Assembly (NCBI GenBank): GCA_030590865.1 | Contig: JAUVCD010000001.1 | Coordinates: 1-47,141 of the forward strand | Source: Myxococcales bacterium | GTDB taxonomy: Bacteria; Myxococcota_A; Polyangia; Polyangiales; Polyangiaceae | DNA length: 47,141 nt | Direction of reading: 5' to 3' | Shown here: piece after piece, positions 1 through 47,141 of the stretch | Numbering within the stretch: the first letter of the stretch is position 1 | Layout of the letters: each line of letters starts with the position of its first letter | Notes under the pieces: model-generated | The model's input: the letters and a program-made list of their open reading frames with translations, nothing else | What the model was told of the DNA's origin: nothing | Databases searched by the model: none | Translations under genes and position numbers: made by a program

Positions 1-1
1 G

Positions 2-61
2 GCCGCCGCGCCAAAGCTGCTCGGTGGCAGCTTCCTCGTGGCGACTGAGGTAGGCTCCTAG
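2..61 (+). CDS. C-terminal tail of a gene cut by the left window edge
   Basis: One reading frame is open from base 2 and closes with TAG at 59-61; its last residues read KLLGGSFLVATEVGS. The stop lies two bases before the ATG of the next gene on the same strand, a spacing typical of operon neighbours, so this is probably the end of an upstream gene. Only about 19 residues are visible and no family can be named. It may also be non-coding, because short open frames are common in DNA this rich in GC. Confidence 0.3.
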   Translation, partial: AAAPKLLGGSFLVATEVGS

Positions 62-63
62 GG

Positions 64-507
64 ATGCTTGTCCCCATTCGATGGTCGCTCTGTCTTGCCG
101 CTCTCTGCGGTATCGGTTGCCAATCGACGCAGAACGGAGCGTCGTCACCGTCGCCCAGCGCGCCACCCCCGGTGCCTATCCAAACGGCGACGGCGGAGGC
201 CACCACAGCCGCGCCGTCGATCGACGAAGCACCCCCGCCGAAGCCGACTGACCCCATCGAGACGTGGTTCGTCGAGGACAAGCTCGTCGATTGTGTGGGC
301 GAGGGCCCGATGAAGTGCATGCGAGTGCGCAAGGGCGAGAGCGGCGACACCACGCTCTTGTACTCTCCCATCGAGGGCTTCAGCCACGAGCCGGGGTTCA
401 CCTACGAGCTGAAGGTCGAGGTCACCGACGTCGCCGAGCCGATGGCCGATGCCTCGTCCAAGCGCTACCGGCTCGTCGAGGTCGTCTCGAAGACGGAGGT
501 CAAATGA
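64..507 (+). CDS. DUF4377-domain lipoprotein
   Basis: A 147-residue exported protein. The first 19 residues form a hydrophobic signal ending in GIGC, a usable though not ideal lipobox with Cys19 as the lipid site. A Ser/Pro/Ala-rich spacer follows to about residue 60. The C-terminal 80 residues match the DUF4377 pattern from memory: DCVGEGPMKCMRV, then IEGFSHEPGFTYEL, then ADASSKRYRLVEVVSK. The biochemical role of DUF4377 is unknown; it is usually found in envelope lipoproteins. The stop overlaps the ATG of the following astacin gene (ATGA at 504-507), so the two are very likely co-translated and may act together outside the cytoplasm. TAGGG lies just before the start. Confidence 0.8.
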   Translation: MLVPIRWSLCLAALCGIGCQSTQNGASSPSPSAPPPVPIQTATAEATTAAPSIDEAPPPKPTDPIETWFVEDKLVDCVGEGPMKCMRVRKGESGDTTLLYSPIEGFSHEPGFTYELKVEVTDVAEPMADASSKRYRLVEVVSKTEVK

Positions 508-1913
508 ACCGCTTACTCACCATCGCGCCCTATGTCCTCACCTTGGGCTTCCTCACCTTGGGGGCGACGGGCTGCACCACGAGCAACTCGCGCAGTCAGG
601 CTCGCCCGCCTCACTACGGGTCGCCCGCCTATGCTCCACCCCAATACGTCCCGCCCAACGCTGCCGGTGTGCAGGCGACTCGGGCGGAGACCCATAGCCT
701 GGCGCCACCGCGACAGTTGGCGACTGCGTTTCTCTACCTGCCAGGCAGCCCGGTGCGGCAGCCGGTGAGCTACGAGGTCGTCAATGGCATGGCGATCTAC
801 GAGGGCGACATCATGCTCGGGCCGGCTCACACCGTGGCCCTGAAGTACGGCTTTCCTCGGGTGCGGAAGGACCCCAATGTCCATTCGGCAGTGTCGGTAT
901 CCGACGACTCCTACCTGTGGCCTGGTGGCGTCATTCCCTACGAGATCGATGGCACCGTGTCGGCCGAGAAGCGGGGCTTCGTCGAATGGGCGGTGAACCA
1001 CGTCACCACCCAGAGCACGCTGACCATGCGTCCCCGCACCTCGGCGGACAAGGACTACGTCTCCTTCACCGAGTCAGGCGGGGGCTACGCTTGTAGCTCC
1101 TACGTTGGCCGCATTGGCAACTCCCAGGCCATCCGCGTCGCCGGCTGCGGGAGGGGCAGTGTCGTTCACGAGATCGGCCACGCGGCGGGCTTCTATCACG
1201 AGCAGTCGCGCAACGATCGGGACAGCTACGTCACCATTGCGTGGAACGAAATTAGCCCAGGTCACGAGCAGTGGTTCAAGAAGCGCGAGGGTGCCACTGA
1301 CATCGGTGCTTACGACTACAGCAGCATCATGCATTACTCCCGTGGCGCCTTCAGCAAGAGCGGCAAGGATACGATCATCCCGAAAGATCCTAACGCCAAC
1401 ATCGGCCAGCGGGAGGGCCTGTCGATGCTCGATAAGGCCGGCATCGCCCAGCTCTATGCGGGCGGCGGTCCCCCCATTGTGCCCCCAGGCACCAATCCCC
1501 CAGGCACCACCGCCACTGGCTTCGCCGGCACCTATACGTCGAGCCGCGGCGAGGTGACCTGCACCGAGTCAGGTACGACGGTCAACTGTAGCTACTCTGG
1601 CGGCAGCATGATGTGCGCCGTGAATGGCAGCCAGCTCGACTGCGGTTGGGCTGGCGGCGGTCAGGGTCGCGCCGTGTTCACTCGCCAGTCCAACGGTGAT
1701 CTCAACGGGTCCTACGGCGACTTCCTGTCCAACAACAGTCGTGGCCCGTGGGATCTGGTTCGCACTGGTGGCGGCCAGAGCACACCGCCTGGGACGCCTC
1801 CCGGTTTGCTGCCCGGCTTGCCGCCTGGCATGCCGACCGGTTTGCCGACCATCCCGGGGCTGCCGGCCCTGCCTCCGGTGCCCGGCCTGCCCATGCCGGC
1901 ACCGCCGCAGTAG
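504..1913 (+). CDS. Astacin-family (M12A) zinc metalloprotease, lipoprotein
   Basis: A 469-residue exported endopeptidase. The start at 504 overlaps the previous stop and gives a clean lipoprotein signal ending in ATGC (Cys24); the open frame runs further upstream but that part lacks a signal. The catalytic domain is roughly residues 110-310. It contains the full astacin zinc site HEIGHAAGFYHEQ (222-234) followed by RNDRD, and the Met-turn SIMHY with its tyrosine ligand. After it comes a beta-rich domain of about 90 residues with GTYTSSRGE, LDCGWAGGG and GPWDLVR elements, resembling a small repeat domain seen in myxobacterial secreted proteins. A Pro/Gly-rich tail (GLPPGMPTGLPTIPGLPAL) ends the protein. 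It probably cleaves extracellular proteins while tethered to the envelope. Confidence 0.93.
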   Translation: MNRLLTIAPYVLTLGFLTLGATGCTTSNSRSQARPPHYGSPAYAPPQYVPPNAAGVQATRAETHSLAPPRQLATAFLYLPGSPVRQPVSYEVVNGMAIYEGDIMLGPAHTVALKYGFPRVRKDPNVHSAVSVSDDSYLWPGGVIPYEIDGTVSAEKRGFVEWAVNHVTTQSTLTMRPRTSADKDYVSFTESGGGYACSSYVGRIGNSQAIRVAGCGRGSVVHEIGHAAGFYHEQSRNDRDSYVTIAWNEISPGHEQWFKKREGATDIGAYDYSSIMHYSRGAFSKSGKDTIIPKDPNANIGQREGLSMLDKAGIAQLYAGGGPPIVPPGTNPPGTTATGFAGTYTSSRGEVTCTESGTTVNCSYSGGSMMCAVNGSQLDCGWAGGGQGRAVFTRQSNGDLNGSYGDFLSNNSRGPWDLVRTGGGQSTPPGTPPGLLPGLPPGMPTGLPTIPGLPALPPVPGLPMPAPPQ

Positions 1914-2019
1914 TCAGCCACACCGCAGCAACGCCATCAATTGGCGATCACCCGCGAGAGGATTGGGTGCCCATGCTGGCGCTCTCCCCTTGCTCCTGGC
2001 CCGTCCTCCTGGGTCGCGA

Positions 2020-2829
2020 TCACTGGTAGCTCAGGTGCAGCACGAAGTCGCCTTCGGCGCCGCCCAGGCCAGTGACGATGACGTGAAACGCCGTCCCTGT
2101 CGTGACCGCGATGGTACCGGTCAGCAGCTCGGTTCCCGACTCGCAGATCGGCTCCGCGCCGCCCTCGGTGCAGTCGGTCCGAACCGCCAGGACCTTGTTG
2201 TGGTTACCTTCGAGGGTGATCGCGACGGTCCCGTCTTGGGTCGGCGCGATGCGGTAGGCTAGGTCCCCTGCCGAGTTACCGCCGCAGGAGGTGTCGTTGT
2301 CTGTCGCCTTCCCCGCCGTGGTGTCGGTGATCCACAGTCCTGCCGACGAGAGCTCAAATTGTGTGCCGGTCGGGCACTGGTCCGCCTGCCCCTCGATGGC
2401 GCAGCTGGCGTCGCACCCGTCGCCCCCAGCGGTGCCGCCGTCATCGCAGCCTTCGCCTGGGTCGAGGGCGCCATTGCCACAGGGACCACCGCTGCCGCCC
2501 TGGCCACCGCTGCCGCCCTGGCCGCCGCCCCCCGCTTCCGCGCCGCCGCCCCCGGTGCCTGCGCCGCCGCCCCCGCCCCCGGTGCCCGAGCCACCGGTTC
2601 CGCAGTCGCAGGGACCCAGGCTCTTGCCATCTGACGCGCACACCTGAGAGCCCTGGCAGGATTGCGGTCCGACACAGGGCAGAACCTCGCCGGGCACACA
2701 GCTGCTGGGGCCTCGGTGCACGAACTCGTCGAAGTCCATCGTGCAGGCCGCACCTAGCACGATGAAGAAGGTCGCACCGACGCCAAGTCGTGCCGCCAGC
2801 CCCGCGTCATTGACCCATCTGGCTCTCAC
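2020..2829 (-). CDS. Gly-rich lipoprotein with Myxococcus cysteine-rich repeat
   Basis: A 269-residue predicted surface lipoprotein. A hydrophobic N-terminus ends in GAAC (Cys29). A small Cys-containing region (C44, C52, C58, C64, C74, C76) follows, then an almost pure Gly/Ser/Thr spacer (about 77-116). Next is one copy of the Myxococcus cysteine-rich repeat, CGNGALDPGEGCDD then GDGCDASC (117-143). The last 120 residues look like a beta-sandwich (ITDTTAGKATDNDTSCGG to VLHLSYQ) with a pre-peptidase-type feel. No catalytic motif is visible. The start codon is GTG with no clear ribosome site, so the exact start is uncertain. The gene is convergent with the astacin gene. Confidence 0.8.
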   Translation of the reverse strand: MRARWVNDAGLAARLGVGATFFIVLGAACTMDFDEFVHRGPSSCVPGEVLPCVGPQSCQGSQVCASDGKSLGPCDCGTGGSGTGGGGGGAGTGGGGAEAGGGGQGGSGGQGGSGGPCGNGALDPGEGCDDGGTAGGDGCDASCAIEGQADQCPTGTQFELSSAGLWITDTTAGKATDNDTSCGGNSAGDLAYRIAPTQDGTVAITLEGNHNKVLAVRTDCTEGGAEPICESGTELLTGTIAVTTGTAFHVIVTGLGGAEGDFVLHLSYQ

Positions 2830-2873
2830 CTGTGGAGCCTAGCATCACCTGGGTGCAACGATCATCGGTGTAT

Positions 2874-4103
2874 TCACAGGGCGCGCGGTTGGCCCGCCAG
2901 CGACTCGATGGTGGCCACTGCGCCTGCCGTGCCCGACTCTCTGCCCAGGGTCTCTGCCAGCTGTTGCACGGCGTGAGTGTAGCGGCGCTTCGTCAGCAGT
3001 GCGGTGAGCGCACGGGTCAGCTGGTCGACCGATCGTGTCTTCGGCGAAAGCGGCGCTGGACCCAGGCCGAGTCGGTGCACTCGATGGCCCCAGAAGTGCT
3101 GGTCGGCAAACTGTGGAAGGACGAGTTGCGGGACGCCGGCCCGGGCTGCGGTGTGGGTCGTTCCACTGCCGCCGTGGTGGATCACGCCGGCGGTTGCAGG
3201 AAACAGTGCAGCATGGCTCGTGTCTCCGATGACCAGCACGTTGCTCGATGATCCACGCCCGCCGAAGCCGGTCCAGCCCGCGCCAAGCACGGCTCGACAT
3301 CCAATGCGCTCGATGGCCTCCCGAAAGTTGCGGGCCAGTTGATCTGGATCGGTCATGGTGACGCTTCCGAAGCCCACGTAGATTGGCGGCGAGCCGCTCG
3401 ACAGAAACTGGGAAAGCTCATCGGTTAGTTCGCCGACAGGCAGGTCGTGACAGTATCCCGTATAGCTGTGGCGGTAACGCCCCTGCCACGAAGGACAGGG
3501 CGGTGCCAGAGCCGAGCTCATCGCGAAGAGGGTGTGACCGTAGCGAGCAACGTAGTCGCCGACGCGCATGACCCGCGGAAGCCGCAAGGCCTGGCGCCGC
3601 GCGTTGATCGCTCGGTAACTGAGGGCGTCCACCGTCAGGTTGATCAGGGCCCACCCCGCTCGGTTGGCCCACCGAGGAAGCCCTTGCCACGGCAGTAGGG
3701 GGTTGAACCGGTACCCGGTCATCATTGGCGCGAAGGTCACCCGTACGAAAGGGATGCCCCGAAACTCTGCGACCGATGGCGCCGCGATCTCATTGGTGCT
3801 CGCCACCAAGACATCGGCATCGGCGGTCTGTTCCAATAACCAGTCGAACTGCTCGTCGATGGACCTCGAAAACCACTTGAGTGCGTCCTGAAGTCCTCTC
3901 CAGTCGGAGCCGAACTCGGTCATCATGCGCTCGCTGTCCTCCGAGTAGGGCACGACTCTCATGCCCTGACTCGCCACCGAGTCGGCGAATAGCTTGGGTA
4001 CGCAGAGCACCGTGTCGTGGCCTCGCTCGTGCAGGCCGGCGCCGATCGCGATGATCGGTGCCACGTCACCCCGAGACCCACGGCTGGACAGGACGACCTT
4101 CAT
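2874..4103 (-). CDS. UDP-glycosyltransferase (GT1 / MGT-like)
   Basis: A 409-residue GT-B-fold glycosyltransferase that would move a sugar from a nucleotide donor onto a small acceptor such as a sterol, macrolide or lipid. The N-terminus SSRGSRGDVAPIIAIGAGL is the usual glycine-rich first loop of GT1/GT28 enzymes. The C-terminal donor site reads HHGGSGTTHTAARAGVPQ (about 305-322) followed by PQFADQHFWG, a textbook UGT signature. No signal peptide, so it is cytosolic. Its ATG overlaps the stop of the radical SAM gene (4100-4103), so the two are translationally coupled. The acceptor cannot be told from sequence. Confidence 0.9.
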   Translation of the reverse strand: MKVVLSSRGSRGDVAPIIAIGAGLHERGHDTVLCVPKLFADSVASQGMRVVPYSEDSERMMTEFGSDWRGLQDALKWFSRSIDEQFDWLLEQTADADVLVASTNEIAAPSVAEFRGIPFVRVTFAPMMTGYRFNPLLPWQGLPRWANRAGWALINLTVDALSYRAINARRQALRLPRVMRVGDYVARYGHTLFAMSSALAPPCPSWQGRYRHSYTGYCHDLPVGELTDELSQFLSSGSPPIYVGFGSVTMTDPDQLARNFREAIERIGCRAVLGAGWTGFGGRGSSSNVLVIGDTSHAALFPATAGVIHHGGSGTTHTAARAGVPQLVLPQFADQHFWGHRVHRLGLGPAPLSPKTRSVDQLTRALTALLTKRRYTHAVQQLAETLGRESGTAGAVATIESLAGQPRAL

Positions 4104-5335
4104 TGTTTCTCGTCGGCCGCAGGCTGCTCGTCGTAGTGCTCGATGGCGTCGAAGTCGACAGCTGGTAGGGTGAAGGCGTCGTCGTGTAGCTTCCGGCCTC
4201 GAAAATAGGCCGCCGGCAGTCGCCCGAGGATGGTCCGGGGGCTGAACTTCATGGACGACATGATCCAGCAGCCGTGAGTGCACCAGCAATTGGCGCGGTA
4301 GCCCCCGCCGATTTCGGCGATCTCTCGTTGCATCGCTGGCGATGAGAACGCCGCTTGGGTGTCGAAGTCGTAGTCCCGCAAGTGACCGATGGGCGGACGC
4401 ATCTCGCAGGAGCGGAACTGCCCGTCGTGGTCGATGACGAGGGTGGTCTCCCCGGCGGTGCACGGCATGCCCCAATCGCAAGGGCCGTCCACGTTGGCCC
4501 CCTGCATCTGCTGCAGGAACCGGATGAAGCCCAAGTAGAAGGTAGTGGCGATGCGCCGCCCGACCGGGCCGAACTCCTTGAACAGCCGCTCGGCCTGCAC
4601 CTCGTAGAGCGGATAGACCCGATCGTAGAGGGCAAGCATCTGCGCTTGGGTCACCGTCTTGGTCGTCGGATCCAGGGGGTCGCCGCGGGTCACTTCGAAA
4701 ACGTGAGCGCCCACTAGATCCCGGTGCAGGAGATAGGCACCGAGCTCAAACAGCTGGTCGTAGTTCTCAGGCGTGACGACCGAGGCGATGTTGCGAACCA
4801 GCCGCGGATTGCCGTAGAAGCGCTTCTTCACGCGCTGCATGGTGGCTAGGGTCTTGCGAAAGCCCCCAGGGACGCCGCGAATGGAGTCGTGGGTCGCGCC
4901 GAGTCCGTCGAGTGAAAAGTTGAGATGAATCTCGAGCTTGGGGCACTCGTCGAGCAGACGAGTCACCATCTGCTCCAAACGGTCGCCTAGCAGTCCGTTG
5001 GTGGGCAGGTTGATGACCTTCACGCCGTTGTGCTTGACGAAGAGCTGGACGATCTCGACCAGATCTTTGCGCATGGTGGGCTCGCCGCCTGACAGCCACA
5101 GCTTGTCGAACTGCGGCGCTGTCCGGGCGATGGTTTGAAGCTCGGCAAAGGTGAGGTCCCGGCCGTCGTTGAGTTTGTCGTGATAGAAACAGGTGCGGCA
5201 CTTGGAGTTGCAGCGGGAGGTGACGAAGAGAAACACTCCCTCGAGCTTCTTGCGTTGCAGCACCTTGGCGAGGAAGCCCCGCTTGCGTCGCTGAATATCC
5301 GAGTGATGGGTCGTTGGGGGAGGTCGATTCGTCAT
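4100..5335 (-). CDS. Radical SAM enzyme with C-terminal SPASM-like cysteines
   Basis: A 411-residue protein when started at the ATG at 5335; a GTG at 5401 is also open but would overlap the upstream cyclase gene. The SAM iron-sulfur site is CNSKCRTC (Cys42, 46, 49), the standard CX3CX2C motif, followed by the SAM-binding WLSGGEPT. The C-terminal part has further cysteines in CDWGMPCTAGE, GQFRSCEMRP and NCWCTHGCW, which suggests one or more auxiliary iron-sulfur clusters. The substrate is unknown. It lies between a cyclase-family hydrolase and a glycosyltransferase with near-overlapping junctions, so the three probably modify one small molecule or peptide. Confidence 0.88.
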   Translation of the reverse strand: MTNRPPPTTHHSDIQRRKRGFLAKVLQRKKLEGVFLFVTSRCNSKCRTCFYHDKLNDGRDLTFAELQTIARTAPQFDKLWLSGGEPTMRKDLVEIVQLFVKHNGVKVINLPTNGLLGDRLEQMVTRLLDECPKLEIHLNFSLDGLGATHDSIRGVPGGFRKTLATMQRVKKRFYGNPRLVRNIASVVTPENYDQLFELGAYLLHRDLVGAHVFEVTRGDPLDPTTKTVTQAQMLALYDRVYPLYEVQAERLFKEFGPVGRRIATTFYLGFIRFLQQMQGANVDGPCDWGMPCTAGETTLVIDHDGQFRSCEMRPPIGHLRDYDFDTQAAFSSPAMQREIAEIGGGYRANCWCTHGCWIMSSMKFSPRTILGRLPAAYFRGRKLHDDAFTLPAVDFDAIEHYDEQPAADEKQ

Positions 5336-5387
5336 GGGAATTCGGTTTCTCGAGGGCCGCCGCGAAACGTGACGGGAGGTCGGGGGA

Positions 5388-6029
5388 CTAACTGCGGGCA
5401 CGCACCATCGCCCGCGCGGGAGCGCCGTCCCCGCCAGCGAGGCACAGCGGCAACACGCACAAGTCGTAGTCGCCGGCCTCGACCGGGCGCAGATCGAGTC
5501 CTTCCACGATGATCACCGGTGGCTCGGCTTCGAGCAGGGTGTGATGCACCGGGAATCCCGAGCTGCCGGGCGCTTCCACGGACAAGTAGTCGATCCCGAC
5601 GAGGCGCAGGCCGTGGTCGCGAACCCAAGTCGCCCCCGACAAGCCCAGGTGGGCGTAATCGGTGGTAAACGGCTCGTCCAGCAGATCGCCGTTGGACGTC
5701 TTGAGCAGCAGGCGCTCGACCCCATCAAGCGATAGGCTCTCCAGAGTCTCGGCGTCGATGGTGCGTGGTCCCTTCGTCAAATCGACGACCCGCGCTGGAC
5801 CGCACAAGTCGGACAGGGGCACCTCATCGACTCCTGCGCCGCCGAGCACGAAATGGCACGGGGCATCCACGTGTGTCCCGCTGTGGCTGGACAGGGAGAG
5901 CTCGGTGACGCTGCAGGTGTCGGGGCGGCCACGCTGAACGGCACTGAACGGCTTGCAGACCACTGGGGGATCACCTTCGTAGGTCAGCATCGATGTCCGG
6001 ATGGGCAAAGTGATGTCGATCCAGCTCAT
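5388..6029 (-). CDS. Cyclase-family (kynurenine formamidase-like) metal hydrolase
   Basis: A 213-residue cytosolic protein of the cyclase/KynB family. The metal-binding motif SHSGTHVDAPCHF (His49, His53, Asp55, His59) matches HxGTHxDxPxHF, and the opening IDITLPI and EGDPPV are typical of the family. Members hydrolyse aryl formamides or open lactone-like rings; kynurenine formamidase is the best-known activity, but no other tryptophan-catabolism gene is nearby. The ATG at 6029 was preferred over an upstream in-frame start because the family motif begins at once and AAAAGGA lies upstream. It is the first gene of the cyclase / radical SAM / glycosyltransferase run and diverges from gnd. Confidence 0.85.
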   Translation of the reverse strand: MSWIDITLPIRTSMLTYEGDPPVVCKPFSAVQRGRPDTCSVTELSLSSHSGTHVDAPCHFVLGGAGVDEVPLSDLCGPARVVDLTKGPRTIDAETLESLSLDGVERLLLKTSNGDLLDEPFTTDYAHLGLSGATWVRDHGLRLVGIDYLSVEAPGSSGFPVHHTLLEAEPPVIIVEGLDLRPVEAGDYDLCVLPLCLAGGDGAPARAMVRARS

Positions 6030-6105
6030 AGGCACGCGCGCGTCCTTTTGCCCGCTGGCGCGGGACTTGTCAACGTTGTGCCAGGTGCCGCAAGATGCGC
6101 CTCTC

Positions 6106-7512
6106 ATGACAGGATCTGGCGAAGTTGGCGTCATCGGTCTCGGCGTGATGGGCCGAGCCCTCGGGTTGAATCTGGCCGATCACGGTTGTCGGGTGGTGGG
6201 CTTCGATCAGAACGCCAAGCGACTGGCTACCGCTACCGGTGGTGATTCGCCGATCGCAGCGGCTGCAGAGATCGAGCAACTCATGGCGGCGCTCGAGGCT
6301 CCTCGGGTCGTCTTGTTGCTGGTGCCGGCCGGAGCGCCGGTGGACCAAGTGCTCGACCTGCTTGGCCCGAACCTCGCGGCTGGCGACGTGGTAGTCGATG
6401 CCGGCAACAGCCACTACCGCGACACCCAGCGGCGCGCACAGACGCTGCGCGCTCAGGGCACAACCTTCTTGGGTGTGGGCGTTTCTGGTGGTGAAGCCGG
6501 TGCCCGCCACGGGCCTTGCATCATGGCAGGTGGCGCTCGGTCAGGCTGGCACCAAGTCGAGCCGCTGCTCGGTGCCGTAGCCGCTCGAGTTGGTGGCAGG
6601 CGCTGCGCTGCGCTGCTCGGGCCGGACGGGGCTGGGCACTTCACCAAGATGGTGCACAACGGCATCGAGTACGCTGACATGCAGCTCATCAGCGAGATCC
6701 ACCACCTGCTGCGCCACACTGCCGGTCTGGACGATCGGGCCATCGCGGCGCTGCTGTCGTCATGGAACGAGGGGGAGCTCCAGTCCTACCTGCTCGAGAT
6801 CTCGGTGGACATCCTTCGCATGCTCGATGCCCACACGGGTCAGCCGATGCTCGACGTCATTGTCGACGTCGCCGGGCACAAGGGCACGGGTCGCTGGGCA
6901 GCGGCCGAGGCCATCGAGCTGGGGGTGCCGGCACCGAACCTTCTCGCGGCCGTTGGGGCGCGCGCCGTCTCGGCTCACCCGTCGGCGCGGATGGCCCTGG
7001 CGAAGCGTGACCAGCGGCCGTCCCCTTTCCCCGAGCAGGCTCCCGCAAGGCTCCATACCGATCTCGAGTCTGCGCTGCTCGTCGGAAGACTCGCGTCATT
7101 TGCCCAAGGCTTCGAGCTGTTACGGGCCGGGGATGCGCGTCACGCATGGGGGCTCCCACTGTCCGAGATCGCGGCTATCTGGCAGGGAGGCTGCATCATT
7201 CGCGCGAAGGTGCTCGAGACCATCGCCGCCGCCTGCGCGGAGGGCCTCGACGAGCGGGGGCTGCTCGGCCACCCCGCCTTCGCTCAACAGCTGGCCGACC
7301 ACCTGCCCGCGCTGCGCCGGACGGTGGCGCTCGCGGCCGCTGCCGGTGCACCTGCTCCTTGCCTGGCCTCGTCCCTCGCCTGGGTTGACGGCATGCACAC
7401 CGCTGCGTCGAGCACCACGCTGCTCCAAGCCCAGCGTGACTATTTCGGCGGCCACGGCATCGAACGGGTGGACCGAGAAGGACGGTTCCACCTCGACGGC
7501 AGCGAGGCCTGA
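6106..7512 (+). CDS. gnd: 6-phosphogluconate dehydrogenase, decarboxylating
   Basis: Converts 6-phosphogluconate plus NADP to ribulose 5-phosphate, CO2 and NADPH in the pentose phosphate pathway. At 468 residues it has the usual full length. Visible motifs: the dinucleotide fold GLGVMGRALGLNLA (11-24), VDAGNSHYRDT, the signature GVSGGEAGARHGPCIMAGG, the catalytic FTKMVHNGIEY with Lys181 and Asn185, DVAGHKGTGRW, WQGGCIIRAK and the C-terminal QAQRDYFGGHGIERVD. The ATG at 6106 was chosen because the Rossmann fold starts a few residues later; an earlier in-frame ATG at 6001 would run into the divergent cyclase start. Gluconokinase follows after one base. Confidence 0.96.
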   Translation: MTGSGEVGVIGLGVMGRALGLNLADHGCRVVGFDQNAKRLATATGGDSPIAAAAEIEQLMAALEAPRVVLLLVPAGAPVDQVLDLLGPNLAAGDVVVDAGNSHYRDTQRRAQTLRAQGTTFLGVGVSGGEAGARHGPCIMAGGARSGWHQVEPLLGAVAARVGGRRCAALLGPDGAGHFTKMVHNGIEYADMQLISEIHHLLRHTAGLDDRAIAALLSSWNEGELQSYLLEISVDILRMLDAHTGQPMLDVIVDVAGHKGTGRWAAAEAIELGVPAPNLLAAVGARAVSAHPSARMALAKRDQRPSPFPEQAPARLHTDLESALLVGRLASFAQGFELLRAGDARHAWGLPLSEIAAIWQGGCIIRAKVLETIAAACAEGLDERGLLGHPAFAQQLADHLPALRRTVALAAAAGAPAPCLASSLAWVDGMHTAASSTTLLQAQRDYFGGHGIERVDREGRFHLDGSEA

Positions 7513-7513
7513 G

Positions 7514-8041
7514 GTGGGTCAGGTCATCGTCCTGTTGGGGGTCTCCGGGTCGGGCAAGACCGCGGTCGGCGCGCGACTAGCCAAGCTATTGGATGGTCGC
7601 TTCGTCGAAGGTGATGATTACCACTGTCCCCGAAACGTCGCGAAAATGCGGCGCGGCGCTCCGCTAACGGACGAGGACCGTCGCCCCTGGTTGTGCGCCA
7701 TGGCGGCGGACGTCGAGGGGTGGCCGAGCGGCGACTCGGCGGTCGTCTTGGCCTGTTCGGCTTTGAGGCGCAGGTATCGTGATCGGCTACGCTCGGCGGA
7801 TCGCGCCCTCTGGTTCGTGCACCTTTCGGCCAGCGCGACACTGCTGCGCCGTCGCTTGGCTGAGCGGTCCGGGCACTTCATGCCGGCGTCTCTGTTGCAA
7901 TCCCAACTCGAGATACTGGAACCCCTCGGCGAGGATGAGTACGGCGCGACGATTTGCATCGAAGAAGGCGAGTCACCGCAGGACATTGCCTGCCGAATCG
8001 GCCGCATCCTTCTGGGCGCTATCAGGCCCAGCCTGAAGTGA
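7514..8041 (+). CDS. gntK: Gluconokinase
   Basis: Phosphorylates gluconate with ATP to 6-phosphogluconate, the substrate of the enzyme encoded just upstream. The start is GTG at 7514, one base after the gnd stop, with GAGG just upstream inside gnd; the open frame continues far into gnd but that part is a shadow. The 175 residues match the family's usual length. Motifs: P-loop GVSGSGKT (9-16), FVEGDDYHCPRNVAKM, GAPLTDEDRRPWL, ACSALRRRYRD and GHFMPASLLQSQLEILEP. The pair forms a compact gluconate-to-pentose-phosphate module. No gluconate permease or repressor is visible nearby. Confidence 0.96.
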   Translation: MGQVIVLLGVSGSGKTAVGARLAKLLDGRFVEGDDYHCPRNVAKMRRGAPLTDEDRRPWLCAMAADVEGWPSGDSAVVLACSALRRRYRDRLRSADRALWFVHLSASATLLRRRLAERSGHFMPASLLQSQLEILEPLGEDEYGATICIEEGESPQDIACRIGRILLGAIRPSLK

Positions 8042-8147
8042 GCGCGGGGGAGCCGCGCCGCGCAATTGAAGGCGCCTGGCGGGAGCTGTCGCGGTCACCC
8101 GTCATCCCGCCAGATCGTCGGTGCTGCTCGCCCGTCCATCTCCAACC

Positions 8148-8723
8148 ATGCGCTGGCTCTGTGACTTGCTCGCCGTCTTCTTGCTGGCCGCCTGCCTGCC
8201 CACCATGGCGCCGGCGGGACAGACTGCCCCCACCGGAAGTACGGCTACCCCGCTGGGTCCCATTCAGTCGGTAGCGCCAGTCCCTGCTCGCCCTGTTCCC
8301 GTCGCACCCGAGCCCAGCAAGCCTCCGCTGCCAAGGCCGCCGCGGGACGAGGCGCCGCCGTTGGTCGACGCCGGGGGGATCGACGGCTTCGCGGACCTCC
8401 GCATCGCCCCCTGGTGGACGCCCCCGCCCGGCCCCAGCGCCACTCTGCGCAGCGTCCTACCGCGCATCAGACGGGCGCTGAAAAGCTGCTACGAGCACAG
8501 CCTCAAGTCCAACTTGGACGCCCATGGTCAGGTCACCGTCCGCTTCACCGTGGGTACGGATGGGCGGGTGGTCACCGTGGAGACCAAGCAGAACCCGTCG
8601 CTCGACGGCGTGGCCCGTTGCTTCCGCCGTGTGCTCCGCCAGGTGCGCTTTCCTCCCCCGGACCAGCCGGTCGATATCGGCTTCCCCGTGCTGTTGGTCT
8701 CGGCGGCCAGCCGCCATCCTTGA
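8148..8723 (+). CDS. AgmX/PglI C-terminal domain lipoprotein
   Basis: A 191-residue predicted lipoprotein. The signal ends in LLAAC (Cys16) and is followed by a Pro/Ala-rich spacer to about residue 75. The C-terminal 100 residues match the AgmX/PglI-type domain, which resembles the TonB C-terminal fold: an IRRALKSCYEHSLKSN helix, then GQVTVRFTVGTDGRVVTVET, a Cys in DGVARCFRRVL, and VRFPPPDQ. In Myxococcus, AgmX and PglI were named from gliding-motility screens; the domain's direct role is not settled and many copies occur in myxobacterial genomes. The two cysteines of the domain could form a disulfide. The start at 8148 gives the signal; a small in-frame extension upstream is less likely. Confidence 0.82.
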   Translation: MRWLCDLLAVFLLAACLPTMAPAGQTAPTGSTATPLGPIQSVAPVPARPVPVAPEPSKPPLPRPPRDEAPPLVDAGGIDGFADLRIAPWWTPPPGPSATLRSVLPRIRRALKSCYEHSLKSNLDAHGQVTVRFTVGTDGRVVTVETKQNPSLDGVARCFRRVLRQVRFPPPDQPVDIGFPVLLVSAASRHP

Positions 8724-8752
8724 GGTGACAGTGCGGGGTGTCCTGTGAGGGA

Positions 8753-9763
8753 CTAGCCGCAGAGCGCTTTGGCTGCCGCCACGATGCGTTCGACGTTGGG
8801 CAGTGCCTGAGCTTCGCGGACCCGGGCAAAGGGAAGGGTGTCGTCCACCCCGACGCGGCCGTAGGTCGGCTTGAGGCCGGCTTCGAGGGCCGTTGCGGCC
8901 AACTCGCCGGACAGGCCGAAGTGTGTGTAGTCCTCGTCTACGACCAACATACGGCCGGTCTTGCGCACCGATTGGACCACGCAGGCGGTGTCGAGCGGTC
9001 GCACCGATCTCAGATCGATCACCTCACAGGAGATGCCGCTCGCTGTGAGCTCGGCGCATGCCTCTAGCGCTCGGTGCACGCCGACGGCGAGAGAAAGGAT
9101 GGTCAGGTCTCTGCCCGTGCGCCGGACGACGGCCTGGCCCAAGGGCACCGCCGGGAGCGGGTCAGGGACCACGCCCTCTGCTCCCGCCTTCGGGACGTCG
9201 AACTCGAGCATCTCGCGGCCCCCACGGCCCAGGAACTCGAGCCAACCCTCGGTCAGGAGTTTGGGCTCCATGAAGAACACCGGTCCGTCGTGTTCGATGG
9301 CCGTGCGCATCAGTCCGGCGGCGTCGGCCGGCGTCGATGGCACAACCACGCTCAGGCCCGGGATCCCGGCGAGCATGCCCCACAGGCTCTGTCCGTGCTG
9401 ACCGCCGTCTCCATAGCCGGCTCCGCAGGCGGCACGAACCACTAGGGGGCAGGTCCAAGTTCCGCCGGAGAAACTTTCCACCTTGGCCATGTGGTTGAGC
9501 ACCGAGTCCATCGCCACAGCGATGAAGTCCACCATCATGACCTCGACGACCGGCCGCAGGCCGGCCATGGCAGCGCCGACTGCTGCGCCCACGAAGGCGG
9601 CCTCGCTGATCGGAGCCGGCAGCACCCGGCTGGTGCCGAACTGGGTGTAGAGCCCAGGTCGCAGCATGTGCACGTCTTCGCCCATGACGACGATGCGCTC
9701 GTCAGCAGTCATCGCCTGGGCGATGGCTTCATCGACCGCTTCGTCGAGCTTCATCCGCGCCAT
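8753..9763 (-). CDS. 2-oxo acid dehydrogenase E1 component, beta subunit
   Basis: Beta subunit of a thiamine-diphosphate E1 of the pyruvate / acetoin / branched-chain family, which decarboxylates a 2-oxo acid or cleaves acetoin and passes the acyl group to an E2 lipoyl protein. The 336 residues cover a pyrimidine-binding domain (VVMGEDVHMLRPGLY, PISEAAFVGAAVGAAMAGLRPVVE without break) and a transketolase C-terminal domain (DLTILSLAVGVHRALEA, CEVIDLRSVRPLD). It overlaps the alpha-subunit gene: starts at 9763 (13-base overlap) or 9754 (ATGA overlap) are both possible. No E2 or E3 gene is in view, so the substrate cannot be fixed; PdhB and AcoB are the main options. Confidence 0.92.
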   Translation of the reverse strand: MARMKLDEAVDEAIAQAMTADERIVVMGEDVHMLRPGLYTQFGTSRVLPAPISEAAFVGAAVGAAMAGLRPVVEVMMVDFIAVAMDSVLNHMAKVESFSGGTWTCPLVVRAACGAGYGDGGQHGQSLWGMLAGIPGLSVVVPSTPADAAGLMRTAIEHDGPVFFMEPKLLTEGWLEFLGRGGREMLEFDVPKAGAEGVVPDPLPAVPLGQAVVRRTGRDLTILSLAVGVHRALEACAELTASGISCEVIDLRSVRPLDTACVVQSVRKTGRMLVVDEDYTHFGLSGELAATALEAGLKPTYGRVGVDDTLPFARVREAQALPNVERIVAAAKALCG

Positions 9764-10782
9764 TGGCTTACGTCCTTACACGCAAGGGACAGCGCGTCCC
9801 GGACCTCGTTTCGCACCGTTTCCTCGATCTCCGAGACCTCGGTTCCGTGACGGCGTCGCAGCACCCGTCGTGCTCGTACCAAGGGGTCGTTGCGGCCCCC
9901 CCGACGGTTGTCCCTCACTTTGACCAACAGGCGGGTCATGGACAGCAGGCTGCCGGCGCGGTCGGTCAGGCTCCCGCCGCCGGACTTGAGTGCTGCGGCC
10001 ATGATCTTTCGCAGCACCTCGGCACCTTGCTTCATGGGCTGACGGGCGGTCTTGACCATCGGGTCACCTAGGAAGTGCCCGTCCAGTCGCGAGCAGCGCG
10101 CCTGGATGAACGACGGCCCTTGGCCCCGCCGAGCACGGCGAAAGGCTCGCGCTGCCGCTGCATCGACTGATGAGCCATCCAGGCCATCGACGTCCTGCAC
10201 GACCAAACCGAAGCCGCGGGCTCTGGCCGCCAGGTCGCCGCCGGTCACCGAGGCGGTGTTGGTCGTGATGGCCCAGCCGTTGTCCTTGCAGACGAAGATG
10301 ACCGGTAGTGACCAGGCGGTGGCGAGGTTGAGGCTCTCGAGCAGCATGCCCTGATTGGCAGCCCCGTCACCGAAGAAGGCCACGGCCACCGAGCCCCGTC
10401 GGAGGAGTTTGGCGGCCAGGCCAAAGCCCGCCCCAGTCGGACCGGCAGCGCCTACGATGCCGCTGGCGGCGGCCAAGTGCCGTTGGGACATGAGGTGCAT
10501 GTGCCCGGCTTGACCACGACATAAGCCATCGGAGTGGCCCATCGACTCTTTGAGTATCGCTGCCATATCCACGCCCAGCAGCACCAGCACCGAGGTGCAA
10601 CGGTGGTCGAGGGCCACGGCGTCTCCAGCGCGCATGCGGGCCGTGATGGCTGCAGCGATAGCCTCCTCACCGGTGCCGAGATGCATCTCGCCCGAGATCA
10701 GGCCCTGCTTCCAAAGGTCAGCCAAGGCGAGCTCGAAAGCCCGTGCCTTGGCCATCCGCGCGTAGAGCTCAAGCTGCTTCAT
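9751..10782 (-). CDS. 2-oxo acid dehydrogenase E1 component, alpha subunit
   Basis: Alpha partner of the downstream E1 beta subunit; 343 residues. The thiamine-diphosphate motif is clear: FFGDGAANQGMLLESLNLA then LPVIFVCKDNGWAIT. The conserved GQAGHMHLM and TGAGFGLAAKLL segments are also present. The heterodimer would work in the cytosol as part of a large dehydrogenase complex. The gene lies 61 bases downstream of the EnvC-like gene on the same strand, so it could be read from the ftsEX promoter or from its own in that gap. A weak GGA about eight bases upstream supports the ATG at 10782. Confidence 0.92.
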   Translation of the reverse strand: MKQLELYARMAKARAFELALADLWKQGLISGEMHLGTGEEAIAAAITARMRAGDAVALDHRCTSVLVLLGVDMAAILKESMGHSDGLCRGQAGHMHLMSQRHLAAASGIVGAAGPTGAGFGLAAKLLRRGSVAVAFFGDGAANQGMLLESLNLATAWSLPVIFVCKDNGWAITTNTASVTGGDLAARARGFGLVVQDVDGLDGSSVDAAAARAFRRARRGQGPSFIQARCSRLDGHFLGDPMVKTARQPMKQGAEVLRKIMAAALKSGGGSLTDRAGSLLSMTRLLVKVRDNRRGGRNDPLVRARRVLRRRHGTEVSEIEETVRNEVRDALSLACKDVSQWRG

Positions 10783-10843
10783 TGCTCGTTCCGCTGCTGA
10801 ACGAGCTATCGCGCCGTTCTGCCGCTGGCAAGCTCGGAGGCAG

Positions 10844-11845
10844 CTACAGGCCTAGCCAGGGTGCCGGGTCGAGCATGCGGCGGCCCCGGCGCAGCTCGAA
10901 GTAGAGCGTTGGCCGGTGGGAGCTCGTCCGCAGCACCCAGCCAAGGCGGGCTCGTTCGAGGAGCTGCTCCTTGACCTTCACTTCGGTGCGCTGCAGGCCT
11001 CCGTAGACCGTGTAGTAGCCTTCGCCGTGTTGGACGACGACCGTCTCGCCGTGGTCGGTCTGACCCACGAAAGCGACCTGTCCGGCGTAGACTGTTCGTA
11101 CCGCGGCATCTCGGGCGGCCACCAGCTGCAGCCCCTCTTCGGTGGGCTTGTGGGGCGTCAACACCTCGAACCGCCCGGTGAGGGGGAACGAGAGCCGCCC
11201 CTTCATCTGGGAGAAGCGCACCAGCGGCTCGCCGGCGACCGGTCCGGTGTCGGCACCGTAGATCGCCAGGTGGGGCAAGGCATCAGAGGCTCCGCCGAAA
11301 GCCCGGAGGAAGGCGGCGCGGCGCTCTTCACCTTCCCGCATGGCCACTTTTGCACGGCGCATCGCCTCACGCTGGACCATCAGAGGCGCTTTCTCGGTCG
11401 TCACCCGGCGCAGCTGTCGCGTGGCCTCTGCTTGCCGATCGGTGAGCTTCCGCTCCAGCACGACGTCTCGGGACAGAGCCGCTCGCAGGCGCTCGACGGT
11501 GGTGGCGTGATCGACCAGCGCCTCGAAGCCCCCGCCTACCGGCAAGAGACCCGCCCGAACCAGTCGATAGTAGGCGCGACCACGGGCCACCATCCGTCGG
11601 TGGGCTGTGTCGATTCTCGGCTGCAGCTCTTCGATCTCTTTTTGGAGCCGCCGCTCCTTGTTGTCGAGCTCGGTGACCATCCGCTCGAAGGCTTGCGTGC
11701 CCCGGAGCTCTTTGGGGGCTTGCCGGCTGGTTGGACGGGACGGACCAACTCGGTCGGCGTAAGCAGCAGCCGAGCCGGCGACCAGGACAGCGAGGATGAT
11801 GGCCGTCATCCCCAGTGGGTTGCGCCCTAAGCCAGAGGCCTTCAT
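10844..11845 (-). CDS. EnvC-like degenerate LytM (M23) murein hydrolase activator
   Basis: A 333-residue exported protein. A signal anchor (MTAIILAVLVAGSAAAYA) precedes about 150 residues of heptad-rich, charged helix (ERMVTELDNKERRLQKEIEE onward), then a linker and a C-terminal LytM-like fold (about 225-333). All catalytic positions of M23 peptidases look lost: the HxGxD site reads EEGLQ, the YxHL site YGGL and the final HLHF site TLYF. In EnvC such a degenerate domain does not cut peptidoglycan but activates amidases under FtsEX control. It starts one base after the ftsX stop, which supports that role strongly. The EnvC name is inferred from domain order and context. Confidence 0.85.
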   Translation of the reverse strand: MKASGLGRNPLGMTAIILAVLVAGSAAAYADRVGPSRPTSRQAPKELRGTQAFERMVTELDNKERRLQKEIEELQPRIDTAHRRMVARGRAYYRLVRAGLLPVGGGFEALVDHATTVERLRAALSRDVVLERKLTDRQAEATRQLRRVTTEKAPLMVQREAMRRAKVAMREGEERRAAFLRAFGGASDALPHLAIYGADTGPVAGEPLVRFSQMKGRLSFPLTGRFEVLTPHKPTEEGLQLVAARDAAVRTVYAGQVAFVGQTDHGETVVVQHGEGYYTVYGGLQRTEVKVKEQLLERARLGWVLRTSSHRPTLYFELRRGRRMLDPAPWLGL

Positions 11846-11846
11846 C

Positions 11847-12734
11847 TCAGATCCTCACTGCCTTGCGCAGGCTCACCCAGGCTGTGGTGGCGCCTAGGAA
11901 CGCTCCCATCGCCACCATGGCCGCCACGACCGGCCAAGGGAGAAACGCCGGCTGAACGCCGAGCAAGCTGGCCAGTTGGGTGTCGAAACGGTTGTGCACG
12001 ATCATGTACAAGAGGCCCAGCAGCAGCACCGCTGCGCCCGCTCCGACGGCCCCCTGCATGGCCCCTTCGACGATGAAGGGGCGGCACACGAACTTGGTTG
12101 TGGCGCCGACGAGGCGCAGCACTTCTACTTCAACGCGCCGTCGTTCGAGCAACAAGCGCATCGTCGAGGCCACCACGCTCACAACGGCCGCGAAGACGAC
12201 CAAGGCGAGAAAGAGGCTCGCGGTCACGCCGCCGCGGAGCAGCTGGGAGAGCCGCTCGGTCCAGCGCTGATAGGTCTCCACCATCTCCACCATCGGCAGG
12301 GAGCGGAGCTTGAGCGCCAAGAGGCTCAACTCCGAATCGTCCACCGATTCGGAAAAGGCCAGCTCTACCGAGCTTGGAAAGGCCTCGGGGGGTAGCGCTG
12401 CCAGCTGCTCATCACCGCTCTGGGCGATGACCTCGTCGCGCGCTGCCTCGCGAGAGACGAGCCGGGTGCGCGTTACGCCTGAGGTCGCTTTCAACGCCTG
12501 GACTAGCTCTTGGGTGTCCTTCTCCGAGGCGCCGTCCCGCAGATAGACGGTGGCCCGTCCGGCTCGAGACCAGCGGTCCCTCACCGAGGCGAGGTTGGTG
12601 ACCACCAGCAGAGCCGATGCCAGACATACGAAAGCCACGGCCAGGGAGAAGACGGATAGCGCTTGAAGCCGCCAGTTGCTGCGCCCTGCACGCCACGTTC
12701 CCAGAAAACGATATGGTTTGCTCGAGCCGCCCAT
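11847..12734 (-). CDS. ftsX: Cell division protein FtsX (ABC transporter-type permease)
   Basis: About 295 residues with the FtsX layout: one N-terminal membrane helix (about 30-50), a large periplasmic loop (about 50-165) carrying VYLRDGASEKDT and an amphipathic middle, then three membrane helices near the C-terminus (LFLALVVFAAVVSVV, GAGAAVLLLGLLYMIV, VVAAMVAMGAFLGATTAWV). FtsX carries the signal from the ATPase FtsE across the membrane to EnvC-type activators during septation. A TTG at 12743 with GGAGG four bases upstream competes with the ATG at 12734 (GGAG three bases upstream), so the start may be nine bases longer. It sits between ftsE and the EnvC-like gene. Confidence 0.9.
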   Translation of the reverse strand: MGGSSKPYRFLGTWRAGRSNWRLQALSVFSLAVAFVCLASALLVVTNLASVRDRWSRAGRATVYLRDGASEKDTQELVQALKATSGVTRTRLVSREAARDEVIAQSGDEQLAALPPEAFPSSVELAFSESVDDSELSLLALKLRSLPMVEMVETYQRWTERLSQLLRGGVTASLFLALVVFAAVVSVVASTMRLLLERRRVEVEVLRLVGATTKFVCRPFIVEGAMQGAVGAGAAVLLLGLLYMIVHNRFDTQLASLLGVQPAFLPWPVVAAMVAMGAFLGATTAWVSLRKAVRI

Positions 12735-12796
12735 CTGCTCCAATGTTCCTCCGAGTCTCGTCGGCCGCTACGGCGGCTCAATCACCGCCAGGCGCG

Positions 12797-13588
12797 TCAC
12801 ACTGCCATCCGCACGCCGCTGTCATCGTCGAGCCAGTCGAGTGCATCGAGCCCGTCCTGTGCGTCGGTCGCTTTGCCCTCGTCGAGCACCACCACCCGCC
12901 GGGGTCGCACGTCCAAGAGCGAACGGTCGTGGGTGGCGAACACTACGGTCGTCCCAGTGTCGTGGATGTCCTCGAAGAGGCCGAGAATGTCGATGGCTAG
13001 CTGGGGATCCAGGTTGCCCGTTGGCTCGTCGGCGAGGATGAGCGCCGGCTCGGCAACGATGGCCCGGGCGATGGCGACTCGTTGTTGCTCGCCACCAGAG
13101 AGCACCTCGGCTCGAGCGCCACCGCGGCCGGTGAGCCCGACGCGCTCGAGGGCCTCGCTGACCCGCGTTCGGACTACTCGGGTCGGCATGCCAATCACCT
13201 CTAAGGCGATGGCCACGTTCTCGAAGGCTGACCAGTCTGGCACCAGCTTGAAATCTTGAAAGACGACACCGATGTTGCGTCGCAGTGCGGGCACCGAATC
13301 GGCCTTGAGACGGGCCACATCTCGGCCCATGAACAACAGCCGCCCGTCGTCAGCTAGCTCGGCGCGGTACATCAGGTGCAGCAGGGTGCTCTTGCCCGAC
13401 CCCGAGGGGCCGGTGATGAACACGAACTCACCACGCTCGATGGTGAGCGAGAGGGCGCGCAGCACTGGCTGATCCGCGTCGTAGGACTTGAAAACGTCCT
13501 CGAAAACGATGATTGGTTTGTCAGCCGCAGAGGCGTCAAACCGGTGTCCCGTTCTCAGGGCGCGAAAGCTGCGATGCGCCGATCCCAT
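12797..13588 (-). CDS. ftsE: Cell division ATP-binding protein FtsE
   Basis: A 263-residue ABC ATPase. Walker A GPSGSGKST, Q-loop VVFQDFKLV, signature LSGGEQQRVAIARA, Walker B LILADEPTGNLD and the H-loop ATHD are all intact. FtsE hydrolyses ATP at the inner face of the membrane and drives FtsX, which in turn controls septal peptidoglycan hydrolysis. The N-terminus carries about 25 residues before the usual family start (IIVFEDVFKSY) and the C-terminus an acidic extension (DALDWLDDDSG). No other start codon is available between the ATG and the conserved region. It heads an ftsE-ftsX-envC run with small gaps and diverges from the PilZ gene. Confidence 0.94.
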   Translation of the reverse strand: MGSAHRSFRALRTGHRFDASAADKPIIVFEDVFKSYDADQPVLRALSLTIERGEFVFITGPSGSGKSTLLHLMYRAELADDGRLLFMGRDVARLKADSVPALRRNIGVVFQDFKLVPDWSAFENVAIALEVIGMPTRVVRTRVSEALERVGLTGRGGARAEVLSGGEQQRVAIARAIVAEPALILADEPTGNLDPQLAIDILGLFEDIHDTGTTVVFATHDRSLLDVRPRRVVVLDEGKATDAQDGLDALDWLDDDSGVRMAV

Positions 13589-13758
13589 CGGGTTCTGACG
13601 TATCAGGCACCACCGAGTCGGGAAACTTTTCGGCGGCTCCTTCGGTGCCGTTGCGGAGGGGAGGTCTCCGTCTGTGGGCGAGCGCTGCCGCCCGGTGGCG
13701 ATATTTGCTAGGCTTGCGCACTGAAGAGGGTCTGGCTAAACCCCCAGCGGGGAGAATC

Positions 13759-14745
13759 ATGGCGGAACCGAAACAACTGGCGAACAGGGCGCGGAACGAT
13801 CTCGCTCAGGCACTGGAGTCGCTCCAGTCGAGTCCCGATGTCCCTGAGCGGCTGCTCGAAATCGCGGCGCCGATTGCCCAGTCCATGGGCATTCTCCACA
13901 GGGTCGAGCAAACCGGTCAGGCCGAGGTGGCCACCTGTCAGCAGGCACTCGACAACGTCCGCAACGCCTTGAACGCCTTGCAGGCCGTTGGAGTGTCCAA
14001 CCCGGCGGTGGAAAATGCGATGGAGGCGGTTGCTGGCTCGCTCAGCAAGCTCTTCGCCCTTTCGAAGACCGTGTCTGATGCAGCAGCGGCCAGGGGAGTC
14101 GCGGCCGCGCCGCAGGCCCCTGTTCAGCCGCAACCCGCCATGGCCCCGGTCGCAGCGCCGCAGCCTGCGCAGCAGCCCGTTGCGCCGCAGGTCGCGCAGC
14201 CCCAAGCAGCCGCCCCGGTTCATGCCGCGGCTCCCGCCCAGCCGTTGGACCACACGGCCATGGCTGGGACCCCGCAGATGGCCGCCCCCACGGCGCAGGC
14301 CCAAGATCAGCAAGCTGGCGGCGGCACGGTGATGATGAACGATGGGGCCGGTCCCGCGGTGGGGGTCAAGGACGACCATGTCGTCGGAATGACGGGTGCT
14401 CCGCCACCTCCTTCAGGCGCTCAGCAGATTGACGTCGAGCTCGGCGCTCACAGCACGTCGAATTTCTACAAAGGTCTCAGCGGCAACGACGTGATCGATC
14501 ACGGTGGCATTTTTGTCGGTACCTACAAGGTGCCGAAGATGAATACACCGGTGGTTCTCCGGATTCTGCTGCCTGGAGACCTCGAGTTCGTCGCTGATGG
14601 CATCGTGCAGTGGACCCGGGATACGCGCAGTGGCGAATCCGAGCCCGGCTTCGGCGCCAAGTTCACCCGGATTCCGCCCGAGGGGCGCACGCTCGTCTAC
14701 CGCTACGTCAAGAACCGCGAGCCCATGTTCTACGACGACATGTGA
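13759..14745 (+). CDS. PilZ-like (TIGR02266-type) domain protein
   Basis: A 328-residue cytosolic protein in three parts. Residues 1-110 are helical (VPERLLEIAAPIAQSMGI and following). Residues 115-205 are a Pro/Ala/Gln-rich linker (VAAPQPAQQPVAPQVAQPQ). The C-terminal 110 residues match the Myxococcus paralogous PilZ-like domain TIGR02266: a THS-like start, SNFYKGLSGNDVIDHGGIFV, ILLPGD, ADGIVQWTRD and PGFGAKF. Canonical PilZ proteins bind cyclic di-GMP through RxxxR and DxSxxG; neither motif is clear here, so binding is uncertain. GGGGAG six bases before the ATG supports the start. Its stop TGA shares one base with the ATG of the next gene. Confidence 0.85.
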   Translation: MAEPKQLANRARNDLAQALESLQSSPDVPERLLEIAAPIAQSMGILHRVEQTGQAEVATCQQALDNVRNALNALQAVGVSNPAVENAMEAVAGSLSKLFALSKTVSDAAAARGVAAAPQAPVQPQPAMAPVAAPQPAQQPVAPQVAQPQAAAPVHAAAPAQPLDHTAMAGTPQMAAPTAQAQDQQAGGGTVMMNDGAGPAVGVKDDHVVGMTGAPPPPSGAQQIDVELGAHSTSNFYKGLSGNDVIDHGGIFVGTYKVPKMNTPVVLRILLPGDLEFVADGIVQWTRDTRSGESEPGFGAKFTRIPPEGRTLVYRYVKNREPMFYDDM

Positions 14746-17700
14746 TGACCTGGCTCCGTCGCCTCTTGTCCGTGACGGCGACCATCGCGTTCGTGCTCTT
14801 GTGTGCGGCCCCCTCAGAGGCAGCCGGTGATCCTGATCTCGACTGGTGGACCATCGAGACGAAGCACTTTCGAATCCACTACGAGAAGGACCTCGAGCCG
14901 GTGGCCACTCGGGTTGCCCGCCTGTCCGAAGCAATTCACAGCCGTCTCATCGGTCCGCTGGGCTACGTGCCTAGCGAGCGCACTGAAGTCGCGATAACCG
15001 ACTTCACCGATCGCGCCAATGGGTCGGCTACCGCCGTTCCCTTCAACGCGGTGCGACTGTTCGTGACGGCACCAGGCGACGTCTCAGCGCTGGGTGACTA
15101 CGACAACTGGTACCTGGGTCTGATGACCCACGAGTACACCCACATCCTGCACATCGACAACGTGTCGGGGATCCCGTCGTTGGTCAACGCCGTGATTGGC
15201 AAGACGCTGATCCCGAACCAGCTGCAGCCCCGCTGGATCCTCGAAGGGCTGGCGGTCGTTGCCGAGAGTGCCTTCTCCAGCGGTGGGCGCATCCGTTCGT
15301 CTTTGTTCGACATGTTCATTCGGGCGGACGTGGTGGACGGCAACATCGCCCGCCTGGACCAGATGTCCGCCCATGCGCGTCGTTGGCCGCGGGCCACTCT
15401 CTGGTACCTCTACGGATCCCGCTTCGTTCAGTGGATTGTCGACGTCTATGGCCTCGATACCATCCGTGCCGTGTCTGTCGATTATGGCGCCTCGGTGCTT
15501 CCCTTCGGGGTCAACCGCGCCATCCGGCGGCAGACAGGCAAGACCTACGAAGAGCTCTACGAGGGGTTCGTCGACCATCTCGAACGGGGCTATGCCCGGC
15601 AGCTGAAGACGGTGCGCACCCGCGGCCTGCGTGAGGGAAAGCGGGTCACTTTCCATGGCATGCAGGTGCACTACCCGCGGTTCGTGCCCAAGAGCGCACG
15701 GCAAGGCAGCAAGGTCGAGCTGGTCTACCTGCGTGACGATTCTCACAATCGGTCGGGGATCTATCGGCTGGATCTGGCCGTTCACAGCGGTAGCCAGCGC
15801 CCCCGGGAGCAGCTCTTGGCGCGCACGTCCGGCGGTGGCCCGGCGGCCTTCGGACCTGATGGCACGCTGTTCTTCTCGAGCGTGGTTCCCTTCAAGCGAG
15901 CCTACCGGCGCACGGATCTGTTCAGTCTGCCACCGGGGCAGCGCGCGCCTGCGGGTGATGAGTCATTTCGCAGGCGTCTGACCGTGGGCTTGCGGGCCGA
16001 TGCTCCGACCGTGGGGCCCCTGGGTCGACAGGTTGCCTTCACGGTCAACCAACGGGGCACGACAACCCTCAAGCTCGCCGAGCTGTCGGCAGAGGGTAAG
16101 CTGAGCGGCACCCGCACCCTGGTTCCGAGCAAGCCCTTCGATCAGGCCTACACTCCGGTGATTTCGCCTGACGGGGGCAAGCTCGCCTATAGCGCCTGGC
16201 TCGCCGGGGGGTATCGGGACATCCGCATCGTCGATCTGGCAACCGGGGCGGTCGATCAGGTGACTAACGACCGGGCGCTGGACACCAATCCGGCTTGGTC
16301 AGCTGATGGCAGCAAGCTCTACTTCAGCTCCGATCGCACCGGCATCTTCAACATCTACCAGCTCGATCTGGAAACCCGGCAGCTGAAACAGGTGACCAAC
16401 GTCCAGATTGGCGCGCTCATGCCCACGGTCAGCGAGGATGGCAAGCTGCTGGTCTACGTGGGCTACACCACTGCGGGCTACGATCTCTACGCGATGGGCC
16501 TCGATCCGGCGCGGTACCTCGAGGCGCTGCCACCGCCAAAGGACCGCCCCGATCCCTACGGCGAGGCGCCGCCGGTCCCGATGACCAAGCGTCGCTACAA
16601 CCCGCTACCCACCTTGATGCCTCACCGCTACGGCGTCGAGCTGTCAGAAGGGAACTTCGACGGCTACGCTGCCTTGGTCACGGTGGAGGGTGCCGACATG
16701 GCCGGTCATCACGGCCTCGCCTTCTCACTATTGGCCGACCCGGCTGCACCGCTGCCTCAGCTGGCCTTCGACTACGTGTACCGGCGGCTGCCCGTCGATC
16801 TGAGCTTGAGGGTCTCCAACAGGGTCACTCGGCGAACTGACTTCCGTTTCAACGATCAGAAGCCCGAGTACTACGAGAAGGCCTACGGCGTTCGTTCTGG
16901 CATCAGCTACACCGATGCGGCCGAGTTCAGTACCCAGCGGATCAGCTTTGCCCACAACGCGACGATTCTGGATGCGGAGCTCCCAATGGACCAAGTGGGC
17001 GCCCTCGATCCCTATGCCACGACGACGAAGGATCCACTCCGTGGCTTCCTCTCGCTGTCCCACGTGGGTTACTCCTTCTCGAACGTCGAGGGGTCGTTCT
17101 TCACCGCCGGCTCGGCGCGAGGCTTTTCGCTCGCCCTCGGCCTCGATGTGGCCGACGAGTTCCTCGGCAGCCAGGAGAGCCTTTACTCTGCCGACTATCG
17201 GGCAGTGGCTTACTTTCCCATGCCATGGCCCGGGCGCCACACGCTGGCCATTCGCAGCGCTGGCGGGCTCGCCAAGGGAACCTATTCTCGTCGCGGGGTC
17301 TTTGGTATCGGTGGCTACAACCTTACCAATCTCAGCTTGCTCGACACGCTGACGACCACCATCTTCGATGCCGCCTTCGTGCTACGGGGCTACGAGCCTG
17401 GTGCTTTTTTCGGGTCGACCTACGTGCTCGAGAATCTCGAGTACCGGTTTCCCATCGCCGATGTCGACCGCGGGCCATCCACGCTGCCCATTTTCCTGCG
17501 CCGCATCGATGGCAATCTGTTTCTCGACTACGGCGGCGCCTTCAACAAGCTCGACTATGACGACATCGAGCTCATGAGCGACGGCGCACTGATCCACTCG
17601 GATGACCTGCACACTGGCGCCGGCGTCGAGCTCTGGTTTGGCGTGACGCTGGCCCATGTGGTCAACATGCAGATGCGCCTTGGCTACGCCTACGGTTTCA

Positions 17701-17756
17701 GCGGCGTGGCGATCGACGGTGGCCAGTGGTATTTTCTCGCGTCTAACGCCTTCTAG
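14745..17756 (+). CDS. Exported HEXXH / TolB-propeller / outer-membrane barrel fusion
   Basis: A 1003-residue protein starting at the TGATG overlap with the PilZ gene. Residues 1-27 form a signal peptide ending in EAAG. A gluzincin-like region holds HEYTH (129-133) and a downstream ILEGLA whose Glu167 would be the third zinc ligand. The middle (about 300-600) has TolB-type propeller blades: SPDGGKLAYSA, WSADGSKLYFSSDRTG, VSEDGKLLVYVG. From about 680 to the end the sequence alternates like a beta-barrel with BamA/D15-type elements (GGYNLTN, LRGYEPGAFFGST, ENLEYRFPI, LDYGGAF) and ends in Phe. It probably sits in the outer membrane with the protease and propeller in the periplasm. Protease activity is inferred from motifs only. 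Confidence 0.85.
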   Translation: MTWLRRLLSVTATIAFVLLCAAPSEAAGDPDLDWWTIETKHFRIHYEKDLEPVATRVARLSEAIHSRLIGPLGYVPSERTEVAITDFTDRANGSATAVPFNAVRLFVTAPGDVSALGDYDNWYLGLMTHEYTHILHIDNVSGIPSLVNAVIGKTLIPNQLQPRWILEGLAVVAESAFSSGGRIRSSLFDMFIRADVVDGNIARLDQMSAHARRWPRATLWYLYGSRFVQWIVDVYGLDTIRAVSVDYGASVLPFGVNRAIRRQTGKTYEELYEGFVDHLERGYARQLKTVRTRGLREGKRVTFHGMQVHYPRFVPKSARQGSKVELVYLRDDSHNRSGIYRLDLAVHSGSQRPREQLLARTSGGGPAAFGPDGTLFFSSVVPFKRAYRRTDLFSLPPGQRAPAGDESFRRRLTVGLRADAPTVGPLGRQVAFTVNQRGTTTLKLAELSAEGKLSGTRTLVPSKPFDQAYTPVISPDGGKLAYSAWLAGGYRDIRIVDLATGAVDQVTNDRALDTNPAWSADGSKLYFSSDRTGIFNIYQLDLETRQLKQVTNVQIGALMPTVSEDGKLLVYVGYTTAGYDLYAMGLDPARYLEALPPPKDRPDPYGEAPPVPMTKRRYNPLPTLMPHRYGVELSEGNFDGYAALVTVEGADMAGHHGLAFSLLADPAAPLPQLAFDYVYRRLPVDLSLRVSNRVTRRTDFRFNDQKPEYYEKAYGVRSGISYTDAAEFSTQRISFAHNATILDAELPMDQVGALDPYATTTKDPLRGFLSLSHVGYSFSNVEGSFFTAGSARGFSLALGLDVADEFLGSQESLYSADYRAVAYFPMPWPGRHTLAIRSAGGLAKGTYSRRGVFGIGGYNLTNLSLLDTLTTTIFDAAFVLRGYEPGAFFGSTYVLENLEYRFPIADVDRGPSTLPIFLRRIDGNLFLDYGGAFNKLDYDDIELMSDGALIHSDDLHTGAGVELWFGVTLAHVVNMQMRLGYAYGFSGVAIDGGQWYFLASNAF

Positions 17757-17841
17757 CCCACCGGTCGCCGTCGTTGGATCAGGGGCAGTGCTGGGTTCAG
17801 AGAACTTGGCCCGCCAGCGGTGGGTCCTGTACAGGCGAGGC

Positions 17842-18309
17842 ATGCCAAAATGGCTCGCTATCTCGTTGCTGCTCGCGGCCGGTTGCGTTGCGCCTCCCGG
17901 ACCGATGGAGCGGTTGTCCAATTCGGCTTACGGGCTCAACAATGCGACCCGCTTCGGTCGGTTGGACGTGGCGCTCAGCCACGTAGCGGCTGAAGAGCAA
18001 GGGGACTTCATGCACCGCCACTCGAAGTGGGGGCGCGATGTTCGCATCGTGGATGTCGAGCTCGAGGGGCTGCGCCTGATCACGCCAGAAACCGCTGAGG
18101 TACGGCTGGCCGTCAGCTGGCACCGCCTCGACGAAACTACGATGCGTATCAGCAACCTGGCTCAGAAATGGACTCAGGGAAAGAGCGGCTGGGAGCTCGT
18201 CGAGGAGTTGCGAGCAGGCGGATCGGCCGGGCTGTTCGCCAAACCGGACAACAAGAAAGCAAAGCGCTTGCCGGCCGTCGAAGGGGTCACGACGGCCGAT
18301 TGGCAGTAA
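17842..18309 (+). CDS. Hypothetical lipoprotein
   Basis: A 155-residue predicted lipoprotein. The signal MPKWLAISLLLAAGC has a clean lipobox (AAGC). The mature part looks like an alpha/beta domain of the NTF2-like kind: an early helix (RLDVALSHVAAEEQGDFMH), then strands VRIVDVELEGLRLI, AEVRLAVSWHRLDETTMRI and LAQKWTQGKSGWELVEE. No catalytic residues are recognised. The start was set at 17842 because AGGCGAGG precedes it and the signal begins there; the longer in-frame version upstream lacks a signal. It lies 85 bases after the barrel fusion gene and could be read with it. Confidence 0.75.
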   Translation: MPKWLAISLLLAAGCVAPPGPMERLSNSAYGLNNATRFGRLDVALSHVAAEEQGDFMHRHSKWGRDVRIVDVELEGLRLITPETAEVRLAVSWHRLDETTMRISNLAQKWTQGKSGWELVEELRAGGSAGLFAKPDNKKAKRLPAVEGVTTADWQ

Positions 18310-18335
18310 CCGCCGCTGGGCGGTAGCAGTCGCTA
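18310..18335. terminator. Paired short hairpins between convergent genes
   Basis: The 23-base gap between two convergent stops holds CCGCC-GCTG-GGCGG (18310-18323), followed directly by TAGC-AGTC-GCTA (18324-18335). Both are perfect stems. Neither is followed by a run of T on either strand, so intrinsic termination is doubtful; they may instead limit read-through or protect 3' ends. Confidence 0.3.
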
Positions 18336-18596
18336 CTCGGCCTTGGTCTCTGCTTCCGGCTTGTCTTTCGCCTCAGGCTTCTTCTCTTCCGGCGCCTCAG
18401 GCTTCTTCTCTTCCGGCGCTTCTGCCTTCGGTGCCTTGGCCGCCTTGGCCGCCTTGGCCGCCTTGGCCTTGGGTGCTTTTGCGGCCTTCGCCTTGGGCTT
18501 AGGGGCCGGCTTGGGCCGACTCTGCCTTGCCTTGAATTTGCTGGCCGAGGCTCGCTGCCTCATCTTCCTGGACTTGCGTCGATCGCCGTTTCCCAC
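18333..18596 (-). CDS. Histone H1-like Lys/Ala/Pro-rich small basic protein
   Basis: An 87-residue protein of very biased composition. Residues 1-30 are strongly basic (MGNGDRRKSRKMRQRASASK). Residues 30-58 are Ala/Lys/Pro repeats (PKAKAAKAPKAKAAKAAKA), like the tail of histone H1 and bacterial H1-like proteins. The end alternates Glu/Lys/Pro (APEEKKPEAPEEKKPEAKD). A nucleoid- or RNA-binding role is a reasonable inference; the GDRR start faintly recalls small basic ribosome-associated proteins. GGGAG about eight bases before the ATG is a strong ribosome site, which argues that this is a real gene despite its low complexity. No enzyme motif is present. Confidence 0.75.
   Translation of the reverse strand: MGNGDRRKSRKMRQRASASKFKARQSRPKPAPKPKAKAAKAPKAKAAKAAKAAKAPKAEAPEEKKPEAPEEKKPEAKDKPEAETKAE
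18370..18417 (-). repeat. Perfect 24-bp tandem duplication inside the basic protein gene
   Basis: Two identical 24-base units (18370-18393 and 18394-18417) encode the repeated acidic-basic block around PEEKKPEA. Next to them the alanine-lysine tail is built from shorter nine-base repeats of GCCTTGGCC. Such in-frame repeats change length easily by slippage, so strain-to-strain variation of the tail is likely. Confidence 0.85.
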
Positions 18597-18680
18597 GTGA
18601 ATCTCCCTTTACTGCTCGCTGAGCCGTCCCTTATGGCTCCATCCGAGTCTCCTTGGCAAGGCGCACCATGCGGGAAACGA

Positions 18681-18708
18681 CAACGGCCATGGCCTGTGCC
18701 GGCCGTTG
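18681..18708. terminator. Perfect 8-bp inverted repeat between two minus-strand genes
   Basis: CAACGGCC (18681-18688) and GGCCGTTG (18701-18708) form a perfect stem around a 12-base loop. On the minus strand the hairpin lies about 40 bases after the stop of the small conserved gene and is followed by TCGTTT, a weak T-rich stretch. It could terminate transcription there or act as an operator for the basic protein gene. Confidence 0.4.
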
Positions 18709-18748
18709 GTGGCCCCTCAAGGGCGTGGTTTTGCGCTGAAGGGCCGCG

Positions 18749-19012
18749 CTAGGTGACCGATGTGCTGCCCATCGCTTCGTCAAGCGGCAGCTCGCGGGTC
18801 CTCACCTCTAGCCGATAGCGAGAGTTCATCGTCTCGACGTAGAACACGTCGCCACCGGCGAGCTTCAGCACCCGCCGAACCGGCGTGGTGACGTACTCGT
18901 GCATGCCGTCCGAGAACTCGATCACGATCACCGAACCCTTGCGGGGGGCTCGAACGAGCCTGCCAGAGATGGTGCGCCCACCGCGACCGATCTTACGCAG
19001 AACAACCTGCAC
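18749..19012 (-). CDS. Conserved small hypothetical protein
   Basis: About 87 residues if started at the GTG at 19012. The sequence looks like a compact small beta-barrel of the SH3 kind: GRTISGRLVRAPRKGSVIVI, EYVTTPVRRVLKLAGG and VFYVETMNSRYRLEVRT. I do not recognise a family and no catalytic motif is visible. The start is unsure: upstream in-frame ATGs at 19060 and 19114 exist, but the added residues are rich in Cys/Tyr and do not look coding, while the GTG has GGGAG unusually close. The gene diverges from thymidine kinase across about 220 bases in which I see no other gene. Confidence 0.6.
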   Translation of the reverse strand: MQVVLRKIGRGGRTISGRLVRAPRKGSVIVIEFSDGMHEYVTTPVRRVLKLAGGDVFYVETMNSRYRLEVRTRELPLDEAMGSTSVT

Positions 19013-19235
19013 GCTCCCATAGTAGCACGGCCTTTCGACCGAGGCACAGCCCACGCACATTCGGCTTCTAGCAACGAGGCGAATGTCGCGAAACTCTGCA
19101 CCTATTTGCCCCACTGGGCTTGCCTCCGCTGGGCACCCTCGATGGGCACCATCGAAGGAGGTTGGTCACGGTTTTCGATGGGGCGCCGCCCCTCGGAGCG
19201 CGTCGCGGGGATTGGGAGGAGACCAGCGCTAGTGT

Positions 19236-19874
19236 ATGGCATGGCCCATGACTCATCGTGAGCCAGTCCTCGATCGCGACTTCCGACACATGGGCCGAGT
19301 GGAAGTGATCGCCGGCTCGATGTTCAGCGGCAAGACCGAGGAGCTCATTCGGCGGGTGAAGCGGGCCCTCTACGCCCGCCAGGTCGTGCAAGCCTTCAAG
19401 CCTCGCATCGACAATCGCTACGACACGACCCGCATCGTCAGCCATGGTGCCATCGCCATCGATGCGGTGGCTGTTGCCGATAGCGGCAGTGTGTTGAGCC
19501 GAGTGGACGATGCGACCCAGGTGGTGGCCATCGATGAGGCCCAGTTCTTCGACCGGGGCATTGTGGAAACCGCGAACGAGCTGGCCGACCAGGGACGACG
19601 AGTCATCATCGCTGGTCTCGATCAGGACTACCTCGGCCGCCCCTTTCCGCCCATGCCCGACCTGATGGCCATCGCGGAAGAGGTCATGAAGGTACGGGCG
19701 GTCTGCAATGTCTGCGGTGGCACGGCGAGTCGTTCCCAGCGCTTGCTGAAAGAGGGCGCCACGGTGCTGGTGGGCGGTGCGGACACATACGAGGCTCGGT
19801 GCCGCGCCTGCCACAGCGACCGAGACGTCGCACCCGTGCCTACGAGCACCGGCGACAGCGGCGCAGCCGATTGA
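19236..19874 (+). CDS. tdk: Thymidine kinase (type II)
   Basis: Phosphorylates thymidine with ATP for the salvage route to dTTP; cytosolic. The 212 residues contain the P-loop GSMFSGKTEEL, the basic stretch FKPRIDNRYD, the Walker B-like AIDEAQFF, the ADP-side GLDQDYLGRPF and the structural zinc cysteines CNVC and CRAC (the fourth position here is Cys-His as CRACH). The ATG at 19236 has GGGAGGAG 14 bases upstream; inner ATGs at 19248 and 19290 are alternatives, since many homologues start nearer the P-loop. The short tail after the zinc site is not conserved. Confidence 0.94.
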   Translation: MAWPMTHREPVLDRDFRHMGRVEVIAGSMFSGKTEELIRRVKRALYARQVVQAFKPRIDNRYDTTRIVSHGAIAIDAVAVADSGSVLSRVDDATQVVAIDEAQFFDRGIVETANELADQGRRVIIAGLDQDYLGRPFPPMPDLMAIAEEVMKVRAVCNVCGGTASRSQRLLKEGATVLVGGADTYEARCRACHSDRDVAPVPTSTGDSGAAD

Positions 19875-19919
19875 CTTCGTGGCGACTGCCAGGTCGCCGG
19901 ACCCCGGTCGGACCGAGGT

Positions 19920-22142
19920 TCAGGGCTGAGCCGAAACTGGTCGAGGCACCACGCCGAGCTCATGGAAGATGAAGGCGTAGGCGTCGGTGAGTTGGGCAAT
20001 TCGCTCGTCGAGCGAGGACGTGAGCCCGTGCCCCGAGTCGTCGCTCGTTCGCAACAAGATAGGCGCGTCCGATGAAGTGGCAGCCTGCAATCTGGCGGTC
20101 ATCTTGCGGGACTGTAGGGGATCGACTCGCGGGTCGTTGGCGCCGGTGAGCATCAACGTCGCTGGGTAGGCCGTGCCATCGGTGACGTTGTGGTACGGCG
20201 AATAGGCAAACAGGGCCTTGAAGTGATCTGGGTTCTTGACGGTGCCGAACTCGGTCACATTGAAGGCACCGTTCGGTGACAGCTCGACGCGCAGCATGTC
20301 GTAGATGCCCACGAAAGACACGGCCGCCTGGAACAGCTCCGGGTGCTGCACCAGCGTGGCCCCCAGCAATAGTCCGCCGTTGCTGCCGCCAATTAGCGCC
20401 AACTTGGGAGCTGAGGTGTAGCCCCGCGCGATGAGCAACTCGAGCACCGCGGCGAAGTCGTCAAACACGTTCTGCTTGTTGACGAGATTGCCTTGATGGT
20501 GCCACTCCTCGCCGAATTCACCACCGCCTCTCAGGTTCGCCACCGCATAGATGACCCCTTGCTCCAGCAGGGTGAAGTAGTAGGGGCGGAACCGCGGCGC
20601 GACGTTGACACCGTAGCCCCCGTAGCCGTTGACCAGCGTGGGGTTCTGGCCATCGAGCTTGGTATCTTTGCCCAGGATGATGTTGACAGGCACTGAGGTG
20701 CCATCCTTCGACGTCGCCCTGGCCCGGACCACCTTGACGTTGCTGACGTCGACTGGTGACACCACGGCGAGCTTGGTCTTGGTGGTCTCGTTGCTCTTCG
20801 GATCGAAGCGGTACCAGGCCGGCGGCTCGACGAACGATTTGTTCTCGAAGAGCACCACGTCGTCGCCCATCGAGGCGAGCCCTCCAGCGGCGGAGACGGG
20901 CAGCTGAGCGGGTCCAGGCAGAGGCTTACCGTCCAGGTCGAACACCCGAATTTCCGATGGGCCGCCAAGCTGGTAGACCACGTAGAGACGGGTCTTGGTG
21001 GGGAGCACCGAGGGGGGACGCCAGAAGCTGTCGACGATGGTGTCCTTGCCGTGGGCCACGACCGTCTTGGTCTTGTTCGTGCCCAGATCTTTGATCGTTT
21101 GACGGAGAATCTTGCCGTGCGGGGCACCTTTCCGCGACAAGAGGTACAAGTCGTCCTGGGGGCCGAAGGCCGCCTGGATGGTCTTGTCGCCGTAGTCGCT
21201 GAACTGTGTCCAGACCCCTTGGGGCGAGCGGAGGTACAAGGCGAACTGTCCGCCGTCACCCTTCTGCACGGTGGCCAAGAGTCGGCCCGAAGGCCGATCC
21301 ATCTGCAGCTCGATCTCCCCGATGCTGGGAAAGTCCTTGCCTGCCTCGTAGCGGTCGTCGCTGGTCGGAGAACCGAGCTTGTGAAAGTAGATCTGGACGT
21401 AGAAATTGAGCTCCTCAGCTGGTCGCTCGGTGCCCCTCGGGTAGCGGGTGTAGAAGAAGCCAGAATGGTCCGGTAACCAGGCCACCGAGCCGCCGGCAGT
21501 GCCACCGTTGACCCGCGGGATGACCTCGTGCACTTGCTTTCCGGTGGCGGTATCGAAGAGGTGGAGGTTACCGATTTCGGATCCTCCTTGGGATAGGGAC
21601 ACGGCGACCAGTGCACCGTTGAAGGACGGCACGAACCAGTCGATGGCCGTGCCCCCTTTTTCGTCGATCTTGTTTGGGTCGACGACTACGTGCTCAGCCG
21701 CCGGCGCGTCAGCCGAGGGCAGCACGACCAATAAAGGCTGCTGTTTGGGCGGCTGGTGCTTGAGCGCGAAGAGCTTGCCTGGGCGCGGGCTGAGTCCCCA
21801 GTAGCGCGTCGACTCGGCAGTCAGGATGTCGGTGAGCCGGCGGCGCACGGCCTTGGCGGCCGGCAGGGCGTCCAGCCTGGTGCGGGCATAGCTGTTCTGC
21901 GCGGCGTTCCAGGCTTTGACCTCTTCTGCGTCCCCTTGCTCGAGCCACCGGTAGTCGTCGATCACCTCGACGCCATGGTAGGTGTCGGTCACCGGTTGCT
22001 TGTCCGTCGGCGGGGGCTTGTCCGTCGGCGGTGTCGTCACCGAGCCAGTGCTCAGTGGCGGGGCTGGCTTCGCCGCGGGTCCGGCACCGCAGGCGGATAA
22101 TAAGGTCAAGAAGAGGGCTGCGACAGTCGTTCGTGTGATCAT
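19920..22142 (-). CDS. Prolyl oligopeptidase-family (S9A) serine peptidase, lipoprotein
   Basis: A 740-residue exported peptidase that would cut short peptides after proline. The signal ends in LLSAC (lipobox), so the enzyme is probably anchored in the periplasm or at the surface, unlike the cytosolic animal enzyme. A Pro/Thr/Asp/Lys spacer (TDKPPPTDKQPVTD) comes next, then a propeller domain (about 80-430). The alpha/beta hydrolase domain holds the nucleophile in GGSNGGLLLGA (Ser near 585), an acid in GANDPRVDP (near 670) and His in DDSGHGL (near 705). The start at 22142 was chosen because the signal begins there; the longer frame upstream has no signal. It is convergent with tdk. Confidence 0.92.
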   Translation of the reverse strand: MITRTTVAALFLTLLSACGAGPAAKPAPPLSTGSVTTPPTDKPPPTDKQPVTDTYHGVEVIDDYRWLEQGDAEEVKAWNAAQNSYARTRLDALPAAKAVRRRLTDILTAESTRYWGLSPRPGKLFALKHQPPKQQPLLVVLPSADAPAAEHVVVDPNKIDEKGGTAIDWFVPSFNGALVAVSLSQGGSEIGNLHLFDTATGKQVHEVIPRVNGGTAGGSVAWLPDHSGFFYTRYPRGTERPAEELNFYVQIYFHKLGSPTSDDRYEAGKDFPSIGEIELQMDRPSGRLLATVQKGDGGQFALYLRSPQGVWTQFSDYGDKTIQAAFGPQDDLYLLSRKGAPHGKILRQTIKDLGTNKTKTVVAHGKDTIVDSFWRPPSVLPTKTRLYVVYQLGGPSEIRVFDLDGKPLPGPAQLPVSAAGGLASMGDDVVLFENKSFVEPPAWYRFDPKSNETTKTKLAVVSPVDVSNVKVVRARATSKDGTSVPVNIILGKDTKLDGQNPTLVNGYGGYGVNVAPRFRPYYFTLLEQGVIYAVANLRGGGEFGEEWHHQGNLVNKQNVFDDFAAVLELLIARGYTSAPKLALIGGSNGGLLLGATLVQHPELFQAAVSFVGIYDMLRVELSPNGAFNVTEFGTVKNPDHFKALFAYSPYHNVTDGTAYPATLMLTGANDPRVDPLQSRKMTARLQAATSSDAPILLRTSDDSGHGLTSSLDERIAQLTDAYAFIFHELGVVPRPVSAQP

Positions 22143-22335
22143 GGCGCGTGGCGGGGAGGTCGTGTTCAGTCCCTCCACGGGCGGCCGGCTCGGCGCGCCC
22201 ATTGGGACTGTCTCTCTATCTCCGATCCACGACTCGGCGGCGAGCACTGCTGGTGCTTTCAGCCCATCGGGGCTTCAGGCCACCGCCATGCTCGATCAGG
22301 GGCTCAGCAGATGGATAGCTTCACTCGCTTGGCAC

Positions 22336-23688
22336 TCATGATGATGTTCCCCCTTTTTTGTCGTCCGCTCGCTTCCCCGGTTGGGTTGCAGCCGTCGTCT
22401 TCTTGCGCCGCTTGGGCCCGCTGAAGCCTGGCGGGTAGCGCACGCCCTTGACGCCCTTGTCGGCGAAATAGAACCGCAGCATATCTGCGGCCACGTGCAT
22501 CCCCTTCACCCGCCAGGGGCCGCGGTTGGTGACCAACACGCTGAGCGCGACCTCCGGCTTGTCGGCTGGGGCGAAACCAACCCACCAGGTAATCAAGGTC
22601 TCGCCGCCGTGCTCCTTCTTGGCCAGCGTTCCGGTTTTTCCAGCAACCGCGATGTCCGGCAGAAACGGCCGCCCCGCGCGGTCGTGAAATGCTTTGAAGG
22701 CAGAGCCATTGCGTACAGTCTGCTCCATCATGCGCGCCACGGCCCAAGCGGTGCGTTCGTCGAGCACGCGCTTGAAGACCTGTCGCTGCTTGGGTCGCTG
22801 GTAGAGGACCTCGCCGTCCTCGTCGAGCACTCGCTCCACCAGGGTCGTGCGCACCATCTCCCCTCCATTGGCGATGGTCTGGGCCAGATTGGCCCCTTGG
22901 AAGGGCGACAAGGTGGTGTGCCAGAAGCCGGCTGCAGCCCGCGCGAACTCGAGCCTGTCGTTCTGCGGAATGTCGAGGGAGCTTTGCTCGATGGGAACGT
23001 CGAAAGGGATGTCCAGGCCCCAGCCAAGGCGCTTGGCTGCTCCCGTGAGCTTCTCTGGGTCTAGGCGGGTGACCGCCTGGCGCGCGAAGACGGTGTTGAT
23101 GCTCCGTCCCATCGCCATGCCGAGGCTGGCGCAGTACTTGTCTCGCTTCTCGTCCGCTTCGAGCTCTCGCTCGGTGATGCGCCGCCTGCCGCCTGAGTAG
23201 CAAATCTTGTCGTTTAGCGAGACGCCCGCTTCGATGAGCGCCGCGCCGGTGACCACCTTGAAGACGCTGGCCGAGGGGCGGTTGGCCTCGCTGGCCACGT
23301 CACGAGGTCGGCCATGGTTGTAGTTTGCCCACACGATCACCCGTCCCGTGCGGATATCGGTCATCACCACGGCACCTTCGTGGACCCGCCCACGGCGCAA
23401 GAAGCCCAGCGCGGCCTGTTGGGCTACCGGATCGATGGTGAGCTCGGCGTTGCGCTTGCCGTGGGCCGGTGCGGTGACCACATCTCGCCGATCGTCGATG
23501 TACTGTAGCTCGATGCCTGCCAACGGCGGTGGATCGATGGTTTTCTGCGGTACTGGTTGCTCACCACCGGTGACGGCGACCTTGGCTTTGCCAAGCAACG
23601 AAAGCAGTGCTTCGTCGTGATCCCGGATGAAGGGAAGGGTGGCGGCAACGAGCCCCGCAGCGACGAAAATGGCGACGCCTTGACGCAT
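22336..23688 (-). CDS. Penicillin-binding transpeptidase-domain protein
   Basis: A 450-residue protein with one N-terminal membrane anchor (VAIFVAAGLVAATLPF) and a full transpeptidase domain: SVFK (nucleophile Ser141, Lys144), SIN (196-198) and AGKTGT near 350. It should form peptide cross-links in peptidoglycan on the outer face of the inner membrane, or possibly act as a beta-lactam-sensing or hydrolysing relative. The usual class B dimerisation region is shortened to about 100 residues, with the phrase LTIDPVAQQAALGFL before the catalytic part as in D,D-transpeptidases. A basic, low-complexity tail (KRRKKTTAATQPGK) ends it. It stands alone, away from ftsI or the rod genes. Confidence 0.9.
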   Translation of the reverse strand: MRQGVAIFVAAGLVAATLPFIRDHDEALLSLLGKAKVAVTGGEQPVPQKTIDPPPLAGIELQYIDDRRDVVTAPAHGKRNAELTIDPVAQQAALGFLRRGRVHEGAVVMTDIRTGRVIVWANYNHGRPRDVASEANRPSASVFKVVTGAALIEAGVSLNDKICYSGGRRRITERELEADEKRDKYCASLGMAMGRSINTVFARQAVTRLDPEKLTGAAKRLGWGLDIPFDVPIEQSSLDIPQNDRLEFARAAAGFWHTTLSPFQGANLAQTIANGGEMVRTTLVERVLDEDGEVLYQRPKQRQVFKRVLDERTAWAVARMMEQTVRNGSAFKAFHDRAGRPFLPDIAVAGKTGTLAKKEHGGETLITWWVGFAPADKPEVALSVLVTNRGPWRVKGMHVAADMLRFYFADKGVKGVRYPPGFSGPKRRKKTTAATQPGKRADDKKGGTSS

Positions 23689-23791
23689 GCCCTGGCGGTA
23701 TCAGTGGCCTCGGTGGGGGGCCAAGTTTGCTTGGGCCGGGCCAGGGGGTTTTCGAGCTAGATTCTGAGCCGTCGAGGCCCGCCGGCGCGCC

Positions 23792-25573
23792 CTAGAAGCT
23801 GATGGCCAGCCGGGTGCCGAGCTCGTGGTGCAGATGACCGGTGCCGCGGGCGCCGTCGACGATGCTCAGGTTGTCCGGCACGATGGCTTGGTTGCGCTCC
23901 GAATCACCGCTGTCGGGGGCGAGATAGACCATGTAGTTGATGGCTGCTCGGAAGTTCCAAGAGTACCAGTACTGAATCGCTGCGCCGAACTGGTAGAGGG
24001 CGATGTTCTTGTCCGGCGTGTTGGCATCCGCTGGCGATTCCAGCCGGCTGGCGCCTGAGTAGTTGCTGGCGATGCCCGCGGCGATGGCCGAGACTTCGAG
24101 CCCCCGCAGTACCGGTGCGTCCTTGTCGAGGTCCGCCGAGACCGGGCGTGTCATGCCCGGTTCGCCTGATACGAGTTGGTCGAGGCCGCATGCCCACCAG
24201 CTGACCATGCCGTACCAGCCCAGCCCCTTGATCCGACCGAAGCGCTCGGTGTTGGTCTGCTGATAGCCATCGATGGCCTCGCGGGTGTTGTTGGCGACGT
24301 AATAGGCCTCGCCTCGTAGCTCGAGCACGCTGCCTGTGGGCATGCGGAACGGTAGGCGCAGCTCGCCGCCGATGACGTTCTGGGTGCCGGAAGGGAGCAC
24401 GTGGGTGATCCGATCGAGGCTGTCGACGTAGCCTGGCTGCCAGAGGACGAAGCCGTGACCGGAGGCGATGCCCGGATAGTCGTAGTCCACATAGGCCTGA
24501 TCCCGCTCGCCGTGACGGGCGCTGATGCCGATCTGGGCGAGCTTGGTGAAGGTGCCATCACCGAGTGAGGCCAGGGGGCGCGCGAAGATGCGTCCAATCA
24601 GGTCGGGTCGTCCGTCGACGACTGGATGATCGGGGCCATCGCCTGAGTAGATCCCGACCTCGTAGCTGAGCATGTGGTCGTCGAGCACGTCGCCCCAGAC
24701 GGTCAGTCCCAGCTCCTTCTGGTTGGGTACCACGAATCCCCGGATTGCGATGTTGCGCTCCATGAAGGGCGTGGCGTATTCGCGAGTACGATTGGCCATC
24801 GACAGCGGTGCGTTGGACTGACCTACGGTGAAGTTCAGCCACTTGCGGAATCGGTAGCTGACGGTCACCTCCGCCGGTCGAACGACGCCGTCGTGAGCTG
24901 AGGCCATCGCAAAGCGTGACGTGCCGTCACCTAGGTAGGTCGTCTCTCCGATACGCCCGCCGCCTAACTCGAAGCCACCGGTGAAGGCGAGCCGCTCGAG
25001 GATCTCGCCGCTGAGCTCGAGCCGCACTCGACGCATGGCCAGATAGGGATTCAGCGCGCTTCCGCCCTCGGTGGCAGGAAGGTCTGGGGCCCCTGGGGCC
25101 GAGTAGAAATCGGTGCGTAGTCGCAGCCCTGGATAGAAGCGGAAGTCATCGTTCCGATCCCTCAGGAACACCCGCCCGCCGTGGATGCCTGCCAGAATCG
25201 GGCCGCTGTCTTCATCCTCGAGCTGGGACGGAAAAATGGCCGGTGGGGGCAAGGGTATGGGCGGCAATTCGGTGGTTGGCGCGGGCTCACCTGGAGGCAT
25301 GAGCGGCGGTGCGGCCATCAGAGCGTCACTGGTCTCGAGTCCTGGGTCGCTGGTGCTCGATCCCGCTGCGGTGTCGTCGGGCTGAGCGTCTGCGGTGTCG
25401 GCGGCGGCTGGCTCAGCGGCACCGGTCCCCTCGTATTCCGCAGGCTCGGCGGGGTCCGCTGGCGGGTCGGCCGGCGGTGCTGGATCGGGTGGCTCAGGCA
25501 GGGGCTGCGCCGGGGCAGCGAATGCGATGAGCAGGGCGCAGAGGGCCGATAGTGCCGATACGTGAGTCCTCAT
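23792..25573 (-). CDS. Porin-type outer-membrane beta-barrel with Pro/Ala-rich N-terminus
   Basis: A 593-residue exported protein. A signal peptide ends in FAAPAQ. About 100 residues rich in Pro, Ala, Glu and Asp follow (LPEPPDPAPPADPPADPAEP). The rest alternates as amphipathic strands and ends in Phe, as outer-membrane barrels do. Elements such as FYPGLRLRTDFY, VRLELSGEILERLAFTGGFE, LNFTVGQSNAPLSMANR, PFMERNIAIRGF and LSYEVGIYSGDGPD recall the phosphate-selective porin O/P family. It probably forms a channel for small anions, but selectivity cannot be read. AAGGAGA 11 bases before the ATG at 25573 fixes the start. It diverges from phoH across 116 bases. Confidence 0.82.
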   Translation of the reverse strand: MRTHVSALSALCALLIAFAAPAQPLPEPPDPAPPADPPADPAEPAEYEGTGAAEPAAADTADAQPDDTAAGSSTSDPGLETSDALMAAPPLMPPGEPAPTTELPPIPLPPPAIFPSQLEDEDSGPILAGIHGGRVFLRDRNDDFRFYPGLRLRTDFYSAPGAPDLPATEGGSALNPYLAMRRVRLELSGEILERLAFTGGFELGGGRIGETTYLGDGTSRFAMASAHDGVVRPAEVTVSYRFRKWLNFTVGQSNAPLSMANRTREYATPFMERNIAIRGFVVPNQKELGLTVWGDVLDDHMLSYEVGIYSGDGPDHPVVDGRPDLIGRIFARPLASLGDGTFTKLAQIGISARHGERDQAYVDYDYPGIASGHGFVLWQPGYVDSLDRITHVLPSGTQNVIGGELRLPFRMPTGSVLELRGEAYYVANNTREAIDGYQQTNTERFGRIKGLGWYGMVSWWACGLDQLVSGEPGMTRPVSADLDKDAPVLRGLEVSAIAAGIASNYSGASRLESPADANTPDKNIALYQFGAAIQYWYSWNFRAAINYMVYLAPDSGDSERNQAIVPDNLSIVDGARGTGHLHHELGTRLAISF

Positions 25574-25689
25574 GGCGTGTATGATCTCCTTCGAGCCTGG
25601 GACGGCTACCATGTTGTCTCAGGCGCCGCGATCGCCGCACGGTCGCACCCGGACTCCGGGCGGTCAAGAAAGGAAGACAGCCCTTACTG

Positions 25690-26778
25690 ATGGTCACTAG
25701 CGCTGCAGTTACCGCCGAAGTGGAGCTCACGGATACCCGGGCGCTGATGTCCCTCGCCGGGCCAGGAAACGCGCATCTCAAGACGATCCGGGAGCACCTC
25801 GGCATCGAGCTGGGCTCTCGCGGGAACGTCCTGCACCTGGGCGGGGATCCCGACAAGGTGGCTCTTGCCCAACGGTTCTTCACCCAAATGGAGGAGCTGG
25901 CCGCCGAGGGGATCAAGCTGGAGGGTCCAGACCACGTGAGGGCGATCCATGCGCTCGAACAGGACGGGACGTTGCATCTGCGGGACGTCTACGGCGACGT
26001 GGTGTTGATCACGGCACGGGGACACTCCATCAAGGCCCGCGGTCTGGCGCAGAAGCACTACGTCCACGCGATGCATGCCCATGATCTCACCTTCGCCATC
26101 GGTCCGGCGGGCACGGGCAAGACCTACCTGGCGATGGCCGTGGGCGTTAAGGCGCTGATGGCCAAGAAGGTGCGGCGCATCATCCTCACTCGTCCGGCCG
26201 TCGAAGCGGGAGAGCGGCTTGGCTTTTTGCCTGGTGATTTGGCAGAGAAGGTCAATCCATACTTGCGGCCCCTCTACGATGCCCTCGACGACATGATGGA
26301 CGCCGATCGGGTCGACGGCTTGATCAAGCGGGGCCAAATCGAGGTGGCACCCTTGGCTTTCATGCGAGGGCGCACGCTCAATGATTGTTTCGTCATCCTC
26401 GACGAGGCGCAGAACTCGACGGACGAGCAGATGCGCATGTTCCTCACCCGGCTGGGCTACGAATCTCGGACGGTGGTGACAGGCGACGTCACTCAAGTTG
26501 ATCTTCCTAGCGGCGCCCGTAGTGGGTTGAAGGAAGCTGCCCGGCTGCTACGTCCTGTTGATGGCATTGCGTTCAGCGAGTTCACAGACATCGATGTGGT
26601 GCGTCATCCCCTGGTCCAACGCATCGTGGTCGCTTACGAACGGCGAGATGCGGTGCGCGCCGAGGGCTCGAAGCGGGCTGCACCGGCGCGGCTCTCCGAC
26701 GAGACCGGGCCCTCAGCTCCAGGTGAACCGTCTCATCAACCCGAGCCGTGCAGCGACGAGCCGCCGAAAAAAGAGTAG
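25690..26778 (+). CDS. PhoH-like ATPase
   Basis: A 362-residue cytosolic ATPase of the PhoH/YbeZ type, a family tied to RNA metabolism and, where YbeY is next door, to ribosome maturation. A KH-like N-terminal region ([26 protein letters not shown]) precedes the ATPase. Walker A GPAGTGKT spans 138-145; [20 protein letters not shown], the Walker B region [10 protein letters not shown] and [10 protein letters not shown] are all present. The C-terminal 45 residues are polar and variable. The usual neighbours, a 7TM-HD phosphohydrolase and ybeY, are absent; instead a GAF/HD-GYP gene follows after 15 bases and should be co-transcribed. Confidence 0.92.
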
Positions 26779-26793
26779 ATCTTAGGGGACGAC

Positions 26794-28770
26794 ATGACCT
26801 CGGCGGCGGACATGAGCGGGTTGGACGGTGGCACGGCGCGGCTCGCTGACATCACCGCTGCGCTGCGTGGCGACGGTCGCTTCGCGGACAAGAAGATCAG
26901 CCAGCCCCATCCCCTATTGGTGCAGATTCGCTCTGGCGATCGCATCGCCTTGTTGGCTCCAGCGGTTGCCTGGGACCAGGCGCGGGAGATCTTCAAGCCC
27001 TTTGCCAGCCATTTTGCCGAGGTGAAGGCGGCATTGTTGCTGATGGGCCGCCCTGGCCAACGGGGGCTGGATGAGGCCGTCCTTCGTGGGCTCTGCGCCA
27101 TCGTGTCGGCGCGGCCTGACGCCGACGAGCTCTACGTAGCGCTCCACAACGCTTTCGAGCTGATTGCGGCCCGGCAGCGGTCCGAAGCTCGGGGCGAGTG
27201 GGTCAACCGATATCGTTACGAGATTGGCGAGTTCTTCGAGATCGCCCAGGCCATCACCACTGAGCGGGAGATCGACAAGCTGCTCGAGCTGATTCTCGAA
27301 AAGACGCGCTTCATTACCGGCGCGGATGCGGGCAGTATCTATGTCGTCGAAGGCGATGACCCAGAGGTCGCCAGGCGAGTCCTTCATTTCAAGCTCGCCC
27401 AGAACGACTCCATTTCCTTTCCGGCGAGCGAGTTTACCCTGCCTATCAGCGAAGGCTCGATGGCCGGCTACGTGGCGCTCAATCGCTGCAGCCTCAACAT
27501 CCCCGATGCCTACCGGCTGCCTCCCAACGCACCCTATGGCTTCGACCGGTCTTTCGATGAGCGGGTGGGCTACCGCAGCAAGTCGATGCTCTGCACGCCC
27601 CTCTTGTCGCGGCGGAGCGACATCATCGGAGTGCTGCAACTGATCAACAAGAAGGTCGATCCTCACGCCAAGCTCATCAACCTCGACGAGGACTTAGAGG
27701 GCGTGATTGCTTTCGACAAGCGCAGCGAGGACCTGCTCACCACCGTTGCATCGCTCGCCGGCGTCGCTCTCGAGAACGCCATTCTCTATGCCGAGAACCA
27801 GCAAATGCTCGAGGGCTTCGTGCGGGCCAGTGTCGAGGCGATTGAGCAACGGGACCCGACCACCAGTGGTCACTCTCGTCGTGTGGCAGAGATGACCGTG
27901 GAGCTCGCCAAGGCGGTGGAGCGCGAGGAGACTGGCCTCTACAAGGCGGTGACCTGGCGCCCCGATGATTTGCGGGAGCTCGAGTACGCCTCGCTGTTGC
28001 ACGACTTCGGCAAGATCGGCGTTCGGGAGCAGGTCCTGGTCAAGGCCAAGAAGCTCTACCCCTACGATCTCAAGCTGATCGAGTCGCGCTTTGCGCTCGC
28101 CCTTCGCAGCCTGGAGGTCGAGATCCTCACTCGCAAAGTCGAGCTCGCGGGCAGCGCGCAGCGTGGGGATCGCTCGTTGCTCGAAGCGCTCGACGTCGAA
28201 TTCGAGGAGCGGCGCTACAAGCTCGATGGCGCCTGGAAGATCATTGGTGATGCCAACGAGCCGAAGGTCTTGAGTGGCGGCGACTTTGCCATGCTCGAGA
28301 CCATCGCTCGGCAAACCTATGTCGACGAAAGGGGTCGGGAGCATCCGCTGCTTCAGCCCGATGAGATCGAGTGTCTCTCGGTGCCTCGCGGTTCACTCAC
28401 CCCCGCCGAGTTCGACGAGATTCGCAGCCACGTCACCCACACCCGCGAGTTCCTGTCGACCATTCCTTGGGGACGCAAGTTTCGGCGAGTGGCCCAGATC
28501 GCCGGTGCTCACCACGAGCGGCTGGATGGCACTGGCTACCCCAAGCGTCTGCATGGCTCGGAGATCCCCCTGCAGTCGAAGATCATGACGGTCAACGACA
28601 TCTTCGACGCTTTGACTGCCGCCGACCGGCCCTACAAGAAGGCCGTGCCGCTGGGCCGAGCGCTCGACATCCTCGGCATGGAGGTCACCCAGGGCCACAT
28701 CGACGGCGAGCTGGTGCGCATCTTGGTGGCCGCGAAGATCTGGGACATTCTGGCAGTGCCGCCCCGCTAG
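26794..28770 (+). CDS. GAF and HD-GYP domain protein (probable cyclic di-GMP phosphodiesterase)
   Basis: A 658-residue cytosolic regulator. Residues 1-125 form an alpha/beta region I do not recognise. A GAF domain (about 145-330) contains ITGADAGSIYVV, VALNRCSLNIPDAY and SMLCTPLLSR. The HD-GYP output domain starts with DPTTSGHSRRVAEMTVELA, then LLHDFGKIGVREQVL (HD near 402) and HHERLDGTGYPKRLHGSEIP (near 573). HD-GYP enzymes hydrolyse cyclic di-GMP. About 110 extra residues sit between the HD and GYP parts, where typical members have about 60 residues in total. AGGGGA lies just before the ATG, 15 bases after phoH, so the two form an operon. Confidence 0.92.
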   Translation: MTSAADMSGLDGGTARLADITAALRGDGRFADKKISQPHPLLVQIRSGDRIALLAPAVAWDQAREIFKPFASHFAEVKAALLLMGRPGQRGLDEAVLRGLCAIVSARPDADELYVALHNAFELIAARQRSEARGEWVNRYRYEIGEFFEIAQAITTEREIDKLLELILEKTRFITGADAGSIYVVEGDDPEVARRVLHFKLAQNDSISFPASEFTLPISEGSMAGYVALNRCSLNIPDAYRLPPNAPYGFDRSFDERVGYRSKSMLCTPLLSRRSDIIGVLQLINKKVDPHAKLINLDEDLEGVIAFDKRSEDLLTTVASLAGVALENAILYAENQQMLEGFVRASVEAIEQRDPTTSGHSRRVAEMTVELAKAVEREETGLYKAVTWRPDDLRELEYASLLHDFGKIGVREQVLVKAKKLYPYDLKLIESRFALALRSLEVEILTRKVELAGSAQRGDRSLLEALDVEFEERRYKLDGAWKIIGDANEPKVLSGGDFAMLETIARQTYVDERGREHPLLQPDEIECLSVPRGSLTPAEFDEIRSHVTHTREFLSTIPWGRKFRRVAQIAGAHHERLDGTGYPKRLHGSEIPLQSKIMTVNDIFDALTAADRPYKKAVPLGRALDILGMEVTQGHIDGELVRILVAAKIWDILAVPPR

Positions 28771-28824
28771 GTTAGGCGCGGCGGCACTTGGGAGCGGGCT
28801 CTGGTTGGGCCCTAGCCTGGAGGA

Positions 28825-30117
28825 TCACTTCGGGTCGGGGATGGGTTCCGTACCGACCGTGGTGCCAGGCTCGGCGATCCACTGGAAGTTGTCGACCAGG
28901 GCCGTCGAGTCGAGGACGCCATCGCCTGAGTCGTAGGCGAGGAAGCGGATGGAGAACTCGGCTCCTGGATCGACGGGGGCTTGGGTCTGCAGCCAGCTGG
29001 TGGCGGCGTGATCCTCGAAGCCTGTTCCCAGCAGCTCGGCGGTGCCAAATGCACAGGTGAAGCTGATGCCACCGGCCATGCACGGTGGCCCGTTGCCGCA
29101 GCCACAAACCTCGAAGAAGGCGTTGTTGACGCTGATCGGGTTGCCTAGCTGGTCGAAGGTGATGTTGCCGTCCGACTGCCCCTGCGGGAACGGTTCGAGG
29201 ACGGCCGCGAAGAAGTCGTTGTAGGTGCTACAGACGTAGACCGGCCACTCGTAGGTGTAGAAGTCGAAGTCGAAGCGGAAGCCGTTAGCGTTGGAAGGCG
29301 CCCGCAGCACCAGTTGCAAGGCGGCGCCGTCATTGCACGAGCCAGTGACCGTGCCGCTGCAGCTAGGTGATTCCTTGGGGAAGCCGAAGGGGTGACCGGT
29401 TGCCGTGATTCCCTTGGAGAACCCGCTGACCGGCTGGTAGCCCGGGTCGTTCGGTTGCCGGGCCGTTCCGCTCGACAGGGCGAGCATTTTGCCGCCCTCC
29501 TGCACGTTCACATTGGTGCCGAAGCCGGTGAGCACGCCATGGCCGAGGTCGAAGTTGGGGTCGCCCGGTGGTGCGTTGCCTGCCGGCAAGGTCCACTGAG
29601 CGTCGGCGACGCCCCACTCGTCCGCGGCCGTCGACACCTTGCACAGCCCGATGGCACGGGCGCCGTCCATCGGGTCGGCGGTATCGACTGTCAGGTTGGT
29701 GTCACAAACCTCGGGCGGCTCGTCCACCTGCCCGTCGCAGTTCTCGTCCGCCGGCTCGGCGGTTCCGCCTGCGCCCCCTTGGCCCTCGCCGGCCACCACT
29801 TCGACGGCGTTGGGGTTCACGTTGGGATCGCAGTCGTTGCAGTCCCCCTCGTTGATGCTGAATCCATCTTGGTCTTGGTCCTCGTCTGGGCCCGCGTTGC
29901 AGGGCGTGCCGCCGCTGGAGGTGTTGCCCCCTTCGCCTGGATCGAAGCCGGCCGAGCCGCCCCCGACGCCCGAGCTGGACCCACCGCCACCACCGACCCC
30001 TGACGAGCTGCTAGCGTTCCCCCCATCCCCCATGAAGACGCTGGCATCGTCGGTGTTGCAGGCGCCTGCGGCAAAAGCGGGCAAACCGAGTGCAAGCAGA
30101 ATTACGCGGTAACGCAT
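28825..30117 (-). CDS. Choice-of-anchor-L-like surface lipoprotein with MopE-type motif
   Basis: A 430-residue exported protein. The signal ends in AAGAC (lipobox). A Gly/Ser-rich spacer (SSSSGVGGGGGSSSGVGGG) follows. Then a MopE-type putative metal-binding stretch, DQDGFSINEGDCNDCDPNVN and ENCDGQVDEP, of the kind common in myxobacterial secreted proteins. The C-terminal 300 residues resemble the choice-of-anchor-L domain: GGKMLALSSGTAR, FRFDFDFYTYEWP, YNDFFAAVLE and IRFLAYDSGDG. These domains occur in surface-attached, possibly adhesive proteins with varied anchors. GGAGGT just before the ATG at 30117 fixes the start; the frame upstream is a shadow. Function at the cell surface is inferred. 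Confidence 0.82.
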   Translation of the reverse strand: MRYRVILLALGLPAFAAGACNTDDASVFMGDGGNASSSSGVGGGGGSSSGVGGGSAGFDPGEGGNTSSGGTPCNAGPDEDQDQDGFSINEGDCNDCDPNVNPNAVEVVAGEGQGGAGGTAEPADENCDGQVDEPPEVCDTNLTVDTADPMDGARAIGLCKVSTAADEWGVADAQWTLPAGNAPPGDPNFDLGHGVLTGFGTNVNVQEGGKMLALSSGTARQPNDPGYQPVSGFSKGITATGHPFGFPKESPSCSGTVTGSCNDGAALQLVLRAPSNANGFRFDFDFYTYEWPVYVCSTYNDFFAAVLEPFPQGQSDGNITFDQLGNPISVNNAFFEVCGCGNGPPCMAGGISFTCAFGTAELLGTGFEDHAATSWLQTQAPVDPGAEFSIRFLAYDSGDGVLDSTALVDNFQWIAEPGTTVGTEPIPDPK

Positions 30118-30325
30118 GGGACCTCCAGGCAAGGATGGCGAAGCAGAGACAGTTGACCGCAACAGTGTAGCAGGATCTCGACTTGCGTCGGTCCCCGCGT
30201 CTAATGGCGCCTGCCCTTGCGTCCCCGCGGCCGATCCCGCAAAACGCACCCTCGGCTCTCGCCATGCCGGCGATCGCCCATTTTCGACCTCATGACCCTC
30301 AGGGTCGACCTGCCAGGAGAGCGCT

Positions 30326-31819
<1,494 letters not shown>

Positions 31820-31842
31820 GGGGTGCCAGCTGAGCTTGCTGC

Positions 31843-32187
31843 CTACATGCCTGGCGGGCAGGCGGGGAGCATGATCGGCTGGGGCGGCTGTCCGCCCAGT
31901 GCTGGGGGGGTGATCCAGCAGGTGCCATCCGGGCGCTTCTCGATGCCTGGAACGGCCCCAGTGGTGGCCGGCGGCGGCGCGGTCCCCGGCGGCGGGGTAG
32001 TCGCTGGCGGCGGTGCCATAGGCGGTGGTGCTGCCGGCGGGGGAGCCGCAGGCGGCGGCCCTTGCGGCGGCGGCTGGTAGTACGGCGGCGGCTGTTGGGG
32101 CGGCGGCTGCTCCGGCTCGGACGCACAGGCAGAAAGCGTGGCGATGCCGACCGCTAGGGCGGCCATCCAGGGGAGGTGTTTGATCAT
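31843..32187 (-). CDS. Small proline-rich lipoprotein
   Basis: A 114-residue predicted lipoprotein. The signal MIKHLPWMAALAVGIATLSAC has a clean lipobox. The mature part is dominated by proline runs (QQPPPYYQPPPQGPPPAAPP and APPPATTPPPGTAPPP) and ends with a short region KRPDGTCWITPPALGGQPPQ that may fold. AAGGGA nine bases before the ATG supports it. Proline-rich lipoproteins can reach through peptidoglycan as spacers; no specific role can be given. The other strand is also open across the same region but has no signal or ribosome site. The gene is convergent with mmsA and diverges from the HD hydrolase gene. Confidence 0.75.
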   Translation of the reverse strand: MIKHLPWMAALAVGIATLSACASEPEQPPPQQPPPYYQPPPQGPPPAAPPPAAPPPMAPPPATTPPPGTAPPPATTGAVPGIEKRPDGTCWITPPALGGQPPQPIMLPACPPGM

Positions 32188-32403
32188 CAGCGGTGTCCCT
32201 TGCGTCGGTGTGCTCGAAGAATCTATCGAACGCTTGCAGGTCAGCCCTGGTTGGGAAGCGACCTGCTTGATGCGGCGTATGGTAGCGCTTTCAGACCAGT
32301 TTGCGGGGTTTCACTTCATCCCGATGAGCGAAGCGGCCGTGTTAGGGTCCGCGCTGCCCGGCTGCGAGCCGACGGCACCAAGCCCCAAGCAGGAGATCGT
32401 TCC

Positions 32404-32985
32404 ATGGCAGACGCAGCGCCCACTCGTGAACAGGCATGGCAGTTGCTCAACGAGCACAACCAGGCCGAGCGGACCATCAAGCACGCCCTCGCCGTCGAAG
32501 GTGTGATGCGCTTCATGGCCCGAAAGCACGGCGAGGACGAGGAACAGTGGGGGGTCATCGGCTTGGTGCACGACCTAGACTTCGAGCGCTACCCCGAAGA
32601 CCATTGCACCCAATCGAAGCGGATCCTCGAAGAGAGCGGTTGGCCGCCAGATTACGTTCGCGCGGTGGTGTCTCACGGTTGGCTGTTGTGCTCAGACGTC
32701 GAGCCCCAGAGCTTGCTCGAGAAGACCCTCTACGCTGTGGATGAGCTCACCGGTTTGGTGGCTGCCACGGCGCTGGTCCGGCCGTCGCGCTCGGTGATGG
32801 ATCTCAAGGCCAAGAGCGTGAAGAAGAAGTGGAAAGAGAAGCGCTTCGCCGCTGGCGTGGATCGCAGTGTCATCGAGCGGGGAGCCGAGATGCTGGGCGT
32901 GCCGGTCGCCGATCTGATCAATGACGTGATCGCAGCGATGCAAGAGGTAGCAGCGACGATTGGGTTGGCGGGACAGGCCCAGTGA
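32404..32985 (+). CDS. HD-domain hydrolase
   Basis: A 193-residue cytosolic protein of the HD/HDIG hydrolase group. Early helices carry a His (TIKHALAVEGVMRFMA), then the metal motif LVHDLDFERYPEDH, then AVVSHGW, and a final Asp in VDELTGLVAATALV; together these are the usual H...HD...D ligands. HD hydrolases cleave phosphate esters, often in nucleotides; the substrate is not visible. AGGAGA seven bases before the ATG at 32404 sets the start; the open frame extends upstream without family similarity. Neighbours are unrelated lipoprotein genes, so context gives no further hint. Confidence 0.88.
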   Translation: MADAAPTREQAWQLLNEHNQAERTIKHALAVEGVMRFMARKHGEDEEQWGVIGLVHDLDFERYPEDHCTQSKRILEESGWPPDYVRAVVSHGWLLCSDVEPQSLLEKTLYAVDELTGLVAATALVRPSRSVMDLKAKSVKKKWKEKRFAAGVDRSVIERGAEMLGVPVADLINDVIAAMQEVAATIGLAGQAQ

Positions 32986-33046
32986 CGACCACCGCAGCTC
33001 GTGTCCAAGCTAGGTGCCTACCGAGCACGATGCTAGACAGGCACCT

Positions 33047-33469
33047 ATGAGAACTACCACTCTACTCAGCGCCACCATTGCCATCATCGCCCTGTCTACT
33101 CTCGGAGCGTGCGACAAAGAGAAGGCTGGGGGCAGCTCGTCCGCCGCTGCTACCGACACTGCTGGGGCAGACAAGGGCAAGGGTGACGGCAAGGGCAAGG
33201 GTGGCGGCGAGATGGTCGCCGTGTGCCAGAAGATGTGTACCAAAACCGTCGAGTGCGCCGTACAGGTCGCCAAGGCGGCCGGCGTGCCAGAGGAGTTGAC
33301 CAAGACCGCCAAGGCGGACGCCGAGAAGGCTCTCCCTGAGTGCAAGACGGGCTGCAACGAGGAAACCAAGAAGGTCACTGCCGAAGAGAAGGCGCAGCTC
33401 GCCAAGGTCGAGGATTGCCTCAAGAAGGACTGCACCGAATACGTCAAGTGCATGGAGTCCATCGAGTAG
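33047..33469 (+). CDS. Cysteine-patterned small lipoprotein
   Basis: A 140-residue predicted lipoprotein. The signal ends in TLGAC (lipobox). A Ser/Ala/Gly/Lys spacer (DKGKGDGKGKGGG) follows. The C-terminal 85 residues are helical with eight cysteines in a near-symmetric pattern: C-x3-C-x5-C (CQKMC, TVEC), C-x3-C (CKTGC) and C-x4-C-x5-C (CLKKDC, YVKC). This suggests helical hairpins stapled by disulfides, as in CX3C/CX9C proteins, so it should fold in the oxidising periplasm or outside. No family is recognised. The ATG at 33047 was chosen because the signal starts there. It lies 61 bases after the HD hydrolase gene on the same strand. Confidence 0.8.
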   Translation: MRTTTLLSATIAIIALSTLGACDKEKAGGSSSAAATDTAGADKGKGDGKGKGGGEMVAVCQKMCTKTVECAVQVAKAAGVPEELTKTAKADAEKALPECKTGCNEETKKVTAEEKAQLAKVEDCLKKDCTEYVKCMESIE

Positions 33470-33519
33470 GTAGCGGCACCCTGGTCGCTGCTATCTAGCC
33501 CCCGGGTTTGCGCCGGCTG

Positions 33520-35274
33520 TTACCGCGGCGTCGGCGGCACGATGACCTGATTGATCGGCTCGACGCTCATCCCCGCGGGATAGGCGTAGCTGGCGTATTG
33601 GTCGTAGCCCCAGACGGTGAGTCCGAAGGGCATCTCGCTGGTGGCGGTGTGGGCGCCGTTGTTACAGCCGCCAACGCCCTGGCCGCCTTGCACGATCATG
33701 ATCTGGGCGTACTCGTAGAGGCCGGCAGCACCGAGGGGGGTCCAGCCGGTGACCACGCCCAAACAGGCCAAATTGACGTCCTTGAACATGTTGTCCGGCG
33801 CCCGCTGGCGCACGAAGACCAGCGCCGTGTTGGCGTAGGTCGGATCGGTGGCGAAGAGGTAGTAAGCGAGATACTGGGGAGGCGGTACCAGGTTGACGTA
33901 CTCGGGATCGCCGACGCCGTTCGCATAGCTGCCACCGGTCATGTGGGCTGCCATGTAGAAGGGGTGGTCCACGTCCTGGCTGACCACGTGGAAGGGCTGC
34001 TCGGTGTCGAAGATCGCCATCTGGCCCCGGTTCAGCGAAGGCGGCGCGCCGGCCGGCATGGCGTCGTAGGTCAGCATGGTCCCATCGACCATGCCGATCA
34101 TGGTGTAGGGCGCCATGTCGTTACCCCCGCGGGGCGGGTAGCGAACGGCGGCGTATTCGCTGCCCAGCGTTTGGACCGGCAAGAGTTGCTGATGGGCCGC
34201 ATCGCAAGCCGTGTTGCTGTTCGGGATGTTCATGCAGCTCGAGCCACCCCACACGCTGATGGGCTTGTCCGCCTGCAACGTCGAGCCTGCCAGTCGAGCT
34301 TGCTGCAGGAACTGCACGACTTCGCCTCGGTTGAGGGTGAAGGTCGAGGGCGTGTTGGCCGCCATTGCCGGTACGTTGCCGCCCCCTTGGACTGCGGCGA
34401 TGGGCACCATGGTGACCGTCGTGTTGTCTTGGGAGGCCACGACCTGGGTGAAGGGAGCGCCGTGCAGCGGCTCCCAGGCATCGGCGGTCACGAAGTTGGT
34501 GCCCCAGGTGGGCGTGGGCACTAGCAGCGTTGCGCTGGTGACGTAGCTCGACGCGCCGCCCCAAGGGTAGACGTCGTAGGCGACCACCGGGCGATCGGTG
34601 GTGATGTGGAACGCCGAGCCCCGGCCGGTGGCGTCGATCTGGGTCGACATCTCGAGCGCGTTGCCCACTCCAGATGGACAGTCGATCTGGTAGATGTCTC
34701 CTGACTCGTACTTGGAGAGGAACAGAATGCCGAGCTCGCCTGGCTGCAGCTGCCCGCCGGTGGGCACGTAGGTGAGGCCATTGCCTTGGCCCTGAGGCAC
34801 GTACAGATAGCTCGATGCGTCGATGGTCTGTCCGGCGTAGTCGGCCTGGACGGTGATCGGGCTATTCCAGGTGTTGGCCACCATCACCGTGAAACAACCG
34901 CCCCGAGCCTCGGAGATGACCGCCGGGGTCACGCTGTAGAAGTCACAGCCGAAGGTGCTGGCGTTTTCGGACGCCGATTGACAGGCCGGTACGCACTGAC
35001 CCGACTCGCCGCAGCCCTGGTCTGGCGGACACTCCAGAATGACCACATCGTTGCAGTCGACCACCGAGTGCAGATCACCAGAGCAATGGGTCTCACAGCC
35101 CGGGCCGCCGTCGGTGTTCATGAACAAGCCACCGTCGCCGCCTTGACCGCTGCTGCTCGAGGTGCTGCTCGATGCGCCGGTCCCGAAGTTGCTGGTGTCA
35201 CCGCCAGCGCTGCAGCTCCAGATGAGCGCCCCAACGGCGAGCGAAGCGATGCCAAGATAAGACCATTTGACCAC
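33520..35274 (-). CDS. IgGFc-binding-type surface lipoprotein
   Basis: A 584-residue exported protein. The start is GTG at 35274, with GGGAGG seven bases upstream; the longer open frame has no signal. The N-terminus ends in LIWSC, a possible lipobox. A Ser/Thr/Gly spacer (GASSSTSSSSGQGG) follows, then a Cys-rich segment (about 45-95: CETHC, CPPDQGCGESGQCVPAC). The main part matches the IgGFc-binding N-terminal domain found in many myxobacterial proteins: FYSVTPAVI, FTVMVANTWNSPITV, RPVVAYDVYPWGG, TWGTNFVTADAW, NRGEVVQFLQQARLAGST. The name comes from vertebrate FCGBP; antibody binding is not implied here. A role in surface adhesion is plausible. Confidence 0.85.
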   Translation of the reverse strand: MVKWSYLGIASLAVGALIWSCSAGGDTSNFGTGASSSTSSSSGQGGDGGLFMNTDGGPGCETHCSGDLHSVVDCNDVVILECPPDQGCGESGQCVPACQSASENASTFGCDFYSVTPAVISEARGGCFTVMVANTWNSPITVQADYAGQTIDASSYLYVPQGQGNGLTYVPTGGQLQPGELGILFLSKYESGDIYQIDCPSGVGNALEMSTQIDATGRGSAFHITTDRPVVAYDVYPWGGASSYVTSATLLVPTPTWGTNFVTADAWEPLHGAPFTQVVASQDNTTVTMVPIAAVQGGGNVPAMAANTPSTFTLNRGEVVQFLQQARLAGSTLQADKPISVWGGSSCMNIPNSNTACDAAHQQLLPVQTLGSEYAAVRYPPRGGNDMAPYTMIGMVDGTMLTYDAMPAGAPPSLNRGQMAIFDTEQPFHVVSQDVDHPFYMAAHMTGGSYANGVGDPEYVNLVPPPQYLAYYLFATDPTYANTALVFVRQRAPDNMFKDVNLACLGVVTGWTPLGAAGLYEYAQIMIVQGGQGVGGCNNGAHTATSEMPFGLTVWGYDQYASYAYPAGMSVEPINQVIVPPTPR

Positions 35275-35447
35275 GTTGTTGCCTCCCACTCTGATGATAG
35301 CACCTCCTGGGATGTTGCTTCTCGATCCCGCTTTCTGCTGCCGCTCGGCATGTTTCGGGTTGTACAGCACACCTCCTCTCGACACGGGGCCTGCCATCCG
35401 TCTCCGTCGCAAATCTGCAACTCGGTGTCGCTGGAGGATGACAGCCG

Positions 35448-36275
35448 GTGCGCGGTGGCCTCATGATGGGACTCATGGAGGTTGTCACCTCCCTCGGTCC
35501 AGCGCGGTTACGCGTCTCTGGGCGCTCCGACACCGGCCGGCGGCGGAAGCGTAACGAGGATTTCCTGTTCCTCCGGCCCAAGCTCGGGTTGTTCCTCGTG
35601 GCCGACGGCGTGGCGGGTCGCAACGCGGGCAAGATGGCCAGCCAGCTGGCGGCGTTCTCGATGAACAAGTTCTTCGAAGCGACGCGCCAGGGTCACTGGC
35701 CCGATCAAGGTTTGCCGGTGAGCGCCCAGTCCGCCTCTGAGCCCCAGGAGCGCCTCGACTCGGCGATCCGGAAGGCCAACCGGGACGTCTACGCCGCCGC
35801 GACCACCCATCCTGAGCACCGGAACATGTCGACCACTCTGGTGGCGACCTACCTGGATGGGGCCGCTGGGATGCTGCATATCGGCCATGTCGGTGATAGC
35901 CGTGCCTATGCCGTCCGAGCTGGTGCGATCGAGCAACTCACCCGAGACCATACGCTGCGCAACAAGGCGCGCGCGGCGCTGCCTGGCTGCACGGCAGAGC
36001 AACTGGCCCAGATCCCCGGTAGCGTGCTCACCGGCGCGCTCGGCGTAGCCGAGCAGGTACAGGTCGATCTGCGCTCCATTGCCGTGATGCCCGGGGACAT
36101 CTATCTGTTGTGCTCTGACGGGCTGACCAAGATGGTCGAGGATCGGCGGATCTTGGACGCTCTGCTGCTGCGCGATGCTCCTGGCGACATGTGCGATCTG
36201 CTGATCTCCTTGGCCAATGGCGCTGGTGGCCGCGACAACACCACGGTGGCAGCGCTCCGCTTCGATCCGGTGTGA
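35448..36275 (+). CDS. PP2C-family Ser/Thr protein phosphatase
   Basis: A 275-residue cytosolic phosphatase that removes phosphate from Ser/Thr, the partner activity of the many Hanks-type kinases of myxobacteria. Motifs in order: SDTGRRRKRNEDF, LFLVADGVAGRNAGKMAS, MSTTLVATYLDG, HIGHVGDSRAYAVRAG, LLCSDGLTKMVED and GGRDNTTVAALRF, giving the full set of metal-binding aspartates. One position differs from the usual ADGMGG (ADGVAG). GGAGG ten bases before the GTG at 35448 favours that start, but ATGs at 35463, 35466 and 35475 are also possible. No kinase gene is adjacent; the gene diverges from the IgGFc-binding gene. Confidence 0.9.
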   Translation: MRGGLMMGLMEVVTSLGPARLRVSGRSDTGRRRKRNEDFLFLRPKLGLFLVADGVAGRNAGKMASQLAAFSMNKFFEATRQGHWPDQGLPVSAQSASEPQERLDSAIRKANRDVYAAATTHPEHRNMSTTLVATYLDGAAGMLHIGHVGDSRAYAVRAGAIEQLTRDHTLRNKARAALPGCTAEQLAQIPGSVLTGALGVAEQVQVDLRSIAVMPGDIYLLCSDGLTKMVEDRRILDALLLRDAPGDMCDLLISLANGAGGRDNTTVAALRFDPV

Positions 36276-36389
36276 CGCGGTCGGGTCTTCTTGAGCGTAG
36301 GTCGCCGACCCTTTATCTTCGACCTGCGGCGGCTGGCAGAGGCAGTGCACCTGATGCGCTAGCCAAGCTCGGCGCTGCTGGAGGTCGAA

Positions 36390-37952
36390 ATGAGAAGGAA
36401 GATGGGTCGTCGCGAATTCCTCGAGCGGATGGGTGCTGGTGTCGCCATCGTCTCGGTGCCGCTGATCGCCTCCGGCTGTGGTGAGCCGTTGCATGTCGCA
36501 CCCCCGCCCCAGGGCCCGCCCGTGCCGGTCGGGGTGCCCCTCGGCTATTTCGATCGCTTCGGCATCGACACCGCGATGCTGCAGCGTGTGCTCGCCAAGG
36601 GACTGTCCCAAGGTGGCGACTACAGCGAAGTCTTCCTCCAGCACAAGGTGAGTCACTGGGTGGGCATGGAAGACGGCGAGGTCAATCGCGCCTACACGAC
36701 GGTGGCTCTCGGCGCAGGCCTTCGGGTGCTCAAGGGAGATGCCACCGGTTTCGCCTATTGTGAGGACCTGGCGGAGCCGGCTCTCCTGGCGGCGGCGGCC
36801 ACGGCTGCCGCGGTGGCCAACGGTCAACCCCACGCGCGCCCGGCATCACTGGCTGCCACCGAGATCAAGAGCGCCTACCACATCGAGGTGCCCTGGACCG
36901 AGGTGGGGATCGATAAGAAAATCCCCATCATTCGCCAGAGCGACCAAAAGGCACGGGCGCGGGACAAGCGGGTGATCAAGACGACCATCTATCTGTCCGA
37001 CGAGACCTCTCGAATTTTGGTCGCCGACTCGGAAGGCCGGCTCGTCGAGGACAACCAGCCCATGGCCGTGCTGTCCGTCCAATGTGTGGCCGAGCAAGGT
37101 GGCAAGACCGAGACCTCTCACAAGAGTACTGCGGCTCGTGCGGGCCTGTCCTTCTTCAGTCCTCAGGTCATCGAGCGGGTGGCCCATGATGCCGCGGACT
37201 TCACGACTATCTTGTTCGACGCCGTCGAGCCGCCGGTCGGTGAGCTGCCGGTGGTCTTGGCCACCGGCATCACGGGGATTCTGCTGCACGAGGCGATCGG
37301 TCACGGCATGGAGGCCGACTTCAACCGCAAAGGGGTCTCGGTCTTCGCCGATCGCATTGGCAAGCGGATTGCGCCAGAGCACGTCACCATCATCGACGAT
37401 GGCACCAATCCCGAGATGCGCGGCTCCATCAACGTCGATGATGAAGGGGCAGCTAGCCAGCGAACCGTGCTGGTGGAAAAGGGCATCCTCCGGTCCTACA
37501 TGCATGACCGCATCTCGGCACAACACTTCAAGACCGCCGGCACGGGCTCAGGCCGGCGCCAGTCGTTCCGTTTTCCACCGGTGCCTCGGATGCGCAACAC
37601 CTACATGCTCGACGGGCCGCACAAGCGTGATGAGGTCATCGGGTCGGTCAAGAAGGGCCTCTACGCCGAGGTGTTCTCCAATGGCCAGGTGAACATCGGT
37701 CCCGGGGATTTCACCTTCTACTTGAAGCACGGTCGGCTCATCGAGGATGGCAAGCTGACCTCTGTGGTCAAGGACGCCAACCTGATTGGCAATGGCCCGA
37801 AGGTCCTGGACACCATCGACATGGTTGCTGACGACATGAGCATGTATTCCGGTGCCGGTTATTGCGGCAAGGACGGCCAACGCATCCCCGTTGGCTTTGG
37901 TCTTCCAACGGTGCGGGCCGGTGCCATCTCCATCGGCGGGAGGACGTCATGA
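36390..37952 (+). CDS. TldD-family metalloprotease with twin-arginine lipoprotein signal
   Basis: A 520-residue protein of the TldD/PmbA group. The zinc site LLHEAIGHGMEADF has HEAIGH at 300-305, and the C-terminal GYCGKDGQRIPVGFGLPT holds the conserved cysteine ligand, so it should be the active subunit. In E. coli TldD-TldE unfolds and cleaves peptides, including the microcin B17 leader. Unusually, the N-terminus MGRREFLERMGAGVAIVSVP then ASGC carries a twin-arginine motif and a lipobox, implying Tat export and lipid anchoring. GGAGGT five bases before the ATG is a strong ribosome site. It overlaps its partner gene by four bases (ATGA). Confidence 0.92.
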   Translation: MRRKMGRREFLERMGAGVAIVSVPLIASGCGEPLHVAPPPQGPPVPVGVPLGYFDRFGIDTAMLQRVLAKGLSQGGDYSEVFLQHKVSHWVGMEDGEVNRAYTTVALGAGLRVLKGDATGFAYCEDLAEPALLAAAATAAAVANGQPHARPASLAATEIKSAYHIEVPWTEVGIDKKIPIIRQSDQKARARDKRVIKTTIYLSDETSRILVADSEGRLVEDNQPMAVLSVQCVAEQGGKTETSHKSTAARAGLSFFSPQVIERVAHDAADFTTILFDAVEPPVGELPVVLATGITGILLHEAIGHGMEADFNRKGVSVFADRIGKRIAPEHVTIIDDGTNPEMRGSINVDDEGAASQRTVLVEKGILRSYMHDRISAQHFKTAGTGSGRRQSFRFPPVPRMRNTYMLDGPHKRDEVIGSVKKGLYAEVFSNGQVNIGPGDFTFYLKHGRLIEDGKLTSVVKDANLIGNGPKVLDTIDMVADDMSMYSGAGYCGKDGQRIPVGFGLPTVRAGAISIGGRTS

Positions 37953-39277
37953 GCGCGACGCTTCTCGAGCGGGCAAGAGCCACCGTCCAAGCAGCCAAAA
38001 AGCGGGGTGCCCAGAACGTGCGGACATCGGTCTATCGCAATCGCGGCAGTCGGACCGAGTGGCGGGACGGCAAGCTGGATCGGTTGCGGCAATCCACCCG
38101 CCTCGGGCTCACCGTCACTCTGTTCGTGGACGGGCGTTACTCGTCCAACCAGACCAACGACCTGCGCCCCGAGGCGATCGAGAGTTTTCTCGACGAGACC
38201 ATTGCCGCCACCCGCGTCCTTGCGAAGGATCCGCACCGGCGGCTGCCGGACCGGTCGCGCTACGGCGGCCGTTTCGACGGCAATCTACAGATCTATGATG
38301 GGCCGGGAGCCAAGGGGGTGACGGCCGCTGATCGGCAACGAGCGGCCCAAGAGCTGGAGCAGGCTGCGCGGGCGGCCCCTGGGGCCGACAAGATTGTCTC
38401 GGTGACGACGAGTTGTTCGGACATGCTCGGTGAGAGCGCAATGGTCACGTCCAACGGGATGGAGGGGTCTCGGCAAGAGACGAGCTTCTCCCAGTTCGCC
38501 GACACCTCGATTCGCGGCGAAGGGAACCGCAAGCCGGCGGGCTGGTGGTACGCGACCAGCCGCCACCAAGCCAAGCTTCCCTCGGTCGAATCGATCGGTC
38601 GCGAGGCGACACGCCGGGCGATGATGAACCTAGGCGCCAAGCCAGAGCCTAGTGGCGAGTACCCTTGCATCATCGAGAGCTCGGTGACCGGGCGCTTACT
38701 CCGTGGGTTATTTCGCCCCCTTTATGGGAACGCCATCCAACAGAAGCGCTCGTTTCTGGCCGACAAGCTAGGACAGCAAATCGTCAGTCCGATCCTCTCC
38801 ATCACCGATGATCCCTTGCTCCCTGGAGGTCATGGCTCGGGTGACTTCGACGGCGAAGGGATGAGCACCGTGGCTCGGAAGGTCCTTGACCAAGGGGTGC
38901 TGCGGTCCTTTTTCATCGACACCTATTACGGCAGCAAGCTCAAGATGGAGCCGACGACGGGCACGACGAGCAACCTGGTCTTCGTTCCAGGGGACAAGGA
39001 CTTGCCCCAGCTGCTGACCAAGCTGAAAAAGGGCATCCTGATCACCGGCTTCTCGGGCGGCAACTCGAACCCGGCCACGGGCGATTTTTCCGTCGGAGCT
39101 CGGGGCCAGTGGATTGAGGACGGTAAGCCGGTGCGGCCGATCAGTGGGATGAACCTGGCGGGCAACCACTTGAGCTTCTGGAAGCAGCTGCGCGAGCTCG
39201 GCAACGACCCCTACGAATATTCAACCATCCGTTGTCCGTCGCTGCGCTTCGCCGCGGTGCAGTTTTCTGGGAGTTGA
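37949..39277 (+). CDS. PmbA/TldE-like partner of TldD
   Basis: A 442-residue member of the same family, lacking the HExxxH zinc motif, as expected for the TldE/PmbA subunit that pairs with TldD. Family features: TRLGLTVTLFVDGRYSSNQT, FLADKLGQQIVSPILSITDD, GDFDGEGMSTVARKVLDQGV, LRSFFIDTYYGSKL and ITGFSGGNSNPATGDFSVG. The start ATG overlaps the tldD stop and GGGAGGAC lies just upstream. No signal peptide of any kind is visible, in contrast to the partner. It would have to cross the membrane as a folded complex with TldD if the two work together. Confidence 0.9.
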   Translation: MSATLLERARATVQAAKKRGAQNVRTSVYRNRGSRTEWRDGKLDRLRQSTRLGLTVTLFVDGRYSSNQTNDLRPEAIESFLDETIAATRVLAKDPHRRLPDRSRYGGRFDGNLQIYDGPGAKGVTAADRQRAAQELEQAARAAPGADKIVSVTTSCSDMLGESAMVTSNGMEGSRQETSFSQFADTSIRGEGNRKPAGWWYATSRHQAKLPSVESIGREATRRAMMNLGAKPEPSGEYPCIIESSVTGRLLRGLFRPLYGNAIQQKRSFLADKLGQQIVSPILSITDDPLLPGGHGSGDFDGEGMSTVARKVLDQGVLRSFFIDTYYGSKLKMEPTTGTTSNLVFVPGDKDLPQLLTKLKKGILITGFSGGNSNPATGDFSVGARGQWIEDGKPVRPISGMNLAGNHLSFWKQLRELGNDPYEYSTIRCPSLRFAAVQFSGS

Positions 39278-39312
39278 GCCGGCTTGAGCGGTGCTGCTGA
39301 TGATGGTCGTCA

Positions 39313-41616
39313 TCAATCAGGCAGTGGCGGCGGCGGGGCGATGCCGGTGCTGAGCAGCTGGCAGTCTCCAAACGGTACCGGGCAGCCGCAGAGGTTGCCG
39401 CCCTGATTGTCGATCTGGTAGTCGAGGCCGGACGCGGTTTCGCCGTTGATGTCGATGGCCTGGCAGGCGAGGGCGACGCTCTCGAGAATCATTCGAGCGC
39501 CGAATGTCGCGCAAGCAGCCCGGTCACTGCCTGAAATTCTGGACGAGTGAATCCTGGTTGTGCCGAGCCCGAGCAACGAGATGGCGACGACCCCATCGCC
39601 AAAGGTGTCATCCTGAGGGTCCGAAACCGAGTCCCGCACAATCACTCGCTCGAGGAGCAAATCCGAGTCGAGGCTGGTCACGCCGGCGATGGAGCTTTGT
39701 TCGACGATCGTCGAATAGACCTCTGCATTCGACATGTGGGCGGTGGCGGGGTTGTCCTGAGCATGAATCCCGCGACCACTGAGCGGGAAGGCGCTCGCCA
39801 GCGTGTTGCGGATCTCGCTGGTCTCGATGAGAGCCTGGGCTCCGGTGACCAGCACGCTCAGCTCGTGGTTGCTCTCGAGCAGGCAGGACCGCAGCGTGCC
39901 GCTGGCGGATAGGTCAATCTCCAGGGCATCCTGGATGATGACCCCGCTGCCGTGACGACCGTCAGCTCGCGGCTGGGTGTCTCGCACGACGCTTGCTTCG
40001 ATGGTGACGTCGGAGCCCAACACCAGGAGTCCAAGGTCGCTCGCCCGCTCCACCAAGGAATAGGCGATGGTGGCGCTTGAGGGGGCGGCATTGTCGAGGT
40101 CAAAGCTGATCTCGATGCCCCAACCGCCGAGATCGAGAGCCTCGGTGGTTCGGATGGCGGTCGCCTCGATGGTGGCGCTCGAGCCATGCAGGCCGATGCC
40201 GCGGGCCGCATGATCATCGATCAGCGACGACTGCAGGGTCAGCGTTCCAGGCATGCCGGAGGCGTCCGGCATGACGTGGATACCGTCGCCGCTGCTGCGT
40301 CGCACTACCGTCGCTGTAATCGTCGCCTCGCTGCCCAGGACGTTGATGCCCCCGGTCAGGTTATCCTCGACGACTGAGGAGCTCAGCTCGCCGAAGGAGC
40401 CATTGTCCAGCCAGAGCCCCTCGGCCGGCATCCCGTTTCCCTCCGGGAGGGTGCCGCGCACGACCGTGGCCTCAACCGTTGCGATACTGGCACTGATCCA
40501 GGCGCCCAGATGGCGATTGTCGTCGATGAGCGAGCTGCGCACCGTCAGGACGGTCGGCGTGTCATCGTTGGGGCTTGGTGCCGCCACGATGCCGTAGCCC
40601 AAGACGCCAGCCTGGGGTTGGGTTCCCCTGATCGAGCTTCGCTCGACGGTGAGGGTGGCGCCGAAGCTGCTCACCCCTACCGCCACATTGTTCTCTACCA
40701 GTGAGCCCCGCAGGGTGAGCGTCGCCTCTCCGGTCTCGTTTTCCGCGTAGAGACCTTCCATCCCACAGTCGTGAATCCACAGTTGCTCGGCGAGCACGGC
40801 GGTCGAGCCGAAGTGGGCAATGCCTAGCTTCGGGCCCGTAATGGCCAGGTTGTGCAGCTCGCTGCCATCGGCACCCGCATGGATGTTCACCGCGCCCGAC
40901 GGGTTAGCGCTGCCCACCAACTCCACCATGTCCGGACAGCGTCCCCACAGCCGAACGGGCTTGTTGGCGATGGTAATGCTGCCCCCATAACTGCCCGCGG
41001 CGATTGCCACGATCCCGCCGGAGGTCGCCGCGCCGATGGCTTGCGGCAGGCTGGTCCATGGCTTGAGCTCGGTTCCATCGCTGTCACCACCGCTGTAGGA
41101 CTGGTCGACGTAGACGGTGGTCGAGTCGACGGGAATGTCGCCCCAAGGGGTGGAACCGCAGGGCGCGATCTCACGGCATTCGGCGTCGCCGGGAACCGCT
41201 AGCGTTCCTGGGGCACAAGGCGTGGCCGGTAGGATTGCCTCGCAGCCACGGTCGCCGTCGTGCACGAAGCCCGGTGCGCAGCCGTCGCTTGGGATGCCGG
41301 CGGGTTGGCAGCCACCGTCGGTGATCGGCAGCTCGCCTGGTGGGCAGGGCATGTCCGCCGGGAGGCCGACCGTCGTGCACTGTTCATCGATGAACAGCTC
41401 GTTCGCTCCGCAGGGCGGTGCATAACAGCTGCCGTCGGCGAGCTCGATTTGGCCCTCGGGACAGCCGCTGGGCACGCAGGCACCGTCAACTAGCACTTCG
41501 CCGGGCCCGCAGTCTTCCTCTGCGGGTAGTGACTCGGCGTCCTCCCCTCCGCAGGCAAGCTGCGAGGCGGAGAGCAGCAAGATGGCGGGCAGGTTCAGCG
41601 CTAGGCTGCGTCCCAT
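39313..41616 (-). CDS. Right-handed beta-helix surface lipoprotein
   Basis: A 767-residue exported protein. The signal ends in SQLAC (lipobox, Cys22). Residues 35-155 are a Cys-rich run of short repeats (CGPGEVLVDGACVPSGCPEG, CAPGFVHDGDRGC, CAPGTLAVPGDAEC). From about 170 the start TTVYVDQSYSGGDSDGT then PWTSLPQAIGAATSGG is the typical entry to a pectate-lyase-like helix, and dozens of rungs follow with the pattern A-T-I-E-A-T-V-V-R (TVEATVVRGT, TITATVVRRSSGDGIHV, TIEASVVRDT). No lyase catalytic residues are recognised. The rungs suggest a long stiff stalk or carbohydrate-binding surface. It is convergent with the PmbA-like gene. Confidence 0.85.
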   Translation of the reverse strand: MGRSLALNLPAILLLSASQLACGGEDAESLPAEEDCGPGEVLVDGACVPSGCPEGQIELADGSCYAPPCGANELFIDEQCTTVGLPADMPCPPGELPITDGGCQPAGIPSDGCAPGFVHDGDRGCEAILPATPCAPGTLAVPGDAECREIAPCGSTPWGDIPVDSTTVYVDQSYSGGDSDGTELKPWTSLPQAIGAATSGGIVAIAAGSYGGSITIANKPVRLWGRCPDMVELVGSANPSGAVNIHAGADGSELHNLAITGPKLGIAHFGSTAVLAEQLWIHDCGMEGLYAENETGEATLTLRGSLVENNVAVGVSSFGATLTVERSSIRGTQPQAGVLGYGIVAAPSPNDDTPTVLTVRSSLIDDNRHLGAWISASIATVEATVVRGTLPEGNGMPAEGLWLDNGSFGELSSSVVEDNLTGGINVLGSEATITATVVRRSSGDGIHVMPDASGMPGTLTLQSSLIDDHAARGIGLHGSSATIEATAIRTTEALDLGGWGIEISFDLDNAAPSSATIAYSLVERASDLGLLVLGSDVTIEASVVRDTQPRADGRHGSGVIIQDALEIDLSASGTLRSCLLESNHELSVLVTGAQALIETSEIRNTLASAFPLSGRGIHAQDNPATAHMSNAEVYSTIVEQSSIAGVTSLDSDLLLERVIVRDSVSDPQDDTFGDGVVAISLLGLGTTRIHSSRISGSDRAACATFGARMILESVALACQAIDINGETASGLDYQIDNQGGNLCGCPVPFGDCQLLSTGIAPPPPLPD

Positions 41617-41715
41617 CCACCGAGCGTAACATGCCCGGCTAGTTGACCTAGAGGTGGTGGTGGCCCGGCGCGCCTCGGGTTAGAGTGCCCAGCCCGTTGT
41701 TCAGAGAGGTGATTC

Positions 41716-42645
41716 ATGAGCGATGACAAGTATCGGCTAGTGACCCGCAGCGATTTTGACGGCTTGGTGTGTGCCGTGCTGCTCAAAGAGCTGGATTTGG
41801 TGGATGACATCAAGTTCGTTCACCCCAAAGACATGCAAGACGGGAAGATCGAGATCACCGATCGGGATATCACCACCAACCTTCCCTATGTCCCCGGTGT
41901 CTATCTGGCCTTCGACCATCACCACAGCGAGATGATCCGCGTCGGTCAACACGACAACTACCTCTGCGATCCCAACGCCGCCTCGGCCGCGCGGGTCGTC
42001 TACGACTACTACGGCGGCAAGGAGAAGCTCCCCGAGATCTCAGAAGAGATGATGGTGGCTGTCGACAAAGGTGACTCGGCCGACTTCGTCGAGGACGACA
42101 TTCTCAATCCCAAGGACTGGGCCCTGCTCAACTACCTGATGGACGCCCGCACCGGGCTCGGGCGGTTCCATGACTTCCGAATCTCGAATTACGCCTTGAT
42201 GATGCAGCTGATCGACTATTGCCGCGATCACACCATTACCGAGATCCTCGAGCTGCCTGACGTCCGTGAGCGGGTCGATGTCTACTTCGACGGCGCAGAG
42301 AAGTTCAAGGAGCAGCTCGAGCGTTGCAGCACGGTCCACAAGAACCTGGTGGTCCTCGACCTCCGCAACGAAGAGACCATCTGGCCGGGCAACCGCTTCA
42401 TGATTTATGCGGTCTTTCCCCAATGCAACATCTCGATCCACCAGATCTGGGGCAAGCAGAAGCAGAACACAGTGTTTGCCGTCGGCAAGTCGATTCTCGA
42501 TCGTGGCTCGCTGACCGACATCGGTGAGCTGATGCTCACCTTCGGCGGTGGGGGACATGCAGCAGCGGGCACCTGCCAGATCGAGAACGACAAGGCCGAC
42601 GAGGTGCTCGAAGAGCTCATCGACATCATCACCCAGGACGGTTGA
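41716..42645 (+). CDS. DHH-family phosphoesterase (exopolyphosphatase-like)
   Basis: A 309-residue cytosolic enzyme of the DHH/DHHA1 superfamily. The first metal motif is SDFDGLVC (Asp13, Asp15), then FDHHHSE and VDKGDSADF; the C-terminal DHHA1 part has GGGGHAAAGTCQ for substrate binding. Such enzymes hydrolyse phosphodiester or polyphosphate bonds (nanoRNase, cyclic-di-AMP phosphodiesterase, pyrophosphatase and exopolyphosphatase types); the exact substrate is unclear. AGAGAGGTGA just before the ATG is a good ribosome site. The last 17 bases overlap the end of the convergent radical SAM gene. Confidence 0.9.
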   Translation: MSDDKYRLVTRSDFDGLVCAVLLKELDLVDDIKFVHPKDMQDGKIEITDRDITTNLPYVPGVYLAFDHHHSEMIRVGQHDNYLCDPNAASAARVVYDYYGGKEKLPEISEEMMVAVDKGDSADFVEDDILNPKDWALLNYLMDARTGLGRFHDFRISNYALMMQLIDYCRDHTITEILELPDVRERVDVYFDGAEKFKEQLERCSTVHKNLVVLDLRNEETIWPGNRFMIYAVFPQCNISIHQIWGKQKQNTVFAVGKSILDRGSLTDIGELMLTFGGGGHAAAGTCQIENDKADEVLEELIDIITQDG

Positions 42646-43969
42646 TCGCGCCCGCTCGGTCGAGGCGGGCACTTGGATCCGGTGCGTCCCTGGCCTCCAG
42701 CACGATGCGATAGAGGCCGTGGTCCATCGGAGCGCCGCTCGCCGGCGACTGGAGGACCAGCCGTTCGCGCTGCCCCAGCTGGTCGAAATGGCGGGCACGA
42801 TAGTGGCAGAATGGATTGTTGCCAGGCCGTCCCAGCACGGCGTGGGCCGCGAAACTACAGCCGCCAAGGCAGGTCTCGCCAAAGGGGCACTCTCGGCAGA
42901 ACCCCCACAGCTGGTCGACCGTCAGTCGTCGGGTGAAGCCGAGCTTAGCCGATTGATCCCAGATCTCAGCGAGGGGCTGCTCTCGGACGTTGCCGCCGAT
43001 GTAGCTGTCGCCAGGCAGGGATAGACAGCCTTTGATTGCTCCATCGGACTGAATGCCGAGCACCAGTCGTCCAGCGAAGCAGCCACAGAAATGGTCGCGC
43101 CCGTCAACGGTCAGCGAGCGCAAGAGGGCCTCTTCCGGTCCGAAGTAGCCCAGGTTGTTGCCTGGCATGACTAGTACGCCGTCGTCGAAGGCTCGCCGCT
43201 TGAGCGCCGCAATGCGGGGCAGCAGCTCGATCAGATCCCAGGGTTGCAACATCATGTCAGGTCGATCGGCGGCGCGACCCAATGGCACGGTGATCTGCAC
43301 TTGCCAACCACTGACGCCCTGGTCGCGCAGGTATCCGTAGATCCCTTCGAGATCGTGGCGGTTCAGTCGGTTCAGGTTGGTGTTGACCCCAGTGCCCATG
43401 CCGGCGTTCTTCAGTCGGCCCAGTGCCTGGGTTGCCCCGACGAAGCTGCCGGGGACGCGCATCAGATCGTGAGTCTCGGCGAGGCCGTCGACGCTCACCG
43501 AGGCCATCTTCATGCCTGCTGCGGCCATTGCGGCGGCGAGCTCTTGGGTGATGCCGAAGCCCCCGGTGACTAGCGAGCACACCACTTTGGCCTCGCTGAG
43601 GGTCCGGACTACCGGCAACAAGCCTTCGTGCAGATAAGCCTCTCCACCGATGAGCACGACCTCTCGGGCCCCCAGATCGGCGAGCTGGCGTGCCACGTCG
43701 ACCACCTCGGCCACCGATAGCTCAGCGGGTCGCGCCACACCGGCCCGAGAGCCGCAATGCCGGCAGCCCTGGTCACAGCGTAAGGTCAGCTCCCACACCA
43801 CATAGGCCGGGTGAGGTGGCTCGTTGAACACCTCCAGGCGCCGGTGGCGAAACGCCGTGGTCCCGTCGGTGGCCGTCGGCGCCAGTGCCTTGTCCCTATC
43901 GTCGATGGTCGTGCCGTCGCTCAGGGTGCTGCGTAGAGCGAGTTGTCGCAGCCTGGGAAGTCGACGCAA
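42629..43969 (-). CDS. Radical SAM/SPASM maturase-like enzyme (copy A)
   Basis: Up to 446 residues. The SAM cluster motif is CDQGCRHC (Cys65, 69, 72), followed by VLIGGEAYL and SVSVDGLAETHDLM. The SPASM part near the C-terminus has CGCFAGR, GAIKGCLSLPG and FCRECPFGETCLGGC, giving ligands for auxiliary clusters. It is clearly paralogous to the enzyme at 44640-45731, sharing the order GI-S-G-IKGCLSLP, GN-R-QPLA-IW and DQL-GFCR-C. The gene follows the cysteine-repeat lipoprotein gene on the same strand and overlaps its end. The start is uncertain: the only early candidate is TTG at 43969, with GTG at the codon of Val47 as an alternative. Confidence 0.88.
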   Translation of the reverse strand: MRRLPRLRQLALRSTLSDGTTIDDRDKALAPTATDGTTAFRHRRLEVFNEPPHPAYVVWELTLRCDQGCRHCGSRAGVARPAELSVAEVVDVARQLADLGAREVVLIGGEAYLHEGLLPVVRTLSEAKVVCSLVTGGFGITQELAAAMAAAGMKMASVSVDGLAETHDLMRVPGSFVGATQALGRLKNAGMGTGVNTNLNRLNRHDLEGIYGYLRDQGVSGWQVQITVPLGRAADRPDMMLQPWDLIELLPRIAALKRRAFDDGVLVMPGNNLGYFGPEEALLRSLTVDGRDHFCGCFAGRLVLGIQSDGAIKGCLSLPGDSYIGGNVREQPLAEIWDQSAKLGFTRRLTVDQLWGFCRECPFGETCLGGCSFAAHAVLGRPGNNPFCHYRARHFDQLGQRERLVLQSPASGAPMDHGLYRIVLEARDAPDPSARLDRAGAINRPG

Positions 43970-44457
43970 TCCTCGTCGTCACAGTCGACCTTCTCGTCGC
44001 CGTCATCATCGATCTGGTTGTCGCAGATCTCGACCGGCGCCGCATACTCTTCTCCGGAGCAGCCCGGGAAGTCCCAGCAGGCCTCATCAGCGCAGTCGAT
44101 GGCGTTGTTGTAGTTGTCGTCGATCCCGTTGTCGCAGATCTCGTCGGCCGGGCCGGCGTACATCATCCCGCCCCCGCAACCGTAGTCACCCCAGCAGGCC
44201 TCGTCGGCGCAGTCGATGTCGCCGTTGCCGTCGTCGTCGATCCCGTTGTCGCACACCTCGGTCTTGTCCTTGCGATCGTCGTCAACCGTCGAGCCGCAGG
44301 CCGACACGCCGACGACCAACCCCACGGTGGCCGGTAGCAGGGCGGGTAGCTTCCACCACTGTTGCCGGGGCCGCGCGAGACGCTTGGTGCGGTCCAATTG
44401 ATCGCAGAGTTCTTCGAGATAGGCGGTAGCTAGCTTGGCGTGCTCGTTGTTGCTCAT
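43921..44457 (-). CDS. Cysteine-repeat lipoprotein, candidate substrate of the flanking radical SAM enzymes
   Basis: A 178-residue protein. Residues 1-33 form a charged helical leader (HAKLATAYLEELCDQLDRTK) longer than a normal signal n-region; then a hydrophobic segment with a perfect lipobox VSAC (Cys54). Three repeats follow at 67-105, 106-142 and 143-178, each with C-x13-C-x4-C-x5-C, starting CDNGIDDDGNGDIDC in the first. Each repeat closes with Tyr-Ala-(Gly/Ala)-Pro at 100-103, 138-141 and 175-178, the last being the very C-terminus. The Asp-rich half is a common myxobacterial motif, perhaps Ca-binding. GGAGG five bases before the second ATG (44457) sets the start. Being a radical SAM substrate is inferred from context. 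Confidence 0.85.
   Translation of the reverse strand: MSNNEHAKLATAYLEELCDQLDRTKRLARPRQQWWKLPALLPATVGLVVGVSACGSTVDDDRKDKTEVCDNGIDDDGNGDIDCADEACWGDYGCGGGMMYAGPADEICDNGIDDNYNNAIDCADEACWDFPGCSGEEYAAPVEICDNQIDDDGDEKVDCDDEDCVDFPGCDNSLYAAP
43924..44259 (-). repeat. Three tandem 36-39-residue coding repeats
   Basis: Repeat units lie at 44143-44259, 44032-44142 and 43924-44031. Cysteine spacing is identical in all three, while length differs only between the last cysteine and the Tyr-Ala-x-Pro end. Codons differ between units, so the duplication is old and the cysteine and tyrosine positions have been kept by selection. Confidence 0.88.
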
Positions 44458-44639
44458 CATTGCCTCCGATGCGATCCTGCAGAGCAATGCAACATTCGTG
44501 CTTGTCGCGCAGCCCCTTCAACTAGCTAGAATCGCATGATGTCGCGATCCCGTCCAAGCCTCTCTTGTCATGATCGCCAACCAATCTGGCACACAGTGGC
44601 ACGGCCGCGGTGTACCCGCTATCTTGGCTACTCGAGGTC
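44458..44639 (+). promoter_or_regulatory. Divergent intergenic region between the repeat lipoprotein and radical SAM copy B
   Basis: This 182-base gap must hold the promoters for both sides of the locus. Toward copy B there is TTGTCG (44502-44507) and TAGAAT (44527-44532), but the 19-base spacing is longer than ideal for a housekeeping promoter. An exact palindrome CTAGCTAG (44522-44529) overlaps the -10-like box and could be an operator. On the other side, GGAGG of the lipoprotein gene lies at the left edge. A shared control region would keep substrate and both enzymes in step. Confidence 0.35.
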
Positions 44640-45731
44640 ATGCTCAAGCTGTTGCAGAAAGCCGGTTACCGTCCTCGTCGTGGCGTTTGGGAGCTGACCC
44701 TCGCCTGCAACCTCAACTGTCGGCACTGCGCCTCCCGTGCTGGCCAGGCTCGGTCCGATGAGCTCACGCCAGCTGAGGCGCTGCAACTGGTCGAGGACCT
44801 GGCTGATCTAGGCTGCCGCACCATGACCCTTGGCGGTGGTGAGCCTTTGCTCCGTCGCGACTGGCCTGAGATCGCTGCCGCGTTTCGGTCTCGGGGCGTG
44901 CGCACCAACATGGTCACCAATGGGCGCACCTGGACCCGGGACACCGCCCGCACCGCTCGATCAGTGGGTCTCGAAAGCGCCGCCTTCAGTATCGACGGAC
45001 TGGAAGAGACCCACACCTATGTGCGCCGCGTGGCTGGCCACTGGCAGCACCTGCTCGAGTGCATCGAGACCTGCCACGCCGAGGGGCTCACCGTCAGCGT
45101 GATCACCACCGTGAACCGTCGCAACTTGCCAGAGCTCGACGATCTATACGAGTTGCTGGGCGCCCACGACGTGGACCGTTGGCAGCTCCAGCTCGGCAAC
45201 CCCACGGGCTTCATGGCTGACCATTCCGATCTGTGCATCTTTCCCGAGGACGTGTTCGAGGTGGTTCCCAGGATTGCTGCCATGTGTCGCCGGCCAGGCA
45301 AGCCGAAGATCTTTGCCGGTCACAACGTGGGCTACTACGGCGATCCCGAAGAGGACTTGCGGGACAGCGGTGGCCCCATCCCCTTCTGGATCGGCTGCAC
45401 GGCGGGCTGCTCGGTGATTGGCATCGAGAGCAACGGCAACATCAAGGGCTGCTTGTCTTTGCCGTCGGCCATGAACGAGGTGGACGCCTTCGTCGAAGGC
45501 AACATCCGTGACCAGCCACTCGCCGACATCTGGCGCAGCAAAGATGCTTTCGCTTACAACCGCCAGTTCGCCCCTGACCAGCTCGGCGGCTTTTGTCGCA
45601 CCTGTGACTATGCGGAGATTTGTCGCGGTGGCTGCTCGTGGACCGCTTTCGCTCACAGCGGCGCGCGCAATGAGAACCGGTATTGCTACTGGTATCAGCT
45701 GCAGCAGCAGCAGGACGACTCCAAGCAGTGA
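44640..45731 (+). CDS. Radical SAM/SPASM maturase-like enzyme (copy B)
   Basis: A 363-residue enzyme. The SAM cluster motif is CNLNCRHC (Cys23, 27, 30), followed by TLGGGEPLL and FSIDGLEETH. The SPASM region has IGCTAGCSVIGIESNGNIKG, CLSLP and FCRTCDYAEICRGGC. The C-terminus ends in a Gln-rich tail. The gene diverges from the cysteine-repeat lipoprotein and its paralogue lies on the other side of that gene. SPASM proteins mostly modify ribosomally made peptides or enzyme side chains. The ATG at 44640 has GAGG only two bases upstream; a GTG at 44610 is the alternative. From memory, paired SPASM maturases of this look occur in myxobacteria, but I cannot verify the family. Confidence 0.9.
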   Translation: MLKLLQKAGYRPRRGVWELTLACNLNCRHCASRAGQARSDELTPAEALQLVEDLADLGCRTMTLGGGEPLLRRDWPEIAAAFRSRGVRTNMVTNGRTWTRDTARTARSVGLESAAFSIDGLEETHTYVRRVAGHWQHLLECIETCHAEGLTVSVITTVNRRNLPELDDLYELLGAHDVDRWQLQLGNPTGFMADHSDLCIFPEDVFEVVPRIAAMCRRPGKPKIFAGHNVGYYGDPEEDLRDSGGPIPFWIGCTAGCSVIGIESNGNIKGCLSLPSAMNEVDAFVEGNIRDQPLADIWRSKDAFAYNRQFAPDQLGGFCRTCDYAEICRGGCSWTAFAHSGARNENRYCYWYQLQQQQDDSKQ

Positions 45732-45771
45732 TGCCTTGGGCAGGCGGATGCTCCCGAGAGACTGAACGGCC

Positions 45772-47141
45772 TCAGGGCCTGCGCTGACGTCGCCGGCAGC
45801 GGGCAAGCACGCCGAGCAGCAATAGGCTGAGCGCACCGAGCTTGGTGCGCTCATGGCTGGCAGCTTGGTGGGGCAGGCCGATCACTCGGCAGCCGCAGCT
45901 GCTGTCGGTGTTGGGGTCGTCGCCATCTCCTGACGAGCTGCCGCTGGTTGAGCTGGTAGTGGTCGTGCTCGAGCCGCCGGCGCCTGTGCCCGAGCCGCCG
46001 GTGCTCGCGCCGCCCGCACCGGCACCGCTACCGCCGGTGCCACTTCCGGTGGTGGCCGTGATGGTGAGGCTTGCGGTGCTGATTGCGCCGCCACCGTCAC
46101 CATCGCCTGCTTTGCCATCGGTCCACGCATTGATGAACGCCATACCGGCCCGCAGCTCGATGGTTTGGGAGGCCGTAGCATCTGCTGGGATCGTGCCTGC
46201 AAGGGTGACGGCGATGGTCTCAGGCTCGCCGACTACCTCGGCCAGCTCGATCACCACGGGTGTCGTGCCACTGAGTTGATAGCTCACTGCATTGCCATTC
46301 ACCGTGACGTCGGTGATCTGAAGCCCAGCTAGGAAACCTGGCAGCGTGACCTCGAGCCGGTCCACGCCGTGGTCACAGGGCAGCATGTTGGGTAAGGCCG
46401 CTAGGGCCATCGTCACTGGGGTCCCAGGGTCGACCTCGGTGGGGTCGACCTCGCCGACGAGGGCCCAGGTCGCTCGCGGGCCGCCGTCGTAGCCCTGGCC
46501 GCCATAAGCTCCCAGATCGCGGTCGCTCCCGTCGGCGTCCTTCGAGCCCGATGAGATGACGTCCACACAAGGACTTGCCGGTTGTAGGTGGAAGTCGTCG
46601 TTCCGTGGATCGTTGTCGTCGCTCCAGGTCACGAACATGGGATCCAACGAGAAGTCGGTGGGCGCGGCCCCACAGGAGGTGAAGTCGCTCTGGTGGTTGT
46701 AGACATCGTTATGGGCCGACTGAGTCAGTCCATCGCACCAAATGCCGTACTCGTTGTTATGGGCGACGATGTTTTCTGCGATGGTGCGGGCATCCATGCT
46801 GAGCAGATAAATGCCAATATCTCCGTCTGAGATATTGGGGTTGCCATTGCTGACGACCGTATTGCCCTTGAAGTCGGCGGTGGCATTGACGCCGTCGAGC
46901 CCGTCGTCCTCGTTGTCCGCCGATACGTTCCACAAGACCTGGGTCGCACTGGCCCCCTCGACCCACACGCCTCGGAAATTCCAATAGATCAAATTGCCGC
47001 AGATGGTGGCTCCGGCGTTTTGCACGTTGACGCCAAACTGCGGATGGCTTCCGCCGGCGTTGCGAATCGAGAAGCCCGAGATGACGACGCCGTCGCCCCC
47101 AACGTTCACCACCGTTCCACTCGACGAGCCGTCGAGAATGG
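45772..47141 (-). CDS. Beta-helix surface protein with MYXO-CTERM tail (5' end cut by window)
   Basis: The frame stays open to the right edge (ILDGSSSGTVVNVGG), so the start lies outside; the GTG at 47112 is probably internal. The visible part begins with right-handed beta-helix rungs (VVISGFSIRNAGG, ATICGNLIYWNFRGVWVE, TIAENIVAHNNEYGIW), ends that domain with SPCVDVISSGSKDADGSDRD, then has a beta-sandwich region (about 215-350 from that GTG) of the conserved-repeat kind. A Gly/Ser/Thr stalk precedes the tail: CGC, a hydrophobic stretch LGALSLLLLGVLA and CRRRQRR. This is the MYXO-CTERM layout, a sorting signal expected to be processed at its cysteine and to place the protein on the cell surface. 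Confidence 0.88.
   Translation of the reverse strand, partial: ILDGSSSGTVVNVGGDGVVISGFSIRNAGGSHPQFGVNVQNAGATICGNLIYWNFRGVWVEGASATQVLWNVSADNEDDGLDGVNATADFKGNTVVSNGNPNISDGDIGIYLLSMDARTIAENIVAHNNEYGIWCDGLTQSAHNDVYNHQSDFTSCGAAPTDFSLDPMFVTWSDDNDPRNDDFHLQPASPCVDVISSGSKDADGSDRDLGAYGGQGYDGGPRATWALVGEVDPTEVDPGTPVTMALAALPNMLPCDHGVDRLEVTLPGFLAGLQITDVTVNGNAVSYQLSGTTPVVIELAEVVGEPETIAVTLAGTIPADATASQTIELRAGMAFINAWTDGKAGDGDGGGAISTASLTITATTGSGTGGSGAGAGGASTGGSGTGAGGSSTTTTSSTSGSSSGDGDDPNTDSSCGCRVIGLPHQAASHERTKLGALSLLLLGVLARCRRRQRRP

Follow-up and report, generated by a model that had tools for sequence, protein, structure and literature searches.

A candidate leader-guided tyrosine-modification system for a repeat lipoprotein in a Myxococcales bacterium

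The stretch of DNA analyzed here (the window, 47,141 nucleotides in full) carries a locus that we consider likely to encode a leader-guided system for post-translational modification of Tyr residues in a surface lipoprotein, with tyramine excision as the probable reaction and with signal peptidase II (SPII) removing leader and signal peptide. This reading is built on the genes and their motifs, the co-occurrence of the leader with one of the two enzymes, the coupling of the leader to YxxP motifs, enzyme–substrate fusions and phylogeny. In the proposed pathway, enzyme B, and perhaps also enzyme A, would recognize the cytoplasmic precursor that carries the leader and would act on the Tyr in every X-Tyr-(Ala/Gly)-x-Pro site at the close of a disulfide repeat, most of the Tyr being cut out of the protein backbone as by the known spliceases; the modified precursor would then be exported and cleaved by SPII at the lipobox, presumably in this order. 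Since cleavage would take place at the lipobox, leader and signal would leave together in one step, and the product would be held in place by its lipid anchor and would display three modified sites, set apart by the acidic repeats with their disulfide bonds. The proposal presumes that Ala is acceptable directly after the Tyr, and likewise presumes the roles given to A and B. If it is true, backbone splicing or related Tyr modification would reach beyond secreted peptides to surface lipoproteins across much of the myxobacterial order, and lipoprotein export would double as leader removal.

Locus and candidate substrate

A preliminary description of this DNA had placed two radical SAM/SPASM enzymes on either side of a small lipoprotein gene, and the ORF listing bore this out for all three genes at the same positions; both enzymes scored above the Pfam cut-offs for Radical_SAM and SPASM and contain CX3CX2C together with the 7-Cys SPASM pattern. 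The lipoprotein gene (43921..44460, minus strand, 179 aa; recognized by its ORF, leader alignment, repeats and an above-cut-off match to NF033662) starts at ATG 44460 behind the Shine-Dalgarno sequence GGAGG. The gene of enzyme A (42629..43969, minus strand; assigned by profile matches and phylogeny) lies downstream of it, head-to-tail, and its ORF overlaps the lipoprotein gene when read from TTG 43969, the alternative start being GTG 43831. The gene of enzyme B (44640..45731, plus strand; assigned by profile matches, co-occurrence and phylogeny as the partner of the leader family) is divergent from the lipoprotein gene; its ORF is open from GTG 44610, and translation probably starts at ATG 44640 instead, because this matches the MIKLL.. 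start of the homologues.

The lipoprotein consists of a leader, a signal peptide with lipobox, and three repeats of the acidic double-disulfide type, with Y-A-x-P after each of them. About 54 residues precede the lipobox Cys (leader and signal peptide up to this Cys, 44296..44460, minus strand; alignment A3 and leader-only search), and the leader, presumably cytoplasmic, conserves the pattern HAxLxxAYLEExCxxLD...WW...GC in alignment A3. The leader profiles Nif11 and NHLP had no match in the window lipoprotein, whose leader belongs to the different family aligned in A3. As described previously, three Cys4 repeats are spaced identically (x13, x4, x5 in all three: 79/93/98/104, 118/132/137/143 and 155/169/174/180 in the numbering of a 188-aa ORF) and closed by Y-A-x-P. 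Repeat and motif analysis located Y-A-G-P at site 1 (44149..44160, context MMYAGP) and Y-A-A-P at site 2 (44035..44046, context EEYAAP) and the C-terminal site 3 (43924..43935, context SLYAAP), all on the minus strand. At least three Y[GA]xP motifs arose in 2 of 100,000 shuffles of the lipoprotein sequence. The residue after Tyr is Ala at all three sites (X-Y-A-x-P), and YA (37) and YG (34) were about equally frequent among the leader-family relatives.

Coupling of leader, enzymes and Tyr motif

Across 184 genomes of the order, the leader (E<1e-8) and a B-type enzyme (E<1e-140) were found in the identical seven (7/184, Fisher 8e-13), and congeners in two genera, g1 (G001, G002) and g14 (G015, G117), had neither of them at these thresholds. 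Divergent lipoprotein/B pairs were present at seven distinct loci; in G017 and G121, leader lipoprotein and B are both present with their genes unlinked. Strong matches in the leader-only search, where the window lipoprotein itself gave E 3.9e-28, were confined to genomes with a B-type enzyme. The enzyme pair had previously been put forward as the unit to look for in other genomes. This did not hold, since the six further genomes that carry the B/leader system all lacked an A gene next to the lipoprotein; the conserved unit is B alone, not the A+B pair.

Regarding the Cys repeat, it is a known and common one, NF033662 (acid_disulf_rpt; 47.5 bits for the lipoprotein against a cut-off of 41, in 3 stretches), most members of which have neither leader nor YxxP. 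Y[AGSM]xP followed 65 of 79 repeats in leader-bearing proteins (16 proteins) and 1 of 316 repeats in leaderless proteins (47 ORFs, including overlapping copies), and one lipoprotein of a system-bearing genome (L258) has the same repeats with neither leader nor YxxP. Since such Cys repeats abound where leader, enzyme and YxxP are all missing, they look like generic disulfide spacers. The leader/B co-occurrence, the leader/YxxP coupling and the fusions described below agree with two earlier proposals, that the lipoprotein is the substrate, which is very probable, and that the product would be a modified surface lipoprotein. Both Tyr and Cys had been named as targets; coupling and fusions support the Tyr of YAxP, whereas the abundance of the bare repeats leaves Cys unsupported, which indicates that Tyr of the Y-A-x-P sites, not Cys, is what the enzymes alter.

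The motif extends to a wider family. Lipoproteins that combine a zinc-ribbon leader with Y-G-x-P sites occurred in 109 of the 184 genomes, all of these within the 117 that have an A-type enzyme, and in 0 of the 67 that do not (Fisher 1e-41). A search with this leader gave up to 27 lipoproteins per genome, and none in the window's genome at E<=1e-5; within 126 zinc-ribbon-leader proteins, Tyr after the lipobox was followed by Gly in 275 instances, the next commonest residue being Ala (14). In addition, one-ORF fusions join an enzyme to a membrane segment or lipobox and to Y-G-x-P or related YG repeats (L134, L137, L138, L143, L144, L220, L346, L347, L136/L340). Zinc-ribbon lipoproteins and fused substrates mostly carry YGxP without Cys repeats. 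Motif-bearing lipoproteins were enriched at <=1 kb from the enzymes (odds ratio 6.1, p 1.7e-10); profile searches replaced a first automated neighbour scan, which had overlooked some lipoproteins because their ORFs had been called from starts further upstream (e.g. L131).

Relation to known radical SAM systems

The best NCBIfam match of both enzymes was TIGR04103 (nif11-class peptide radical SAM maturase 3; 412 bits for A, 317 bits for B), below the curated cut-off of 725 bits, which a Nostoc control enzyme exceeded with 853 bits. Membership in TIGR03913 (GDL; A 360, B 272 bits, cut-off 591.75) and in TIGR04133/TIGR04134 (A 134, B 154 bits, cut-off 425; no match of the lipoprotein, cut-off 39.8) was likewise rejected. 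The earlier term 'paralogous' applies to A and B loosely, at about 38–40% identity, but they belong to two separate clades with distinct partners and are therefore not the result of a recent duplication. A lies inside a clade with the over-cut-off Nostoc TIGR04103 enzyme (SH-aLRT 100), which also contains GDL and zinc-ribbon-lipoprotein-associated enzymes, and its nearest relatives adjoin other lipoproteins, of the zinc-ribbon-leader type; the B clade stands beside the TIGR04103 clade, with moderate deep support. No motif lipoprotein was detected near roughly half of the related enzymes placed in the tree, because some contigs end and some substrates lie elsewhere. A sequence search found no splicease structure.

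Tyramine excision at X-Y-G, with −135.0757 Da per site, is performed by the PlpXY splicease, whose substrate PlpA provides the tag PIRPLYGLPI (PMC10533398); these spliceases and their spliceotides from Pleurocapsa (Morinaka 2018, Scott 2022) are described in PMC10533398 and PMC11002830. The locus shares with PlpXY a SPASM radical SAM enzyme and a leader-bearing substrate with several repeated X-Tyr-Gly-x-Pro-like sites per precursor. It differs in that the PlpXY substrate is a Nif11/NHLP peptide, whereas here it is a lipoprotein with the leader ahead of a signal peptide, in that the published PlpXY sites consulted are X-Y-G, whereas the window sites have Ala at +1, and in that relatives of the locus have enzymes fused to lipoprotein tails. 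By this likeness the chemistry at the locus is probably tyramine excision, at about −135 Da per site, and the −2 Da per site expected in the preliminary description is probably wrong. No PlpY-like gene (truncated RRE) was found at the locus, and a small Nostoc ORF taken as PlpY-like and searched against the genome gave nothing convincing (best match E 2.1), a divergent RRE being possible.

Similar motifs adjoin the related families. The over-cut-off Nostoc TIGR04103 enzyme adjoins a Nif11 precursor ending GGRGSIALYGLPPELF (final residues LYGLPPELF). GDL maturases, which share the clade of A, have DUF1843 peptide neighbours with xYG/xYA near the N-terminus (RPYGPAM, VLYAAGI, QPYGAGI); in contrast to the myxobacterial systems, these are non-lipoprotein peptides, and it is the enzyme, not a lipoprotein leader, that bears the zinc ribbon. 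TIGR04133/TIGR04134 of Bacteroidota also pair a radical SAM/SPASM gene with a lipoprotein, which carries (M/E/C)YG[TSC]P soon after the lipobox, but the enzymes are more distant, and the lipoprotein lacks a long leader and in most cases has a single site. To our knowledge, no chemistry has been reported for the GDL enzymes or for TIGR04133/TIGR04134. The papers searched contained no mention of TIGR04103, TIGR04133 or TIGR04134, and no link between radical SAM/SPASM enzymes and lipoprotein substrates turned up in them. Scott et al. 2022 reportedly predicted 939 splicease systems under a title that includes 'peptides and proteins', and that set may already include some of the systems considered here.

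If the reading is true, one motif links TIGR04103, GDL, the lipoprotein systems and the more distant TIGR04133 pairs. As a tentative extension, to which we give somewhat less than even chances, a myxobacteria-wide class of lipoproteins might be matured like RiPPs, with a cytoplasmic leader or a fused enzyme guiding the radical SAM change of Tyr-(Gly/Ala)-x-Pro and SPII serving as leader peptidase; the cell surface would then carry backbone keto-amides, or some other new group derived from Tyr, in arrays whose function would lie beyond natural-product chemistry, e.g. covalent adhesion or protease inhibition.

Alternative reactions and the role of enzyme A

A different radical reaction at the same Tyr of the same substrate, such as a cross-link, epimerization, Tyr Cα–Cβ cleavage without religation or a thioether to a repeat Cys, is rather unlikely in our judgement: the deep divergence of B from TIGR04103, Ala at +1, the many reactions catalyzed by related SPASM enzymes and the presence of both xYA and xYG peptides next to GDL enzymes in A's clade would accommodate it, but no feature is better conserved than Tyr with Gly/Ala after it, and this fits the known X-Y-G splice motif. 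The thioether variant is further opposed by Cys not being consistently near Tyr and by zinc-ribbon lipoproteins mostly without Cys repeats. Many SPASM enzymes form thioethers, and 12 evenly spaced Cys beside two SPASM enzymes would suit sactipeptide- or ranthipeptide-like modification of the repeat Cys, the two enzymes making different bonds. This is very improbable, given the identical repeats abounding in leaderless proteins without YxxP, the zinc-ribbon-leader and fused substrates that mostly have YGxP without repeats, and the absence of A beside the lipoprotein in the other B/leader genomes; a maturase of the sactipeptide/ranthipeptide type was rejected on the leaderless control set, the Cys-rich core not being the conserved enzyme partner. 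Equally improbable is a chance neighbourhood, in which an ordinary repeat lipoprotein would lie beside unrelated maturases acting elsewhere. NF033662 repeats are indeed common in the genomes compared (32 repeat matches in G000), but the shared distribution of leader and B, confined to an identical set of 7 among 184 genomes, already contradicts chance, as do the seven divergent pairs, the leader/motif coupling and the fusions.

Against leader-guided Tyr modification, the preferred reading, stand the TIGR04103 scores below cut-off, Ala in place of Gly after Tyr, the lack of a PlpY-like protein at the locus, the placement of B beside the TIGR04103 clade and the related enzymes with no motif lipoprotein nearby. 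It offers sites and a predicted mass shift for testing, as well as enzyme–substrate fusions that occur naturally. Within it, the chances are close to even that B alone modifies the lipoprotein; A would then be either a stray copy acting on other proteins or what is left of a zinc-ribbon-lipoprotein locus. The zinc-ribbon lipoproteins beside A's nearest relatives, the genome's own lack of such a lipoprotein at E<=1e-5 and the other B/leader loci, all without an A gene, point in this direction, whereas A is intact and follows immediately after the lipoprotein gene in the same orientation.

Architecture and co-occurrence of the leader and enzyme B

ORF calling bore out the three gene positions proposed in the preliminary description: radical SAM/SPASM enzymes A (42629-43969, − strand) and B (44640-45731, + strand; most likely starting at ATG 44640), and between them a lipoprotein of 179 amino acids (43921-44460, − strand), whose ATG at 44460 is preceded by GGAGG and which has A downstream on its own strand. 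By profile search, Radical_SAM and SPASM matches exceeded Pfam cut-offs in A and B, and both contain CX3CX2C and the complete SPASM pattern CX9-15GX4C / CX2CX5CX3C / C. In the lipoprotein, a leader and a lipobox-containing membrane segment precede three C-x13-C-x4-C-x5-C repeats, which end in MMYAGP, EEYAAP and SLYAAP; three or more Y[GA]xP motifs arose by chance in 2 of 100,000 shuffles of this protein.

When a leader-only profile was searched over 184 genomes of the order, strong matches (E<1e-8) were found in G000 (the window's genome), G017, G025, G032, G113, G116 and G121 (the two in G121 at 1.2e-8 and 5.9e-10), and B-type enzymes at E<1e-140 occurred in the identical seven genomes (Fisher 8e-13, kinship ignored; thresholds chosen post hoc, each at a gap in its score list). 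Below the gaps, the next leader matches were at 3e-4 and the next B-type enzyme at 1e-118, in G026, on a contig that also carries one weak leader match. Congeners of the carriers in two genera (G001 and G002; G015 and G117) showed neither leader nor B-type enzyme at the same thresholds, a pattern that speaks against common descent alone. Lipoprotein and B genes stand head to head in seven distinct loci (window, two in G025, G032, two in G113, G116). G017 and G121 have both genes, though unlinked. An A gene is adjacent in the window and in none of the other such loci.

Cys repeats, leader and Tyr site

The Cys repeat of the window lipoprotein matches NF033662 over cut-off, and repeats of this type are common in system-bearing and related genomes. 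Repeat proteins from these genomes were sorted by match to the leader profile (A3). Y[AGSM]xP followed 65 of 79 repeats within 22 residues in the 16 leader-bearing proteins, versus 1 of 316 in the leaderless set (47 ORFs, including overlapping copies of single genes; 3 motifs in 25,556 residues). As a clean internal control, a G017 lipoprotein (L258) has Cys repeats like the window's with neither leader nor YxxP. Leader and Tyr site therefore go hand in hand; the Cys repeats are a generic feature, since leaderless proteins carry them without the site.

Relatives of enzyme A and enzyme-lipoprotein fusions

The closest relatives of A adjoin lipoproteins with another leader, zinc-ribbon-like CPxCxRHVRxxExxCPFC, followed by a membrane segment, a lipobox and a low-complexity linker with Y-G-x-P sites. 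These leaders occurred in 109 genomes, all of them among the 117 that have an A-type enzyme, and in 0 of the 67 that lack one (Fisher 1e-41, kinship ignored), at up to 27 copies per genome; the window's own genome gave none at E<=1e-5 by profile search. The residue after the post-lipobox Tyr was mostly Gly (275 in 126 such proteins), with Ala second (14). Lipoprotein-like ORFs bearing the motif were enriched within 1 kb of the enzymes (46 of 145, against 20 of 282 at greater distance). A subset (L145, L159, L197, L350) ends in YGCV[FW]PD, in most as PYGCVFPD[ET]AC, and not in YGxP, perhaps a second site type. Beside an A-type enzyme, L222:8757-9041 encodes a small precursor that is not a lipoprotein; its leader has a GG-type end and its core reads '..IPMYGVPLPG', which makes it a classical RiPP-like precursor inside this enzyme clade.

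In at least nine distinct loci, the enzyme ORF continues into a membrane segment with lipobox (recognized by eye in L136/L340, by script in the rest) and several Y-G motifs, such as five YGIP in L134 and YGAP, YGFP, YGVP, YGLP and YGLP in L138. Because both parts form one polypeptide, these fusions are strong evidence that enzyme and lipoprotein work together, and suggest that the enzyme itself takes the leader's role when the two are fused.

Probable chemistry and related systems

TIGR04103, whose InterPro entry we take to be IPR026482, was the top NCBIfam profile for A and for B, both under cut-off. A plasmid protein search with a myxobacterial A-type enzyme yielded a Nostoc enzyme (853 bits, over the TIGR04103 cut-off) adjoining a Nif11 precursor with the C-terminal end GGRGSIALYGLPPELF, as well as GDL enzymes with DUF1843 peptides bearing xYG or xYA. 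In a quick-search tree with SH-aLRT supports only, A fell within a 58-row clade (support 100) together with the Nostoc and GDL enzymes, and B in the neighbouring clade alongside leader-family and fused enzymes. The prototype splicease PlpXY excises tyramine at X-Y-G (−135.0757 Da) and was used with the tag GGPIRPLYGLPI (PMC10533398); PlpX is a member of IPR026482 (PMC11002830). L-Y-G-L-P is identical in this tag and the Nostoc core, a strong link, and together with the TIGR04103 relation it makes tyramine excision the most likely chemistry here by analogy, although the window sites depart from the Gly of PlpXY with Ala at +1.

GDL-type and Tropicibacter enzymes (L233:3905-5455, L235:3947-5371, L234:3695-5317) have a zinc ribbon at the C- or N-terminus that looks like the zinc-ribbon leader found on lipoproteins in myxobacteria; it is as though a recognition module had been transferred between an enzyme and its substrate.

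Since the leader precedes the signal peptide and radical SAM chemistry is cytoplasmic, we infer from this anatomy that the precursor would be modified in the cytoplasm under guidance of the leader and then exported, and that signal peptidase II cleavage at the lipobox would remove leader and signal together.

Spliceotides are the nearest known system; as far as could be tested, and with part possibly covered by Scott et al. (2022), the features that appear new are lipoprotein substrates whose leader comes before the signal peptide, fusion of enzyme and lipoprotein, Ala at +1, and the coupling of sites to repeats. A looser parallel exists in Bacteroidota, where TIGR04133 enzymes adjoin TIGR04134 lipoproteins whose lipobox is followed by YG[TSC]P, but A and B are both far under the TIGR04133 cut-off. 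Lipoproteins of Bacteroidota and Treponema that carry CYYGPPP or CAYGGPP downstream of their lipobox (L125:3262-3588, L129:4991-5302, L107:5263-5469) were also seen near related radical SAM genes, and those tested gave no match to TIGR04134.

About 3.4 kb from A, beyond a beta-helix protein and a DHHA1-like gene, profile matches identified a TldD/PmbA-family metallopeptidase pair (36390-37952 and 37862-39277, both + strand). Such a pair takes part in the maturation of some modified peptides. ORFs and profile matches place a right-handed beta-helix surface protein on each side of the cluster (39313-41616 and 45772-47139, both − strand), the latter with a terminal hydrophobic stretch followed by arginines, an end that looks like a sorting signal.
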